DNA of 64,000 nt from an uncultured Acidobacteriia bacterium. Lineage in GTDB: Bacteria; Acidobacteriota; Terriglobia; Bryobacterales; Bryobacteraceae. A model generated the notes under the pieces. It was not told the origin of the DNA, did not search any database, and saw nothing but the letters and a program-made list of their open reading frames with translations. Location of the stretch: NCBI GenBank assembly GCA_903925975.1, contig CAIYHG010000106.1, forward strand, positions 1-64,000. Direction: 5' to 3'. Shown piece after piece: positions 1-64,000 of this stretch. The first letter of the stretch is position 1; every line of letters begins with the position of its first letter. Both the position numbers and the translations under genes were made by a program.

Positions 1-1
1 C

Positions 2-154
2 GCTTCCACCGCGGACGAAGCCATTCGCCTGGTGCCTCCCCGGATTCTGAATCTGGAGCAGGCGATCGAGTTCATTCGCGACGACGAGTACGTGGAGGTA
101 ACTCCGCAATCGATCCGCCTTCGTAAGAAGGTCTTGAAGTTCAACCAGCGGTAG
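2..154 (+). CDS. typA: GTP-binding protein TypA/BipA, C-terminal end only
   Basis: Only the last 50 codons are in the window; the gene starts to the left. The tail contains the segments [15 protein letters not shown] and [17 protein letters not shown], which are typical of the C-terminal domain of TypA/BipA, a translational GTPase of the EF-G family that binds the ribosome and aids growth under stress. The frame ends with TAG at 152-154. The GTPase domain cannot be assessed. Recognition is from family memory of this tail and is fairly secure. Confidence 0.8.
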
Positions 155-268
155 GGATCATCCGACCCGCTTTTCGAACTGGACGGGTAACAGTACTCCT
201 ATTCCAGGAAGGCCCTTCTCGGACGGCCGATAAGAGGGAATCCGGACCTTCTTGGTCCAGAAACCGTG

Positions 269-274
269 TATACT
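269..274 (+). promoter_or_regulatory. -10-like hexamer TATACT upstream of the PEP-CTERM gene
   Basis: TATACT matches the sigma-70 -10 consensus at five of six bases, and it follows a small hairpin (GGACC-TTCTT-GGTCC, 244-258) that could end the typA transcript. No good -35 is visible at the normal spacing. If used, the leader before the LamG gene would be about 105 nt. Confidence 0.3.
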
Positions 275-388
275 CATTTGATCCGGGAACGAAGAACGCC
301 TTCCCGAGACTGGCCCCCAGGGGACGTCCAAACCGGTGGGCCGGGTCGGGAGGCGAAGAGTTGGACCGCCCGGCGAGAAGGGATGTGC

Positions 389-1090
389 ATGAGCAGAATA
401 CTTGCGTGTGCGCTGCTGGGCCTGGCGATGTTCTTCCCCGCAACCGGCGCGACACTGATACACAGCTACGATTTTCTGAGCAACGTGAACGACCTCGTAG
501 GAACGGACAACGGCGTTCTGATGGGCGGCGCCTCGGTCAGCGGGGGCGTATTGGCGCTCGATGGGATTGACGGCTACGTGCAGTTTGCGACGCACCTGAT
601 TCCAACGGGAAGTTACTCCGTCACGTTCCTGGCTCAGGGACCGGCCTCGCTGGGAGGGAATTTTGAAGCAATCTCCCAGGGCGGAACATACGGGTGGTAC
701 ATCGGCGCCGCACAGGGCACGGGGCATATGCGCGCCAGCGACCTGTGGACGGATACGGGAGTGGTTTACCCCACCGACGGATTGCAGCACCAGTACGCTC
801 TAGTGGTCGGGGGAGGCGTATCGAAGTTCTTCCTTGACGGGGCCCTCCAGAGCACGCTCAGTTCCGAACTGACGGTTTCCGTAAGCACCGGAACAGATAC
901 CAGGCTGGGACGTCAATATGGCGTTCACGGGGAGTACCTCGGCGGCTCGATAGACGATCTCCGGATCTATAGCGGCGCCCTGAGCGACGCAGAAGTTGGG
1001 GGCGCCGTCCCTGAGCCTTCCGGAGTGCTGCTGGCAGCGGCCGGCCTTTGCCTGCTGGGTATCCGGCGGTTGCGCGCGCATAGCAACTGA
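389..1090 (+). CDS. LamG-domain protein with PEP-CTERM sorting signal
   Basis: A secreted protein of about 233 residues. It has an N-terminal signal peptide (MSRILACALLGLAMFF, cleavage near ATGA), then a concanavalin/LamG-like beta-sandwich with the typical segments SYDF, LDGIDGYVQF, KFFLDG and GGSIDDLRIYSGALSDAEV. It ends in a PEP-CTERM tripartite signal: VPEP, a hydrophobic stretch, then an Arg-rich tail (IRRLRAH). Such proteins are processed by exosortase and released to, or anchored at, the cell surface, often in exopolysaccharide-producing bacteria. The start was placed at ATG 389 because a purine-rich GAGAAGGG lies just upstream; ATG 383 is the alternative. The ligand is unknown, and no exosortase gene lies in the window. 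Confidence 0.8.
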   Translation: MSRILACALLGLAMFFPATGATLIHSYDFLSNVNDLVGTDNGVLMGGASVSGGVLALDGIDGYVQFATHLIPTGSYSVTFLAQGPASLGGNFEAISQGGTYGWYIGAAQGTGHMRASDLWTDTGVVYPTDGLQHQYALVVGGGVSKFFLDGALQSTLSSELTVSVSTGTDTRLGRQYGVHGEYLGGSIDDLRIYSGALSDAEVGGAVPEPSGVLLAAAGLCLLGIRRLRAHSN

Positions 1091-1133
1091 CCGGGCTGTT
1101 GGCGCCGTAAGCGTTCAGAACTTGAATCGAGGT

Positions 1134-1149
1134 AGCGCCGCGCGGCGCT
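1134..1149. repeat. 16-bp perfect palindrome between the PEP-CTERM gene and the DUF58 gene
   Basis: AGCGCCGCGCGGCGCT reads the same on both strands. It could fold as a G+C-rich hairpin in the transcript after the LamG gene, but no run of T follows, so a classical intrinsic terminator is not shown. Confidence 0.35.
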
Positions 1150-1214
1150 GCCTCAGATCAAGCCGTGTAAAACGCGCTCGCGCAGCTCGGCACGGCCGCC
1201 CGCCCTTGCGGCGC

Positions 1215-1220
1215 TACAAT
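1215..1220 (+). promoter_or_regulatory. -10-like TACAAT just ahead of the DUF58 gene
   Basis: TACAAT sits 11 nt ahead of the GTG start at 1232. Transcription would begin about 5 nt before the start codon, giving a nearly leaderless message. No convincing -35 was seen. Confidence 0.35.
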
Positions 1221-1231
1221 CAAAGCGGCGC

Positions 1232-2338
1232 GTGAGGAAACGTTGGGAACAACTTAGGGCGGCGATTCGGAGCCGCATACGCTACCGCATCACCCGCGTG
1301 GGGGCGCTGTTCACCGCGGCCACCGTGGCCGTTGGAGTTGCCTCAATCGTTTCCGGAAATAATCTCCTCTTTTTGATTTTGTCGGCCATGCTGGCCACGC
1401 TGCTGGTTTCCGGCCTCGTGAGCCGGCTTTGCCTCGCGGCTTTGCAGCTCGATTTCCTCGTACCCGATCACATCCCTGCCGGGCGGAAGGTTCTGGGCAA
1501 GATCTTCGTGCGGAACCAAAAGTGGCTTATGCCTTCCTTTTCGATCCACGTGGACGCGATTCGCAATCCCGATAGCCCCACGCTCGATTCGGGCGTGTAC
1601 TTTCCCCTGGTGCCGCGCGGCGCCACGCTCGAAGGAATGGTGGACGTCCGCTTCCCGCGCCGGGGGACGTACCGCGAGAATAGTTTCGCTTTCTCCACCT
1701 CGTTCCCGTTCGGATTCCTGGAGAGGACCGCGCGCGTGACGCTTCGCCGCGACACGCTGATCTATCCGCGGCTTGACCCGCACCCCGGATTCGAAGACAT
1801 GCTGGCGGGCGTCTCCGGAGACATCGAAACCCACTATCGCGGCCTAGGCAAGGATTTCTACCGCATCCGCCCTTACGAGGCGTTCGAAAGCGCGCGGCAC
1901 GTGGATTGGAAGGCTTCGGCGCACGTGGGCAGTCTTCAGGTTCGGGAGTTTGCCCGCGAACAGGAGCAGACCGTGGAAATGTTCCTGGACCGCGACATCC
2001 CGGCGGAGCTCGATGCCTGGTTCGAGCACGCCATCGACTGCTGCGCATACCTCGCCTGGAATCTTTCCAATCGGGGCGTTTCCATACACTTTCGGTCCCA
2101 GGGGTACGAGTTCCGGCAACCCGAAGACGGCGATTTGTATCCTATTCTCAAGTACTTAGCTCTGGCTTCTCCCCAACATGCAGATGGAGCGGAACCGCCT
2201 TTTGAGGAAAACAGCTTTAAAATCGTGTTCACTCCCTCGCCGCGGAGGTTTATCGACGCTGGCTGGCTGGGCGCGCGCCTTGTCTCTCCTGATGTGCTGC
2301 GCCTTCCTGGCGCCGGCGCAGGACCGGACCGCGCTTGA
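1232..2338 (+). CDS. DUF58 domain-containing protein
   Basis: This 368-residue protein starts at GTG and has two predicted membrane segments near the N-terminus (about residues 22-65). A beta-sandwich-like part follows (FVRNQKWLMPSFSIHVDAI, DVRFPRRGTYRENSF), then the DUF58 core with DFYRIRPYEAFESARHVDWKASA and REFAREQEQTVEMFLDRD. DUF58 proteins usually sit beside MoxR ATPases and vWA-domain proteins, and their role is poorly defined (membrane-linked metal or stress functions have been proposed). No MoxR gene is adjacent here. The C-terminal 50 or so residues overlap the next gene by up to 161 bp, which is unusual, and the tail after residue 340 is Gly/Pro/Ala-rich and may not be conserved. 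Confidence 0.85.
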   Translation: MRKRWEQLRAAIRSRIRYRITRVGALFTAATVAVGVASIVSGNNLLFLILSAMLATLLVSGLVSRLCLAALQLDFLVPDHIPAGRKVLGKIFVRNQKWLMPSFSIHVDAIRNPDSPTLDSGVYFPLVPRGATLEGMVDVRFPRRGTYRENSFAFSTSFPFGFLERTARVTLRRDTLIYPRLDPHPGFEDMLAGVSGDIETHYRGLGKDFYRIRPYEAFESARHVDWKASAHVGSLQVREFAREQEQTVEMFLDRDIPAELDAWFEHAIDCCAYLAWNLSNRGVSIHFRSQGYEFRQPEDGDLYPILKYLALASPQHADGAEPPFEENSFKIVFTPSPRRFIDAGWLGARLVSPDVLRLPGAGAGPDRA

Positions 2339-4163
2339 ACCGGTCAAGACCTCCATCACCGTAGTCGAGAACATCACCGCGGAAACACCGGCCAACGTCA
2401 CCACTCTCGATACTGCGGCGATTCGCGAGACGCCGGGCGTGAACCTGGATGACCGCCTGCGCGACGTGCCGGGCTTTACGCTCTTCCGCCGCACGTCCAG
2501 CTTGGTGGCGCATCCCACCACGCAAGGAATCTCGCTGCGCGGCATCGGCTCCTCGGGCGCCAGCCGCACGCTGGTGCTGTGGGATGGAATTCCGGCGAAC
2601 GATCCCTTCGGCGGCTGGGTCTATTGGACGCGCTTCATCCCGCTCGATACAGGCCGCATTGAGATCTCGCGAGGCGCGGCTACCAGCGTCTTCGGCGACC
2701 GCGCCATGAGCGGCTCAATCGGCCTCTTCTCGCGGCCGCAGGAGAGGCGCCATCTCACCGGCGAGTTTGTGGCCGGCAATCGCGATTCCCAGGACGCGAC
2801 GCTGGGGTTCTCGCAAGTATGGCAGGGGCTGTCGCTTTCCGGCACGGGACGCGCGCTCCGAACGGACGGATACTTCATCGTGCCGGAGCAGTTGCGCGGC
2901 GCGGTTGATCGGCGCGCGAGCCTTCGCTTCGTAACGGGAGACGTCCGCGTTGCTCGCTACTCGGGCTGGGGCAATCTCTATCTGAAATTGGACGCGCTCG
3001 CCGAAGATCGCCAAAACGGCACCGCATTGACGCACAACTCGACCAGCCTGGGCGACGTATCCCTGCGCTACGAACGCGCTTTCGCGCACGACTCGGTTTC
3101 GCTTGTCGGGTTCCACACGCGGGAGGCTTTCCGCAGCACCTTCTCTTCGGTTTCCGCCGACCGCAACACCGAGCGGCTCACGTTCCAGCAAACCGTGCCC
3201 GCACAGGCTACCGGCGGCGCGGCGTATTGGGGCCATAGCGAAAGCGCGTGGAACCTTACGGCGGGAGCCGACATTCAGCGCGCATCCGGCACGAGCACGG
3301 ACCGGCTCATCCCCACCGGCTTCCGCATCGGCGGAGGCAGCCAGTTGCAGCACGGCCTTTTCGCTCAGGCCAACGCCAAGCTGGGCCCGGCGCGTTTCTT
3401 CGGCGGATTGCGGCATAGTTTCACGGGCCAGGGCGGAACGTTCCTGAGCCCTAGCGGGGGAGTCTCCATCGAGCGCGGACGGTTGCGGGTTCGCGGCTCG
3501 GCGTACCGCGCTTTTCGGGCGCCGACGCTGAACGAACTCTTCCGGACCTTCCGCGCGGGCAACGCCGAGACGCGGGCCAACCCCGACCTGCTTCCGGAAA
3601 CGCTGAGCGGCCAGGAAGCTGGCGCCGATTGGACTGCCGAGGGCTACTCCCTCCGCGTGACGGCTTACCGCTATTCGCTGCACGACCTGATTACGAACGT
3701 GACGCTCTCCTCTACACCCGCCGGGATTATTCGCCAGCGCGCGAATGCGGCGGCCGCGCTCAGCCGGGGCGTGGAAGCGCAAGTGGAACGGCGCTTGGGG
3801 AACTTTTCCGGGGAGTTGAAATACCTCTTCGCGGACTCGCGCTACGCCACGGGTCTGCGTGTGGCGCAAATCCCCAAGCACCAGGGTTCGGCGCAAGTAG
3901 TTTACTCGCGCAACGGCGCCACGGCCTCTTTGGGCGTGCGCACGTCGGCCTACCAGTTTGACGACGATCTGAACCAGTTCCGCCTGCCCGGCTACGCGGT
4001 AGTGGAACTTCTTGCGCGCCAGCGGGTAGCGGCTTCTCTATCGCTCGAATTCGCGATGGATAACGCCCTCGGCCGGCAGTTCTACACGGCCTTCACGCCC
4101 ACGCCCAACATCGGCCAACCGCGGCTGTGGCGCGTCGGCGTGATCTGGGACGGCGCGCTCTAA
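2178..4163 (+). CDS. TonB-dependent outer-membrane receptor
   Basis: The frame encodes up to 661 residues: a signal peptide ending near APAQ, a plug domain (about residues 60-170, with IRETPGVNLDDRLRDVPGF, QGISLRGIGSSGASRTLVLWDG and IEISRGAATSVFGDRAMSG) and a 22-strand-type beta-barrel with RAFRAPTLNELF near residue 443. It should import a siderophore, cobalamin or a sugar ligand using TonB energy; the ligand cannot be told. The first in-frame ATG is 2178, inside the DUF58 gene, with no ribosome site. A GGAGGT at 2244-2249 lies nine bases before a CTG at 2259, which would give a normal 21-residue signal peptide. The true start is therefore uncertain. Confidence 0.85.
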   Translation: MQMERNRLLRKTALKSCSLPRRGGLSTLAGWARALSLLMCCAFLAPAQDRTALEPVKTSITVVENITAETPANVTTLDTAAIRETPGVNLDDRLRDVPGFTLFRRTSSLVAHPTTQGISLRGIGSSGASRTLVLWDGIPANDPFGGWVYWTRFIPLDTGRIEISRGAATSVFGDRAMSGSIGLFSRPQERRHLTGEFVAGNRDSQDATLGFSQVWQGLSLSGTGRALRTDGYFIVPEQLRGAVDRRASLRFVTGDVRVARYSGWGNLYLKLDALAEDRQNGTALTHNSTSLGDVSLRYERAFAHDSVSLVGFHTREAFRSTFSSVSADRNTERLTFQQTVPAQATGGAAYWGHSESAWNLTAGADIQRASGTSTDRLIPTGFRIGGGSQLQHGLFAQANAKLGPARFFGGLRHSFTGQGGTFLSPSGGVSIERGRLRVRGSAYRAFRAPTLNELFRTFRAGNAETRANPDLLPETLSGQEAGADWTAEGYSLRVTAYRYSLHDLITNVTLSSTPAGIIRQRANAAAALSRGVEAQVERRLGNFSGELKYLFADSRYATGLRVAQIPKHQGSAQVVYSRNGATASLGVRTSAYQFDDDLNQFRLPGYAVVELLARQRVAASLSLEFAMDNALGRQFYTAFTPTPNIGQPRLWRVGVIWDGAL

Positions 4164-4275
4164 GCCCAATTCGTTGTTGAGCGGGCCGCGCGTTCAGACG
4201 AAGAATGCCCCGGCCCGAGCGCCGAGCCGGGTTCTGGTTGAAGTGGCTCCCGGCCAACGCGACACCCCCCGGGCG

Positions 4276-4281
4276 TATACT
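4276..4281 (+). promoter_or_regulatory. -10-like TATACT, possible leaderless start
   Basis: TATACT lies six bases before the ATG at 4288. A transcript begun at the usual distance would start on or beside the A of the start codon. This fits the absence of a ribosome-binding site. Confidence 0.4.
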
Positions 4282-4287
4282 CGCCTT

Positions 4288-4701
4288 ATGCCCGAATTGC
4301 TGAATGCAGTGATGCGCTGGATGCACCTGACGTCGATGGCAATGCTCGTCGGCGGGAACCTGTTCGCGCGCCTCACCTTCGGGCGCGCATCGGCGGACCT
4401 GACGGCCGACGGCCGCGAGAAGTTGAGCGAAGGCGCCGCCGCGGCGTTTCGGCCGTATGGCCTCGCCGCAATCGCAGGGCTGGTGCTCTCCGGAGCTTAC
4501 GTTCTGGCCACCTCGCCCGGACACAGCGCGCGTTACCACGCGCTGCTCGGAGTAAAGCTGCTTCTGGCGCTGCACGTATTCGCGGTTACGGCGCTGATTG
4601 TTTCCCCGGGACCCCGTAACCGGAGCCGCTTGGCGTTGGGCGCCGCCATTTCCGGACTGGTGATTATATTCATCGCCGGCTACCTCCACCGCATCTTCTA
4701 A
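4288..4701 (+). CDS. small multi-pass membrane protein
   Basis: This 137-residue protein has about four hydrophobic segments: around residues 5-25 (MRWMHLTSMAMLVGGNLFA), 55-72, 83-103 and 113-133. The HxxxxxxLVGGNLF pattern resembles small CopD/DUF2269-like membrane proteins, but the assignment is weak. The frame is open further upstream, but ATG 4288 is preferred because it follows a -10-like TATACT and gives a normal hydrophobic N-terminus. The folate-binding protein gene begins three bases after its stop, so the two are probably cotranscribed. Function unknown. Confidence 0.6.
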   Translation: MPELLNAVMRWMHLTSMAMLVGGNLFARLTFGRASADLTADGREKLSEGAAAAFRPYGLAAIAGLVLSGAYVLATSPGHSARYHALLGVKLLLALHVFAVTALIVSPGPRNRSRLALGAAISGLVIIFIAGYLHRIF

Positions 4702-4704
4702 AGT

Positions 4705-5580
4705 GTGGAAACAAGCGAGGGATACAAGGCCCTGATCGACGGGGCCGGCTGGATTGACGCCTCCGAGCGCGGCCGGATCGTGGTGCGCGGGCGCGACCGG
4801 GCCCGCTTCCTGCACAACCTGACCACGAACAATGTGAAGAGCCTCACGCCCGGCTCGGGTTGCTACGCATTCCTGCTGAATGCGCAGGGGCGCATTCAGG
4901 CCGATGCGCTGCTGCTCTGCTTCGAGGACCGTTTCCTGTTGGAGACGGAGCCGGAACTGCGCGAGAAAGTTCAAGCGTACCTGCAGCGCTATATCATCGG
5001 GGACCAGGTGACGCTCGAAGACGCGAGCGGCCAAACGGCCGAAATTGCGCTCGAAGGTCCGCACGCGGCCGGCGCGCTTTCCGCCCTCCACGCCCCCGTG
5101 CCCGAAAACGACTACGCACACATGGAGTGGGAAGGCTTCACCGTCGCCAAGGCCAGCCTCACCGGCCAGCCCGGCTATCGCCTCATCGGCCCTGCGGAAG
5201 GAATGGGCCAACTGGTTCTTCGGCTGGAAGCGGCCGGTGTGCGGCCGGCCACGCAGCAGGAAGCGCGAATCGTCCGCATCGAAAATGGCGTGCCACGTTA
5301 TGGGGAAGACATCCTCGATACATGCCTGCCTCAGGAGACCGGGCAGATGCATGCCGTGAGCTTTACCAAGGGATGCTATCTCGGCCAGGAAATCGTGGAG
5401 CGCATTCGCGCGCGCGGCCACGTCAACCGGAAGCTCACCCGCATCGATTTGCCTTCGGCGGAACCAGCCGCGCCCGGCGACAAGCTGGTGGTGGATGGGA
5501 AGAACGCCGAGATCACTTCGTCGGTTTACTCCCCGCGATTCGGAACGGCCGTGGCGCTCGCTTACGTGCGCGTGGAGTGA
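4705..5580 (+). CDS. ygfZ: YgfZ/GcvT-family folate-binding protein
   Basis: This 291-residue protein belongs to the YgfZ/CAF17 family, related to the T-protein of glycine cleavage. The family signature is present as KGCYLGQEIVERIRARGHV (about residues 223-241), including the conserved Cys. N-terminal landmarks are RIVVRGRDRARFLHNLTTN and GCYAFLLNAQGRIQADALL. In Escherichia coli and mitochondria these folate-dependent proteins help maintain or assemble certain Fe-S enzymes and affect tRNA modification. It starts with GTG three bases after the preceding stop. The 3' end overlaps the convergent PHP gene by 19 bp. The Fe-S link fits the suf operon in the same window, though the two are far apart. 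Confidence 0.9.
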   Translation: METSEGYKALIDGAGWIDASERGRIVVRGRDRARFLHNLTTNNVKSLTPGSGCYAFLLNAQGRIQADALLLCFEDRFLLETEPELREKVQAYLQRYIIGDQVTLEDASGQTAEIALEGPHAAGALSALHAPVPENDYAHMEWEGFTVAKASLTGQPGYRLIGPAEGMGQLVLRLEAAGVRPATQQEARIVRIENGVPRYGEDILDTCLPQETGQMHAVSFTKGCYLGQEIVERIRARGHVNRKLTRIDLPSAEPAAPGDKLVVDGKNAEITSSVYSPRFGTAVALAYVRVE

Positions 5581-6395
5581 GCCAGCAGGGCGTCCGCAAC
5601 CGCGCGCGGAATCGCCAGATTGTTGTTGTGGCCCGTGCCCAAGCGGACTTCCGGCTTCATGGCCCCGTGATAATCGGAACCGCCCGTGACTTTCATGCCG
5701 TACCGCTGGGCGAGTTGCAGGTATTGGCTCGTCTGGCCGGGCTCGTGATCGCTGTGGTAAGCCTCAAGCGCTTCGAGGCCAAGCGGGCGCATCCTCTCCA
5801 GAACATCTTCCAACCGGCCGTGGAGCCGCGACGGGTGTGCGACGGAGGCGATTCCGCCGGCTTCCCGGATGCGCTTCACGCCTTCTTCCAGACTGGGTTC
5901 CAGCCTGTGCACGTAGGCTTTGGCGGATTCGTCCAGGTATTCGTCGAAAGCGTGCCGGAGGTTCTTCACGTACCCTTTATCGAGCATCACCTTGGCGAAA
6001 TGGGGGCGGCCCGTCATCCCCCGTCCCAGTGCCTCGGCTTCTTCCACGCGAATATCGAACCCTAACTCGTGCAGCCGTGCGGCGAGGCGCACGTTGCGTT
6101 CCCGGCGGGTAATCTGGAGTTCGCTCACCCACGCCCGGAAGCCGTCTCCCGGAGCCACCGGGAAATAGCCCAACAGATGCACCGAACGCCCGTCCAGCTT
6201 GGTGGAAAGCTCGATTCCGCAGAGCAGTTCGACGCCGGCCGCCCTGGCGATGGGAACGGCGCGGTCGTAGCCAGCGAAGGAGTCGTGATCCGTGATGGAG
6301 AGGACTTCGACGCCCGCGCGAACGGCTTCCTCGATTAACTCGCGCGGAGATAACGATCCGTCGGAGTGGTTGCTGTGAGTGTGAAGATCGATCAA
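5562..6395 (-). CDS. PHP-domain phosphoesterase
   Basis: This 277-residue protein has the four PHP motifs: HTHSNHSDGS at residues 5-14, TDHDS near 36-40, GIELS near 61-65, and the C-terminal AHPSR and SDYHG. These His/Asp residues bind a trinuclear metal site. The length and order match the TrpH/YciV (RNase AM) group, which hydrolyses nucleoside 3',5'-bisphosphates and short 5'-phosphorylated RNA ends. It converges with the folate-binding protein gene and overlaps its end. The start ATG at 6395 directly precedes MIDLHTHS, as usual for the family. The general class is certain; the substrate is inferred. Confidence 0.85.
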   Translation of the reverse strand: MIDLHTHSNHSDGSLSPRELIEEAVRAGVEVLSITDHDSFAGYDRAVPIARAAGVELLCGIELSTKLDGRSVHLLGYFPVAPGDGFRAWVSELQITRRERNVRLAARLHELGFDIRVEEAEALGRGMTGRPHFAKVMLDKGYVKNLRHAFDEYLDESAKAYVHRLEPSLEEGVKRIREAGGIASVAHPSRLHGRLEDVLERMRPLGLEALEAYHSDHEPGQTSQYLQLAQRYGMKVTGGSDYHGAMKPEVRLGTGHNNNLAIPRAVADALLAHSTRT

Positions 6396-6512
6396 GCTAT
6401 CTGAGAACCCGAGTTCTTCAGTTTAGCCTAAAACCTCAAATTCCTCCCGCTCGGCCGCTCCCCCGCCGGGTGGCGGCCGGCGCCGGCTTAGGGGCGGGGC
6501 TTTCCGAAGCGG

Positions 6513-6518
6513 TAATAT
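6513..6518 (+). promoter_or_regulatory. -10-like TAATAT for accA, possible leaderless start
   Basis: TAATAT overlaps the first of two in-frame ATG codons (6517) and ends eight bases before the second (6526). Transcription at the normal distance would begin at 6525-6526, which favours the second ATG on a leaderless message. Confidence 0.4.
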
Positions 6519-6525
6519 GTTGGGA

Positions 6526-7356
6526 ATGACCCCCGAAGCTGAACAGGGCGCCCGGGAGCCGCATCCGGCATGGCGCAGGGTATTGCTGGCGCGGCATCCG
6601 AAGCGCCCGCACTCGCTCGATTACATCCAGGCTCTGATTGCGGATTTCGATGAGATTCACGGCGACCGCTTGTTCGGCGACGATCCCGCCATCGTGGCGG
6701 GCTTCGGCACGTTCCGGGGCCGCCCGGTCGCGGTAGTGGCGGAGCAGAAGGGCCGCGACACCAAGCAGAAGGTGTTTCGCAATTTCGGAATGCCGAAGCC
6801 CGAAGGGTATAGGAAGGCCCTGCGCGTGATGCAGACCGCGGCTAAGTTCGGCCGCCCCGTGATTTCCCTTCTGGATACGCCCGGCGCGTATCCGGGCATC
6901 GACGCCGAGGAGCGCGGGCAAGCCGAGGCGATCGCGCGCAATTTGCGCGAAATGGCGCGCCTGGCCACGCCGGTGATTGCCGTGTGCATCGGGGAAGGCG
7001 GAAGCGGAGGCGCTTTGGCCCTGGGCGTGGGCAACGTGGTTCTGATGCTCGAAAACGCGGTCTATAGCGTGATCTCGCCGGAAAGCTGCGCGGCCATTAT
7101 CTACCGCGATGCCGCCAAAGCCGAGCAGGCCGCCGCGGCGTTGCGCCTCACCGCGCAGGACCTGCGAGAGTTGGGTCTGATCGATGGCATTGTTCCAGAG
7201 CCCCCCGGAGGGGCCCAGGAAGACCCGGCCGCCGCGGCCAGCCTGTTAGGCGAGCATCTGGCCGCCCGCTTGGAGGAACTCTCCGCGTTCGACGGGCGCG
7301 CTCTGGTTGACCAGCGTTACGCCAAGTTCCGCGGTATGGGAAACTTCTTCGCATGA
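6526..7356 (+). CDS. accA: acetyl-CoA carboxylase carboxyltransferase subunit alpha
   Basis: AccA pairs with AccD to transfer the carboxyl group from carboxybiotin to acetyl-CoA, giving malonyl-CoA for fatty acid synthesis. Family segments seen are [85 protein letters not shown] and [10 protein letters not shown]. At about 276 residues it is shorter than the 319 residues of the E. coli protein because the N-terminal helical extension is reduced. ATG 6517 is an alternative start three codons upstream. The stop overlaps the next gene by four bases (ATGA). Confidence 0.95.
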
Positions 7357-7619
7357 AGAAGACCACGTGGATCGCCGTATTGTTCGGGGTCGCCGTGGTG
7401 GGCTTCGTGCTCTATTCCAGCCTGGGCGGGGCCCGCGTGAGCTGCGAGGTTTGCATGAGCTTCGATGGCGGGCGAGACTGCCGCACCGCGTCCGCGGCCA
7501 CGCAGGAGGGGGCGCTGCGCACCGCGGTTACCAACGCCTGCGCGCAGTTGGCCTCGGGTGTGACCCAATCGAATCAATGCGAGAATACCCCGCCCGAGTC
7601 GGTGCGCTGGCTCAAGTGA
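7353..7619 (+). CDS. small Cys-rich exported or membrane-anchored protein
   Basis: This 88-residue protein starts with two Lys and a hydrophobic helix (about residues 5-23), so it is membrane-anchored or secreted. A short domain follows with five Cys (SCEVC, RDC, NAC, NQC). It overlaps the end of accA by ATGA, so translation is probably coupled, but nothing in the sequence suggests a role in lipid synthesis. I do not recognise the family. The codon use is like that of its neighbours, so it is probably a real gene. Confidence 0.6.
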
Positions 7620-7704
7620 GCGTCCATTTCAGGCCGAGCTAAGGTCTGGCTTCGGCGCGCGTCTGATTGCTTTGACCGCCACAGGCGTCGAAACCCTGTC
7701 GCGG

Positions 7705-7710
7705 TAGAAT
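7705..7710 (+). promoter_or_regulatory. -10-like TAGAAT upstream of the efflux adaptor gene
   Basis: TAGAAT occurs in the context GGTAGAAT, which also appears upstream of dnaE (23371-23378); a related GGTACAAT precedes tRNA-Leu. TTGACC at 7672-7677 is too far away to be a standard -35. The gene start lies about 60 nt downstream. Confidence 0.3.
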
Positions 7711-7771
7711 GAAAGTTGAACTCCCAATCAGCGTATTGCGTCTTGTTTGATGGGAAGGGAGCGTCTGCGTC

Positions 7772-9199
7772 TTGAGCTCAAAGTGGAAGGTTGTCATCAC
7801 GCTGGCCGCGGTTCTTGTTGCGGCGATTGGCGTTTACGCCAGCGTGAGGTACAGTAAACGCGGCGTGGTGACGGTGCAAACCGGGCGAGTGGTCCGCCAG
7901 GACCTGGCCAGCGTGGTTACCGCCTCCGGCGAAATCAAGCCTAAGAACTATATCAACATCGGCGCCAACGCGATGGGCCAGATCACGGAGATTCCCGTTC
8001 GCGAGGGCCAGCGCGTCGCCAAGGGACAACTTCTGGCCCGGATCGAAGACACGCAGCCGGTGGCCGACGTGGACGCCCAGAAGGCCACGCTGAGCGCCGC
8101 CGAAGCCGACACTACCGCCTCGGAAGCCGGCCTGAAGGCCGCCGACGAGAATATCCAGATGCTGCAGGCCGCGATCTCCCAAAGCCAATCCGATCTGGAG
8201 CGGTTCAAAGCCGATTACGACCGCGCCGAGGCCCAGTACAAGGAGCAACTCCTCGCCCGCCAGGTTTTCGATTCCGCCAAGTTCGCCTATGAGGGGCAGA
8301 AATCCGCCGTGCAACAGGCGCAGATGCGCATCGCACAGGCCCGGGCGCAGCGGGAACAGGCCGCCGCCAATCTGGCATCGTCCCAAAAACGCATTACTCA
8401 GGCGAAGGCCAACCTCGTCCGATTCAATGACGTTCTCCAGAAGCGCAACTCCTTCGCTCCGCTGGAGGGAGTGGTAACGAACTTGCCCGTGCGGGTGGGA
8501 GAAACCGTCGTTCCAGGCCTTCAGAATCAAACGGGTACGTTGATGATGACCATCGCCGACATGTCCCAGATCACGGCCGAGGTCAAGGTGGATGAGACGG
8601 ATATCGTCAACGTGCAACTGGGACAACCGGCCGATATCACCATCGACGCCATCCCCAACCGGACCTTCAAGGGCCGGGTGACCGAGATCGGAAACACGGC
8701 GATCCTCCGTTCTACGGGTGTAGCAGCTTCACAAAGCGCGATTTCCAGCCAGGAAGCAAAGGACTTCAAGGTGGTTGTCGCCCTGGAGGCGCCCCCGGAA
8801 GAGATCCGTCCCGGACTTTCTTGCACGGCAAAGATAACCACAGCCACCCGTCGGAACGTCCTTACAATACCGATCCAGGCGCTTACGATCCGGCAAAAGG
8901 GCGATTTGGAGTCCAAACCGGCGGTTACATCCGGCGCCGGGGCGGCAGCGAAACCGGATCCGGTGGCCGAAAAGGCCCGCAAGGAAGAGATTCAGGGCGT
9001 TTTCGTGGTTTCGGCTGGCAAGGCGGTTTTTCGCAAGGTGGAGACGGGTATAACGGGCGCCACGGATATTGAGGCGCTTAGCGGTTTAGGCGAAAGTGAC
9101 GAGATTATCACCGGTACTTATCAGGTAATCCGTACCATTCGCAATGACGCCCAGGTGAAGATAGACAACACGGCCCCCGTGACGCAGGACAAGTCTTAA
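7772..9199 (+). CDS. MacA/HlyD-type periplasmic adaptor of an efflux system
   Basis: This 475-residue membrane-fusion protein has an N-terminal anchor helix (about residues 7-25), a first half of the lipoyl domain (MGQITEIPVREGQRVAKGQLLARI), a long Ala/Gln/Glu-rich coiled-coil hairpin (about 90-215), the second lipoyl half (NSFAPLEGVVTNLPVRVGETV) and beta-barrel segments (ITAEVKVDETDIVNVQLGQ). It should link an inner-membrane transporter to an outer-membrane channel. The start is TTG with a purine-rich GGGAAGGGA upstream. A 19-bp gap separates it from the ABC ATPase gene, so the two are one operon. No permease or TolC gene is adjacent. Confidence 0.9.
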   Translation: MSSKWKVVITLAAVLVAAIGVYASVRYSKRGVVTVQTGRVVRQDLASVVTASGEIKPKNYINIGANAMGQITEIPVREGQRVAKGQLLARIEDTQPVADVDAQKATLSAAEADTTASEAGLKAADENIQMLQAAISQSQSDLERFKADYDRAEAQYKEQLLARQVFDSAKFAYEGQKSAVQQAQMRIAQARAQREQAAANLASSQKRITQAKANLVRFNDVLQKRNSFAPLEGVVTNLPVRVGETVVPGLQNQTGTLMMTIADMSQITAEVKVDETDIVNVQLGQPADITIDAIPNRTFKGRVTEIGNTAILRSTGVAASQSAISSQEAKDFKVVVALEAPPEEIRPGLSCTAKITTATRRNVLTIPIQALTIRQKGDLESKPAVTSGAGAAAKPDPVAEKARKEEIQGVFVVSAGKAVFRKVETGITGATDIEALSGLGESDEIITGTYQVIRTIRNDAQVKIDNTAPVTQDKS

Positions 9200-9217
9200 A
9201 GAAACGAGAATCATCTC

Positions 9218-9964
9218 ATGTCAGCGGTTGACACTGAAAAGTCGGAATTACTCAAGCGCGGCGAACAATTGAAGCGGGATGGCATCGTCATCCGCACCTA
9301 CGATCTCAAGAAGACCTACATCATGGGCGATGCCGAGATCCACGCCGTCTCGGGGGTGGACGTTGAGATCAAGCGCGGCGAGTACGTCGCGATCATGGGT
9401 CCGTCCGGTTCGGGCAAGTCCACCTTGATGAACCTGATCGGCTGCCTGGATACTCCTTCGAGCGGCAAATACTTCATCAACGGGAATCTGGTCAGCGAGA
9501 TGACCGACGACGACCTGGCGCGCATCCGGAACAAGGAAATTGGGTTCGTTTTCCAGACGTTCAACCTGCTGCCGCGCGCCACCTCCCTGCATAACGTGGA
9601 CCTGCCGCTGATCTACGCCGGCATCGCGCCGGCCAATCGCCTCGAAATGGCGAAGAACGCCATGAAGCAGGTGGACTTGGAACCCCGCATGTACCACAAG
9701 CCCAGCGAGCTTTCCGGCGGCCAGCGCCAGCGCGTTGCCGTAGCCCGCGCCCTGGTGAACAACCCCTCGATTCTGCTGGCCGACGAACCTACGGGCAACC
9801 TGGATACGGCCACCGGCAACGAAATCATGGCCCTGTTCGAACGGTTGTACCAGCAGGGCAACACGATCATTCTGGTGACACACGAGCCCGATATCGCCCT
9901 CCACGCCCACCGCGTGATTCACGTCCGCGACGGCAAAGTGGAACGCGACGAGAGAATCAAGTAG
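9218..9964 (+). CDS. ABC transporter ATP-binding protein, MacB/LolD type
   Basis: The 248 residues form a complete ABC ATPase: Walker [10 protein letters not shown] at 61-69, Q-loop [18 protein letters not shown], signature [15 protein letters not shown], Walker [13 protein letters not shown], and the H-loop VTHEPDIA. The Q-loop and NLD segments are those of the MacB/LolD/FtsE group, which work with FtsX-like permeases in mechanotransmission (macrolide efflux, lipoprotein release, toxin export). With the adaptor upstream it would form a tripartite pump, yet no FtsX-fold permease follows. The permease must be encoded elsewhere or the locus has been rearranged. A stem-loop follows the stop. Confidence 0.92.
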
Positions 9965-9971
9965 TAGAAGG

Positions 9972-9992
9972 GCCGGCGCGTCATGCGCCGGC
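9972..9992 (+). terminator. stem-loop after the ABC ATPase gene
   Basis: GCCGGCGC and GCGCCGGC form a perfect 8-bp stem around a 5-nt loop seven bases after the stop codon. Only a weak T-rich stretch follows (AGTTCTTC), so it may end transcription inefficiently or protect the 3' end. Confidence 0.5.
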
Positions 9993-10086
9993 AGTTCTTC
10001 AACAACACCACCGCGCGCTGGCGCCTCGCCGTGCGTTGGGGGAGCGAGGCCTCCTGCGGGCACTTTTCTGGAAATCCGTCCCTGCC

Positions 10087-10734
10087 TTGCGTGTTTTTCC
10101 TAATCCCCATCAGCCCAAACTGATCGTATATCAATCCCAATCATGGCGATTACTGGCTGGTTTCGTATTTTGTCTTCCTATGTTGGGGCAGAACCGTATG
10201 ATCACCAATGCAGCCAACGGAACACTGGCGAACGTGGTGTCGTTCGGGTCGTTGGCGCCGGGTGCGAATACCACGGCCGTTCCTCTTCAGACGCAGTTCC
10301 GTCTGTGGAGCCGGAATAGGTGTGGGTACCACTTGGACGCTCAATGCTCAGCGTTGACTGTGACCCCAAACCCCGGCGTCACCGACCAAGGCGGTTCCAG
10401 AATCGCCCTGTCGGATGTCGGCATAGGAATCGCGGTTGCGCGCGGCAGTGGCGCAATGCCGGGCACGGACAGCATTCAAACCGGGTTCAACTATAACCCG
10501 GGGAGCGTGGCGGCGCCCGGTGGCGTGACCCCGTACACGGGTCGTGCCAGCGGGCAGGCGACTCTCGCGGACCTGACTTTGAGCCGTACGATTCTGAGCG
10601 GTTCGCAGATTGGAACGGCTACGGACGATAGCCGGTACGTCGCGGTGACGATGACATTGGGCGTGGTCCCGCAGTACTTCACGCCATCGACTTTTTCAGC
10701 GTTGATTACACTGACCATTGCGAATGGGCTCTAA
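10087..10734 (+). CDS. secreted subunit-like protein of a chaperone-usher-like locus (start probably frameshifted)
   Basis: The mature part, from about 10190, is a beta-rich secreted protein of some 180 residues. It shares landmarks with the next gene's product: SRNRCGYHLDAQC against RSNKAYKINASAT, SDVGIGIAV against TDIGFGITAI, and a C-terminal VPQYFTPSTFSALITLTIA against LPQYFTPAGFASVVTLTIS. The alternating hydrophobic C-terminus resembles that of fimbrial subunits. The hydrophobic signal segment RLLAGFVFCLPMLGQ has no ATG in frame. ATG 10143 lies directly before it but is out of frame by one base; removing one G would give MRLLAGFVFCLPMLGQ. The position given is an in-frame TTG and is only a placeholder. 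Either the start carries an indel, or an unusual start is used. Confidence 0.55.
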   Translation: MRVFPNPHQPKLIVYQSQSWRLLAGFVFCLPMLGQNRMITNAANGTLANVVSFGSLAPGANTTAVPLQTQFRLWSRNRCGYHLDAQCSALTVTPNPGVTDQGGSRIALSDVGIGIAVARGSGAMPGTDSIQTGFNYNPGSVAAPGGVTPYTGRASGQATLADLTLSRTILSGSQIGTATDDSRYVAVTMTLGVVPQYFTPSTFSALITLTIANGL

Positions 10735-10794
10735 GAAGAACTAATTCAGGCCGTTTTGGCCCGTGAAGTAGAAAGAAGAGAAGAAGAGGAAGAG

Positions 10795-11454
10795 ATGACA
10801 AAACGCATTCTAGTTCTATTTGCCGCGTGCGCTCTGGCCGCCGTGGCCCAGACCAGCGGCACGATCGGCATCAGCGGAACCATTCCGGAGGCATTTTCGC
10901 TTTTGAGTTCCTCCGACGGTAACCTGGCTTCGAGTACCGTATTGGGCGCCTGGACCATTGCCAACAACGCCACCATGCTCGCGATCACGCCGGTTGACGT
11001 TCGGGTTCGCAGCAACAAGGCCTACAAGATCAACGCATCCGCGACGTTCACTAAGAGCGCCGAGGGAGCGGCCGACGGCGGCGACGGGCTCGCGGTGACG
11101 GATATCGGATTTGGAATTACTGCAATCGATGCCACGGGAGCGAATGTCGCAAACAAGTTGGCGGGCGACCACACGGTGGTGGCCAAGTTCAATTACACAG
11201 CCGCCGGTAATCTTTCCCTGGCCGCGGCGGATGGCCTGTCGCCTTTCGTAGCCGCTTCGAAAGCCACGCTGAACGACATCAGCGGCGCTAACGACGGCGC
11301 ACAAGTCGTATCGGGAAAGCGCATCAGCACGAAGGGGAACATTGCGACCCAGACGAACTTTGTAAATTACAAGGTGGGCCTCGCGATGTTGCCGCAGTAC
11401 TTTACGCCCGCGGGCTTTGCGTCCGTGGTCACTCTGACTATCTCCTCCAACTGA
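10795..11454 (+). CDS. secreted subunit-like protein, possible major pilin of a chaperone-usher-like system
   Basis: This protein of about 219 residues has a clean signal peptide (MTKRILVLFAACALAAVAQ). The mature protein starts TSGTIGISGTIPEAFSLLSS. It has no Cys after the signal and is rich in Ala, Thr, Ser and Asn, with an all-beta pattern. The C-terminus alternates polar and hydrophobic residues (SVVTLTISSN), as expected of a fimbrial subunit beta strand. ATG 10795 was chosen because a long purine-rich stretch (AAGAAGAGGAAGAG) precedes it. It is the second of two tandem paralogous genes, followed four bases later by the chaperone-like gene. A coat-protein-U or archaic-pilin relationship is inferred from layout, not proven. 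Confidence 0.7.
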   Translation: MTKRILVLFAACALAAVAQTSGTIGISGTIPEAFSLLSSSDGNLASSTVLGAWTIANNATMLAITPVDVRVRSNKAYKINASATFTKSAEGAADGGDGLAVTDIGFGITAIDATGANVANKLAGDHTVVAKFNYTAAGNLSLAAADGLSPFVAASKATLNDISGANDGAQVVSGKRISTKGNIATQTNFVNYKVGLAMLPQYFTPAGFASVVTLTISSN

Positions 11455-11458
11455 GATC

Positions 11459-12340
11459 GTGAAGGAGCGGGGCAAGAATCTGTTCGGCAGCGCCGCGCTT
11501 TGGGCGCTGCCTATCCTTGCTGTGGCGAGCGGTCTGCCCGGTTGGTCCGCCACGGCAGGCTTGGGCTTGAACCCGGGCAGGCTGGAGATCGAGGTCAAGC
11601 CGGGTGGGCAAAAGACCGTGGGATTCTACGTCGAAGCCCCGCCCTCCGAGGAGACTGTGCGGGGCCGTGTCCTGGTTAGTTTCACGGATTGGGGGCTTAA
11701 GGAAGACGGCTCCATGACGCTGTCGGATTCCGGGACGGAGCCCATGTCCGCCGCCAAGTGGATCACTTTCAGTCCCTCGGCAGTGAGCATATCTTCCGGC
11801 CAGCGCGCGCTGGTCCGGGTGACAGTGGATGTTCCCAAGGATGCTCAACCCGGTACCTATCGAACGGGATTGCTGGTTCAGGAGCGGCCCCCAACCATCA
11901 TCCCCAAGGCCGGGGAGCATCTAGTGGCGTTTCATTTCCGCTACATGGAAACGCTGTATGTCATCGTGCCCCCGGTAGCGGCCGATCCCCATCTGCTCGA
12001 TGCCGTGTTGGAGGTCTCGGGCAAGGGCCTCAACGTAGTTTGCCGTATGCGCAATGAAGGGTCGGCGCTGGTTCGTCCCTACGTGACATGGAGCTTGCGG
12101 GCCGAGGACGGGCACGTGGAGATGGAGGATATTTCCCGTGAGACCACCGTCCTGCTGCCGCACTCTACTCTGGCGGAACCGATCCCGCTTTCCGATTTGC
12201 CCACGCCCGGACGCTATCAGTTATCGATGGCTGCAGACTTCCGTGACGGCAAGCCAATTCAGTCGATCGTGAGGACGGTCGAAATCTCCAGCCCAGCCCC
12301 GGGAGCCGACACTGGTCAGAGCACGGCCCAGCCGCAATAG
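11459..12340 (+). CDS. periplasmic chaperone-like protein with two Ig-like domains
   Basis: This 293-residue protein has a signal peptide (residues 1 to about 31, ending GWSATA) and two Ig-like halves. The first (about 32-150) contains PGRLEIEVKPGGQKTVGFYV and the PapD-like run WITFSPSAVSISSGQRALVRV followed by PGTYRTGLLVQE. The second (about 170-280) has NVVCRMRNEGSALVRPYV and TPGRYQLSMAADF. Fimbrial chaperones have the same build: two Ig domains, a conserved SP-x-x-V-x-I-x-x-G-Q strand and a YR step before strand G1. At about 262 mature residues it is longer than PapD. The start is GTG four bases after the previous stop, so translation is probably coupled. Confidence 0.65.
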   Translation: MKERGKNLFGSAALWALPILAVASGLPGWSATAGLGLNPGRLEIEVKPGGQKTVGFYVEAPPSEETVRGRVLVSFTDWGLKEDGSMTLSDSGTEPMSAAKWITFSPSAVSISSGQRALVRVTVDVPKDAQPGTYRTGLLVQERPPTIIPKAGEHLVAFHFRYMETLYVIVPPVAADPHLLDAVLEVSGKGLNVVCRMRNEGSALVRPYVTWSLRAEDGHVEMEDISRETTVLLPHSTLAEPIPLSDLPTPGRYQLSMAADFRDGKPIQSIVRTVEISSPAPGADTGQSTAQPQ

Positions 12341-12346
12341 GTTGCC

Positions 12347-14941
12347 ATGAAGCGGCTCTGGATCGCCGGATGCTTTCTGGCGCTCTGCGGAATTCGCGCC
12401 GCGGCACAGGAGCCCGCCATCGTTGTGAACGGGACGCCTCTCACGGCTACCCTGCCTTCTCAGCAAGTCGGAGGCGAACTCCAGATTCCACTCGGGCCGG
12501 TGGCGCGCGCGCTCGGAGCCGACGTCTCCGCCGTGCAGGATCAGAGCCTGACCGTGCGCCGGGCGGACGGCGCCAAACTGGTCTACGATGGCCGCACCGG
12601 CGAGATCCACCTCGGCGCAACCACGGTGGGGCAGGTTCCTAATTTTCGCCTGGTACGCATTGCAGCGGATGTGGACCAGTTGCTGTTCCCTGTCCCCGGG
12701 ATGGTCGCCCTGCTGGGCCTGACCGCCCGCCTTGACGACCAGAGGAATGTCCTCTACCTGGATTCCCTCCCTGGCGGAGCCTTTTCCGCCTCCGCTGGAA
12801 ACGGGTTTGCTTTCACGGGGCTGGACTACGGCTACTCGATGGTGAGTAACGGGGCGATATTCTCCCAGGGTGGAAACTTGGGCGCACAGGCACTGGCGGG
12901 CAACGTCACGTTGGCCGGTTCGCTCCAGGCAAGCAATATCCCCGGCGGGCAGGCGGTCTACCTGAATCAGGCAGCGGTGCGCGCCGGCCTGCCGGATTCC
13001 CGGTCGTTTCTGCTGGGGGACCAGGGCGCCTATTCGGGCGTGGAGGCGTTGACGAGTTCGCTTCGCGGCGCGGCTTATGAGCAGCCGCTCGGTTCCTTAC
13101 GGGCAAGCGTCTATGCGGGCCGCGGCATTGGAACCACGGCGGCCACGTTCGGGTCGTCCATCAGTTCCTACGATACGAATCTGGCGGGGATCAGCTTGAA
13201 GAAGCAGACGCAAACGCGGTCTTTTTCGGCGGGAGCTAACTGGTTCAGCGGTCCCCGCGCCAGAGGCGCCACGGCAGGGCTGGCGTTCGGCCAGAACCAG
13301 GGGTGGAATCAATTCAAACTGCAGCTCGCCGGCGGATCGTTTTCAGGCCTCAGTCGGCGCTCGTCGCCAACCCCTCCCGCCGCGGCACAGGCGGGTGGAA
13401 CCTCGCCGGCCGTCGCCGTATCCGGGAGCCAGTTCGCTAGAGTCAAAGGCCCCGCCTACGGCCTCAGCGTTTCGGAGGCCTTTTTGCCTTCCTCTCGCCT
13501 CTCTGTGAGCGGGCAGTTCGATTACTATTCGCGTTCCTTCTTGACGGCCGGCGACGATGCGCGCTTCAACGCGGCTTCGAGCGGCGCGCTGGCCGCGAGC
13601 TTCCGCCCCTTTCGCCTCCTGACGCTGAGTGGCAGCGCCGGTTCCCGGACATACCTGCTGGGCGACCGACGCCCGTCGCGCAGCTATTCGTCCGGCGCGG
13701 GTTTTGTGCTGCCCGGCCGGCATCCCGCGCAACTCAGCGTGTCGCGGACGCTCCTGCTGGACCCGGCGGGCCCGGGGCGATTGGAGCTTCGTCAATACTC
13801 CGCCATGATGCCCTCCCTGGGCAGGTACACCGCATCGGCGTTTTACTCGGAGACCATAGCGGCCGGGGCCAAGACGTCGAATCTTAACGGCGTGGCGGGA
13901 GTGAATTTGTACCGCTTCGGTCGTCTGGATCTCCACTTGCAGAACCAGTTTCACGCCAGCCGCCGGGCCGGCGGCGAGTGGAATCTGCAGCTAGGGCGCG
14001 GGGGCGGCTATATCCGCGCGGGACTGGATCTGTTGCAGGCCAGGTCCGGGGAGGCGGGCCTTATGCCGCTGGCGGGTTTGCGGCTGCGGTTGTGGAGGAC
14101 CCACGTACTGGACGTGACGTATGTCCGCGATCCGGGAATGCACACGCTGCAGGTCCGGCTGGGAGGCAAGCTCATTCAACCGCAAGAGCTTTCGCGCGAC
14201 AGCAGGGGCGCGCCGCTGGCCGCCGCGCGCACGAGTATCTCGGGATTCGTCTTCATCGACACCGACTACAACGGCTCGCTCGGCCCCGGCGACAGGCCGA
14301 TCTCCGACACCCGCGTGTGGCTGGACAATGGGCGCCAGATCCTGACCGACGCCACCGGGCATTACAGGTTCGATGGCGTGATGCCGGGAGGACACGTTGT
14401 GCGTTCGGAGTTGGATGGCGTTCCGGCAGGCTATGTGTTCGCCGAATCGGGCCTGCAAACCATGGCAGCTCTTCCGAACCGCGACAACCGGTTCGATGTC
14501 CGCGCAATCAAGACCGGACAGATCGAGGGCATCGTCACTTACCTCGACTACGGCGAAGACCCGGACGAGCCCGTGGAAAAGCCGCTGCCGGACGTTCACA
14601 TCCTGGCAAGCGGGGATTTGGACACGTTTTCGGAAATGAACGGCAGGTTCCTGTTGGGTGACCTCGCGCCGGGAACCTATTCCCTGCATCTCGACCCCGA
14701 CGGTCTCCCCGAGGGATACGCACCCCAACCGGCCTCGGTTGTGGTTCGGGTGGAGGCAGGCGTTGCATCGCGAGACGTCAAGTTCCGGTTGGCCGTTCCC
14801 CCGAGGCCGGTGATTGAGATCCGCGCCCCGGCGCAAACGGTGACCCTGCCGCCTCCGCCGCCCACGCCGCCGGCGAGCAGGACTCCGAACCAGCAGGAAG
14901 AGAAGCCCTCGGTGTACCGGCAACCCAGGCAGCCGGATTAG
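12347..14941 (+). CDS. usher-like outer-membrane barrel protein with N-terminal CuAO-N1-like and C-terminal SdrD-B-like domains
   Basis: This 864-residue protein has a signal peptide (residues 1-21, ending AAAQ). The segment at about 25-145 (VVNGTPLTA, PLGPVARALGADVSAVQDQSL, MVALLGLTARLDDQRNVLYL) matches the pattern of copper-amine-oxidase N1 domains as used in peptidoglycan or surface proteins. Residues of about 150-620 have the alternating Gly/Ser/aromatic pattern of a large outer-membrane barrel. Two Ig-like SdrD-B or CarboxypepD-like domains follow: ISGFVFIDTDYNGSLGPGD with GHYRFDGVMPGGHVV, then GQIEGIVTYL with GRFLLGDLAPGTYSL. The tail is Pro-rich. In gene order and size it stands where an usher would. 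A classical usher signature was not recognised. Confidence 0.6.
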   Translation: MKRLWIAGCFLALCGIRAAAQEPAIVVNGTPLTATLPSQQVGGELQIPLGPVARALGADVSAVQDQSLTVRRADGAKLVYDGRTGEIHLGATTVGQVPNFRLVRIAADVDQLLFPVPGMVALLGLTARLDDQRNVLYLDSLPGGAFSASAGNGFAFTGLDYGYSMVSNGAIFSQGGNLGAQALAGNVTLAGSLQASNIPGGQAVYLNQAAVRAGLPDSRSFLLGDQGAYSGVEALTSSLRGAAYEQPLGSLRASVYAGRGIGTTAATFGSSISSYDTNLAGISLKKQTQTRSFSAGANWFSGPRARGATAGLAFGQNQGWNQFKLQLAGGSFSGLSRRSSPTPPAAAQAGGTSPAVAVSGSQFARVKGPAYGLSVSEAFLPSSRLSVSGQFDYYSRSFLTAGDDARFNAASSGALAASFRPFRLLTLSGSAGSRTYLLGDRRPSRSYSSGAGFVLPGRHPAQLSVSRTLLLDPAGPGRLELRQYSAMMPSLGRYTASAFYSETIAAGAKTSNLNGVAGVNLYRFGRLDLHLQNQFHASRRAGGEWNLQLGRGGGYIRAGLDLLQARSGEAGLMPLAGLRLRLWRTHVLDVTYVRDPGMHTLQVRLGGKLIQPQELSRDSRGAPLAAARTSISGFVFIDTDYNGSLGPGDRPISDTRVWLDNGRQILTDATGHYRFDGVMPGGHVVRSELDGVPAGYVFAESGLQTMAALPNRDNRFDVRAIKTGQIEGIVTYLDYGEDPDEPVEKPLPDVHILASGDLDTFSEMNGRFLLGDLAPGTYSLHLDPDGLPEGYAPQPASVVVRVEAGVASRDVKFRLAVPPRPVIEIRAPAQTVTLPPPPPTPPASRTPNQQEEKPSVYRQPRQPD

Positions 14942-14962
14942 AGGCTGCCACACGAAGCAGGC

Positions 14963-15478
14963 TCAGCCGCCCAGGTTCAACTGAAAGCTGACGATCCCGG
15001 AACCGGCTGCTTGAACCGACGGAAGCAGGCGCACTAGGATTGCGTTATCGGGAGTCACATTGTTGCCTCCGCTGGAGACACGGACGCCCTGCACGCAGAC
15101 GGCTACGGCGTCGGGCGCTAGTTCCGCTGCGCTCATCACCGCATCGAGAGCGCCCCGCGCCAGGTGCGCGATGCCGGCGGCAGGCTCGGCTCTCGCTGGT
15201 ACGATACCCAAGGCGGTGGCCGGGGGACCCGACCACTCCGCAGTGATCCGGTAGGCGCAGTTGGTGCGCACCGATAAAACGATGGGCCTGGGATCGGTTT
15301 GGCCTGGAATCACACTGAGACGGATCAGTGTGCCGGAGCTTACCAAGGGCATGGCGTTGCCCGGATCGACCACCTGGAGTTGCCCGGAGCACGGTATCCG
15401 TCCCGTGACGGCAATTACGCCTTGGGCAAATACTTGGCCCACCCCAAGCGCGAGGAGCAGAAGTGCCGGACGGAGCAT
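14963..15478 (-). CDS. secreted protein related to the pilin-like subunits of the adjacent locus
   Basis: This 171-residue protein has a signal peptide (MLRPALLLLALGVGQVFAQ). The mature part GVIAVTGRIP and SVRTNCAYRITAEW line up with GTIGISGTIP and RVRSNKAYKINASA of the protein at 10795-11454, and the C-terminus again ends in an alternating strand (GIVSFQLNLGG). It has three Cys (IPCSG, RTNCAY, AVCVQG). It converges on the usher-like gene with 21 bp between stops. A good ribosome site (GAGGTGA) precedes the ATG. A tip or minor subunit is a reasonable guess. Confidence 0.65.
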   Translation of the reverse strand: MLRPALLLLALGVGQVFAQGVIAVTGRIPCSGQLQVVDPGNAMPLVSSGTLIRLSVIPGQTDPRPIVLSVRTNCAYRITAEWSGPPATALGIVPARAEPAAGIAHLARGALDAVMSAAELAPDAVAVCVQGVRVSSGGNNVTPDNAILVRLLPSVQAAGSGIVSFQLNLGG

Positions 15479-15633
15479 CTACTCACCTCATCGACGATGG
15501 TAGCGTTAGCGTCCTGCGAGGCTTGTGCGCTCCAGCACTACTAAACCCTGGATTGTGTTCATCGATGGCCGGTTCCGGAGGCAGCCTTTCCTGCCGGCGC
15601 ACGTCGGGCTGACCTGATACGCTGGATGGTTCG

Positions 15634-17073
15634 ATGTCCGATACGCTAGCGCTTTCCGCCCAGGACCTGCGAGCTTTCGGCGAGGCTGTAACCGATCTGG
15701 TGGCCTCTTACTACGACTCCCTTGCGGAACGGCCGGTGCTGGAACACGCCTCTGCGGCGGCTTTGCGGGCGGCTCTGGCTGGCCCGATGCCGATCGAAGG
15801 GACTGCCCTGCCGGAGTTGCTCGCGACGGTGCGGGACGTGATCCTGCGCTACAGCCGCCACAACGGGCACCCGCGCATGTTCGGGTACGTGGCGTCGCCG
15901 GGCGCGCCGATTGCGGCTCTGGGGAGCATGATCGAAGCCGCGCTCAATGCCAACGTCACGGCTTGGCGCTCGGCCCCGTCCGCCACCGAACTGGAGTTCG
16001 TCGCAATCGACTGGCTGAAGGAGATGCTCGGCCTTTCCGGGAAGGCGACCGGCCTTTTCGTGAGCGGCGGCTCAATGGCCAACTTCGCGGGACTGGCGGC
16101 CGCGCGCAGCGCAAAGGCGCCCGATGTGGTTCGCCGGGGCGTGGCGGCTTCGGTCCGTCCGCTCCGCCTTTACGCTTCGGAAGAGGCGCATTTCTCGATC
16201 CGGAAGGCGGCGGGGATGCTGGGGCTCGGCGAAGATGCCGTTCGGAGCGTGAAGACCGACAACCGGCTGCGGATGGACCCTGCCGACCTCGAGCGCCTGG
16301 TCCGCGCCGACCTGGATGCCGGATACTTGCCTGCTGCCGTGGTAGCCAACCTGGGGACCGTTGCCACCGGCGCGGTGGACCCGATTCCCGAGATTGCGGA
16401 AATTGCCCACCGCTACGGCCTGTGGTTTCACATCGATGCCGCGTACGGCGGCTTCGCGGCGGTGGCCCCCTCATGCCGGCATTTCTTTGACGGCGTCGGC
16501 TCGGCCGATTCGATTGCGCTCGATCCGCACAAGTGGCTCTACCTTCCCGCGGGCTGCGGCTGCGTGCTCTACAAAGACCCGGCCACGGCCCGCGCAGCTT
16601 TTAGCCAGGACGCCGAGTACATTCGCGTGATCGGCCGCGAGCGCAGCGAGGCCTTTGCATTCTGGGATTACGGACCGGAGCTCTCGCGGCCGTTTCGTGC
16701 GCTGAATTTCTGGTTGCTCTTCCAATTCGCCGGCGCACGGAGGCTGGGCGAGGCGGTTGAGCAGAATATCGTTTGCGCCCGATACTTCGAACAGTTGGTG
16801 AAAGAGTCGAACGATTTCGAGATGCTCGCGCCGGTGGAGCTCTCGATCTTCTGCTTCCGCTACGCGCCGAAGAACTTCGCGGGACATCTGGATGCGCTCA
16901 ATGAGCGCATTCTCGGCATCGTCCAGCGCGGCGGCAGCAGCTATCTTTCGAATGCGCGAATATCGGGCCGCTTTGCGCTGCGCGGCTGCGTGTTGAACTA
17001 CAGAACTACGGAGCGTGACATGGAGATACTGCTGGACGACGTTCGCCGGGCCGCGGCGGAAGCGCTGGCGTAG
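15634..17073 (+). CDS. PLP-dependent group II (aromatic-L-amino-acid type) decarboxylase
   Basis: This 479-residue fold-type I PLP enzyme belongs to the Ddc/glutamate decarboxylase family. Diagnostic parts are GHPRMFGYVASPG, the cofactor-contact run LFVSGGSMANFAGLAAAR, the Asp of WFHIDAAYGG that contacts the pyridine nitrogen, and the Schiff-base Lys300 in LDPHKWLYLPAGCGC. Plant and animal aromatic amino acid decarboxylases and many bacterial homologues share this layout; tryptophan, tyrosine, DOPA or a related amino acid could be the substrate. It stands alone between the pilus-like locus and gyrB and converges with gyrB. Class certain, substrate open. Confidence 0.88.
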   Translation: MSDTLALSAQDLRAFGEAVTDLVASYYDSLAERPVLEHASAAALRAALAGPMPIEGTALPELLATVRDVILRYSRHNGHPRMFGYVASPGAPIAALGSMIEAALNANVTAWRSAPSATELEFVAIDWLKEMLGLSGKATGLFVSGGSMANFAGLAAARSAKAPDVVRRGVAASVRPLRLYASEEAHFSIRKAAGMLGLGEDAVRSVKTDNRLRMDPADLERLVRADLDAGYLPAAVVANLGTVATGAVDPIPEIAEIAHRYGLWFHIDAAYGGFAAVAPSCRHFFDGVGSADSIALDPHKWLYLPAGCGCVLYKDPATARAAFSQDAEYIRVIGRERSEAFAFWDYGPELSRPFRALNFWLLFQFAGARRLGEAVEQNIVCARYFEQLVKESNDFEMLAPVELSIFCFRYAPKNFAGHLDALNERILGIVQRGGSSYLSNARISGRFALRGCVLNYRTTERDMEILLDDVRRAAAEALA

Positions 17074-17150
17074 TTGTGGGGCAGACGCCCTCGTCCGCGC
17101 CGGCCGCTCTGGTCCGACTAAGCCCGAACAGGAATTGAAGCTCCGAGTAG

Positions 17151-17189
17151 CGCCGACCAGGGGGTCGGCGCGCGGGCCGGGGGGCCCGC
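17151..17189. repeat. two adjacent G+C-rich hairpins between converging genes
   Basis: CGCCGACC-aggg-GGTCGGCG (17151-17170) is followed one base later by GCGGGCC-gggg-GGCCCGC (17172-17189). Both stems are perfect. They lie between the decarboxylase gene and gyrB, which converge, and could act as a two-way transcription end. The flanking text (GTGGGGCAGACGCCCTCGTC at 17076-17095) resembles dispersed intergenic repeats I recall from Solibacter-type genomes; no second copy was found in this window. Confidence 0.45.
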
Positions 17190-17211
17190 CCCACCGATGC
17201 GGGCGCTTAGC

Positions 17212-20785
<3,574 letters not shown>

Positions 20786-20962
20786 AAGGCCTCTACTCTT
20801 CTTGTTTTGAGACTGTATAGATGGGCACTATAAGAACCGTATTCATCGGGCCTGTGCAAACGTTGAAAGCTTCCTAAATTATACTAAATTCAACTACTTT
20901 AGGCCACACAAACTTGCGGAAACCGATGCGGACAAACCACTAAGAAGTCCGACTGGGCCGCT

Positions 20963-20971
20963 TTTTCCACC
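20963..20971 (+). promoter_or_regulatory. DnaA-box-like TTTTCCACC
   Basis: Two mismatches to the E. coli consensus TTATCCACA, at positions 3 and 9. It lies in the dnaA-dnaN gap and supports the oriC call only together with its neighbours. Confidence 0.35.
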
Positions 20972-20999
20972 TCTCTCCAACGGGCGTTTGAAGCCCTTA

Positions 21000-21008
21000 T
21001 GTGGAAAA
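21000..21008 (-). promoter_or_regulatory. DnaA-box-like TTTTCCACA
   Basis: On the minus strand this reads TTTTCCACA, one mismatch from TTATCCACA. The same nine bases occur on the plus strand at 22367-22375 upstream of dnaA, which strengthens both. Confidence 0.45.
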
Positions 21009-21019
21009 ATAAGATAAGT

Positions 21020-22330
21020 CTACTGCAATGAGTCCATTAGGCTGTGGAGTAGCCTGTTTAAATCAGGATCATTCTGACGCGACTGCTCGATTTTGTTTAT
21101 AGAGTGCAGAACAGTCGTGTGATGCTTTCCCCCGAACGCTCTGCCGATCTCGGGTAGGGAGGCGTCCGTCAGTTCCTTGATCAGGTACATAGCTACCTGC
21201 CTCGGGTAGACGACCTTCTTCGTATTGCTCTTTTCCCGCAACTGCGCCGGTTTGACCTGAAAGCGTTCGGCTACCGCCTTCTGGATGGAATCGATGGTTA
21301 CTTTGCGGTCCTGCACGTGGACCAGGTGCTTCAAGACCTGCTGGGCCATCTGTACCGTGATCGGAGTGCCGGTGAGGGAGGAGTAGGCAATCAGCTTGAT
21401 CAGGGCGCCTTCGAGTTCACGGACGTTGGACTTGGTCTTGGACGCCATGAACGAGCGCACGTCGTCCGGCAGCTTAATACCCTCAACCTCGGACTTCTTG
21501 TCGAGGATGGCCATCTTCGTTTCGAGGTCGGGAGGTTGAATGTCGGCGATGAGGCCCCATTCAAAACGCGAGCGGAGACGCTCCAGCAACCCGGGAATTT
21601 CCTTTGGGGGCGAATCGCTCGAAATCACGATCTGCTTCTGATGATCGTGCAACTCGTTGAAGGTGTGGAAGAACTCTTCCTGGGTGCGTTCCTTATTGCC
21701 GATCAACTGAATGTCGTCCACCAGGAGCACGTCAGCCTCGCGGTACCGCTGGTGAAACTGTTGCATGCGGTCCGTGCGGATGCAGGCGATCATCTCATTC
21801 ATGAAACGCTCGCTCGATGTGTAGATGATGCGCATCGAGCCAAACCGATCGATCAACGCCCGGCCGATGGCGTGCATCAGGTGCGTCTTGCCCATCCCCA
21901 CCCCGCCGTACAGGAACAGGGGGTTGTAGCTGCGCGAGGGATTATCGGCGACGGAGCGAGCCGCGGCGTGGGCAAATTGATTGCACGAGCCCACAACGAA
22001 CGAGGAAAACGTGAATTTCGGGTTCAGTAAATTGGCGGGGGCCTCGATCTCGGAGCCGTCCACCGCCGCAAGAGCCTGATTTCTGACGCCCCTGATGGGC
22101 TGGACTTCGAAGCGGACTTCGCGCACGGGAACACGGAGTTCCTTGATTCCCGCACGCACTAGCGACGAGTATTCCGTCTCAAGCCAAGCGCGCGTTTCCG
22201 AGTCCGGAGCGGAGACGAACATGGTGTCTCCGTCCATGCTGACGAACTCGGTTCCCTTGATCCAGTTGTCATAGCTTTCCGCGCTTACCTTGTGCCTCAG
22301 ATAATCGCGTATTTGATCCCAGAGATTCAT
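21020..22330 (-). CDS. dnaA: chromosomal replication initiator protein DnaA
   Basis: DnaA (436 residues) binds DnaA boxes at oriC, melts the origin and loads the helicase. Domain I starts MNLWDQIRDYLRHKVSAESY. Domain III is an AAA+ ATPase with Walker A GGVGMGKT at 142-149, Walker B VLLVDDIQL and sensor residues in SSDSPPKEI. Domain IV holds the DNA-binding signature DASLPEIGRAFGGKHHTTVLH. The linker domain II is short (about residues 82-105). It leads the dnaA-dnaN-gyrB group on the minus strand. Boxes upstream and downstream suggest autoregulation. Confidence 0.98.
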   Translation of the reverse strand: MNLWDQIRDYLRHKVSAESYDNWIKGTEFVSMDGDTMFVSAPDSETRAWLETEYSSLVRAGIKELRVPVREVRFEVQPIRGVRNQALAAVDGSEIEAPANLLNPKFTFSSFVVGSCNQFAHAAARSVADNPSRSYNPLFLYGGVGMGKTHLMHAIGRALIDRFGSMRIIYTSSERFMNEMIACIRTDRMQQFHQRYREADVLLVDDIQLIGNKERTQEEFFHTFNELHDHQKQIVISSDSPPKEIPGLLERLRSRFEWGLIADIQPPDLETKMAILDKKSEVEGIKLPDDVRSFMASKTKSNVRELEGALIKLIAYSSLTGTPITVQMAQQVLKHLVHVQDRKVTIDSIQKAVAERFQVKPAQLREKSNTKKVVYPRQVAMYLIKELTDASLPEIGRAFGGKHHTTVLHSINKIEQSRQNDPDLNRLLHSLMDSLQ

Positions 22331-22366
22331 TTCGTCGTGAAGGTTATAGACACCAATTCCTCAGGG

Positions 22367-22375
22367 TTTTCCACA
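22367..22375 (+). promoter_or_regulatory. DnaA-box-like TTTTCCACA upstream of dnaA
   Basis: One mismatch from TTATCCACA, 37 bp upstream of the dnaA start codon. It is a suitable place for dnaA autoregulation or for part of the origin. Confidence 0.45.
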
Positions 22376-22573
22376 GCGGCGTGGGATCGCTTTGACAGCG
22401 GAATCAGAAGATGTCAGCCGGCTTCCTCCGAGCCGCGCCGCGGCTGGCTGTACGTGCGAACGACCAACCGAGAAAGTAGTCTAGCACAGCGTTGTGCATT
22501 TCCGGCAAGTTTATAAGGGTATCGCGTTTCAGTAACTTGCGGGAAACGTTTGGGTCTGCGAATGTTTCGGAAT

Positions 22574-22604
22574 TTGACACCGCGAACGTTTCTGAAGGAG
22601 AATA
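22574..22604 (+). promoter_or_regulatory. weak sigma-70-like promoter for tRNA-Gly
   Basis: A perfect TTGACA (22574-22579) is followed after 19 bp by GAGAAT (22599-22604), which matches four of six -10 bases. Spacing is long, but the position, 15 bp before the tRNA, is right. Confidence 0.3.
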
Positions 22605-22619
22605 GTGATTTCCCAACGG

Positions 22620-22695
22620 GCGGGAGTAACTCAGCTGGTAGAGTGCGACCTTGCCAAGGTCGATGTCGCGGGTTCGAATCCCGTCTCCCGCTCCA
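22620..22695 (+). tRNA. tRNA-Gly (anticodon GCC)
   Basis: This is a 76-nt cloverleaf with acceptor GCGGGAG/CTCCCGC, D-arm ACTCAGCTGGTAGAGT, anticodon stem CGACC/GGTCG around loop TTGCCAA (anticodon GCC), T-arm GCGGGTTCGAATCCCGT, discriminator T and an encoded CCA end. It lies between divergent dnaA and the EF-hand gene. Confidence 0.97.
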
Positions 22696-22840
22696 TAAAG
22701 CCCACCTTTTCACCCGCGCCCCCTGAGCAACGCCGGGTCCCAAGCCGCCTCTTCTGGGCCGGCCTGCACATTTCGTCAAATTCCTAGCCTTTCAGCCGAT
22801 GAGTTATTTGCGGAGACAGCTTCCGCTTAGGAGGAGCCCC

Positions 22841-23329
22841 ATGGTCGGATCAATCAGTAGCGGCGCCTATAACGCCGTGTTGGCCAGCGCGTCTAGATCG
22901 CAAGCTGCCGACCAAATCATGAAAAAGGCGGATGCCAACCGCGACGGCAAGATCACCGAGGCGGAACTCGGCAACGCAATCGACGCTGCCGGAGGCAAAC
23001 AGAGCTCCAGCGTCAAGGAGATCTTCAATCTCCTCGACCAGGGCGGCAAGGGCTACCTCACCAAGCAAGATCTGGAAGACGGCCTCTCGAAGGCCACGCA
23101 GTCTCAGCCAACCCAGGGCAAGGCGGCCGGAGCATCCGGAGGCGGCCCGGCGGGCGGCGTTGGCGGGGCTGCGGCAGCCAGCGGCACGGCCACGGCAGAT
23201 CCCGAGGACCTCAACCAGGACGGCACGGTGACACAGCAGGAAAAGATCCAGTACGTTCTGACGCACTACGCAAAAGCAGCGTCCGCTTCCAGCGCCTCGT
23301 CGGCCAAAGCGGTCTCCGTTACGGCCTGA
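22841..23329 (+). CDS. EF-hand calcium-binding protein
   Basis: This 162-residue acidic protein has no signal peptide. A canonical EF loop DANRDGKITEAE is at residues 31-42, a degenerate one DQGGKGYLTKQD at 66-77, and a third DLNQDGTVTQQE at 123-134, separated by a Gly/Ala-rich linker (about 90-120). The C-terminus is Ala/Ser-rich. The start ATG 22841 is preferred over an upstream frame extension because AGGAGGAG sits just before it. EF-hand proteins of this size in Acidobacteriota are usually of unknown role, perhaps calcium buffering. It stands alone between tRNA-Gly and dnaE. Confidence 0.8.
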   Translation: MVGSISSGAYNAVLASASRSQAADQIMKKADANRDGKITEAELGNAIDAAGGKQSSSVKEIFNLLDQGGKGYLTKQDLEDGLSKATQSQPTQGKAAGASGGGPAGGVGGAAAASGTATADPEDLNQDGTVTQQEKIQYVLTHYAKAASASSASSAKAVSVTA

Positions 23330-23372
23330 CTTTCGGCGTCCATTCCGGTTTCTCCCACCGCCGCGCGCGCGG

Positions 23373-23378
23373 TAGAAT
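23373..23378 (+). promoter_or_regulatory. -10-like TAGAAT upstream of dnaE
   Basis: TAGAAT in the context GGTAGAAT, about 75 bp before the dnaE start. The same octamer stands upstream of the efflux adaptor gene (7703-7710). The -35 region is not clear. Confidence 0.35.
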
Positions 23379-23452
23379 GATACTTCGTTAGCGCCCACCT
23401 CCCCTGTGCGGCTGTGGAATGCCCGGCCGAGCGTTAGGAGTTTTGCCTAGAC

Positions 23453-26400
23453 ATGCCCTTCGTTCACCTGCATTGCCACACGGATTACTCTTTGCTCGAT
23501 GGCGCGTGCGACGTCGAGCAGCTCGTCAAGATCACCGCCGAGCAGAAGATGCCGGCAGTGGCGATGACGGATCACGGCAACCTGTTCGGCGCCGTCAAGT
23601 TCTATAATTCCGCGCTGGCCGCCGGCGTCCAACCCATCATCGGCTGCGAAGTCTATGTTTCGCAGCAAGGGCACAAGACCAGATCGGATACCGACCGGTA
23701 TAACCACCTCGTGCTCCTGTGCGAAAGCCAGGAAGGCTACCGAAACCTGATCAACCTGGTTTCGACCGCCTATACCGAGGGCTTCTATTACAAACCGCGG
23801 CTCGATCTAGACCTGCTGGCACAGCATTCCAAAGGCCTGATCGCCATGTCGGCGTGCCTTCGGGGACATATTCCGGAGACCCTTCTTTCCGACCGCAGCG
23901 ACGAGGCGCGCCGGCTCGCCCACACCTACGCCGATATTTTCGGCCAAAACAATTTCTTCCTCGAGATCCAGGACCACCACCTCGATCAGGATCGCCGGCT
24001 CACCACGGAGCTGAACCGCCTTTCGCAAGAGACGGGACTGCAACTGGTAGCTACCAACGATTCGCACTACTTGCGCAAGGAAGACGCGCGGGCGCACGAG
24101 ATTCTGCTCTGCATACAAACCGGCAAAGGGATGAACGATCCCAACCGTATGCGGTGGCCGAATCCCGATTTCTACATGAAGACGCGCGACGAAATGATGG
24201 AGTTGTTCGGCGAACTCGAGGACGCCGTTGACCGCACCTGGGAAATCGCGCAGCGCTGCAACGTCAAGCTGGAGAAGGTCAAGGAACCCTTCCCAAAGTT
24301 CGACGTTCCCGCCGAGCACTCCACCGATACATATTTCGAATACGTCGCCAGGCAGGGCTTCGAGAAACGCCGGCCGCGCCTCGAATCCATGCGCGCCAAA
24401 GGCATCTTGAAGCACGACGTCGCCGAATACGCGGAACGTCTGGATCGTGAAATCCACATGATTCAGAACATGAAGTTCTCCGGGTACTTTCTGATCGTCT
24501 GGGACTTCATCCGCTATGCGAAACAGTTGGGCATTCCGGTGGGCCCGGGCCGCGGCTCGGCCGCGGGCAGCCTGGTGGGGTATGCCATGGCCATCACCGA
24601 TATCGACCCGCTGCAGTACGGGCTCCTGTTCGAGCGCTTTCTCAATCCCGAGCGCGTGACGCTGCCCGATATCGACGTCGATTTCTGCATGAACCGCCGC
24701 GGCGAGGTGATTCAGTACGTCACACAGAAGTACGGCCGCGAGCAGGTAGCGCAGATCATCACTTTCAACACCCTCGGGGCGCGGGCCGCCATCAAGGACG
24801 TGGGGCGCGTACTCGAAATGCCCTTTCAGGACGTGGAGCGCATCACCAAGATGGTTCCCAACGTCCTCAATATCAGCCTTGGCGAAGCCATAGCCCAGGA
24901 GCCCGGCTTTGACGAAGCTGCGCGCAAGGACCCGCGCGTGGCCGAGGTTCTCAAGGTGGCGCTACGCCTGGAAGGCCTTGCCCGAAACTGCTCGGTGCAC
25001 GCCGCCGGCGTGGTGATTTCCCCACAACCGCTGAAGGAACTAGTGCCGCTGTACAAGACGAACCGCGACGAAATTGTCACGCAGTTCGATATGAACGGCC
25101 TGGAGAAACTTCAGCTCCTTAAGATGGATTTCCTGGGGTTGACCACTCTCACCCTAATCAATGAAGCATTGAACCTGATTCGCAAGAGGCACGGCGTGGA
25201 GTTGGTCCCCGAGGATCTACCTCTGGACGACAAAGCCACCTACGAAATCTTCTGCAAGGGATTCACCAGCGGAGTGTTCCAGTTCGAATCCTCGGGCATG
25301 CGCGACATTCTTCGCCGCTACCAGCCGAGCCGCCTCGAAGACCTGACCGCGCTGAACGCTCTGTACCGTCCGGGACCGATCCAGGGCGGCATGGTGGACG
25401 ATTTCATCGAGCGCAAGTGGGGCCGGCGCACGGTGCAGTACGATCTGCCGGAATTGAAGGAACTGCTCGAAGAGACTTACGGCGTCATCGTGTACCAGGA
25501 ACAGGTGATGCAGATCTCAAACCGCCTGGCCGGCTACTCGCTGGGTGAAGCGGACCTGCTCCGCCGCGCCATGGCCAAGAAGAAGCCCGAGGAGATGGCC
25601 AAACAGCGGGTGCTCTTCATTCAAGGCGCACTCGAACGCAATTTCCCGCAGAAGAAGATCGAGAAGATCTTTGACCTGATGGAGCAGTTCGCCGGCTACG
25701 GTTTCAACAAATCCCATTCGGCGGCGTACGCGTACTTGGCGTTCGTGACGGCGTACCTGAAGGCGCACTATCCGGTGGACTTCATGGCCGCGCTGCTCAC
25801 CTCGGAAACCGGCAATACCGCCAAGGTGGTGAAGTACATCAACGAGTGCCGCGATATGGGCATCACCATTCTGCCGCCCGACGTGGATCATAGCGACTGG
25901 AGCTTCACTCCCGACGGGCAGGCCATTCGCTTCGGCCTGGGCGCGGTGAAGAACGTGGGCCAATCGGCCGTGGAGGCGATTGCGCGCTCTCGCGACGAAG
26001 CCGGCCCGTTCCGCTCGCTCCATGAGTTCTGCGAGCGAGTGGACCTGGGAGCCGTCAATCGCCGCATGATCGAGAGCCTGATCCGCGCCGGAGCCATGGA
26101 TTCGCTCGAAGGCGGACGCGCTGCCAAGTTCTCCGCCGTTGAGGCTGCAATGGAAGGCGGGCAGCGCGCCTGGCGCGACCGCGCTTCCGGGCAGGAGGGG
26201 CTCTTCGGCGAGATGATCGCCGCGGAAGAGCATCTCCCGGCGCCGCTTCCGAACGTTCCCGAGTGGAGCGATAAGGAGAAACTGGCGGGCGAGAAAGAGT
26301 TGCTGGGGTTCTGGGTGACAGGCCACCCGCTCGATGGCTATTTGGACAAGATCTCGGAGTTAGCCACCCACGATAGCTCCACGCTCGATGGCCTCGCCAA

Positions 26401-26914
26401 GGGAGTGGAAGTCGCCCTCTGTGGCGTGCTCACCGCGGTCACGCGCAAGCGCAACAAGGAGGGCAAGCCCTGGGCCGCGCTCATCATAGAAGACCGCACC
26501 GGTTCCATTGAGGCCATGATATTTGCGTCGAGCTACGAACGGCTGGCGCCCGAAGTGATCGAAGACCAGCCGGCTTTCATTCGCGGCCTGGCGATGCCCG
26601 AAGAGGGCGGCTCGACCAAGATCTCCGTTCAGGAGATTGTGGCCCTGGATAATGCCCGCGTAGACATGCCCGCTGCGATTTCCATCCGCCTCTGGTTGGG
26701 CCGGAACGGGAAGACCGCGCAGGAGCGCGCGCAACTCCTGCACGAGTTGATCCTGCGCAAGCCGGGCGACACGCTCGTTCGGCTCCGCCTGGACCTGCCG
26801 CGGGAGTTTTCGGTGATCATGGACATCCCCGAGAAGGTGCGCGCCGACAAGGAATTCAAAGCCCAGGTGGCCGAAATCTGCGGCCCCGATGCAATCGAGA
26901 AGATCTCGGGGTGA
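23453..26914 (+). CDS. dnaE: DNA polymerase III subunit alpha
   Basis: DnaE (1,153 residues) is the replicative polymerase. It begins with a PHP domain (HLHCHTDYSLLDGACDVEQL, MTDHGNLFGAV), followed by the C-family polymerase core. The core has the glycine-rich GPGRGSAAGSLVGYAMAITD, the catalytic aspartates in LPDIDVDFC and the helix YGREQVAQIITFNT. Then come a helix-hairpin-helix region, an OB-fold (EVALCGVLTAVTRKRNKEG, GSIEAMIF) and a short C-terminal region. The layout is DnaE1-like. An AGGAG lies about 12 bases before the ATG. It is near the origin and ends before tRNA-Arg, which reads the other way. Confidence 0.97.
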   Translation: MPFVHLHCHTDYSLLDGACDVEQLVKITAEQKMPAVAMTDHGNLFGAVKFYNSALAAGVQPIIGCEVYVSQQGHKTRSDTDRYNHLVLLCESQEGYRNLINLVSTAYTEGFYYKPRLDLDLLAQHSKGLIAMSACLRGHIPETLLSDRSDEARRLAHTYADIFGQNNFFLEIQDHHLDQDRRLTTELNRLSQETGLQLVATNDSHYLRKEDARAHEILLCIQTGKGMNDPNRMRWPNPDFYMKTRDEMMELFGELEDAVDRTWEIAQRCNVKLEKVKEPFPKFDVPAEHSTDTYFEYVARQGFEKRRPRLESMRAKGILKHDVAEYAERLDREIHMIQNMKFSGYFLIVWDFIRYAKQLGIPVGPGRGSAAGSLVGYAMAITDIDPLQYGLLFERFLNPERVTLPDIDVDFCMNRRGEVIQYVTQKYGREQVAQIITFNTLGARAAIKDVGRVLEMPFQDVERITKMVPNVLNISLGEAIAQEPGFDEAARKDPRVAEVLKVALRLEGLARNCSVHAAGVVISPQPLKELVPLYKTNRDEIVTQFDMNGLEKLQLLKMDFLGLTTLTLINEALNLIRKRHGVELVPEDLPLDDKATYEIFCKGFTSGVFQFESSGMRDILRRYQPSRLEDLTALNALYRPGPIQGGMVDDFIERKWGRRTVQYDLPELKELLEETYGVIVYQEQVMQISNRLAGYSLGEADLLRRAMAKKKPEEMAKQRVLFIQGALERNFPQKKIEKIFDLMEQFAGYGFNKSHSAAYAYLAFVTAYLKAHYPVDFMAALLTSETGNTAKVVKYINECRDMGITILPPDVDHSDWSFTPDGQAIRFGLGAVKNVGQSAVEAIARSRDEAGPFRSLHEFCERVDLGAVNRRMIESLIRAGAMDSLEGGRAAKFSAVEAAMEGGQRAWRDRASGQEGLFGEMIAAEEHLPAPLPNVPEWSDKEKLAGEKELLGFWVTGHPLDGYLDKISELATHDSSTLDGLAKGVEVALCGVLTAVTRKRNKEGKPWAALIIEDRTGSIEAMIFASSYERLAPEVIEDQPAFIRGLAMPEEGGSTKISVQEIVALDNARVDMPAAISIRLWLGRNGKTAQERAQLLHELILRKPGDTLVRLRLDLPREFSVIMDIPEKVRADKEFKAQVAEICGPDAIEKISG

Positions 26915-26972
26915 CCGGCCCGGCGTCTTGGAGAAGCTGCGCGTAAGGGCGCGACCTCGCGCCGAGGTTGAG

Positions 26973-27049
26973 TGGTAGGCACGGGCAGATTCGAACTGCC
27001 GACCTGTCGCTTAGGAGGCGACCGCTCTATCCATCTGAGCTACGTGCCC
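26973..27049 (-). tRNA. tRNA-Arg (anticodon CCT)
   Basis: On the minus strand a 77-nt cloverleaf begins GGGCACG and pairs with CGTGCCT (one G-T pair). The anticodon loop CTCCTAA gives CCT, reading AGG, and the encoded CCA is at the 3' end. Its first ten bases overlap the end of purD on the same strand, so the tRNA is probably processed from the purD transcript. Confidence 0.95.
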
Positions 27050-28287
27050 GCTGTCTTCCCATTGTACCTGCGCAGGCCTTTGCGTCCAATGTCCCTGCGG
27101 AAGTGCGTGCCTTCGAAGTGCACCTCCCGCACGCCGGCATAGACGTTTTCAATCGCCAGCTTGAGATCGCCGCCGCCCGCAGTCACTCCCAGGACTCTGC
27201 CGCCGGCGGTTTCGAGGCCGTTCGGACCCATGCGCGTGCCGGCATGGAAAACCGTGGTTCCCTTCGCTTGCGCGTTTTCCAAGCCAGTGATCAACCGGCC
27301 GGATTCGTAAGGGCCCGGGTAGCCAGCCGAAGCCAATACCACGCATACGCTCGGCCCGGCGTTCCATTCGAGTTTCACGCCGGCGAGACGGCCCTCAGCC
27401 GCCGCTTCAAGCGCTGGCGCAAAGTCAGAGGCCATGCGGTGCATCAGCGGTTGCGTTTCCGGATCCCCCAGGCGCACGTTGAATTCGAGGACCTTCGGGC
27501 CTGCCGTCGTCATCATCAGCCCCGCATAGAGAAAGCCCGTAAAGCGGGTGGCCTCTATCGTCGGATAGATCACCCGGTTGAGAATCTCTCGCGTTTGGGA
27601 CTCCGTCAGGATGGCGGAGTCGCAGTAGGCGCCCATGCCGCCCGTATTCGGCCCGGTATCGCCGTCGAAGACCGTCTTGTGATCTTGAGTGGGCGCGAGG
27701 GGCAGGGCATCGCGGCCGTCGCACAGGGCGATGAAGCTTACTTCTTCTCCCGTCAGAAACTCTTCCACCACGAGTGGGGGCTTCAGACTGGAGATGGCGG
27801 CTTCAGCTTCCGCGCGGTCGTGAGCGATGACCACGCCTTTGCCTGCCGCAAGCCCGTCGGCTTTCAGCACCACGGGGAAGCCGAAGCGGTCCAGGGCGCG
27901 GCGGGCATCCGCCTGATTGTCCACGGTGACGTACCCGGCGGTAGGGATATTGCTTTGCACGAAAAAGTTCTTTGCGAATACCTTACTGCCTTCCAGGCGG
28001 GCGGCGGAGCTATCCGGACCGACGATGAGCCGGCCCGCGGATCGAAATGCGTCCACGACGCCGCGCACTAGTGGCGCTTCCGGTCCGACCACCGTCAGAT
28101 CGGCGCGGATCTGCTCGGCAAGTGAGAGGTAAGCTTGGGGGGAGCCGTCGCTGGCGTCGAGGCAGGAGCCAACCTGTGCGATGCCCGGGTTTCCGGGCGC
28201 GGCGAAGATGGAAGCTCCCGGTGATTGTGCGAGCTTCCAGGCCAGCGCGTGCTCACGTCCGCCGCCGCCAAGAACGAGTATTCTCAT
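27040..28287 (-). CDS. purD: phosphoribosylamine-glycine ligase
   Basis: PurD (415 residues) joins glycine to phosphoribosylamine in step two of purine synthesis using ATP. It is an ATP-grasp enzyme: N-terminal [57 protein letters not shown], the metal-site region TGGMGAYCD, and [11 protein letters not shown]. The C-terminal lobe ends [10 protein letters not shown], with its stop inside the tRNA-Arg gene. It is divergent from mnmG with only 15 bp between the start codons, so the two promoters must overlap the coding starts or lie within them. Confidence 0.96.
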
Positions 28288-28289
28288 CC

Positions 28290-28295
28290 GATAAT
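28290..28295 (+). promoter_or_regulatory. -10-like GATAAT for mnmG, possible leaderless start
   Basis: GATAAT ends seven bases before ATG 28303. Initiation at the usual distance would fall on that ATG, which fits a leaderless transcript and the lack of a ribosome site. Confidence 0.35.
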
Positions 28296-28302
28296 GATAT
28301 CA

Positions 28303-30102
28303 ATGCACGAGAAGTACGAAGTAGTGGTGATCGGCGCTGGCCATGCTGGATGCGAGGCGGCTCGGGCGGCCGCCCGCATGGGCATGAAGACGGCGCTGGT
28401 CACCATGAATCTCGATCTGATCGCGCAGATGTCCTGCAACCCCGCCATCGGAGGAATCGCGAAAGGGCATCTGGTGCGGGAAATTGACGCGCTTGGCGGA
28501 GTGATGGGCCAGGTGGCGGATGAGGTGGGGATTCAGTTCCGGCTGTTGAACACCAGCCGCGGCCCGGCGGTGTGGTCGCCACGCGCCCAGATGGACAAGA
28601 AGCAGTACCGCGTGCGGATGCGCCAGGTTCTGGAGGCGGAAGCGAATCTCAGGATCAGGCAGGCGGAGGTCGCCGGGCTTTCGATTGAGGATGGCAGGGT
28701 GCGGGGCGTCCGCTTGCGGGATGGGCGGATGCTGCTCACGGAGACAGTGGTCGTCACAACGGGGACGTTTCTTAATGGGCTCGCTCACGTGGGCGAAATG
28801 AAGTATAGCTGCGGGCGCAATGGCGAAGCCCCGTCGCAATTACTGGGCGAGCAACTGCGGTCTCTCGGATTGCAGTGGACGCGCCTGAAGACGGGGACGC
28901 CGCCGCGGTTAGATGGGAGAACGATCGATTGGGCGAAGTTTGAGAGTCAGCCGGGCGACCCGGAGCCAACGCCGTTTTCGTTTCTGACGGAGAAGATAGA
29001 CCGGCCGCAGATCGTATGCCACATCGGGTATACGACGGAGGAGACCGCCCGGATTCTGAAAGAGGCCATCCCTCGCTCCCCGCTGTACAGCGGCCAGATC
29101 GAGGGGATCGGCCCTCGGTACTGCCCTTCGATCGAGGACAAGATCGTCAAGTTCCCAGAGAGGCTACGTCACCAGATTTTTCTAGAACCCGAAGGATTGG
29201 ATACGCATGAGGTGTACGTAAACGGCATGTCCACAAGCATGCCGATTGACGTTCAGGCTGCCGTGCTGGCGTCTGTGCCGGGGCTTGAGAATGCCGAGAT
29301 GATTCGGCCCGGGTACGCCATAGAGTACGATGCGATTGACCCGCGGGAGTTGAATCACTCTCTGGAGGTGAAATCCATTGAAGGCTTGTACCTGGCGGGA
29401 CAGATTAACGGCACTTCCGGGTATGAGGAGGCGGCTTGTCAGGGATTGCTCGCCGGCATGAACGCGGCCCTTCGGATCCGGCAGTGCGAGGCCGTAACCA
29501 TTGGACGCAATGAGGGTTATGTGGGGATCTTGATCGACGATCTTGTGACGAAGGGCGCCGACGAGCCGTATCGGATGTTCACCTCGCGCGCTGAATTCCG
29601 GCTGCATTTGAGAATCGACAATGCGGATGAGCGGCTCACGGGGTTTGGGCGGCAGGCGGGACTAGTGGATGATGTACGGTGGGCGTTGTTCAGTCGAAAA
29701 GTTGCTCAGAAAGGACGCCTGATCGCGGCGCTGACCTCACATCGCTACGGCCAGTGGTTGAAGCGCCCCGAGGCGAAACTGAGTGAGATCGGCAAATGGG
29801 TCGTGGAGACGCTCGGAGAGGAACCGGTCCGCGGGGTGCTGAGCACAGTGGAGACGGAGATCAAGTATGGCGGCTATATCGGGCAGCAGGAACGCCAAAT
29901 TGAGCGGCTGAAGTCTGCGGAGCGGCGTGCGATTCCACGGGGGTTTAGGTTCTCAGGTATTCCCGGCCTCTCCCGGGAAGTTCAGGCGAAGCTCGAACGA
30001 GTGCAACCCGTGACGCTGGGTCAGGCGGCGCGAATTCCGGGCGTGACACCGGCCGCAATTGCGGTTTTGGATGTCTATCTGAGTGTGAATCGTGTTTCGT
30101 GA
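28303..30102 (+). CDS. mnmG: tRNA uridine-5-carboxymethylaminomethyl modification enzyme MnmG
   Basis: MnmG/GidA (599 residues from this start) is an FAD enzyme. With MnmE it adds the carboxymethylaminomethyl group to wobble U34 of several tRNAs. Landmarks are the FAD-binding [20 protein letters not shown], the signatures [22 protein letters not shown] and [21 protein letters not shown], and [18 protein letters not shown]. The helical C-terminal domain binds MnmE. ATG 28303 was preferred to 28294 because of the -10-like GATAAT upstream. The stop overlaps rsmG by 11 bp, the usual gidA-gidB pairing near bacterial origins. Confidence 0.96.
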
Positions 30103-30679
30103 GATCTTGACAGCGAAATTGAGCGGTGTTGCCGCTCTCGATGCGGGCCAACTGGAGGAGTTGGAGCGGCATTACAGGCTACTAGTGCGTTGGAACCGCA
30201 GCTTGAACCTTACGACGGTGGTGGGTGAAGAGGAAGCCGTGGAGCGGCACTACTGCGAAGGCGTGTTTCTTGCGGCGAGATTGGCCGCGGGGTCGCAGCG
30301 CGTGGCCGATATCGGTTCGGGGGCCGGTTTTCCGGGGTTTGTGGTCGGAGTGTGCCGGCCGGATTGTGAAATTACGCTAGTTGAGTCCCACCAACGGAAG
30401 GCCGTTTTTCTCCGGGAGGCGTGCAGAGGGCTGCCAAACGTGCGGGTGTTTGCGGGGCGCGCGGAGGAATTATGCGATGGGTTCGACGTCGCGGTCTCTC
30501 GGGCGGTCAGCTACAAGGATCTGGGGCGCGTTCTAAAGAATATTGCGCCGCATGCCGATCTCTTGACTGGGAACGAGGAACCTCCGGCAGGCATGGGGTT
30601 TGAGTGGAGCGCGCCCGTGCCACTGCCATGGGCGAGAGCGCGGTTTCTCCGTTCTGGGGAGAGGATGACGGGCAAGTAG
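30092..30679 (+). CDS. rsmG: 16S rRNA (guanine527-N7)-methyltransferase RsmG
   Basis: RsmG/GidB (195 residues) methylates G527 of 16S rRNA with S-adenosylmethionine. Its family core is [23 protein letters not shown], the SAM-binding [31 protein letters not shown] and [10 protein letters not shown]. It starts at GTG inside the end of mnmG. The first parS site begins one base after its stop, so parA and the segregation region follow directly. The C-terminus is slightly shorter than in E. coli. Confidence 0.93.
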
Positions 30680-30695
30680 TGTTTCACGTGAAACA
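30680..30695. promoter_or_regulatory. parS centromere site 1
   Basis: TGTTTCACGTGAAACA is a perfect 16-bp match to the universal bacterial parS palindrome bound by ParB. It starts one base after rsmG and 85 bp before parA. Confidence 0.95.
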
Positions 30696-30707
30696 TGCTG
30701 TCGGAAG

Positions 30708-30723
30708 TGTTTCACGTGAAACG
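30708..30723. promoter_or_regulatory. parS centromere site 2
   Basis: TGTTTCACGTGAAACG matches parS at 15 of 16 bases. It lies 28 bp downstream of site 1, so the two sites face nearly the same side of the helix (a little under three turns). Confidence 0.92.
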
Positions 30724-30764
30724 GGATTCCTCCCGCAACTCTCGATCGTGTTAGGATAAGCCGC

Positions 30765-31556
30765 TTGAGCAGAGTCTTCGCAGTAGCTAACCAGAAGGGC
30801 GGTGTCGGGAAGACGACGACTGCCATCAATTTGGCTGCGTCGCTAGCCGCCAACGACCTAAAGGTTCTAGTCGTGGACTCGGACCCGCAAGGCAACGCCA
30901 CCACCGGACTCGGAGTCGTCAAAGAGCCCACGCGCCCCAGCATCTACCACGTCCTACTGGGTGAGGCCGCCGCGGCCGACGCAATCGTCTCAACCAGTTT
31001 CGACGGATTGGACTTGATTTCAGCCGACAAGAACCTTGTTGGGGCGAACCTTGAACTGATCGGCCTGCCGGACCGGGAGTTCCGCTTGCGTGAACGCCTG
31101 GCTCCCATCCGCGACAACTATGATTTCGTGATGATCGATTGTCCGCCAGCGCTAGACCTCCTGACTCTGAATGCGCTAGTTGCGGCGGATGCCGTCCTGG
31201 TCCCCATTCAGTGCGAGTTCTTCGCTCTCGAGGGCATTTCCGAACTGATGGATACGATAGACCGTATCCGGGAATCGCTGAGCCACCAGTTGCAGATCGG
31301 CGGCATCCTCCTGACGATGTACGACGATAGAACAAATCTGACTCGCCAAGTTGCCGCCGACTTGCGCCAATTCTTCGGAGACCAGGTCTTTCGCACGTCG
31401 ATACCCCGCAGTGTGCGACTGGCTGAGGCGCCCAGTTTCGGCAAATCGATCCTGGCCTACGACCCTCGTTCCCGCGGCGCTGAAAGCTATATTCAACTGG
31501 CTAAAGAACTTCTCGACCATGAACAAATCCGAAAATCCGCGCAAAGCACTAGGTAA
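30765..31556 (+). CDS. parA: chromosome partitioning ATPase ParA/Soj
   Basis: ParA (263 residues) is a deviant-Walker ATPase that moves or positions ParB-parS complexes for chromosome segregation. Seen are KGGVGKTTT at 11-19, the switch region DSDPQGNATTGLG, MIDCPPALDLLTLNAL and FRTSIPRSVRLAEAPSFGK. It is of chromosomal (type Ia short) form, without an N-terminal DNA-binding domain. The start is TTG with AGGATAAG just upstream. It overlaps parB by 38 bp. Two parS sites precede it, where ParB may also repress transcription. Confidence 0.96.
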   Translation: MSRVFAVANQKGGVGKTTTAINLAASLAANDLKVLVVDSDPQGNATTGLGVVKEPTRPSIYHVLLGEAAAADAIVSTSFDGLDLISADKNLVGANLELIGLPDREFRLRERLAPIRDNYDFVMIDCPPALDLLTLNALVAADAVLVPIQCEFFALEGISELMDTIDRIRESLSHQLQIGGILLTMYDDRTNLTRQVAADLRQFFGDQVFRTSIPRSVRLAEAPSFGKSILAYDPRSRGAESYIQLAKELLDHEQIRKSAQSTR

Positions 31557-32415
31557 AGGGCTGGGCGCGCTGCTCCCGACCCGCTTGCCGCTCCGGGCGC
31601 CCGAGCACGTCGAGCAGGCCTCGGCGGCGGATTCACCGCGCACGGTGCCGATTGATGCGATAGATCCGAATCCCCTCCAGCCACGCCGGGTTTTCCACAG
31701 CGAGCGGCTAGCCGAGTTGGCGCAATCGATTCGCGCCAATGGCATTATTCAGCCTCTCGTCGTTCGGAAGGTCGGCAATCGGTTTCAATTGGTTGCCGGC
31801 GAACGCCGCTGGCGGGCAGCGAAGCTGGCCGCGGTCGCCATCGTACCCGTCGTCGTTCAGGATGTTCCAGATGATCGTCTGCTCGAAATCACACTGATTG
31901 AAAACATCCAGCGCGAAGACCTGAACCCAATCGAGACGGCCGTCGCCTTTGATCGTATGGGGCGGGAGCTGAACCTGGGCGCCGAGGAAATAGGGCAGAG
32001 AACCGGGAAAGATCGGACTACTGTCGCCAATACGCTGCGCCTCCTGCAACTGCCTTCCGATCTGCAGGAACTCGTCTCTGAGCGCCGCCTGTCTGCCGGA
32101 CACGCTCGCTGCCTCCTTTCGCTCCCTACGCCGGATTTGCAGCGCGAGGTGGCCGAAAAGGCGGTCGCGCAGGCGTGGTCGGTGCGTCAGACTGAGCGCA
32201 CTACTCAGCGCATGATGGAAGGGCGGAAGCCCAAGCACGTGGAGGAAGTGGCGTCCGACCCCAACGTGCGCGCCGCAATTCAGGAGATGGAGCGCGTGTT
32301 GGGCACAAAGGTCCGCATTATCGAAAAGGCCAAACAGAAGGGCCGCATCGAGATCGATTACTATTCACCGGAGGATCTGGATCGCCTCTACGCCGTAATT
32401 GTTGGGGAAGAGTAA
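31519..32415 (+). CDS. parB: chromosome partitioning protein ParB/Spo0J
   Basis: ParB (298 residues) binds parS, spreads along DNA as a CTP-dependent clamp and recruits SMC. Its start is placed at MNKSENPRKALGKGLGALLP because this Lys/Gly-rich opening is typical. The CTPase domain has PLVVRKVGNRFQLVAGERRWRA and the motif LIENIQREDLNPIE. The helix-turn-helix lies at EEIGQRTGKDRTTVANTLRL, and a C-terminal dimer domain ends at DLDRLYAVI. The gene overlaps the 3' end of parA and converges on a MerR-type gene with one base between the stops. Confidence 0.96.
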   Translation: MNKSENPRKALGKGLGALLPTRLPLRAPEHVEQASAADSPRTVPIDAIDPNPLQPRRVFHSERLAELAQSIRANGIIQPLVVRKVGNRFQLVAGERRWRAAKLAAVAIVPVVVQDVPDDRLLEITLIENIQREDLNPIETAVAFDRMGRELNLGAEEIGQRTGKDRTTVANTLRLLQLPSDLQELVSERRLSAGHARCLLSLPTPDLQREVAEKAVAQAWSVRQTERTTQRMMEGRKPKHVEEVASDPNVRAAIQEMERVLGTKVRIIEKAKQKGRIEIDYYSPEDLDRLYAVIVGEE

Positions 32416-32416
32416 C

Positions 32417-32794
32417 CTACTTCAGCAACTGGAGGATGTCCGACAGTTCCCGGCGAATCTCGGGGAGCGGATCTGACGAGAAGAGTTCCTGCTGGGAGCT
32501 CTTGATGCGTGGCTTTGGCGACCGGCTCTCTAGCTGCAAAGCCTGCCGCGCCCCTTCAATCGTAAAACGTTTGTCATACAGCAAGTGCTTGATCCGTAGG
32601 AGGAGTTCCACGTCCTTACGCCTGAACAGCCGGTGCCCGGTCCCCGACTTCTTTGGCGAAAGGAGAGGAAACTCCGTCTCCCAGTACCTCAGCACGTATG
32701 GCTCGACCGCCAGAAGTTCGCTTACTTCGCCGATCTTGAAGTAAAGCTTATCTGGAATCTCGGGCGAACCAGCCTGTAAGGCCACATCGGTCAT
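32417..32794 (-). CDS. MerR-family transcriptional regulator
   Basis: This 125-residue protein has one winged-helix domain at about residues 17-85: FKIGEVSELLAVEPYVLRYW, then SGTGHRLFRRKDVELLLRIK and the wing/helix KRFTIEGARQAL. The C-terminal 40 residues are short and polar, ending LSDILQLLK, with no ligand-binding Cys or domain, so it is not a classic metal sensor. Stand-alone MerR/RacA-like proteins of this kind occur near cell-cycle genes in several phyla. It is convergent with parB. Its target is unknown. Confidence 0.85.
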   Translation of the reverse strand: MTDVALQAGSPEIPDKLYFKIGEVSELLAVEPYVLRYWETEFPLLSPKKSGTGHRLFRRKDVELLLRIKHLLYDKRFTIEGARQALQLESRSPKPRIKSSQQELFSSDPLPEIRRELSDILQLLK

Positions 32795-32888
32795 TATTCA
32801 TCCGTAATCCTATCTCACTCGGCGTTTGTTGTCACGGAGAAGCGTAGCCTGCACACCCTTGCGAATCATCGCCGGCTTCGCATCCAAA

Positions 32889-32917
32889 TTCACTCGGGCG
32901 CGTGAATTCGGTACAAT
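32889..32917 (+). promoter_or_regulatory. sigma-70-type promoter for tRNA-Leu
   Basis: TTCACT (32889-32894), 17-bp spacer, TACAAT (32912-32917). The -35 matches four and the -10 five of six consensus bases. The -10 lies 17 bp before the mature tRNA end, a normal distance. Confidence 0.6.
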
Positions 32918-32934
32918 GGAGAGCAACACTTCGG

Positions 32935-33023
32935 GCCGAAGTGGCGGAACTGGCAGACGCAACGGACTCAAAATCCGTCGAGATTCACTTCTCGTGTGGG
33001 TTCGACTCCCACCTTCGGCACCA
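32935..33023 (+). tRNA. tRNA-Leu (anticodon CAA)
   Basis: An 89-nt class II tRNA. Acceptor GCCGAAG pairs with CTTCGGC, the anticodon loop CTCAAAA gives CAA, a long variable arm follows (GAGATTCACTTCTC), the T-arm is TGGGTTCGACTCCCA, the discriminator is A and CCA is encoded. It lies upstream of the suf operon. Confidence 0.97.
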
Positions 33024-33154
33024 CCCACACAATCCACGTCAACCCGGTTTCGAAGCCGTTTAGCTGCCCGCTGCATCCATTCAGTTGGTAATCTTGACTA
33101 AGAAGTACAGATTAGATAACCTTACTTTAGGCCAACAGTTTAGGAGTGCGACCA

Positions 33155-34602
33155 GTGAGCGAGTCGAGCAACGCGATTGAGACCCTTGCCAAGCAGGAAT
33201 ATAAGTGGGGCTTTGTCACAGACATAGAGTCTGACGCGATTCCCAGGGGCCTGAACGAGGATGTCGTCCGGCTGATCTCCGCCAAGAAAGCGGAGCCCGA
33301 ATGGATGCTCGACTGGCGTCTGAAGGCTTACCGCCATTGGTTGACGCTCAAAGAGCCCACGTGGGCGAACGTGCATTACCCACCGATCGACTACCAGGAC
33401 ATTGTTTACTACGCCGCGCCGAAATCGACGAAGGATGGGCCGAAAAGCCTGGACGACGTAGATCCGGAACTGCTCAAGACCTACGAAAAGCTCGGTATTC
33501 CGCTACAGGAGCGCGCGTTGCTCGCCGGGGTTGCGGTCGATGCGGTATTCGACAGCGTTTCCGTGGCCACGACGTTTAAGGGAAAGCTGAACGAGATGGG
33601 CATCATCTTCTGCTCGTTCTCGGAGGCGGTTCGGGAGCACCCTGATCTGGTGCGGCAGTACTTGGGCACAGTGGTTCCCACCTCGGACAACTTCTTTGCC
33701 GCGCTGAACTCGGCGGTGTTTAGCGACGGGTCGTTCTGCTACGTGCCCAAAGGCGTGCGCTGCCCGATGGAACTTTCCACGTACTTCCGCATCAACGCGA
33801 AGGATACGGGGCAGTTTGAGAGAACGCTGATCGTGGCCGACGAAGGGGCGTACGTCAGCTACCTTGAGGGCTGCACGGCGCCGATGCGCGATACGAACCA
33901 ACTGCACGCGGCAGTGGTCGAACTGGTTGCTTTGGACAACGCCCAGGTGAAGTATTCGACGGTGCAGAACTGGTATCCGGGCGACAAAGAAGGCAAGGGC
34001 GGCATCTACAACTTCGTCACCAAGCGGGGCGCCTGCCGCGGAGTGAACTCGAAGATTTCGTGGACGCAGGTGGAGACGGGTTCGTCCATCACTTGGAAAT
34101 ACCCGAGCTGTCTTCTGATCGGAGAAAACTCCGTGGGCGAGTTCTACTCCGTCGCGCTGACGAACCATTATCAGCAGGCCGATACCGGCACGAAGATGAT
34201 TCACATCGGGAAGAACACCACCAGCACCATCGTCTCCAAGGGTATTTCAGCTGGCCACGGGCAGAACACGTATCGGGGCGAGTAAAGATTCTCAAAGGGG
34301 CTACGGGTGCGCGGAACTATTCGCAATGCGATTCGCTGCTCCTCGGTGACAAGTGCGGCGCCCATACGTTCCCGTATCTAGAAGTGAAGAACACCTCGTC
34401 GCAGGTGGAACACGAAGCCTCCACTTCGAAGATTGGCGAGGACCAGATCTTCTATTGCCGGCAACGCGGCATATCCACGGAAGACGCCGTTTCGATGATC
34501 GTTCACGGCTTCTGCAAGGAAGTGTTTCGCGAACTGCCGATGGAGTTTGCCGTAGAGGCGCAAAAGCTCTTGGGAGTCAGCCTGGAAGGAAGCGTTGGGT
34601 AA
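33155..34602 (+). CDS. sufB: Fe-S cluster assembly scaffold SufB, interrupted by a single-base frameshift
   Basis: SufB is the scaffold of the SufBCD complex on which Fe-S clusters are built. Frame one (to TAA at 34283-34285) covers about 376 residues, with [38 protein letters not shown] and [20 protein letters not shown]. Frame two continues exactly where it stops: [20 protein letters not shown] and [20 protein letters not shown] to 34602. Together they make a normal SufB of about 480 residues. The break is at CGGGGCGAGTAA (34274-34285); one extra base there would restore the frame. A sequencing error in the G run, a recent mutation or recoding could explain it. Start GTG 33155 has TAGGAG upstream; GTG 33146 is possible. 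Confidence 0.9.
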
Positions 34603-34607
34603 ACGGA

Positions 34608-35384
34608 ATGGCACTGCTAGAGATTAGAGACCTGCACGCCCAAGTCGGCGGACGAGAACTTTTGAAGGGCATAGACCTCACGGTGAATGCCGGTGAAGTG
34701 CATGCCATCATGGGGCCAAACGGTTCCGGGAAGAGCACGCTGGCCCAAGTGCTGGCCGGGCGGGAACTTTACGCCGTAACCGGCGGCCAGGTGACTTACC
34801 AGGGGAAAGATCTCCTGGCACTATCTCCAGAGGACCGCGCGCGCGAAGGCATCTTCCTGGCGTTCCAGTATCCGATTGAGATTCCGGGCATCAGCAATCA
34901 GTACTTCCTCAAGGCGGCGCTCAACACGGTTCGCAAGCATCGCGGCTTGCCGGAATTCGACGCGATGGACTTTCTCGACTACATTCGCGAGAAGGTCGAC
35001 CTGATGAAGATGGAGACCGCGCTGCTGAACCGTCCCGTGAACACCGGGTTTTCGGGTGGCGAAAAGAAGCGCAACGAGATCTTCCAGATGGCCGTGTTGG
35101 AACCGACGCTGGCGATCCTCGACGAAACCGATTCCGGTTTGGATATCGACGCACTGAAGCTGGTTGCATCGGGCGTGAATCTGCTCCGTGGCCCGCAGCG
35201 TTCCATGATCGTCGTGACGCATTACCAGCGGTTGCTGGACTATATCGTCCCCGACTACGTACACGTGCTAGCGGAAGGGCGGATCGTGAAATCGGGCGGC
35301 AAAGAGCTGGCTCTTGAGCTGGAAAAAAGCGGCTACGCCGCTTTCGGCATCGACGAAGTAGAGGAGGCGGTCGGAAAAGCATGA
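34608..35384 (+). CDS. sufC: Fe-S cluster assembly ATPase SufC
   Basis: SufC (258 residues) is the ABC-type ATPase of the SufBCD complex and drives conformational change of SufB/SufD. It has Walker A GPNGSGKSTL, the Q-loop FLAFQYPIEIPGISNQYFLK, the SufC-type signature FSGGEKKRNEIFQM, Walker B LAILDETDSGLDIDALK, and the H-loop VTHYQRLLDYI. The frame is open upstream, but MALLEIRDLHAQVGG at 34608 gives the normal family start. It begins five bases after the sufB stop and its own stop overlaps sufD by ATGA. Confidence 0.97.
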   Translation: MALLEIRDLHAQVGGRELLKGIDLTVNAGEVHAIMGPNGSGKSTLAQVLAGRELYAVTGGQVTYQGKDLLALSPEDRAREGIFLAFQYPIEIPGISNQYFLKAALNTVRKHRGLPEFDAMDFLDYIREKVDLMKMETALLNRPVNTGFSGGEKKRNEIFQMAVLEPTLAILDETDSGLDIDALKLVASGVNLLRGPQRSMIVVTHYQRLLDYIVPDYVHVLAEGRIVKSGGKELALELEKSGYAAFGIDEVEEAVGKA

Positions 35385-36640
35385 CGGCCGCAGCAGAGCA
35401 GGCCAGCGCCTGGCTAAGAAACTTCACGGAACAGCGGCCCTCGGCGCCGTGGGCGCGGGAGTTGAAGGCTGCCGCGTTCGCCCGCTTTGGCGAGACCGGC
35501 TTCCCGACGACTCACGAAGAGGACTGGCGCTTCACGAACGTGGCTCCCATCGCGAGGACGGTCTTCTCAGCCGCCGCGCCGGCAGAGGCGGATGCCGCCG
35601 TGCTGGCTCCGTTCGCGGAGGGCGTGCGGCTGGTCTTCGTGAACGGGCTCTTTGCGAGCGCCGCTTCTGAGGTTCCGCCAGGCGTTTTCGCCGGAAATCT
35701 GACCGAAGAAGCGGCGGCTTACCTGGGACGCCAGGCGGGGCTCGATGCCCCTTTCAGCGCTCTGAATACAGCGTTCCTCGCCGATGCAGCGTTTGTCCGG
35801 ATTAATCGAGGAGTCGTTGTGGAGCAACCGATCCACCTCGTCTTTTTGACAACCGCGAACGGGGTAGCAGGGCCGCAAGCCGCGCACCCGCGCACGTTGA
35901 TCGTTGCGGGCCCGGATTCGCAATCGACGATCGTCGAAAGCTATATCGGCGCCGGCTCCTATTTCACGAACGCCGTTACCGAAATTGCCGCAGGCCCAGG
36001 CGCCGTTGTGGATCACTATAAGGTCCAGATGGAATCGCTCGAATCCTTCCACGTCGGATCCGTCTACGCCGGCTTGGGGCGCAGCGCTAATTTCACCTCC
36101 ACCTCGATTTCAATCGGCGCCGCCCTGGCGCGTAACGACGTTACGGTTACGCTGGCCGAAGGGTCCGAGGCCGGCCTGAACGGGCTGTATCTGGCCAACG
36201 GTTCCCAACACGTGGACAATCACACCACGATTGACCACGCCAAGCCGCACGGGACCAGCCGGGAACTGTACAAGGGGGTTCTCGACGGTAAGGCTACGGC
36301 CGTGTTCAACGGGCGTATCCTCGTGCGGAAAGATGCGCAGAAGACCGACTCCAAGCAGACGAACAAGAACCTCGTCCTCTCCGACGACGCGGTCATTAAT
36401 ACCAAGCCGGAGCTGCAAATATTCGCCGACGACGTTCGCTGCACCCACGGCGCTACGATCGGCCAGTTGGACGCCGAGGCGCTGTTCTATTTGCAGTCGC
36501 GCGGGATCGGCAAGCGCCAGGCCCGCAGCCTTCTCACGTACGCGTTTGCGCAGGATGTCGCCGACCGTGTCCGGCCGAAGCCTTTGCGGGACTGGCTCGA
36601 GCGCATTCTCATTGAGAAATTCCATGAACGCCCTTATTAA
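35381..36640 (+). CDS. sufD: Fe-S cluster assembly protein SufD
   Basis: SufD (419 residues) is the SufB paralogue that pairs with it and SufC to form the scaffold. The N-terminus contains GFPTTHEEDWRFTNVAPIA. The parallel beta-helix core contains VVDHYKVQMESLESFHVGSV, and the conserved C-terminal half has GSQHVDNHTTIDHAKPH, SREL, YKGVLDGKATAVFNGRI, DAQKTDSKQTN, and LQIFADDVRCTHGATIGQLD. ATGA overlap with sufC and a 17-bp overlap with sufS show tight translational coupling. Confidence 0.96.
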   Translation: MTAAAEQASAWLRNFTEQRPSAPWARELKAAAFARFGETGFPTTHEEDWRFTNVAPIARTVFSAAAPAEADAAVLAPFAEGVRLVFVNGLFASAASEVPPGVFAGNLTEEAAAYLGRQAGLDAPFSALNTAFLADAAFVRINRGVVVEQPIHLVFLTTANGVAGPQAAHPRTLIVAGPDSQSTIVESYIGAGSYFTNAVTEIAAGPGAVVDHYKVQMESLESFHVGSVYAGLGRSANFTSTSISIGAALARNDVTVTLAEGSEAGLNGLYLANGSQHVDNHTTIDHAKPHGTSRELYKGVLDGKATAVFNGRILVRKDAQKTDSKQTNKNLVLSDDAVINTKPELQIFADDVRCTHGATIGQLDAEALFYLQSRGIGKRQARSLLTYAFAQDVADRVRPKPLRDWLERILIEKFHERPY

Positions 36641-37871
36641 TACGGCTCCGGCCGGCTTCGATGTCGCGAAGATACGGCAGGATTTCCCGGTCCTGAAGCA
36701 GAAGGTTCACGGCAAGCCGCTCGTGTACCTGGACAATGCGGCTACGGCGCAGAAGCCCCAGAGCGTGATCGATGCGATTCGTCATTTCTACGAAGTGGAC
36801 TGCGCCAACATACACAGGGGCGTCCATGAGCTCAGCCAGCGCTCGACGGCGGCCTACGAACAAACCCGCGGCAAAGTAAGACAGTTCCTCAACGCGCGCA
36901 CGAAGAATGAATTGATCTTCGTGCGGGGAGCCACAGAGGGGATCAATCTCGTCTCGCAAACATGGGGCCGGAAGTGCGTCAAGGAAGGGGACGAAATCAT
37001 TGTCAGCGGCCTGGAACACCACTCCAATATCGTGCCCTGGCAAATGCTCTGCGAGGAAAAAGGCGCAAAGCTGCGCGTGATCCCGGTGAACGATAGCGGC
37101 GAGCTGATTCTGGAAGAGTACGAGAAGCTGCTGAATCCGCGCACGAAGCTGCTGGCGGTGGGGCACGTCTCCAATGCGCTGGGAACCATCAATCCGATCC
37201 GGCAGATGATCGATATGGCGCACAAGGCGGGCGCGCTGGCGCTGATCGACGGCGCGCAGGCGGCCCCTCACCTCAAGATTGACGTTCAGGCGCTCGACGC
37301 CGATTTCTACGCCCTCTCGGGACATAAAGCTTTCGGGCCTACAGGCATCGGCATACTGTACGGCAAGAGCAAGCTTCTGAATGCCATGCCTCCGTGGCAG
37401 GGCGGTGGCGACATGATCCGCACGGTCACCTTTGAAAAGACCACGTACAACGAACTGCCGTATAAGTTCGAAGCCGGAACGCCGCACATCGCGGGCGGAA
37501 TCGGGCTCGGCGCAGCCGTTGACTACGTGACCGCTATCGGAATGGATCGCATTGCGGCGTACGAGCACGAGTTGCTGGTATACGCCACGGCGGCGCTTTC
37601 CCAGATACCGGGCCTGCGGATTATCGGAACGGCTCGCGAGAAGGCTGCCGTGGTTTCCTTCGTCATCGAGGGCATTCACCCTCACGACATAGGAACCGTG
37701 CTCGACCGGATGGGCATCGCGGTTCGCACCGGCCACCATTGTGCGCAGCCGATCATGGACCGGTTTCAGGTTCCGGCAACGACGCGGGCTTCGCTGGCGT
37801 TTTACAACACCACGGCTGAAATCGATGCCTTGGCAGCGGGCTTGCAGAAGGTCAAAGAGGTGTTCTCCTAA
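36624..37871 (+). CDS. sufS: cysteine desulfurase SufS
   Basis: SufS (415 residues) is a PLP enzyme that takes sulfur from cysteine and hands it as persulfide to SufU. Landmarks are VYLDNAATAQKPQSVIDAI, RGVHELSQRSTAAYE, the PLP Lys235 in ALSGHKAFGPTGIG, and the active Cys373 in VRTGHHCAQPIMDRF, which lies in the short-loop setting of group II desulfurases. The start at MNALINTAPAGFDVAKIRQD lies inside the end of sufD, and the stop shares one base with the sufU start. Confidence 0.97.
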   Translation: MNALINTAPAGFDVAKIRQDFPVLKQKVHGKPLVYLDNAATAQKPQSVIDAIRHFYEVDCANIHRGVHELSQRSTAAYEQTRGKVRQFLNARTKNELIFVRGATEGINLVSQTWGRKCVKEGDEIIVSGLEHHSNIVPWQMLCEEKGAKLRVIPVNDSGELILEEYEKLLNPRTKLLAVGHVSNALGTINPIRQMIDMAHKAGALALIDGAQAAPHLKIDVQALDADFYALSGHKAFGPTGIGILYGKSKLLNAMPPWQGGGDMIRTVTFEKTTYNELPYKFEAGTPHIAGGIGLGAAVDYVTAIGMDRIAAYEHELLVYATAALSQIPGLRIIGTAREKAAVVSFVIEGIHPHDIGTVLDRMGIAVRTGHHCAQPIMDRFQVPATTRASLAFYNTTAEIDALAAGLQKVKEVFS

Positions 37872-38308
37872 TGGTTGACGATCTGTATCAGGAAATCATC
37901 CTCGATCACAGTAAGCGTCCACGCAACTGTCACACGATGCTGGACGCAACGGGGACGGCTCAAGGGTTCAATCCACTGTGCGGTGACAAGCTGGAGTTGT
38001 ACCTGAAGGTGGAAGACGGCATTGTCAAGGACGCCAGCTTCGTCGGTTCGGGATGCGCGATCTCAACCGCTTCCGCGTCGCTCATGACCGAAAGTCTGAA
38101 GGGAAAGACTCGCGAGGACGCGCTACAGATGTTGGAGAAGTTTCACGATCTGCTGACCACGGATTCTCCGGTTACAAGCGAGCTCGGGAAACTGGTGGTC
38201 TTCTGCGGCGTCAAAGACTATCCGGCGCGTGTGAAATGCGCCACTCTGGCTTGGCACACGCTCAAATCCGCATTGACCAACTCGGACGAACCGGCGACAA
38301 CGGAATGA
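37871..38308 (+). CDS. sufU: Fe-S cluster assembly sulfurtransferase SufU
   Basis: SufU (145 residues) accepts sulfur from SufS through zinc-ligand exchange, as known from Bacillus. It is IscU-like, with YQEIILDHSKRPRNC, the three conserved cysteines in NPLCGDK, SGCAIS and RVKCATLAWH, and the typical ASFVGSGCAISTASASLMTE. The aspartate of CGDK completes the zinc site. The gene is coupled to sufS by one base and to sufT by ATGA. SufU rather than SufE shows that the pathway is of Gram-positive/acidobacterial style. Confidence 0.95.
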   Translation: MVDDLYQEIILDHSKRPRNCHTMLDATGTAQGFNPLCGDKLELYLKVEDGIVKDASFVGSGCAISTASASLMTESLKGKTREDALQMLEKFHDLLTTDSPVTSELGKLVVFCGVKDYPARVKCATLAWHTLKSALTNSDEPATTE

Positions 38309-38637
38309 CCTTGAAAGAACAAGTCGCAGCCGCTCTGAAGCGAGTCTATGACCCGGAGATACCGGTCAATATCTATGACTTGGGATTAATCTACGATCTC
38401 ACGGTGGAGGAAACGGGGAAAGTGGCGATACGGATGACGCTGACCGCTCCGAACTGTCCCGTGGCCGGCAGTCTTCCGGCCGAGGTCGAACGCGCAGTGA
38501 GGGCGGTTCCCGGCGTTACGGACGTGTCGGTCGAGTTGACGTTCGATCCGCCTTATTCGAAGGACCGGATGTCGGATGTGGCGAAGTTGGCCCTGGGGTT
38601 CGAGGATACGTTACCTGTCATGAGGCCGCGAGGATGA
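38305..38637 (+). CDS. sufT: SufT/MIP18-family (DUF59) Fe-S assembly protein
   Basis: This 110-residue DUF59 protein contains VYDPEIPVNIYDLGLIYDL, the family core, then MTLTAPNCPVAGSLPAEVE with a Cys conserved in the family, and VELTFDPPYSKDRMSD. In Staphylococcus SufT helps mature Fe-S proteins when demand is high; eukaryotic MIP18 acts in cytosolic Fe-S targeting. It starts in an ATGA overlap with sufU, and its stop overlaps the Rrf2 start in the same way. Confidence 0.93.
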   Translation: MTLKEQVAAALKRVYDPEIPVNIYDLGLIYDLTVEETGKVAIRMTLTAPNCPVAGSLPAEVERAVRAVPGVTDVSVELTFDPPYSKDRMSDVAKLALGFEDTLPVMRPRG

Positions 38638-39140
38638 AGCTCACAGCCAACGAAGAGTATGGGATTCGCTGCCTCGTTCGCCTGGCCTATGCCGGCTACG
38701 AGGGGCAAGGGCTCACAATTCCGGAAATCAGCCAGGCCGAGGGCGTATCGCCCGCTTACGCCGCCAAGATACTGCGTGAGCTGCGCAAAGGCGGGTTCGT
38801 GAAGGCCGCTCGCGGCAAGGACGGCGGGTACACGCTGGCGCGTGATGCGAGCGACATCGTGGTGGGAGATGTGATGGACGTGCTCGGAGGCCGGCTGTTC
38901 GAAAGCGATTTCTGCGACAGCCACTCCGGGCAAGTTTCCATCTGCACCAGGTCCGTGGATTGCTCCGTCCGTTCGCTGTGGCGGGCCGTGCAGGTAGCGG
39001 TCGATCAGGTTCTGCACAAAGCCACTCTGCGCGATCTGCTGCAAAACGAAGAAGAGATGAACTCCTGGGCCGGCTCCATTCCGAAACCGGGAGAACTGCA
39101 TTTGCTCCAACCCCTCCCCGTGGCCGAGCGCCAATCCTAA
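38634..39140 (+). CDS. Rrf2-family Fe-S-type transcriptional regulator
   Basis: This 168-residue Rrf2 protein is likely the regulator of its own suf operon. The winged helix covers about residues 1-70: MKLTANEEYGIRCLVRLA, then LTIPEISQAEGVSPAYAAKI, LRELRKGGFVKAARG, and DGGYTLAR. Three Cys (94, 104, 110) in the C-D-S-H to V-D-C-S segment match the cluster-ligand region of IscR, SufR and NsrR, so it probably senses Fe-S status. Being the last gene in the suf operon, it would regulate its own supply. The C-terminal 40 residues have no further domain. Confidence 0.92.
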   Translation: MKLTANEEYGIRCLVRLAYAGYEGQGLTIPEISQAEGVSPAYAAKILRELRKGGFVKAARGKDGGYTLARDASDIVVGDVMDVLGGRLFESDFCDSHSGQVSICTRSVDCSVRSLWRAVQVAVDQVLHKATLRDLLQNEEEMNSWAGSIPKPGELHLLQPLPVAERQS

Positions 39141-39168
39141 GGGGGGTTCCCCGAGGCGCGCGGCTCGA

Positions 39169-39174
39169 TATAAT
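39169..39174 (+). promoter_or_regulatory. consensus -10 TATAAT for the phoH-ybeY run
   Basis: A perfect TATAAT, with only a weak -35 upstream. Transcription from it would start near 39181 and give a leader of about 110 nt before phoH. Inside that leader are a hairpin with a GCGA tetraloop (39197-39210) and a GGAGGT at 39272-39277. Confidence 0.5.
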
Positions 39175-39291
39175 GGTAGTAGATGGTTTTGAGATGCCCG
39201 CGCGAGCGGGTTGTCGAAGATCCGCGCCGATCCCAACCAATTACCCGATTGTGTTTCGTTTCCCTTCGTTTGGAGGTACCCACTACCATTA

Positions 39292-40329
39292 ATGAAAGCT
39301 AGCGTGCGCATCACCCGAGGAGTCGAAAGCCTCTTCGGCACCCGCGATGAGAACATCCGGCTGATCGAATCCGGCCTGAGCGTCCGTACCCAGCTAGTCG
39401 AAAACAATCTGGAAATTGAAGGCGAGGCCGCGAGCGTTTCGAGGGCCGAGGATATCCTCGAAGAATATAACACCCTGGTACGGGAAGGCCACGTTTTCAA
39501 TAACGGCGACCTGAACAGCTACCTGCGCGTCGTGACGGCTGATCCGGACGTATCGCTCCGGGCCCTCGTGCAAAGCGGAAGGCAGCGCAGCTTCGGCAAG
39601 AAGATCGTGACCCCGAAGACGGTGAATCAGCGCCGGTACCTGGAAGCGATCGAGCGCAACGATCTGGTGTTCGGCGTCGGACCGGCGGGAACGGGCAAGA
39701 CGTACCTGGCGGTAGCCATGGGCATCTCGGCCCTGATGAGCAAGCAGGTGGCGCGGATCATTCTGACCCGCCCGGCGGTGGAAGCCGGCGAGCGCCTGGG
39801 ATTTCTTCCGGGCACGCTGCAGGAAAAGGTGGACCCGTACCTTCGGCCGCTGTACGACGCGCTTTACGACATGCTCGATAGCGAACGCGTGGAAAAGCTG
39901 CTTGAGCGCAACGTGATCGAAGTGGCGCCGATCGCCTTCATGCGCGGCCGAACGCTGAACGATAGCTTCATCATTCTGGACGAGGCACAGAACAGCACGT
40001 CCGAGCAGATGAAGATGGTGCTCACGCGCCAGGGCTTCAGCTCCAAAATGGTAGTGAACGGCGATATCACGCAGATCGACCTTCCGAATGGCCGCCGCAG
40101 CGGACTGATCGACGCGGTAGAGGTGCTGAAGGGCGTGGAAGGCATCAGTTTCGTGCAGTTCGACGAAACCGATGTAGTGCGCCATCCCCTGGTGCAGCGC
40201 ATCGTGAAGGCGTACGAGCGGTATAACGATGCGGTGGGAGTGGGACGCCAATTGACGTTGAAGCTTTCCGAACCCGGCGGCGAAGCGGAAGCCCCGGTGC
40301 AAGCGGAGGCCACGCCGCCGCAGGCGTGA
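39292..40329 (+). CDS. phoH: PhoH-family ATPase
   Basis: This protein of about 345 residues has an N-terminal KH-like or nucleic-acid-binding part (residues 1-110) and a PhoH ATPase domain: Walker A GVGPAGTGKTYLA, then ILTRPAVEAGERLGFLPGTL, Walker B SFIILDEAQNSTSEQMKMVL, and DITQIDLP with SGLIDA. PhoH proteins are RNA-helicase-like ATPases, often encoded next to ybeY and linked to rRNA or RNA metabolism. ATG 39292 gives the normal family start although the GGAGGT lies 14 bases away. The ybeY gene starts ten bases after its stop, so they form an operon. Confidence 0.93.
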   Translation: MKASVRITRGVESLFGTRDENIRLIESGLSVRTQLVENNLEIEGEAASVSRAEDILEEYNTLVREGHVFNNGDLNSYLRVVTADPDVSLRALVQSGRQRSFGKKIVTPKTVNQRRYLEAIERNDLVFGVGPAGTGKTYLAVAMGISALMSKQVARIILTRPAVEAGERLGFLPGTLQEKVDPYLRPLYDALYDMLDSERVEKLLERNVIEVAPIAFMRGRTLNDSFIILDEAQNSTSEQMKMVLTRQGFSSKMVVNGDITQIDLPNGRRSGLIDAVEVLKGVEGISFVQFDETDVVRHPLVQRIVKAYERYNDAVGVGRQLTLKLSEPGGEAEAPVQAEATPPQA

Positions 40330-40339
40330 TCCGCCCTTT

Positions 40340-40801
40340 ATGTCCTCTCCCGAAGGCAGTACGGTAACATTCCGGCGCGAGTTCCCCAAACTCAGGCCGC
40401 GGGCTCTGGCAGCCTTTGCGCGGAAACTTCAGGCGGAAGTTGCCAAGGGCCGGCCATTCGATTGTCTAATTACGGGCGATGCCGAATTGCGGCGCCTCAA
40501 CCGGCAGTTTCTCGGCAAAGACTGCGCAACCGACGTTCTATCGTTCCCTGGCTGCGCGCCGCGCTCCCGAGGCGCCGCGCCGTTGGGCGATATCGCGATT
40601 TCCTACGCCCGCGCCCGCGTGCAGGCGCGCAGGTTCGGCCATGCTCCGGAAGACGAACTGCGCATCCTGATGCTGCATGGCGTGCTGCATCTTGTTGGCC
40701 TGGATCACGAGACCGATTCGGGGAAAATGGCGCGGGCCGAGCGCCGTTGGCGCGTGCGTCTGGGGCTGCCGAACGGCTTGATTGAACGGACGGAGATATG
40801 A
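40340..40801 (+). CDS. ybeY: endoribonuclease YbeY (rRNA maturation)
   Basis: YbeY (153 residues) is a metal-dependent single-strand endoribonuclease needed for 16S rRNA 3' end processing and ribosome quality control. The zinc site is HGVLHLVGLDH, with His113, His117 and His123. Upstream parts LNRQFLGKDCATDVLSFPG and LGDIAIS are typical. It lies between phoH and a CorC/HlyC-type gene, the conserved phoH-ybeY-(corC)-era order. Its stop overlaps the next start by four bases. Confidence 0.95.
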   Translation: MSSPEGSTVTFRREFPKLRPRALAAFARKLQAEVAKGRPFDCLITGDAELRRLNRQFLGKDCATDVLSFPGCAPRSRGAAPLGDIAISYARARVQARRFGHAPEDELRILMLHGVLHLVGLDHETDSGKMARAERRWRVRLGLPNGLIERTEI

Positions 40802-42066
40802 ACCCGGCATTGCTGGCCGCCACGCTGTTGGCGCTGTTCCTGCTTCCGCTAGTGAGCGTCGTTCAGTTGCTCTTTCTCGAAAGTCTGCGCCTGAGGCCGC
40901 GCGACTTACTCGCCATGCAGTTCTTCAAGGAAACGCTGCAAGGCAAACTCGGGCTGAAGACGGAGCAGGGAGGCGAAGCATTCTCGCTGGTGAAGCACAC
41001 GCTGCTGGCGATGCTCGGCGTTCTATATTTTGCATGGTTTGCGGATGGCCGGCCCTGGGATTGGACCTCATTCTGGAAGTCCGCCGCCGCTGCCTGGGTC
41101 ACATTGGTTTTTGCCTCCTATGCCGTTCCGCAATGGCTCTACCGCCGGACCAAGGGTGAGTGGCTGGCGCCCCTGACGCCGCTGCTGAAAGCATTGGCCT
41201 GGCTCGCGCGCCCGTGGGTGGCGCTGCTCGATTTCTTTCAGTCTCTGGCCGACCTGGCGCACGACGTAGAGAGCCAGGGCGAAGCGCCCACTCCGGCCGA
41301 GAACATCGAAGCGCTGATTACGGCCGGAGCCGAAGGCGGGCTGATTGAAGAGCAGGACCGCAAGCTGATGCAATCCGTTGTCGAGTTCGGCGATAAGGTG
41401 GTGCGCGAGGTCATGACTCCCCGGCCAAATATCGTCGCCATCCCGGCCGGCGCCACGCTCGAGGAGCTGCGGGAGTTGGTGATCAACGAGCAATACTCCC
41501 GAATTCCGGTCTACGAGGGAAACATCGATCAGGTAATCGGCTTCGTGCATGTGCGCGATATGTTTGAGGTCGACGAAGAGGAGCGGGAAGGCCGGGTGGT
41601 GAGTGAGTTGGTGCGCCCCATTCAGTCGGTGCCGGAAACGCTGCCCGTTCACGAGTTGATGCGGCGGATGCAGCACGAAAACTCGCATATGGTAATCGTC
41701 GTGGACGAGTACGGCAACACCGCCGGCCTGGCCACGATGGAAGACCTGCTCGAAGTGATCATCGGCGAAATTCGGGACGAACATGAACCGGAGAGCGATG
41801 TAGCGGAAGATGGTAAGGGAGGCTTCGTCGTGTCGGGCAGTTTCGACGTGGCGCGAATCACGGACCTGTTTCCGTTCTTCCATAGGGATGAGGAGATTGA
41901 ATCCACCACGGCGGGCGGCCTTGTCACCGAGTGGCTGGGGCGGGTGCCCAAATCGGGTGAACACGTCGAGCGCGACGGTCTGCGCATCGAGGTGGTTGCC
42001 AGCGATGATCTCCGTGTTTTGCAGGTACGGCTAGCCAAATCTGAAGCGGTAGCGCATGAAACTTAA
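40798..42066 (+). CDS. CorC/HlyC/CNNM-family membrane protein with CBS pair
   Basis: This 422-residue protein has an N-terminal DUF21-like region with several hydrophobic segments (about 5-28, 70-88, 96-118), a link GLIEEQDRKLMQSVVEFGDK, then MTPRPNIVAIPA starting a CBS pair (YSRIPVYEGNIDQVIGFVHV and HMVIVVDEYGNTAGLATMED). The C-terminal CorC/HlyC domain includes GSFDVARITDLFP and TTAGGLVTEWLGRVPKSGEH. Such proteins are thought to move or regulate Mg2+/Co2+. It fits the usual place between ybeY and era and overlaps ybeY by ATGA. Confidence 0.92.
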   Translation: MNPALLAATLLALFLLPLVSVVQLLFLESLRLRPRDLLAMQFFKETLQGKLGLKTEQGGEAFSLVKHTLLAMLGVLYFAWFADGRPWDWTSFWKSAAAAWVTLVFASYAVPQWLYRRTKGEWLAPLTPLLKALAWLARPWVALLDFFQSLADLAHDVESQGEAPTPAENIEALITAGAEGGLIEEQDRKLMQSVVEFGDKVVREVMTPRPNIVAIPAGATLEELRELVINEQYSRIPVYEGNIDQVIGFVHVRDMFEVDEEEREGRVVSELVRPIQSVPETLPVHELMRRMQHENSHMVIVVDEYGNTAGLATMEDLLEVIIGEIRDEHEPESDVAEDGKGGFVVSGSFDVARITDLFPFFHRDEEIESTTAGGLVTEWLGRVPKSGEHVERDGLRIEVVASDDLRVLQVRLAKSEAVAHET

Positions 42067-42069
42067 ATC

Positions 42070-42978
42070 GTGAAACATAAATCTGGATTCGTTTCCATCA
42101 TTGGCCGGCCGAACGCCGGAAAATCCACGCTCTTGAACGCCCTCGTCGGCCAGAAGGTCGCGATTGTCGCGGATAAGCCGCAGACCACGCGGACAGCGAT
42201 ACAAGGGGTGCTGACCACACCGGATGCGCAGGTCGTATTTCTCGATACGCCGGGAATTCACAAGGCGGATACGCCTCTGAACAAACGGCTGATGGAGAAG
42301 GTGCGCGCGTCCGTTGGCGAGCGTGACCTGTTGCTCTTTGTGGCGGACGCGACGCACCCTCCGGGCGAAGAGGACAGGCGCGCCGTCGATCTGGCCAAGA
42401 AGGCCGGCGGGCCGGTGGTGCTCGTTCTGAACAAGATCGATTTGATTAAAGATAAGGCGGGGATGCTTCCCGTAATCGCCGGGTATCAACAGATATTCGA
42501 GTTTGCCGACTACGTGCCGGTTTCCGCGGCGCGGCGCGACGGGCTCGACGATCTGCTCCGGATGATTGTAGACCGCCTTCCCGAAGGGCCGGCGTACTTC
42601 CCCGATGACTACGTGACCGATCAGCCGGAACGCTTCCTGGCGGCCGAACTGGTCCGCGAGAAGATACTGCTGGCCACCCGTGAGGAAGTGCCCCATTCCG
42701 TGGCCGTAAGCGTGGACGCCTGGGAAGAAACGCCCACGATCACCAGAATCTACATGACCATTCGCGTGGAACGCGATGGCCAGAAGGCGATCGTGATCGG
42801 GGCCAAGGGCGCGATGTTGAAAAAGATCGGCACGCTCGCCCGGGAAGAGATGGAATCGTTGTTCGGGTTTAGGATCTATCTTGACCTCCATGTGCGCGTG
42901 CAACCCGGCTGGCGGGAGAAGCGGGCCTTCCTCGACGCTCTCGACTGGCGTACAATTACCGGTAAAGACGATGTCTAA
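42070..42978 (+). CDS. era: ribosome assembly GTPase Era
   Basis: Era (302 residues) is a GTPase that checks 16S rRNA 3' end maturation and 30S assembly. The G-domain has G1 GRPNAGKST at 12-20, the G2 region TTRTAIQG, G3 DTPGIHK, G4 NKIDLI, and G5 in VSAARRDG. The C-terminal KH domain contains ERDGQKAIVIGAKGAMLKKI. It starts with GTG three bases after the previous stop, and its own stop overlaps the BON-domain gene by eight bases. The run phoH, ybeY, corC, era is functionally consistent (rRNA maturation). Confidence 0.97.
   Translation: MKHKSGFVSIIGRPNAGKSTLLNALVGQKVAIVADKPQTTRTAIQGVLTTPDAQVVFLDTPGIHKADTPLNKRLMEKVRASVGERDLLLFVADATHPPGEEDRRAVDLAKKAGGPVVLVLNKIDLIKDKAGMLPVIAGYQQIFEFADYVPVSAARRDGLDDLLRMIVDRLPEGPAYFPDDYVTDQPERFLAAELVREKILLATREEVPHSVAVSVDAWEETPTITRIYMTIRVERDGQKAIVIGAKGAMLKKIGTLAREEMESLFGFRIYLDLHVRVQPGWREKRAFLDALDWRTITGKDDV
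42951..42956 (+). promoter_or_regulatory. -10-like TACAAT before the BON-domain gene
   Basis: TACAAT inside the end of era lies 14 bp ahead of the BON-domain start and could provide a separate promoter. No clear -35. Confidence 0.25.
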
Positions 42979-43270
42979 ATCGCTTATTGCGTTGTTGGCG
43001 GCTTTCCTCTTTGCGTTTTTCAGCGTGGCCCGGGCCGCTGCCCCTAGCGACGACTTCATCTACGATCAAGTGCGCCTGAAACTGGCTACGGATCAGATAG
43101 TGAAGGGCGGCGCCCTGCAAGTCGAAGTAAAGCAGGGCGTAGTCACTCTAGGCGGGCAGGTGGAACAGAAGAAACAGAAGGACCGCGCCACCACGCTCGC
43201 CAAGAAGGTGAAGGGCGTCAAGCAGGTGATCAATAACATCACCCTGCGGGAGCAAGACGCCGCGCGATGA
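42971..43270 (+). CDS. secreted BON-domain protein
   Basis: This 99-residue protein has a signal peptide (MSKSLIALLAAFLFAFFSVARA). One BON domain fills the mature part: DDFIYDQVRLKLATDQIV, VEVKQGVVTLGGQV and KVKGVKQVINNITL. BON domains bind membranes or phospholipids in the periplasm (OsmY, DolP). The ATG at 42971 was chosen because it gives a clean signal peptide. It overlaps era by eight bases and the Nudix gene by four. Confidence 0.88.
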   Translation: MSKSLIALLAAFLFAFFSVARAAAPSDDFIYDQVRLKLATDQIVKGGALQVEVKQGVVTLGGQVEQKKQKDRATTLAKKVKGVKQVINNITLREQDAAR

Positions 43271-43803
43271 AGCGCGCGCCAACTGGAGGTCCGCGCCGTT
43301 CCACCGGCGCGGCCGGCAATCGGGAGATCCCGGCGGTGGCGTTGCCCGAACCCGACTCCGGCAGCCGTCGCTATCCCCGGCATCCCCTCATCGGCGTGGG
43401 CGCAATCATATTTGATCGCGGCCGTGTGCTTCTGGCGCAGCGCGGCAACGAGCCATTGAAAGGCTGGTGGTCGCTTCCCGGCGGGCTCGTTGAGGCTGGC
43501 GAGTCGCTCGCGGATGCCGTGCGGCGCGAAACCCGCGAAGAAACCGGGCTCGAAATCGAACCCGCGGGCGTAGTGGAAATCTTCGAGCGCATCATGCGCG
43601 ACGCCGAAGGACGGCCCGAATATCACTACGTGCTCATTGATTACCTGTGTAGGGTCGCGGGCGGGGAACTACGCGCCGCAAGCGATGTCAGCGCCGTGGA
43701 GTGGGCCCCCAGGCGCGACCTGCCCGGCTTCCAGATCACCGAAGGAACGGCGGCTGTAATCGAGAAAGCGTTCCGCCTGCGCCGGAAATACAAAAGCGCT
43801 TAG
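43267..43803 (+). CDS. Nudix hydrolase
   Basis: This 178-residue protein has a polar N-terminal tail of about 40 residues, then a Nudix fold. The Nudix box is GGLVEAGESLADAVRRETREETGLEI, split here as GGLVEAGESL and REETGL; the catalytic REETG glutamates are intact. The start of the fold, HPLIGVGAIIFDRGRVLLAQ, and WWSLPGG match the ADP-sugar/MutT-like group acting on nucleoside diphosphate derivatives. The exact substrate cannot be read from the sequence. It overlaps the BON gene by ATGA and is followed nine bases later by mutS2. Confidence 0.9.
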   Translation: MKRAPTGGPRRSTGAAGNREIPAVALPEPDSGSRRYPRHPLIGVGAIIFDRGRVLLAQRGNEPLKGWWSLPGGLVEAGESLADAVRRETREETGLEIEPAGVVEIFERIMRDAEGRPEYHYVLIDYLCRVAGGELRAASDVSAVEWAPRRDLPGFQITEGTAAVIEKAFRLRRKYKSA

Positions 43804-43812
43804 GACTTCCCC

Positions 43813-46221
43813 TTGAACAAGAGCTTAGAAATCCTCGAATACGACGCGCTCAGGCAACTCGTGGGCCGCTACGTCTCTAGCGCCGGAGGCCGCCGCGAAC
43901 TCGACCGTGTGCAGCCGTCGGCGAACTTGGAGCGGCTGACCGAAGATCTGGCCGAGGCGGCCGAGGCCATCGAGTACGCGAGGACGGCGGCGCGTCCGCA
44001 TGCTGCAGGGCGCGGCGCCGCGATTCGTATCGATTTCAACGGCCTGCCGGATATCGAACCCGCGGCGCAGAAACTGCGAATCGAAGGCGCCAGCCTGGAG
44101 CCGAAGGAAATCTTCGACCTGTTCTCATTTCTTGATCGCGCTGCGGACGCGAAATCGGTTCTCACGGCGGTCGCGGAGCGGTTCCCACGGCTCGGCCGGC
44201 GGGGGCAAACCCTGGGGGATTTCCGCGCGCTGCTGAAGGACCTCGAAGGCAAGATTCTCCCCGATGGAAGCGTCGCGGATCACGCCAGCGTGGCGCTGAA
44301 TCGCCTGCGGCGGGATATCGAGCGGCAGAAGAAATCGATCCAGGAATCGCTCGAACGGTTCCTGCGCGCGCACAAGGAAGAGGGCGTTCTCCAGGAAGAG
44401 TTCGTCACCATCCGGAACGAGCGCTTCGTCGTTCCCATCATCGCCGGGCAGAGAAAGAAGCTCGATGGAGTGATTCACGGCGCGAGTTCCAGCGGCCACA
44501 CGCTCTTTGTCGAGCCGCTCGAAACCATCGACCTCAACAACGACTTGGTGCGGCTGTTTGAAGACGAGGCGCGCGAAGTGCACCGCATCCTGCTCGAAAT
44601 CACGGACCGGATGCGCGGCTACGCCGATTCGATCCGCGCGTCGTGCCAGGTAATGGCGCAACTGGATCTGATCTTCGCCAAGGCGCGGTTCGCCATGGAG
44701 TTCGATTGCGCCATTCCGCGTTTCGGACCGCGGCTGCTCTTGAAAGACGCGCGCCATCCCCTGCTCGAAGACGTGTTGCGAAGGCGGCGAAAGACCGCCG
44801 TACCCATCTCCTTGGAGTTGGACCGCGAGCGGCGCACGCTGCTCATCAGCGGTCCGAACACCGGCGGCAAGACCGTGACCCTGAAGACCGTGGGGCTGCT
44901 CAGCCTGATGGCGCAATCCGCGCTCCCGGTTCCGGCGGCGGACGCCGAGTTTCCCCTTTTCGAGCAGGTGCTAGCAGATATAGGGGATTACCAGTCGATA
45001 CAGGAGAACCTGAGCACCTTTTCGGCGCACGTTTCGAATATTCGCGAGATGGCGCTCGATGTAACGCCCGATTCGCTGGTGCTGCTCGACGAATTGGGCG
45101 CCGCGACCGATCCCGAGGAGGGCGGAGCGCTGGGCGTAGCCGTGGTGGAGCACTTCCGCGCCGCGGGAGCCCTCACGCTGGTTTCGACGCACCTGCTGGC
45201 GCTGAAGATCTACGGTGCCTCCACGGAAGGCGTGTTGAACGGATCGATGGGCTTCGACGAGCAGACCTTCGAGCCCACCTACCACCTGCGGCTCGGCCTG
45301 CCGGGGAAGTCCGCGGGCCTCGAGATTGCGACCCGTTTGGGAATGCCCGAAGACATCATGCTGCGGGCGCGCGAATCCATGAGCGACCGCGGGCGCGACG
45401 TGTCGCGGTTTCTCTCCGAACTCCAAACGCGCATAGAGCAGAACCAGGCGCTGGAGCAAACGCTGCGGAGCCAACAGGCGCACCTTGAGCGCAGGGAACG
45501 GGAAATCGCAGCGGAGTGGGAAACGCGGGAGAAGGCCAAGCTCAAAGAACTGGAGCGCCGCACCGACATGGCTCTGGCGCGCTTTGAGGAACAAGCGCAG
45601 GAGACGATTGGCAAAATCGCCCAAAACTCCGACCGGCGCAAGGCCGAACAGGAGGCCCTACGCAAGGTCTCCAAGGCAAAGCGCGAACTGCGCGAAGATT
45701 TCGAAACCACCGTCCTCTCAACCGGCGAGGATTCCCGGCGCGGCGAGATTCAGCCGCTGCGGATCGAGGAAGGCGCGCGAGTGCGTCTGCGGGACGTCCG
45801 CGACCCGGCGCGCGTACGCCGTGTGCTGGGCAACGGCAAGTTCGAAGTGGATGCCGGCTTCATGAAGATGCAGGTGTCGTTGGACGACGTAATCGAAGTG
45901 CTGCCTGAAGCCGGCGCCCCCAACAGCAAACTGCCCAAGAACGTCACTTACCGCCCCGCCCCCGAACTGGCCCCCGTGCATCAGGAAATCAACGTCATCG
46001 GCCAGCGTGCCGAAGAAGCCTGTGAAGCAGTGGACCAATTCCTGGACCGGGCAGTCATGGCCACCGCCAGCCGCGTCCGAATCGTCCACGGCCACGGCAT
46101 GGGCATCCTGAAGAAAGCCATATCAGAACTACTGACCCGCCACCCCCACGTGTCCCGTTTCTACCCAGCCCCCCAGCAGGAAGGCGGGGCCGGGGCTACG
46201 ATTGTGGACATCAGGGATTAG
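43813..46221 (+). CDS. mutS2: MutS2 family protein
   Basis: This 802-residue MutS2 starts at TTG. The N-terminus LEYDALRQLVGRYVSSAGGR, the clamp region, and the ATPase domain with Walker A GPNTGGKTVTLKTVG (near residue 345) and DELGAATDPEEGGALG are all present. A long coiled coil lies at about 525-640, and the C-terminal Smr nuclease-type domain has INVIGQRAEEACEAVDQFLD and VHGHGMGILKKAI. MutS2 is not a mismatch-repair protein; it limits recombination or rescues collided ribosomes. The Smr LDLHG-like motif is changed to INVIG, as in some families. Confidence 0.95.
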   Translation: MNKSLEILEYDALRQLVGRYVSSAGGRRELDRVQPSANLERLTEDLAEAAEAIEYARTAARPHAAGRGAAIRIDFNGLPDIEPAAQKLRIEGASLEPKEIFDLFSFLDRAADAKSVLTAVAERFPRLGRRGQTLGDFRALLKDLEGKILPDGSVADHASVALNRLRRDIERQKKSIQESLERFLRAHKEEGVLQEEFVTIRNERFVVPIIAGQRKKLDGVIHGASSSGHTLFVEPLETIDLNNDLVRLFEDEAREVHRILLEITDRMRGYADSIRASCQVMAQLDLIFAKARFAMEFDCAIPRFGPRLLLKDARHPLLEDVLRRRRKTAVPISLELDRERRTLLISGPNTGGKTVTLKTVGLLSLMAQSALPVPAADAEFPLFEQVLADIGDYQSIQENLSTFSAHVSNIREMALDVTPDSLVLLDELGAATDPEEGGALGVAVVEHFRAAGALTLVSTHLLALKIYGASTEGVLNGSMGFDEQTFEPTYHLRLGLPGKSAGLEIATRLGMPEDIMLRARESMSDRGRDVSRFLSELQTRIEQNQALEQTLRSQQAHLERREREIAAEWETREKAKLKELERRTDMALARFEEQAQETIGKIAQNSDRRKAEQEALRKVSKAKRELREDFETTVLSTGEDSRRGEIQPLRIEEGARVRLRDVRDPARVRRVLGNGKFEVDAGFMKMQVSLDDVIEVLPEAGAPNSKLPKNVTYRPAPELAPVHQEINVIGQRAEEACEAVDQFLDRAVMATASRVRIVHGHGMGILKKAISELLTRHPHVSRFYPAPQQEGGAGATIVDIRD

Positions 46222-46295
46222 CCCGCTCTTCTCACACGTCTTTCGCCGTGCCGAAAAGCGCGAGCGCGAAAAAGGAACGGGCCTTAGACGGTGCG

Positions 46296-46313
46296 GCCGA
46301 TCCCGGGATCGGC
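46296..46313. terminator. 18-bp perfect palindrome between converging mutS2 and kinase genes
   Basis: GCCGATCCCGGGATCGGC folds into a hairpin on either strand, three bases before the kinase stop and 75 bp after mutS2. It could end transcription from both sides, though no T run is seen. Confidence 0.4.
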
Positions 46314-46316
46314 TCT

Positions 46317-49106
46317 TCACTTCAGATCTCTAATCATCACCACGTCGCTGGTGACGGAATACCGCGCTACCGCCAGCTTCTTGCCGTCGCGCGACTCGGC
46401 TACGTCGCTGATCACATCGCTCTGAAAGTTCGTCACTTGTCTCGCTTCGCCGCCATCCAGGGGCTGCCGCCAGACGTTCGACACGCCGCCGCTGGTCTTC
46501 CAGAACAATAGAGACTTGCTGTCCGCGGACCATCGCCAGTTGCCCATTCCGAGATCGAAGCTCCTGATGAGCTGCCCTCCGGTGGCCGGGATGATCCTGA
46601 CCTTACTCGGAACGCCGGACCATTCGTCCACGAGGACTAATGTTCCATCCGGAGAGACAGACGTCCACCCGTACTCGTTCCATATACGGGCCGGGGGGCC
46701 GCCGTCGATCGGCATTCGCCACACGCCCCCGGTTTTCGGATCAGCTGAGCCGTAGGTCAGCCAGGTCCCGTCCGGGGAACAGGACGCACCGAACTCGCCC
46801 TCACCGTTGGTCAACTTCCGGGCATTGTTCCCGTCGAGATCAGAGGTCCAGGCGTTGGCGGTCCCACGGGATGACAGAAATACAATGCGGCCCTCGCCAC
46901 AAGCGCTTGGAATCGCATCGTAAGCGCCCTCAGTTGTGAGCTGCCGCTGGCTCGTACCGTCCGCCGCGGTGATCCAGAGGCGCAGGGCGTACGTACTGTC
47001 TGGGGCCGTGAAAACGATGCTGCCATTGCCGGCCCAGTCCAATTGGACGAAGTTAGTACGCAGGCGGCGGGTGATCTCGCGAATGCTCCCGACCTCACTG
47101 CTCGAACCCGTCCAGATGCCAGTGGTGTAATCGTTCTGCACAGTTACCAGTGCGCTGGCATCCCCGGTCAAGCTGATGTCGCTGTATTCGTTCACGTCAT
47201 TCGTAATCCTGCGCGTAGCGCCTCCCGGATAGGAGACATACCAGAGTTGGACGGGGCCGCCGCCGCAGTGTTCGGAGGCGAGGATCATAAGCCCGTGACC
47301 GTCCGGCATCCATCTCACCGCCGAAATGAAGCCCCAGGTGCGGGTTCCAATGCGCTTTTCCCCACCGCCTTCCGCAGGCATGGCCGCCAGGTAGTGAGAG
47401 TACCCGCCCCGGTATGACTCAATGCTATACGCCAGGGTCTTGCCGTCCGGGGACCAATCCGTCAGGCCGAAGTCTTCCGGCCACTGGCGCGAGGCCACTT
47501 GGCGTTCGCCGGCGCCATCCACCTTCGCAATGGACAGGACGGAACCAGCAGCACCTGCGAACCTGATAAAGACGAGTCGTTTCTCGTCCGGCGAGACGCG
47601 CACACTCATTGTGTTGGCGAGCGGCGCCAGCTTCCGGGCGTCGCCGCTTGGCACCGGCATCATGTACAGCGTTGACGGAGGCGTGCCCGTGTCAAATACG
47701 TAGTAGAGGACATTGCCGTCGTGCGAAAACTGCAGATTGCTGAATGTCCCTTGGACGGGGGGAAGCATCGGCACGTTGCTCCCGGTAGCCGCGTTGCGTA
47801 GCGAGAGGATGCTCATGACTCCGTCCGCGACGGCATGGGCCACGTACTTGCCGTCGGGCGAGATGGCCGCCGCAGTGGCTTTCCCTGAGTCCGTCAACCG
47901 GGTGGGCTCCACTCGAGCGAAAGGCCCCGCAGGACGCTGCGCCTGCCAGAGGTACAACATAATCGCCGCCAGTACCGCGAGAACGGCGAGGCCGGCCGCC
48001 CACAGCCAGCGGGGCCGTTTTGCCGGGCTTGACCCCGCACGCCCCAGCTGGCCCAAGTCCGATTCCTCCTTCAGTTCCTCCAGTTCAACCTTCACGTCCC
48101 CCATGTGCTGGAAGCGACGCGCCGGGTCTTTGCGCAGGCACCTGGCGACGACCCTTTCCAGTTTCTGCGGAATCCCGGCGGGAAGCGGAGGAGGCTCCAG
48201 GCGCTGAATCGCCGCCAGCGTCAAGGCTTGGCTTTCCCGCCGGAACGCCCGTTTCCCGGTCAGCATCTCGTAGAGCACCGCCCCGAAACTGAAAATGTCG
48301 CTGCGCGCATCTACCTTCTTCCCTTCGGCCTGCTCCGGCGACATGTAGCTCACCGTGCCCACGATCGCGCCCAGTTCCGCGGACGCCTGCTCCATGCGCG
48401 CGGAGTCTTCAGGATTTACAGCGGCTTCGGTCAGCTTCGCCAGGCCGAAGTCCAGCACCTTCACCCGGCCCTCCGCGGTCACCATCACATTGCCCGGCTT
48501 GAGGTCGCGGTGCACGATGCCTGCCGCGTGCGCTTTGGCCATCGCATCGGCGATCTGGATAGCGTACCTCAGGGCCTCGTTCAGCTTCAGCCCCTTGCGG
48601 CCGATCAACGCGTCGAGCGTCTTGCCTTCCACATACTCCATGGCAATCAGGTCAATGCCATCGGTCTGCTGGATGTCGTAAACCGTAATGATGTTGGGGT
48701 GGTTTAACGCGGAGGCTGCGCGGGCCTCCCGGATCAGCCGCTGGTGACGCTCCGGATCTGCCGCGTGTTCGCTGGGCAACACCTTCAGCGCCACCGGGCG
48801 GTGCAGTTGCGTGTCGTAGGCACGATACACAACCCCCATCCCGCCCTCGCCCAGTTTGGCCTCCACGCGGTAATGGCCGATCGTGCCGTGCAGCGCGAAA
48901 GTGGGTTCGGCAACCCGCTCCAGGATGCCGGCCACGGGGCTTTGCAGTTCGGAGCAATCCTGGTCGGCGAGCAGTTGCTGGATCTTGTCGCGCAGGGCCG
49001 TATCCGAGCCGCAGGTCTCGTCCAGGAAAGTCGCACGCTCGGCTTCGGGCTTCTCCAGCGCGGCATTGAAGAGTTCTTTGATCCGCGTCCACTGCTCTGG
49101 GGTCAT
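46317..49106 (-). CDS. serine/threonine protein kinase with TolB/WD40-like beta-propeller
   Basis: This 929-residue protein begins with a helical N-terminus (about 1-75), then a PknB-type kinase domain: LGEGGMGVVYRAYD, VALKVLP, HRDLKPGNVM, the DFG motif in VKVLDFGLAKL and the activation segment GTVSYMSPEQAEG. A single membrane helix follows (about 390-412). The outer part is a propeller of repeated ISPDGKYVAHA, SPDEKRLVF, WSPDGKTLAYS, SPDGTWLTY-type blades. It is a transmembrane kinase with a sensor outside the cytoplasm. The start at MTPEQWTRIKELF overlaps the ECF sigma gene by ATGA, so the two are coupled. Confidence 0.93.
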   Translation of the reverse strand: MTPEQWTRIKELFNAALEKPEAERATFLDETCGSDTALRDKIQQLLADQDCSELQSPVAGILERVAEPTFALHGTIGHYRVEAKLGEGGMGVVYRAYDTQLHRPVALKVLPSEHAADPERHQRLIREARAASALNHPNIITVYDIQQTDGIDLIAMEYVEGKTLDALIGRKGLKLNEALRYAIQIADAMAKAHAAGIVHRDLKPGNVMVTAEGRVKVLDFGLAKLTEAAVNPEDSARMEQASAELGAIVGTVSYMSPEQAEGKKVDARSDIFSFGAVLYEMLTGKRAFRRESQALTLAAIQRLEPPPLPAGIPQKLERVVARCLRKDPARRFQHMGDVKVELEELKEESDLGQLGRAGSSPAKRPRWLWAAGLAVLAVLAAIMLYLWQAQRPAGPFARVEPTRLTDSGKATAAAISPDGKYVAHAVADGVMSILSLRNAATGSNVPMLPPVQGTFSNLQFSHDGNVLYYVFDTGTPPSTLYMMPVPSGDARKLAPLANTMSVRVSPDEKRLVFIRFAGAAGSVLSIAKVDGAGERQVASRQWPEDFGLTDWSPDGKTLAYSIESYRGGYSHYLAAMPAEGGGEKRIGTRTWGFISAVRWMPDGHGLMILASEHCGGGPVQLWYVSYPGGATRRITNDVNEYSDISLTGDASALVTVQNDYTTGIWTGSSSEVGSIREITRRLRTNFVQLDWAGNGSIVFTAPDSTYALRLWITAADGTSQRQLTTEGAYDAIPSACGEGRIVFLSSRGTANAWTSDLDGNNARKLTNGEGEFGASCSPDGTWLTYGSADPKTGGVWRMPIDGGPPARIWNEYGWTSVSPDGTLVLVDEWSGVPSKVRIIPATGGQLIRSFDLGMGNWRWSADSKSLLFWKTSGGVSNVWRQPLDGGEARQVTNFQSDVISDVAESRDGKKLAVARYSVTSDVVMIRDLK

Positions 49107-49681
49107 TGCGGCCTCCCTTCGGACAGCTCCGAGCGCAGCCAAGCCCGGGCCATCGCCCAATGCCGCCTGACGGTGCGGGCCGAGATTCCGAGCGCCTCAG
49201 CCGCTTCCTCCACCGACATCCCCCCGAAATATCGCATCTCGACGATTCGCGCCAATTGTGCGTCCAGCTCGGACAACCGGTCCAGGGCTTCGTCCACAGC
49301 GAGCAGTTCCTCCGTTTTCTGAGGCGTCGTGCCCAGGAGCCGGTCCCGCTCGTCGATGCGGACCGCCCCGCCACCGCGTTTGGCCGCCACCCGCTCCCGC
49401 GCATAGTCCACCAGGATCCGCCGCATGATTTGGGCCGACACCCCCATGAACTGCGCCCGATTCTGCCAGTCGGCCCGATCCTGGCCCGCCAGCCGCAAAT
49501 AGGCTTCGTGGACCAGGGCCGTGGGCTGCAGGGTATGCCCGATGCGCTCGTCGCGCAGGTAGTGGCCGGCCAACTGGCGCAGCTCTTTGTAGATCAAGGG
49601 CAGCAGTTGGGCAAGGGCATCCTTCCGGCCTAGCTTGAGCTCGGCCAGCAGCAGAGTCACCTCGCCTCGGGAATCGGACAT
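49103..49681 (-). CDS. ECF-type RNA polymerase sigma factor
   Basis: This 192-residue sigma factor has region 2 with LLPLIYKELRQLAGHYLRDE, TLQPTALVHEAYLRL and FMGVSAQIMRRILVDYARER, and region 4 with IVEMRYFGGMSVEEAAEALG followed by ISARTVRRHWAMARAWL. The pattern is that of the ECF group widespread in Acidobacteriota and Planctomycetes that is encoded beside Ser/Thr kinases instead of an anti-sigma factor. Translational coupling to the kinase suggests that phosphorylation controls it. The start was set at MSDSRGEVTLLLAEL; the frame is open further upstream but runs into the divergent gene. Confidence 0.92.
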   Translation of the reverse strand: MSDSRGEVTLLLAELKLGRKDALAQLLPLIYKELRQLAGHYLRDERIGHTLQPTALVHEAYLRLAGQDRADWQNRAQFMGVSAQIMRRILVDYARERVAAKRGGGAVRIDERDRLLGTTPQKTEELLAVDEALDRLSELDAQLARIVEMRYFGGMSVEEAAEALGISARTVRRHWAMARAWLRSELSEGRPQ

Positions 49682-49801
49682 AACCGTCTCCCTGCCGGGT
49701 TCGAGGCCGCGGTTTCGCGGCTTGCACGTATTATCGCCCCCGGAAATCCGAATTTGGCCGCTTTTTTTTGCTGCTCCCGCGTTACGGCCAGGAGGAGTGA
49801 G

Positions 49802-50401
49802 ATGAAAAAGGCACTGATCGTCGGAATGATAGTCCTGGCGGGATGGGCTGCGCGGGAAGGAAAGGGCTCGGACAAAAAGGATTTGTTCGTGGTCGCCTAC
49901 CACAACTATGCCGGCGTGCCGCCAGAAGTACTGCAGATGACCCAAACAGACGTGGCGATGATCTTCGACAAGGCAGGGATAGAGCTTGAATGGGTAGCGC
50001 TGCCTGTGCCCGGACACGACACCGGGCCGGCAGTATATTGGCCGTCGGCGACACCGATGTGCTTTCTGAGACTCATGCCGGACTCCATGCTCAAACCGTT
50101 TCGGCGCTCCGACGACGAACTCGGGTTTGCCTCAGGCCCGAACGTCTACATTCACGCGGAGCATATCCAGCGATTGGCCGACCGAGCCAAATTCTCCTCT
50201 GCCAAACTCCTCGGTTACATAGTGGCGCACGAAATCGGGCATGTGCTGCTCGGAGGGGGCGGACATTCCAGCGCCGGCATCATGCGCCCGAAGATTGGAC
50301 CGGCGGCGCTTTTGCATCTCGAATGGCCAGTCCAGTCGTTCAGCCCGGCCGAGGCCAGGCGCTTGAGTGACGGATTGCTCCGGGCATGGCTGAGCTATTA
50401 G
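49802..50401 (+). CDS. secreted zinc metalloprotease-like protein
   Basis: This 199-residue protein has a short signal-like N-terminus (MKKALIVGMIVLAGWAA) and the zinc motif HEIGHVLLGGGGHSSAGIM: His143, Glu144 and His147, a possible third ligand His155, and Met161 as Met-turn candidate. Metzincins have HExxHxxGxxH; here the third His is two residues further off. The pattern recurs, as I recall, in small acidobacterial proteins of unknown substrate. AGGAGGAG just upstream of ATG 49802 fixes the start. It is divergent from the ECF sigma gene. Confidence 0.7.
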   Translation: MKKALIVGMIVLAGWAAREGKGSDKKDLFVVAYHNYAGVPPEVLQMTQTDVAMIFDKAGIELEWVALPVPGHDTGPAVYWPSATPMCFLRLMPDSMLKPFRRSDDELGFASGPNVYIHAEHIQRLADRAKFSSAKLLGYIVAHEIGHVLLGGGGHSSAGIMRPKIGPAALLHLEWPVQSFSPAEARRLSDGLLRAWLSY

Positions 50402-50925
50402 CCGGATAGCGCAATGCGCGGCAGGTTGTGACAAGAAACGTTCGCACTCTACCGGAAGTGACGCGGGGCAGGCATCCTGGGAAGAACGCGGAATGCTGAT
50501 CGCCGTGGCAGTTTCGATAGGGCGGTTTGAAAGGGGCCGCTTGCGCTCCCAGCGGACGCGGCCGTGCATGTATTTTGACGGTGTTTTGGTGCTTTCGCAC
50601 CACGCCTCGGCGGCTGCCGGAGACTCGCGAACTAACGCTGTGCGAGGCGCCGAGTCGATGCTCCACCGCACACTGCTTCGAAGCAAGCACGTTTCAGTAT
50701 GGATGTAGGCACGCCCTTGGCGCACGCGTACCGTCCGCCGCGCAATCGGCTCCGTTCAAACGGTGTTATTGGAAACCGGGGTTCCGGTCGTTACACAATG
50801 TCTCGGGCCCGGTTCCATCTGGTGCGGCGCATTGCCGGAGCGCATTAGTGCCAGCCAAGAGTCAGCCCGCCCATGTCTGGCTCACGGACCTTTCTCCGCC
50901 AAGCAAATCCGAGAATCAACCAGCG
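50402..50925. other. 524-bp region without a convincing gene
   Basis: Several short frames cross this stretch on both strands, but none has a ribosome site together with a recognisable domain, and their composition (many Arg, Pro, Cys, His) looks like out-of-frame reading. A small hairpin TGGTGC-TTTC-GCACCA lies at 50587-50602. The region separates the metalloprotease gene from the last gene of the flagellar cluster. Confidence 0.5.
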
Positions 50926-51321
50926 TTACAGGTTCCGGATCACCATGCGATGCACCTTTAGCAGTAGATCGACTTCCTGGCGCGGCATGGAGAGGGTGCC
51001 GGCGATTTGCTCCAGGCTTTCGCCTCGGCGGTGCATCCGCAAAGCCTGCGATCGCTTGTTCAAGTTCATCCCAGACCTGAATTCGGAGGGCGTGGGCGCC
51101 GGAGGCGTTTCCGCACGGATTACCTGCACCTCGCGAGCGCAGCCTTCGAGCTCCAAGCGGAGCGACTGAAGTGCGGCCTCGTATTCCTGCCTGAGGGCGG
51201 CTGCGCTATCGCGCGACGAATGGGCTACGCGGCTGGCAAAGAAGAGTGTCGCCAGGCTGGCTGCCAGGCTGGCGAGGGCAAGGCCCGCGACTAAAGCTAA
51301 CGGCGCGGCGGCGAGGATCAT
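50926..51321 (-). CDS. membrane protein with C-terminal HTH-like segment (DUF2802-like), flagellar cluster
   Basis: This 131-residue protein has an N-terminal membrane helix (MILAAAPLALVAGLALASLA), a coiled-coil stretch (about 38-70), and a C-terminal helix-turn-helix-like motif at about 95-130: LRMHRRGESLEQIAGTLSMP followed by RQEVDLLLKVHRMV. That C-terminal pattern is the one I associate with DUF2802-type proteins of flagellar operons. It overlaps the FliN/FliY-like gene by four bases and is the last gene of the minus-strand flagellar run. Function unknown. Confidence 0.7.
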   Translation of the reverse strand: MILAAAPLALVAGLALASLAASLATLFFASRVAHSSRDSAAALRQEYEAALQSLRLELEGCAREVQVIRAETPPAPTPSEFRSGMNLNKRSQALRMHRRGESLEQIAGTLSMPRQEVDLLLKVHRMVIRNL

Positions 51322-52166
51322 GGAATGCTCCTGAGCCGGTCTTGCCGGCTGGCAATCTGTTGAATTCGGACCCCATAGTTGCCTTCGACTACAACCACCT
51401 CGCCCCGCGCGATGAGACAGCGATTCACCAGCACGTCGACCGGTTCGCTTACGTCGCGATCCAGTTCGACGATGGACCCTGTAGTGAGCTTCAGGACGTC
51501 CTTCATGGGCAGGTGAATTCGTCCGAACGAAATACTGACCGGCAACTCGATATCGAGCAGCAGGTCCATCGTGCGCGACCGCGGCTCGGGCGCCTGGACC
51601 GCAGCAGGCTCCGTACTCTCCGGGCCGGCTTGAGACCTGGATGCGGCCTCCACCAGCGCGGGGCTCAGCGCCAGAGTCAACGCAGCCATTTGGGTTCCGG
51701 AGAGCGTTACGAAGAAGGACGCGTAATCGCGCACCTCAGGTCCCGGGGCCCTCTCCTGGCCGCCTTCGCACACCACGCTGACGCCAAAATGATCGCTGGC
51801 CGAGCGCGCCATCGCCGATAGGGATTGGCTTACGATTTCAAGCCACGTATTCCTCGCCTCCGGCAATTCCACTGTGTCCAGACCAGCGGCCTTGAGCGTT
51901 ACGCCGCCGGCGAACTCCCAAGCCGACCGCGGCGTGCCAACCCAGACGGTGGCGCCGGGAACGAACTGCAACGGCTGTTCCCACCACAGTTCTTCCTCGG
52001 CCGCCTTGTCGGCGCCCGGGTGCGCGGCGGGTTCCCAGCGGATCTCGGGCTTAGAATCGGCCATCGATTCGATGGACTGGCTAAGGCCTTCGGCCCAGGC
52101 GTCGACAAGCCGCCGGGCGCCGTCGGAACCGGATAGACGGGCATGGGGTGCGGATTCTTGGGTCAT
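51318..52166 (-). CDS. FliN/FliY-like flagellar motor switch protein with long N-terminal region
   Basis: This 282-residue protein ends in a SpoA/FliN domain (about 205-275): LLLDIELPVSISFGRIHLPM, KLTTGSIVELDRDVSEPVDV, LIARGEVVVVEGNYGVRIQQ. The first 190 residues resemble no C-ring domain that I recognise with certainty and are poor in charged repeats; a CheC/FliY-type phosphatase core motif was not found. It would sit in the C-ring with the shorter FliN encoded at 59365-59613. The start ATG 52166 overlaps the fliA stop by ATGA. Confidence 0.8.
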   Translation of the reverse strand: MTQESAPHARLSGSDGARRLVDAWAEGLSQSIESMADSKPEIRWEPAAHPGADKAAEEELWWEQPLQFVPGATVWVGTPRSAWEFAGGVTLKAAGLDTVELPEARNTWLEIVSQSLSAMARSASDHFGVSVVCEGGQERAPGPEVRDYASFFVTLSGTQMAALTLALSPALVEAASRSQAGPESTEPAAVQAPEPRSRTMDLLLDIELPVSISFGRIHLPMKDVLKLTTGSIVELDRDVSEPVDVLVNRCLIARGEVVVVEGNYGVRIQQIASRQDRLRSIP

Positions 52167-52918
52167 GCGCTCAGCGCTCCTCTTCTGGCGGTCCATCCCG
52201 AGGCCATATTAGCCCTCAGGCGCGCGATGGCCTGAGACTTGAGTTGCGAGATTCGCGATTCGTGCACGCCAATGACGGAGGCAATTTCGCGCAGGGTCAG
52301 CTCGTCTTTGTAATAAAGGCTCAGGACGGTGCGCTCCACTTCCGGAATGCCCTCGATTGCATCGGCCAGCGCGCGTTCCAGTTCGGCGCGTTCGAATAGC
52401 GCGGAGGGCAGCTTGTCTTCGTTATCGGCAACGTAGTGCAGCAGGTCCTTGCCCGGCTGCCCCGGCGCGGCGTCAAGGCTGCCTATGTTCAGCGCGCGGA
52501 TTTCGAGCAGCCATTCCCGGTATTCCTCGATCGTAATCTTGAGCTGAGCGGCGATTTCTTCCTCGGTCGGCGACCGCTTCAGAACCTGCTCCGCCTGCGC
52601 GATGGCGGCGTCGATCTGCTTCGCTCGCCGTCTCTTCTGGCGCGGAGCCCAGTCGAGGCCGCGCAGGCTGTCGAGAATGGCTCCGCGGATCTTATATTCG
52701 GCGTAGGTTTTGAGCTTGACGTTCTGCCCAGGGTCGAAGTGGTCGATTGCGGCTATTAACCCGAGCACTCCGGCCGAAATGAGGTCCTCGAGCGCGATGC
52801 TGTCGGGCAACCGCTCCTGAATGCGCCGGGCGATGAGGCGAACCTGGGGCAGATGCTCTAATATGAGGCGCTCGCGTTCCTCGCCGTCTAGTTGTTCGGG
52901 CTGGGCATAGGCGTACAT
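52163..52918 (-). CDS. fliA: flagellar sigma factor FliA (sigma-28)
   Basis: FliA (251 residues) directs RNA polymerase to late flagellar and chemotaxis promoters. Region 2 contains LISAGVLGLIAAIDHFDPGQ and KLKTYAEYKIRGAILDSLRG; region 3 has RSPTEEEIAAQLKITIEEY; region 4 has LSLYYKDELTLREIASVIGV and HESRISQLKSQAIARLR. The pattern RGAILDSLR is typical of the FliA/WhiG group. An anti-sigma factor FlgM is not seen in the window. Confidence 0.93.
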   Translation of the reverse strand: MYAYAQPEQLDGEERERLILEHLPQVRLIARRIQERLPDSIALEDLISAGVLGLIAAIDHFDPGQNVKLKTYAEYKIRGAILDSLRGLDWAPRQKRRRAKQIDAAIAQAEQVLKRSPTEEEIAAQLKITIEEYREWLLEIRALNIGSLDAAPGQPGKDLLHYVADNEDKLPSALFERAELERALADAIEGIPEVERTVLSLYYKDELTLREIASVIGVHESRISQLKSQAIARLRANMASGWTARRGALSA

Positions 52919-52935
52919 AATTCACCCCGGTTCGA

Positions 52936-54072
52936 TCAGGCCGCCGACAGCGCACGCGCGCTTTCGCCGGCCAAGAGCAACTCGGAAATCCGGCCTCGTG
53001 CCACGCCTTCCAGGTCCTCGGGAATGCGCTGGCCGGTGCCGAAGAACGAGAGCGGTCTTTTGGTGCGGGCCGCCTCGTTGAAGATGGGTCCGAATGAAGC
53101 GGTCTCGTCGAGCTTGGTAAATATCAGCCGCTGCGGGCCGAAGCAGTCGAAGGCATCCACCACGCGGCGCAGATCGCCGGCTTTCATCGAAGAGGGCAGG
53201 ACGAGCTGCGTGTCGATATCCGTTCGCGAGCTCAGAAACCCGGCCAGCGACGACGAGCACTCCATATCCTGAAAACCGAACCCCGGGGTATCGATCAGAA
53301 TCAGTTCCTTCGTGCGGCTTTCCTCAATCGCCTGGGAGAGGGCCGACACGGTTTCGAGAACGTGGAAGCCCACGCCCAAAATGCCCGCGTAGGAGCGGAG
53401 CTGCTCGGCCGCGGCCACGCGGTACGTACCCATGGAGAGCAGCAGAATGGGGCGTTTGGCCGCCAGACCGTAGTTGACGGCGAGTTTCACCAGCATCGTC
53501 GTCTTTCCCGATCCAGGCGGGCCGATCAGGGCGACGATCCGGGGCCGCGCGCCGTCGCGGCCAACCGAGGGGTCGGTCGAAATCCTGGATTCCAGTTCGT
53601 CGACCAGCGCACGCTGAAAAACCGCTCCCTCCAACGCCGGTGGGGCCAGGTGATCGCGCGAGGCTCCTTCCGCGCGGGCGGCCGCCGCGTGTACCACGTC
53701 GCGGGCCAGCTCGGGGTTGACTTCTCCGGCCGCCAGCGCGGCATAAGCTTCGGAAAGCGCCGGCGAGGACGCGAGCCACTGCGAAGGCGCAAACGCCGAA
53801 CGCGTGATGGCGCGCCGCATGCCCTCCAGTTCGCGCTTCAAGTCGGCGATTTCGGCGGACAACCGGTCGCCAAACGGCTGCGCACTCGGTTCCACCGCCT
53901 GGGAGTCGCCGCCGCCGGCATCGGATGCGAATACGACTTCGTAATCGCCGAGCCCGCGTCTTTCGGGAGCAGCCTTGCGGCTGTTCACCAGCATCGCGTC
54001 CGGCCCCAACTCCTGGCGCGCCAGCGCCATCGCGTCTTCCACCGTTCGAGCGAAGTAGGATTTAATCTTCAT
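52936..54072 (-). CDS. flhF: flagellar biosynthesis SRP-like GTPase FlhF
   Basis: FlhF (378 residues) is an SRP-type GTPase that sets flagellar number and place, usually at the pole. The N-terminus MKIKSYFARTVEDAMALARQ and ELGPDAMLVNSRK is typical of the B domain. The NG domain has Walker A GPPGSGKTTML, SMGTYRVAAAEQLRSYA, LILIDTPGFGFQ and LIFTKLDETASFG. ATG 54072 was chosen because the family starts here. No FlhG (the partner ATPase) gene lies next to it. Confidence 0.95.
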   Translation of the reverse strand: MKIKSYFARTVEDAMALARQELGPDAMLVNSRKAAPERRGLGDYEVVFASDAGGGDSQAVEPSAQPFGDRLSAEIADLKRELEGMRRAITRSAFAPSQWLASSPALSEAYAALAAGEVNPELARDVVHAAAARAEGASRDHLAPPALEGAVFQRALVDELESRISTDPSVGRDGARPRIVALIGPPGSGKTTMLVKLAVNYGLAAKRPILLLSMGTYRVAAAEQLRSYAGILGVGFHVLETVSALSQAIEESRTKELILIDTPGFGFQDMECSSSLAGFLSSRTDIDTQLVLPSSMKAGDLRRVVDAFDCFGPQRLIFTKLDETASFGPIFNEAARTKRPLSFFGTGQRIPEDLEGVARGRISELLLAGESARALSAA

Positions 54073-54159
54073 CGGCCACGGCTCCCGGCACGGCATCTTT
54101 CCGCGCTTTCCATGTCGTGACGTCTATCGGCGGGTTGTGGGGCCTTCTGTAGCCCCGGC

Positions 54160-56235
54160 TTACTGAATGTTCCCCAGAGACTGCACCCGCAATCCGGGAG
54201 GAATCTCGGCGTGCGCCAGGAAATAGAGGTTGGGTATCGAGGGCTCCACAATCTGACGCAGAAATGCCCGGGCCCCCGACGAAGTGATCGCCGCGACCGG
54301 CGTTTCGGGAGTCCCGACCCGGCTCAGAATGCGGTTGAGCACGCTCCGCATGGCTTCGGGCGACATGGCCAGATGGCTGCTCTGTTCGCCATGCTGCACG
54401 GCGCCTTCCACGGCGTGCTCGATGCCCGGATCGAGAAACCATGCGGGCAACTCTCCGGAACGGTTCACATAAGGCTTCACGACCGAACGCCGGATGATCT
54501 GCCGCACGTACTCGGTGAGCACGGCAGGGTTGCGCGTGGCGGCGGCCGCCTCTCCGAGCGCCTCGAGAATAGAGGCGGCGTCGCGGACCGAAACGCGTTC
54601 GCGGAGAAGATTCTGAACCACGCGCTGCACGGCCGCGAGCGGGAGCAGCTTGGGAACCAGATCTTCTACGAGCTTCTGCTGGTCCACGGCGACCCGGTCG
54701 AGCATCCGCTTGGCATCCTGACGCGAGAATAGTTCGTGCGCGTGGCGGCGGATGAGCTCGCCCAGGTGCGTTGTCAGGACGCTCACCGGGTCGACTACCG
54801 TGCAGCCCGCCTTGCGCGCCGCCTCGGCGCGCTCGCTCGGAATCCAAAGCGCGTTCATGCCGAAGGCCGGCTCCCGCGTAGGCTGGCCCTCCACGGCCGC
54901 GCCCTCGCTGGGGATGGCCAGATCGCAACCTTGTTGCAGCTCATAGCGGGCAATTTCCACGCCCTTGATGGAAACCGCGTACTCGCGGCTGCGCAGGGCC
55001 AGATTATCGGCCACGCGAACCGGCGGCACTACGTAGCCCAGATCCGTAGCCACCTGCTTGCGGATGCCCGCGATGCGGCGCAGAAGCGGAGAATCCTGCC
55101 CGCCCTCGACCATTCCCACGAGGCCCAGGCCCACTTCTATCGCCAGAGGTTCCACCTTGAGCGCGGATTCCAGGTTCTCCTTCGTCCCAGCCGGCTTGGA
55201 TTGCGCCGGGGCGGCCGCCGGCGCGGCCCGCTTCTTGAGCATGCGCCAACCCGCGGCGCCCGCTCCCCCGCCGATCAGCAAGAAGGGAATCTTGGGCATG
55301 GCGGGTAGAAGGGCGAGGGCAATCAGCACCCCGGAGGCGAGCAGCAGCGGGTGCGGGTCGCGGAAGAATTGGCGGGTGAAGTCCGCACCCAGCCGCGCCT
55401 CGGAACCGGCGCGAGTCACGATCAGACCGCCCGAGATGGAAATCATGAGCGCCGGGATAACCGTCACCAAGCCGTCGCCGATGGTCAGGACCGTGTAAGT
55501 CTCGAGCGCTTTCTGCAGGTCCATGCCGTGTTGCGTCACGCCGATCAGGAACCCCGCCACGATGTTGATTGCCGTTATGAGAATGCTGGCGATGGCGTCG
55601 CGCTGCGTGAAACGGGAGGCGCCATCCATCGCGCCGTAGAACTCGGCCTCCGTCGCCAGCTCCTTGCGGCGCCGCCTGGCTTCGGTTTCGTCAATCAAGC
55701 CGGCGTTCAGATCCGAGTCGATCGACATTTGCTTGCCGGGCAGAGCATCGAGCGTGAAGCGCGCCGTCACTTCGGAAATACGGACGGCGCCGTGATTGAT
55801 CACTACGTATTGAATCGCAATCAGCACCAGGAATATAACGGCGCCGATCACGTAATTTCCGCCCACCACGAAGTTCCCGAAGGCTCCGATGATCTCGCCG
55901 GCGGCGGTAGCCCCCGTGTTTCCCTGAAGCAGAATGAGCCGCGAGGAGGAGATGTTCAGCGACAGCCGGAAGAGCGTAAGCAGCAGCAATGTGGTTGGAA
56001 ACGAAGTGAACTCTACCGGCTTTACCAGGTACAAAGCCACCATCATCACCATCACGGAAAGCAGGATGTCCGCGGCAATCAGGAGATCCAAAACAAAGGA
56101 CGGCAGCGGCGTTACGAGCGCGATGACAATGCCCAGCACCGCCAACGGCACCGCGAGTTCACGGAGCCCGTCGAGGCGAAGCTTCATTGTGGCGGCGGAG
56201 CCGGCGGGCGCGGGGAGCGCTTTGGATGGACTCAT
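54160..56235 (-). CDS. flhA: flagellar export apparatus protein FlhA
   Basis: FlhA (691 residues) is the large ring-forming export gate protein. Eight membrane segments fill about residues 25-310, with the FHIPEP signature zone PTTLLLLTLFRLSLNISSSR and the cytoplasmic loop AEFYGAMDGASRFTQRDAIA. The C-terminal domain (about 345-691) docks chaperone-substrate complexes: VDPVSVLTTHLGELIRRHAH, and DAKRMLDRV. The start is one base upstream of the flhB stop region on the same strand, so the two are cotranscribed. Confidence 0.97.
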   Translation of the reverse strand: MSPSKALPAPAGSAATMKLRLDGLRELAVPLAVLGIVIALVTPLPSFVLDLLIAADILLSVMVMMVALYLVKPVEFTSFPTTLLLLTLFRLSLNISSSRLILLQGNTGATAAGEIIGAFGNFVVGGNYVIGAVIFLVLIAIQYVVINHGAVRISEVTARFTLDALPGKQMSIDSDLNAGLIDETEARRRRKELATEAEFYGAMDGASRFTQRDAIASILITAINIVAGFLIGVTQHGMDLQKALETYTVLTIGDGLVTVIPALMISISGGLIVTRAGSEARLGADFTRQFFRDPHPLLLASGVLIALALLPAMPKIPFLLIGGGAGAAGWRMLKKRAAPAAAPAQSKPAGTKENLESALKVEPLAIEVGLGLVGMVEGGQDSPLLRRIAGIRKQVATDLGYVVPPVRVADNLALRSREYAVSIKGVEIARYELQQGCDLAIPSEGAAVEGQPTREPAFGMNALWIPSERAEAARKAGCTVVDPVSVLTTHLGELIRRHAHELFSRQDAKRMLDRVAVDQQKLVEDLVPKLLPLAAVQRVVQNLLRERVSVRDAASILEALGEAAAATRNPAVLTEYVRQIIRRSVVKPYVNRSGELPAWFLDPGIEHAVEGAVQHGEQSSHLAMSPEAMRSVLNRILSRVGTPETPVAAITSSGARAFLRQIVEPSIPNLYFLAHAEIPPGLRVQSLGNIQ

Positions 56236-56236
56236 T

Positions 56237-57301
56237 CTATGGCCTCGTATTCCGGTTCATCAGCTTGAAGATGTACGCCAGGACTTCCGCCACGGCGCGG
56301 TACAGATGGGGCGGGATCTCCTGCCCGACCTCCGCGGATTTGTATAGAGCTTGCGCCAGGGGAGGGTTCTCGATGATCGGGATTTCATGTTCCACGGCCC
56401 TGGCCCGGATGCGCAACGCGAGATAGTTCTTGCCTTTCGCCAGGACCACCGGAGCCGCCATGCTCTCCATCTCGTAGCGGATGGCCACGGCGAAGTGGGT
56501 CGGGTTTACCACCACCGCGGTGGCCTTGGCAATTTCCCGCATCATCTGGCGGCGCGCCCGGTCGCGCTGCAGGCGCCGGATGCGCCCCTTGATCTGGGGA
56601 TTGCCTTCGATTTCCTTGTACTCGTCCCGGATCTCCTGGCGGCTCATGCGCAGATCCTGCTTGTAGCGCCGCAACTGCCGGAAGAGATCGAACGCGCCGA
56701 ACGCCGCAAGAACCGCCCCAGCCTTCCACAGAAGGTCCATTACAGACGCCCCCAGCAGCGCGCACCCTCCCTCGGCCGTCTGCAGAGGGAGCAGTAGGAA
56801 TAGTTCCAGCTTCTCGCGCGCGATGGCGTAGGCTGCCCAAAGGAAGAGCGGCAGAAGCACCACCGCCTGCACGACGGAAGCGAGGTTCTGGCGCGGCAGA
56901 TCCCGGATTCGCGAAATCGGGTTGAACCGCGCGGCGTCCGGCGTCAGGCGTTTCAGACTCACCCCGAAACGAGTCGTGGCCAAGCGGACGGCGATGGTGG
57001 CCAGCGCCAACGCCATGCCTCCGGTCGCCAGCGGCAAAAGCGCGCCCCCAAAGACGCGCCAGGCCAGGCTGGTTATATCTTGTGCGCGGATTTCCGGCGT
57101 GAATGCGAAACCGAGCAACCAGCGAAAGATCTCCCGGAACTCGACGATCCAACGCGCCCCTCCCGCGCTTAAGAGACCGACGAAGATCAGGAACTGCAAA
57201 GCCGCCACGAACTCGCGGGCAGAGGGGAACTGACCGTCCTTGCGGGCTTTTTGCAGGCGCCGCGGCGTGGCATCTTCGGTCTTGCCGGAACGGTCCGCCA
57301 T
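56237..57301 (-). CDS. flhB: flagellar export apparatus protein FlhB
   Basis: FlhB (354 residues) is the export-gate switch protein that changes substrate class from rod/hook to filament. It starts MADRSGKTEDATPRRLQKAR. Four membrane segments follow at about 30-55, 90-110, 140-165 and 180-205. The autocleavage site NPTH lies in VVVNPTHFAVAIRYE (about residue 265), followed by APVVLAKGKNYLALRIR and EIPIIENPPLAQALYKS. FliK, whose gene leads this cluster, would trigger the switch. Confidence 0.97.
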   Translation of the reverse strand: MADRSGKTEDATPRRLQKARKDGQFPSAREFVAALQFLIFVGLLSAGGARWIVEFREIFRWLLGFAFTPEIRAQDITSLAWRVFGGALLPLATGGMALALATIAVRLATTRFGVSLKRLTPDAARFNPISRIRDLPRQNLASVVQAVVLLPLFLWAAYAIAREKLELFLLLPLQTAEGGCALLGASVMDLLWKAGAVLAAFGAFDLFRQLRRYKQDLRMSRQEIRDEYKEIEGNPQIKGRIRRLQRDRARRQMMREIAKATAVVVNPTHFAVAIRYEMESMAAPVVLAKGKNYLALRIRARAVEHEIPIIENPPLAQALYKSAEVGQEIPPHLYRAVAEVLAYIFKLMNRNTRP

Positions 57302-57304
57302 GGG

Positions 57305-58075
57305 CTACATCCCCAGCGAGCGCCGCGCCGCCGCTAGCGCCTGCGCCCCAAACCCCGCCAAAATGCGCGGAACCAGAGGCAGAACCCAGCTCAGGATGAG
57401 GACGCCCAGCAGCATCTTGGCCGGAAACGCCAAAGTGAGCAGTTGGAGTTGCTGGTTCAGGCGCCCAAGCAGCGCCAAGGACAGCTCCAGCATCATCAGC
57501 AGTGCAACAACCGGCAGCGCCAGACGAACCCCCACCGAGAACAGCCCCGTGCCCAAGGCGATCACCGGAGCCGCGGAAAGCGCGCGCGGGTACGTCCCCG
57601 GGGGTATGGCGTCCAGGCTGGCAGCAAAAAGCCGAAGAATTTCGCGATCAAGCCCAACCGCGAAGAACAACATGCCTGCCACGAGTTGGGCGAACACCAC
57701 CAGAACGCCGGAATCCGCCTCGGTCGAAGGATCGATTGTGGAGGCGTACGAATACCCGGCCTGCAGTCCGGCTATCTGCGCCGCGAGAGCGATGGACTCC
57801 AGAGCGATCGATGCCGAAACGCCAATCGCCAGTCCTACCGCCGCCTCGGTCAATGCGCCCGCCGCGAGCCGCGCGGGCGTGATGCCCGCCGCGTCCACCG
57901 CCGGCCAGCGGGCATACAAACAGAGCGCCAGCGCCACCGAAAACACAACGCGCGCCGGGCCGGGCGACCCTTTGATGCCAGGCAGCGGGACGAACGCCAG
58001 CGCCCCGCTCACCCTGGCCAACACCAGCAGGAACCCGTACAATAGGCCGGCCGGAAACGAAACATCAGCGGGCAT
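57305..58075 (-). CDS. fliR: flagellar export apparatus protein FliR
   Basis: FliR (256 residues) is part of the FliPQR core channel. Hydrophobic segments span nearly the whole length, with LVLARVSGALAFVPLPG, GLQAGYSYASTIDPSTEADS, FFAVGLDREILRLFAASLDA and VLPLVPRILAGF as typical parts. The start is at MPADVSFPAGLLYG (58075), which overlaps the fliQ stop by 11 bp. It lies three bases upstream of the flhB start. Confidence 0.95.
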   Translation of the reverse strand: MPADVSFPAGLLYGFLLVLARVSGALAFVPLPGIKGSPGPARVVFSVALALCLYARWPAVDAAGITPARLAAGALTEAAVGLAIGVSASIALESIALAAQIAGLQAGYSYASTIDPSTEADSGVLVVFAQLVAGMLFFAVGLDREILRLFAASLDAIPPGTYPRALSAAPVIALGTGLFSVGVRLALPVVALLMMLELSLALLGRLNQQLQLLTLAFPAKMLLGVLILSWVLPLVPRILAGFGAQALAAARRSLGM

Positions 58076-58334
58076 AGCGCGCCAGATTTCCCAGGATGTC
58101 CGCGGTATACGCCATGCTCTTCTGCAGCATCCACGGCATGAGCAGGAGCAGGCCCAGGAAGAACGCCGCAAGCCGGGGCACCGTGCTGACTGCGTTATCC
58201 TGCATCGACGTCGCGATTTGCACCAGACTCACCAGAACGCCCGCCGCGAATCCGATAGCCAGAAGCGGAGCGGATAACCAGAACGTGGCCATCAAAGCCT
58301 GGCGCCCGATTTCCACCACTCCGTCGGGTGTCAT
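58065..58334 (-). CDS. fliQ: flagellar export apparatus protein FliQ
   Basis: FliQ (89 residues) has two membrane helices, with MTPDGVVEIGRQALMATFWL, GVLVSLVQIATSMQDNAVST and PRLAAFFLGLLLLMPWML, all typical. The reading frame is open well beyond the start, but ATG 58334 gives the usual length and overlaps the fliP stop by ATGA. Confidence 0.95.
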   Translation of the reverse strand: MTPDGVVEIGRQALMATFWLSAPLLAIGFAAGVLVSLVQIATSMQDNAVSTVPRLAAFFLGLLLLMPWMLQKSMAYTADILGNLARYAR

Positions 58335-59074
58335 GAGTAGAAGCTCTTCATCAGCGAACCGATCACCAGGTTCCACCCGTCCACCAGTACGAAGAGGAGG
58401 ATCTTGAAAGGCGCGGAAATCATTACCGGCGGCAGTTGCACCATGCCCACCGAGAGCGTTACCGACGCCACGACCAGATCGATTACCAGAAACGGAAGAA
58501 ACAGGATGGCGCCGATCTGAAAGCCGGTTTTCAATTCCGAAATGATGTATGCCGGAATCAATACGCGCAACTCCAGGTCCTCGGGCGACCTGGGAGCGGG
58601 CGCGTGGGCAATTTCGACGAACAGCCGGACGTCTTTCTCGCGCGCGAAGCGCGCCAGGAAGTGACGCAACGGAGGCGAAGCCTGTTCGAATGCCTGCTGC
58701 GCAGAAATGCGGCCCTCCTGCATTGGTTCCCACCCCTGGTGGTACATTTCCGCGGCGACAGGTTGCATGATCACGATGCTCAGGAACAGCGCTAGGCCAA
58801 GCAGCACCTGATTCGACGGCGTGGACTGCGTTCCGAGCGCCTGGCGCAGGAAGTGCAGCACCACTACGATGCGCAGAAAAGGAGTGATCGACATAACCGC
58901 GGCCGGGAGCAGCGTCATCAGCGTCAGCAGAATGACGATCTGCAGAGGCGTGGAGATGTTTGCCCCCGACTTTCCGGTCGATATGCCAAACAGGGAGAAT
59001 GGGTCCGCGCCGGCAGCGGAGGCAGCAGAGGCTGGAGCGGCGACGGCGAGCGCAACCCATAGCACTCGCCTCAC
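58331..59074 (-). CDS. fliP: flagellar export apparatus protein FliP
   Basis: FliP (247 residues) forms most of the FliPQR channel. A signal peptide (VRRVLWVALAVAAPASA, read from GTG) is followed by IVILLTLMTLLPAAVMSITP, FLRIVVVLHFLRQALGTQST, PSNQVLLGLALFLSIVIM, and LIPAYIISELKTGFQIGAIL, FLPFLVIDLVVASVTLSVGM. The start GTG 59074 overlaps the fliO stop by four bases and gives the normal length; upstream residues are low in hydrophobic signal and were left out. Confidence 0.96.
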   Translation of the reverse strand: MRRVLWVALAVAAPASAASAAGADPFSLFGISTGKSGANISTPLQIVILLTLMTLLPAAVMSITPFLRIVVVLHFLRQALGTQSTPSNQVLLGLALFLSIVIMQPVAAEMYHQGWEPMQEGRISAQQAFEQASPPLRHFLARFAREKDVRLFVEIAHAPAPRSPEDLELRVLIPAYIISELKTGFQIGAILFLPFLVIDLVVASVTLSVGMVQLPPVMISAPFKILLFVLVDGWNLVIGSLMKSFYS

Positions 59075-59352
59075 GATTTGGCCTCCGGGTTCAAGTCCTG
59101 CCAGGCGCAATCGCGCAGAAGCGCGCACCCCGCCGGGAACGAGGCTACCAGCAGGCCCCGGTCTCCCAGGCGCACCAAATGAAGGGCGTGCTGGGGACCC
59201 AGCGCGACGCGCTCCAGGCATTCCACTCGGCGGTCTCTCGGCCGGGACAGCGTCAGCGCCCCGATTCCGGATCTGCGGCGCAGAACCCAGAGAGCGCCGC
59301 CGAGCAGGCTCAAGACCAAGACCAGCGCGGCCACTGGCTGTGCGATTTCCAT
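59071..59352 (-). CDS. fliO: FliO-like flagellar protein
   Basis: This 93-residue protein has one N-terminal membrane helix (AQPVAALVLVLSLLGGALWV), a positively charged linker, and a small cytoplasmic part with LERVALGPQHALHLVRLGDR, the pattern of FliO, which assists FliP assembly. Sequence conservation in FliO is low; the position between fliN and fliP is what makes the call good. Confidence 0.85.
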   Translation of the reverse strand: MEIAQPVAALVLVLSLLGGALWVLRRRSGIGALTLSRPRDRRVECLERVALGPQHALHLVRLGDRGLLVASFPAGCALLRDCAWQDLNPEAKS

Positions 59353-59364
59353 CCGCTTCGCTCC

Positions 59365-59613
59365 TTACGCTTCATCGCGGAAGTCGGTGATGCGGATTCC
59401 AAGTACGTTCTCGATAACCACAATTTCCCCGGAACCGCAGAAGACGCCACCGATATAGATATCGATGTTCTCGCCTGCGGACCGGGACGTTGCGATCACC
59501 GAGCCCTCGCAAAGTCCGAGCACCTCGCGCGCCCGCATGACGCGCCGGTCGAGTTCTACTTCCACTTCTACCGGCACGTCGGCTAGGGACGCGATTTCTT
59601 CCAAGGGAGTCAT
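59365..59613 (-). CDS. fliN: flagellar motor switch protein FliN
   Basis: FliN (82 residues) is almost only the SpoA domain: SLADVPVEVEVELDRRVMRA, REVLGLCEGSVIATSRSAGE, IDIYIGGVFCGSGEIVVIEN and VLGIRITDF. It forms the base of the C-ring. A second, longer FliN-like gene lies at 51318-52166, so the switch may be built from both, as in bacteria with FliN plus FliY. It starts seven bases after the flgE stop. Confidence 0.92.
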   Translation of the reverse strand: MTPLEEIASLADVPVEVEVELDRRVMRAREVLGLCEGSVIATSRSAGENIDIYIGGVFCGSGEIVVIENVLGIRITDFRDEA

Positions 59614-59620
59614 CGGCGGA

Positions 59621-60880
59621 TTACCGGATCAGGTTTATGGTTTCCTGGCTCAGTTGATCGGCCGAGGTCACCACTTTCGAATTTGCCTGGTAGGCGCGTT
59701 GGTAAACAATCAGGTTCGTGAACTCGGTAGCCACATCCACGGTGGACGCCTCGATCGACGCGCCCACGACCTTCCCCCGGCCCCGGGTTCCCGGCAATCC
59801 CACCACCGGAGTTGAAGTCGAAGCGGTCGTACGAAAGTTGTTGTTGCCCTGGGCCGAAAGGGAATCCGGATTGCGCACGGCGGCGAGCGCCAACTGCGCC
59901 ACCACCAGATGCTGCTCATCGGAGAATTGCGCGACGATCGTGCCGCCGTCTGACAAGCCGACCCGCACCAGTTGCGCCGCGGGGGCTCCATCCTGGTATA
60001 CGGCCGACACCTCGGAAGAGTCGGCCACCTGAGTCAGGCGGCTCGCGCCCGAGTCCGTGAACAGATCCCAGTTCACATCCAGGTCCGCGGCGCCGCTGGT
60101 GAGACCGGCCAGGGAAACCGCGATCGGCGCCCCGGCCGCGGGGGTGGCCAATTGGCCCTGAGAGTCAAACGTCAAGGACCCGGATGCGACTTCGAGGGGA
60201 GTGCCGGCGACGCCTCCCGCTGCCTCATCTCCTGGGAGCGTCACGCTGTAATCCCAGGCGTTGCCGCCCGTCTTGGTGAAGTCGAATGTCAGCACGTGAG
60301 CCGTGCCCAGAGAATCGTATACCTGCACCGGGTATGAGAGGTCCGCATCTCCGGTCACTGCTGCCGACGAGTTCAGGTTCAGATCCAGCGTGATCTTCTG
60401 GCTCGCCACCGGCGACTTTAGCGACCCGACCGGCACGACGATGTCCGTAACGGGGCCGTTCGTATCCACCTCGCCGGTGAGCGCGTCCGCATTCCACCCC
60501 TGAACCCGCTCCCCGGTCGTCGTGATGAGGCGCCCGGCCGAGTCGGTGGAAAACGCTCCGGCCCGGGTGTAGGAAGTGACGCCGGCTTCGTCCCTGATCA
60601 CGAAGAAGCCCTCCCCCTGCACGGCAGCGTCGAGCGTCCCCGAACTCGATTGAATGGCGCCCTGCGTGAACTGGCGAATTGTGGTCGGTTGGGCAGTTCC
60701 GAAGCCCACCTCGGTGGGCCGCAGACCCGCGCCGATCGAACGCGTTACCAGGTCCTGAAATGATACCGAACACGCTTTGTATCCGGGCGTGTTCAGATTC
60801 GCCAGATTGTTTCCAACGACGCTGAACGCGGTCGAATTGGCGCGGAGCGCCGAAAGGGCAGTCGAAAGCGATGTGAACAT
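59621..60880 (-). CDS. flgE: flagellar hook protein FlgE
   Basis: FlgE (419 residues) builds the hook. The N-terminus MFTSLSTALSALRANSTAFS and VVGNNLANLNTPGYKACSVS is the rod/hook family signature. Then come QGEGFFVIRDE, the D1/D2 region with YPVQVYDSLGTAHVLTFDF, and the C-terminal EFTNLIVYQRAYQANSKVVT with QETINLIR. ATG 60880 is preceded by GAAAGAAAAT and is the family start. flgD is immediately upstream, as expected for the hook scaffold. Confidence 0.97.
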   Translation of the reverse strand: MFTSLSTALSALRANSTAFSVVGNNLANLNTPGYKACSVSFQDLVTRSIGAGLRPTEVGFGTAQPTTIRQFTQGAIQSSSGTLDAAVQGEGFFVIRDEAGVTSYTRAGAFSTDSAGRLITTTGERVQGWNADALTGEVDTNGPVTDIVVPVGSLKSPVASQKITLDLNLNSSAAVTGDADLSYPVQVYDSLGTAHVLTFDFTKTGGNAWDYSVTLPGDEAAGGVAGTPLEVASGSLTFDSQGQLATPAAGAPIAVSLAGLTSGAADLDVNWDLFTDSGASRLTQVADSSEVSAVYQDGAPAAQLVRVGLSDGGTIVAQFSDEQHLVVAQLALAAVRNPDSLSAQGNNNFRTTASTSTPVVGLPGTRGRGKVVGASIEASTVDVATEFTNLIVYQRAYQANSKVVTSADQLSQETINLIR

Positions 60881-60911
60881 TTTCTTTCTCCTATTTCTGG
60901 CGTGAAACGTG

Positions 60912-61184
60912 TCACGCCGACTGCGATGACTCCAGGCTTTGGCGAATGGCGCTGACATCCTGGCCCATGTTGATGTTCTGCTCCAGTTGCTGGAACTGCG
61001 CGAGTTGGGTCAAGAACTGGACGCCGTCGGCCGGATTGAGCGGGTCCTGGTTTTTCACCTGCTCCACCAGCAAACGCAAGAACATGGTTTTATCGACTGC
61101 GCCGGTTGCGGCAGACGTTTGCGATGCTGCCGTGGAGGTGATTGCGGCACTGGCTGTGTTGGCCGCCGAGACGGGCGTAGTCAT
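60912..61184 (-). CDS. flgD: short FlgD-like hook assembly scaffold
   Basis: Only 90 residues. An Ala/Thr-rich N-terminus is followed by the FlgD N-domain core MFLRLLVEQVKNQDPLNPAD and FLTQLAQFQQLEQNINMG. Full FlgD proteins are about 220 residues and have C-terminal Tudor/FnIII parts, absent here. The shared motif and the position between fliK and flgE support the call; the shortness may be a lineage trait, as in other short FlgD proteins. ATG 61184 preferred to an upstream start. Confidence 0.88.
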   Translation of the reverse strand: MTTPVSAANTASAAITSTAASQTSAATGAVDKTMFLRLLVEQVKNQDPLNPADGVQFLTQLAQFQQLEQNINMGQDVSAIRQSLESSQSA

Positions 61185-61221
61185 GCGAACCTCCCTGGCC
61201 GTTGCGGAAATGCCGCTCCGT

Positions 61222-63516
61222 TTATGCAAGTGAACTCATGAAACATGCGAAGTCCTTTCGTGGTTTCTTGGTGCTCTTCTCTGATTCGTTCTGGTTTCGC
61301 CGCCGCCCGCCGCCATCCTCGCGGGGCGCGGGCTGACCCAACGGGGAATATTCGGCATTGCGCGCGGCCAGGCGGACCGGTTCGCTCCTCGGAACGCTTC
61401 CCGCCCTGCTGGCCTCGCCTTCAAATCCGCAGCTTTCCAAACGCTCCGCCAAGGCGGCCAACTCGCGCCGCAGTTCGTGTGTCAGACGCTGGTTGGGTGT
61501 GCGTACCGCCACGTGAATTTCTCCACCCCGGTCCACCAGACGCACTTCCACGCGTTCGGAGCCCCGTTCCAGGCCGAGTTTGATGTCCCGCACCGGGCTC
61601 TTGCCCGCGGCGGGCTGCGGCGCGGGCTCCGGAGGAAGCGAAGGTGCCGGCGCAGTCCTCGTCTCCTTCGCGGCAGGCTGCTCCGCCGCCGGGAACGTTA
61701 CGTTTCCAGTGGCGTATGCCAAACCGGTGGGCGCCGGTTCGGCGGCGCCGCTTGAGGGGAGGAGCGTCTCCGCCGCCGCGGATCGCGCGTCGGGACTTGA
61801 GCAGTCCGCAGAGGGGGTCGATCTTTCGCCCGGTGAGCGCCGTTTGTCTTCTGGCGCCATCCAGGCGTGGCGCTCAGGCGCCACTTCATCCGCTGTTCGC
61901 CGATCAGGCCATTGGCCGAACGGAGTCGCGGACGCGGCATCTCTTGCGCCTGTGACCGGAGCCGGGCGGGATATCTCGGCGGCCTTGCCGTATTCCGACG
62001 CCAGGACGCCAACCCCGGGTTGCAAAGGTGGAAGGCGCGCATCGAGCGTATCGGCGTGCGCCGAAATGCCGTTCCCGGCCGGTTCGACGCTGGCGTAGCG
62101 GGAAGCGGATGCCTCGAGCGCCAGTCCGTCCGTTGCTTTCTGATTCGGCCCCGGTCGGCACGGAGCCGCGGGCCCGGTATCGCTGGATGCAGGAACCGGA
62201 GGCCGGAGGGCCACAGCCGAGGCACTGGCAATGTCCGGCGTCTGTGCGCCAGCCGCGGCTGGGGACGGCGGAAGGTGTCTATCGGGCGTATCGGCGTGCG
62301 CCGAAGCGCCGTTCCCGGACGGCTCGGCGCCGGCGTAGACGGAAGCGGATGTCGCAAGCGCCACCCCGTCCACTGCTTTCTGATTCGGCCCTAGACCGTA
62401 TGGAACTGCGGGCTCGGCGCGTCTTATGGCAGCTACCGGGGGCCGGGGGACCACAGCGGCGGCACTCGCGTCTTCCGACGCCTGCGGGCCAACTCCGGCC
62501 GGGGCTGGGCTAAGGCTTCCATCGAGTGCGCCGACGTGGGCCGAAATGCTGCTTCTGGCCGGTTCGACGCGGGCGTCAGGACCGGACGTTGCCGAATCCG
62601 CAATCTGATCTTCGGATAGCTTCCGGCTGGTGGATGGCGGCAATTCGCCGTCCGGCAAGGTTGTTCTGCCGCTCGGGTTCGGTCGTCCCGCGGCCCCGCC
62701 GGAACTGACGTCCCGAAGTTCTGGCCCTGCGCTCTTCGCCTCTGGCCCGATTGGCGGCGCTGAAAGGCGCGAGCCGGAATCGCGCAACGAAGCGGGCGCG
62801 GCAACCTCAAGAGGAGCGTTTGCTTCCGTCGGCGGCTGCGCAGGCGACGCGCGCTCCACAAGGAGTGCGCCGGCTCCCGCCGCCTTTGAACCCGGGGCAT
62901 CGGCAGTGCGCGCCGTGTCCAGCGGAACCAGACGGGCGGCAAACGCGAGCGGACTCTCTTCGGGCGTCGTAGCGGACCGGGGATTCCACGTTTCCGATCC
63001 ACTCGGAAACCGCTCCTCCGGAATGGGGGATGCTCCGGGCGGCAGGGCGGTCGCCTCGGTTCGCGCGGTAACGGCCGCCCTTTCCCTCAGGATGGGCGCG
63101 TCTCCGCACCCCGCCAGTTCCGGCGAGGTCTCGCTCCCAGGCTCGCCCTCGCTTCTGGTGGAATCGGGCAGATCCGTGCCGAAAGCGGCGGAGAAATCGA
63201 AGGGAACCTGAGTTTGCGGCTCGACCGGCGGAGTGACTGTCCCCGGAAGCCCCAGGGCGCCGGCGCCGTCCTCTGCCGGGTTCTGCTTCTCTTTGGGCTG
63301 AGCATCCGGCAGCAGCGGCTGCAACACAGTCCGGAAATGCGTGCGCACGCCGCTATGTCTCAACCGCGCGGCTTTGGATTTACCGAGATCCGTCGTCGCC
63401 GCCTGCGTATCGCCGACGCCGGTGGCAGGTCCGGTTATGCCGCGGAAATCGACTGGTGTGGCGGACGTCACGACGCGATCCAAATGCAGATCGGAAGCCA
63501 AACCGCAGCGCTGCAT
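61222..63516 (-). CDS. fliK: FliK-like flagellar hook-length control protein with internal repeats
   Basis: About 764 residues from ATG 63516; a TTG at 63684 would add 56 residues but falls on the first codon of the divergent rod gene. Most of the protein is low-complexity, rich in Ala, Pro, Ser and Glu, as in FliK rulers. The C-terminal domain (VRDIKLGLERGSERVEVRLV, IHVAVRTPNQRLTHELRREL, ALAERLESCGF) is the Flg_hook part that acts on FlhB. Three to four 80-residue repeats lie in the middle (see repeat entry). FliK measures hook length, so repeat number could set it. The start is uncertain. Confidence 0.82.
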   Translation of the reverse strand: MQRCGLASDLHLDRVVTSATPVDFRGITGPATGVGDTQAATTDLGKSKAARLRHSGVRTHFRTVLQPLLPDAQPKEKQNPAEDGAGALGLPGTVTPPVEPQTQVPFDFSAAFGTDLPDSTRSEGEPGSETSPELAGCGDAPILRERAAVTARTEATALPPGASPIPEERFPSGSETWNPRSATTPEESPLAFAARLVPLDTARTADAPGSKAAGAGALLVERASPAQPPTEANAPLEVAAPASLRDSGSRLSAPPIGPEAKSAGPELRDVSSGGAAGRPNPSGRTTLPDGELPPSTSRKLSEDQIADSATSGPDARVEPARSSISAHVGALDGSLSPAPAGVGPQASEDASAAAVVPRPPVAAIRRAEPAVPYGLGPNQKAVDGVALATSASVYAGAEPSGNGASAHADTPDRHLPPSPAAAGAQTPDIASASAVALRPPVPASSDTGPAAPCRPGPNQKATDGLALEASASRYASVEPAGNGISAHADTLDARLPPLQPGVGVLASEYGKAAEISRPAPVTGARDAASATPFGQWPDRRTADEVAPERHAWMAPEDKRRSPGERSTPSADCSSPDARSAAAETLLPSSGAAEPAPTGLAYATGNVTFPAAEQPAAKETRTAPAPSLPPEPAPQPAAGKSPVRDIKLGLERGSERVEVRLVDRGGEIHVAVRTPNQRLTHELRRELAALAERLESCGFEGEASRAGSVPRSEPVRLAARNAEYSPLGQPAPREDGGGRRRNQNESEKSTKKPRKDFACFMSSLA
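61860..62580 (-). repeat. 240-bp tandem repeats inside fliK
   Basis: Unit boundaries at 62041, 62281 and 62521 begin with near-identical runs (ATCGAGCGTATCGGCGTGCG, ATCGGGCGTATCGGCGTGCG, ATCGAGTGCGCCGACGTGGG). The second half of a diverged unit precedes them (about 61860-62040). The period is exactly 240 bp, 80 codons. Encoded landmarks recur: GPNQKA-x-DG, EP-x-GNG-x-SAHAD, and R-PPV. Confidence 0.8.
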
Positions 63517-63683
63517 TATCAATCGATTAGACCGGCCGTTGCGGCAAGGAAATGCCGCAATCCGCTGGTCCGCGCCAGAAACCTGCCGCTCCCCCGTCTT
63601 CCCGGGTCCCTCCGGACCGCTTTTTGAAGCACTTGCGCGGGCCGCCCCACTTGGACATCCGCTTGCATCCTGCGTATCCCGCA

Positions 63684-64000
63684 ATGGATTCCATCACCGC
63701 AATCGCGGCCGCTGGTTTACGCGCCCGCGTCGAATCGCTGGATCTGCTGGCTAACAACATAGCCAACGCATCCACGGGTGGGTATAAAGCCGACCGCGAA
63801 TTCTACTCGCTCTATGTCGCGCCCGAGGCCTCGGAGAACGAACCGCCATCCACCATGCCGCTGGTCGAGAAGCCCTGGACGGACCTATCGCAGGGAGTCC
63901 TCCAGTACACCGGCGGCCCGCTCGATCTGGCGCTTTCGGGCAAGGGATTCTTCGCGGTGAATGGACCCGGAGGGACGCTCTATACCCGCAACGGCAGCTT
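63684..64000 (+). CDS. flgF: flagellar basal-body rod protein of FlgF/FlgG type, partial
   Basis: The gene starts at ATG 63684 and runs off the window after 105 codons. The N-terminus MDSITAIAAAGLRARVESLD and LLANNIANASTGGYKADREF carries the rod/hook signature LANNIANAST-x-GYK. QYTGGPLDLALSGKGFFAVN and LYTRNGSF match the FlgF/FlgG central segment. The short N-terminal distance points to FlgF or FlgG rather than FlgB/C; the choice between the two is not safe without the rest. It is divergent from fliK. Confidence 0.88.
   Translation, partial: MDSITAIAAAGLRARVESLDLLANNIANASTGGYKADREFYSLYVAPEASENEPPSTMPLVEKPWTDLSQGVLQYTGGPLDLALSGKGFFAVNGPGGTLYTRNGS

Follow-up and report, generated by a model that had tools for sequence, protein, structure and literature searches.

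Do five neighbouring genes for exported proteins in a soil Acidobacteriota genome, matched by no pilus family in Pfam or NCBIfam, encode a chaperone-usher system? Chaperone-usher pili serve as a main model for how proteins are secreted and fibres assembled; a survey built on the Usher and PapD profiles would overlook a family such as this one. The genes lie on contig C106 of a 3.87 Mb draft genome (G000), within the 64,000-nucleotide stretch analysed here (the window). A sequence-only reading had described them as a fimbria-like operon of no clade that it recognised, and the lack of a Pfam or NCBIfam pilus family for all five proteins agrees with it on the last point. We find a real, conserved and unannotated chaperone-usher-like system, a variant too diverged for standard databases. 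As a divergent chaperone-usher-type system, it probably exports small beta-sandwich subunits and polymerises them into a surface fibre.

Gene layout and the chaperone

All five reading frames for exported proteins were present as first described. On the forward strand, two tandem subunit-like genes, P0001 (10087..10734; TTG start, weak signal peptide) and P0002 (10795..11454; with a signal peptide), are followed by P0003 (11459..12340; GTG start, 293 aa), a predicted periplasmic chaperone with two Ig-like domains, and P0004 (12347..14941), an 864-residue putative usher-like outer-membrane assembly protein; P0005 (14963..15478), a further exported subunit-like protein, lies on the reverse strand. 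Gaps of 4 bp between P0002 and P0003 and of 6 bp between P0003 and P0004 make these three genes operon-like. Single window proteins retrieved nothing specific in a PDB sequence search, and the window's own genome holds no PF00577 usher. Upstream, at 7772-9964, the window encodes a membrane-fusion protein and an ABC ATPase with no permease gene after them, an arrangement shared by two congeneric genomes.

Compared by hhalign with five archaic chaperones, the chaperone profile of the window branch reached a probability of 97.6% (E=3.4e-12) over 208 columns covering both domains, and other branches of the family scored similarly (B 97.6%, C 98.9%, F 96.6%); by the same method FimC, an accepted homologue, scores 71% against archaic chaperones. 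Shuffled and reversed chaperone profiles stayed below 1%. For the window branch, no other Ig-like protein reached 3%; branch C gave one value of 28%, over 32 columns. Domain by domain, the window branch matched archaic chaperones at 95.7% for the first domain and weakly, at 27%, for the second (95.5% in branch C), and cross-domain pairs did not exceed 2.2%. A window-type chaperone profile built without archaic sequences also finds the archaic chaperone beside a PF00577 usher in genome G308 (E=1.4e-11). P0003 did not pass the curated cut-off of Pfam PapD_N, which the chaperone of a group F relative did. Searching with PapD, usher and SCPU profiles, as had been proposed at the outset, thus gave no Pfam match for the locus; profile-profile comparison did connect its chaperone to the archaic ones, and the two-domain Ig-like chaperone of the sequence-only reading is borne out. 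Judged by its profile, P0003 is a homologue within the PapD superfamily.

Individual positions show both retention and change. P106 and R135 of P0003, 29 residues apart, align with CsuC Pro59, which is invariant in the superfamily, and with CsuC Arg89, which is typical of non-classical chaperones (PMC4654587); most relatives keep the proline and carry histidine at the Arg89 position. R41 was also noted, and Arg206 is invariant in the chaperone alignment. The position aligned with CsuC Tyr196, the carboxylate anchor of domain 2 together with Arg174, appears to be valine. In our reading, P0003 would bind subunits arriving in the periplasm and cap their open groove, with the C-terminal carboxylate of the subunit held in the cleft between its two domains.

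The outer-membrane protein and its relatives

P0004 consists of an N-terminal domain resembling Cu_amine_oxidN1 (residues 24-140; 12416..12766), a putative beta-barrel (residues 141-622; 12767..14212) and two C-terminal beta-sandwich domains (residues 628-815; 14228..14791), the last matching Pfam SdrD_B / CarboxypepD_reg (E=3e-8 and 5e-9) and modelled at a pLDDT of ~80. The Cu_amine_oxidN1 match falls below the cut-off in P0004 itself (E=0.035) and above the Pfam cut-off in its homologues in L085 (E=1e-7) and G080 (E=4.8e-8). That this domain might be a diverged archaic usher N-terminal domain was considered and found unsupported (profile probability 0.4%). P0004 has no Pfam Usher match, and its barrel profile scored 0.6% against PF00577 ushers.

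The AF2 model of P0004, built from distant rows only, was poor (pLDDT 56.1, pTM 0.39); its ~23 barrel strands are unusable as a strand count, and alone it is too weak to decide on a plug. Even so, the first 9 Foldseek matches of this low-confidence model were ushers (5.8e-9 to 6e-6), and no other outer-membrane barrel scored better than 1.7e-3. VIA-align preferred 16-strand porins for residues 134-491, a match that we put down to the low quality of the model.

A branch B homologue of P0004, the L118 protein, was modelled from 16 rows with higher confidence (pLDDT 79.4; barrel mostly at pLDDT 80-95). The AF2 model has ~26 long strands over residues 25-528 and two beta-sandwich domains at 548-725. 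It lacks an usher N-terminal domain, and nothing inserted between its strands is large enough to be a plug. Its first 13 Foldseek matches in the PDB were FimD/PapC (E 3e-18 to 1e-9), covering the barrel and both C-terminal domains, and MtrB came after the ushers (1.6e-9); the alignment runs along FimD 138-833, from barrel start to CTD2. VIA-align gave FimD a Z of 17.6 over model residues 24-539, MtrB 16.2, and placed other large barrels near too. With MtrB scoring so near FimD, the barrel by itself does not decide the matter, and the order of the domains counts as well.

In three branches, the C-terminal domains align in one register with those of archaic ushers (52-77%). The window branch and branch B match over 557 columns (99.8%), chiefly along these domains; for the barrel alone the value is 46%. 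Group F (L099, L101) combines a PapD_N-positive chaperone with a barrel related to archaic ushers (97%) and C-terminal domains related to the window family (93-97%), and is a bridge between the two. The models therefore predict an usher-like fold for the 864-residue outer-membrane protein of the sequence-only reading, seen in the L118 relative and with a weaker signal in P0004 itself; in place of the 24-strand barrel also expected for it, and of the plug of classic ushers, the relative's model shows ~26 strands and no plug. As sequence, plug and N-terminal domain all depart from the canonical pattern, we would keep the pore apart from the PF00577 ushers.

In the proposed mechanism, the C-terminal domains of P0004 would take up chaperone-subunit complexes and its barrel would thread the subunits outward. 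Because the modelled relative lacks both the plug and the usher N-terminal domain, this pore must be gated, and must recruit its complexes, in another way than known ushers; a natural usher without these two parts would offer a direct test of which usher parts are essential.

Two further observations concern this protein family. Some usher-like proteins end in a SPOR domain (residues 976-1035 of the protein encoded at 6255-9413 of L084, and one A2 member), which suggests peptidoglycan binding. The closest usher homologue from the same family, on a short contig (L031, 871-3350 on contig C332 of G080), is split over two frames, either because the gene is broken or because the assembly is wrong there.

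Subunit-like proteins, conservation and spread

P0001 and P0002 are homologous, as first read (BLASTP 28% identity, E=1e-16), and both have a counterpart in L084 (P0002 at E=2.4e-46), where the P0003 homologue is 48% identical. Around the start of P0001 (window 10036-10240) there is no ATG, TTG is the sole start codon and the signal region is atypical; P0001 may be a mis-started or decaying copy. Subunit profiles of several branches match one another, and SCPU pilins gave a weak profile match to the subunits of two other branches (85%, 77%); Pfam assigned the subunits to no pilin family. Their N-termini carry strand-like segments that, judged by eye, are similar to those of self-complementing pilins, including a donor-strand-like TSGTIGISGTI segment in P0002.

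The alternating hydrophobic C-termini that had been offered as a mark of pilins are present. They do not discriminate: among the proteins of the window's group, roughly one internal segment in four alternates just as strongly, and true SCPU pilins fare no better than these subunits. We dropped this criterion. With C-terminal alternation uninformative and the SCPU matches weak, donor-strand exchange is something that we infer for these proteins: P0001 and P0002 would enter the periplasm via the Sec pathway and, once exported, the N-terminal strand of each subunit would complete its neighbour, giving a polymer. Such a fibre might be adhesive; no adhesin was identified for the locus. In L042, a 654-aa exported protein encoded after the usher-like gene (6381-8345, reverse strand) has a pilin-like segment at its start and is a possible tip protein.

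P0005 shares an N-terminal VRxNxAYxI motif with P0002, and the third related subunit claimed by the sequence-only reading is present on the opposite strand; the relationship is weak (E=2e-4 in one pairwise comparison, profile probability 48%), no homologue was found in the related loci examined, and its membership of the operon is uncertain. Three other loci have an extra subunit-like gene directly 3' of the usher-like gene and on the same strand (L119 6214-6729, L121 7086-7604, L132 10146-10655), the slot that P0005 occupies, in reversed orientation, in the window.

The core of the locus is conserved. Among 20 loci of the phylum picked by their chaperone alone, a large outer-membrane-type protein (547-1312 aa) adjoins or nearly adjoins the chaperone in every case, and 1-5 small exported proteins accompany most. 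Bryobacteraceae loci with a chaperone match show the same adjacency, as do 17 Bryobacterales contigs, barring those cut by contig ends or frameshifted. That the genes stay together across relatives, a check suggested from the start, therefore applies to subunits, chaperone and outer-membrane protein, and not to P0005. The closest relative, in G458, belongs to another family (48% for the chaperone, 40% for the usher). The P0004 barrel found no match in any of three congeners, and the two whose syntenic contig is long enough have other genes after the ABC ATPase; the locus is therefore sporadic, and it has probably moved horizontally.

In our Acidobacteriota sample, the chaperone family profile matched in 34 genomes out of 297, some few of these hits perhaps being archaic chaperones, versus 9 for PF00577. 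The family also reaches beyond the phylum, as tblastn of plasmids found the system in Deinococcus: plasmid loci (L153 5941-11514 and L154 5913-11659) encode the set of an exported protein, a chaperone, a small exported protein and an outer-membrane protein of ~1000 aa, all annotated as hypothetical. The proposal of an undescribed Acidobacteriota family consequently holds for an unannotated, divergent system, and fails as a limit to that phylum, as Deinococcota carry it. Usher-pattern scans of viral contigs, with a first pass over genome contigs, yielded no relatives, and the literature within our scope, which took in few subscription journals and no preprints, yielded nothing on such ushers in Acidobacteriota or on DUF4402 with ushers.

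Rival readings and likeness to known systems

Against the PDB, the chaperone family profile matched WxLIP1 of Enterococcus faecium over both domains (9i25, 9i1y; E=3.7e-6) and nothing else below 0.2, PapD entries included. The window-branch chaperone matches WxLIP at 96.4% as a whole (74.5% for the first domain, 92.0% for the second), whereas WxLIP compared directly with archaic chaperones gives 4.6%, against the 97.6% between the window family and the latter. When 7.3 Gb of plasmids were searched by tblastn with a branch C chaperone, the matches comprised Deinococcus homologues, annotated fimbrial chaperones and DUF916/DUF3324 proteins, together with unannotated places of like kind in Enterococcus faecalis and one in Nonomuraea without a listed gene. 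P0003 itself matches DUF916 and DUF3324, as homologous domains, below the Pfam cut-off and has no hydrophobic C-terminal helix.

These matches give the best surviving alternative its footing, namely that single subunits are displayed without polymerising, as WxL proteins are held by WxL-interacting proteins, and that the outer-membrane protein is a mere secretion pore or anchor. The lack of a Pfam pilin match for the subunits and the plugless barrel of the modelled relative would fit it too. We nevertheless regard it as unlikely: the outer-membrane partner has the fold and domain order of an usher, a type of gene missing from the WxL clusters that we read; the N-terminal segments of the subunits look by eye like those of self-complementing pilins; and WxL proteins gave no match when compared directly by profile with the window-family subunits. 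Deinococcus subunits, compared with these subunits in the same way, gave none either.

A second alternative takes the locus for an ordinary archaic (sigma) chaperone-usher operon drifted below Pfam thresholds, and gains from the homology of the chaperone to archaic chaperones and from the archaic operons present in the same phylum, in the 9 genomes counted above. It seems to us decidedly improbable, as those same-phylum operons are readily seen by Pfam (PapD_N, Usher and SCPU were all recognised in L135) and the window family is not, the barrel is undetectable against archaic ushers, plug and N-terminal domain are missing from the relative's model, the subunits differ, and the link of the chaperone to WxLIPs is about as strong. 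Chance adjacency, or some unrelated envelope function of an Ig-like periplasmic protein beside a porin-like barrel, could draw on the porin matches of the poor P0004 model and on how common CarboxypepD_reg domains are, and is very improbable given that the adjacency recurs in the inspected relatives of two phyla, which largely refutes it, and that the chaperone homology has collinear domains.

A divergent chaperone-usher-type system hence remains our reading, and by profile comparison its chaperone bridges PapD-like chaperones and WxLIPs, two systems without a direct mutual match. Since the family matches both, a common origin is a fair reading. We tentatively suggest, at somewhat less than even odds, that chaperone-usher pili and WxL/WxLIP share one ancestral subunit-chaperone pair working by strand complementation, with the window family as a living link whose Acidobacteriota/Deinococcota branch uses plugless ushers. 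The 2023 paper on WxLIP is silent on chaperones and pili alike, and we found no literature tying WxLIP to pilus chaperones in a search mostly outside subscription journals and excluding preprints; the link would open the origin of a large surface system of Gram-positive bacteria to testing.

Compared with the archaic CsuC/CsuD pili, the locus is alike in gene order, in a two-domain chaperone of collinear homology with the invariant proline and characteristic arginine positions (PMC4654587), and in an outer-membrane pore with two beta-sandwich domains on its C-terminal side. It differs in lacking Pfam matches to PapD_N, Usher and SCPU as well as barrel sequence similarity, in its other subunits, in the apparent loss of the tyrosine anchor, and in the missing plug and usher N-terminal domain of the modelled relative. 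FimD and PapC are the best Foldseek matches of that relative (E=3e-18); PapC, however, forms a barrel of 24 strands whose beta6-beta7 loop contains a plug (264-324), and its N-terminal domain is separate (PMC4356140), whereas the L118 model has ~26 strands and no plug-sized insertion, and in the window branch a Cu_amine_oxidN1-like domain takes the place of the usher N-terminal domain. WxLIPs (DUF916/DUF3324), for their part, differ in their C-terminal transmembrane helix, their monoderm hosts and the usher-free clusters that we read, and resemble the P0003 family in their two collinear Ig-like domains and in a gene placed beside those of small secreted proteins.
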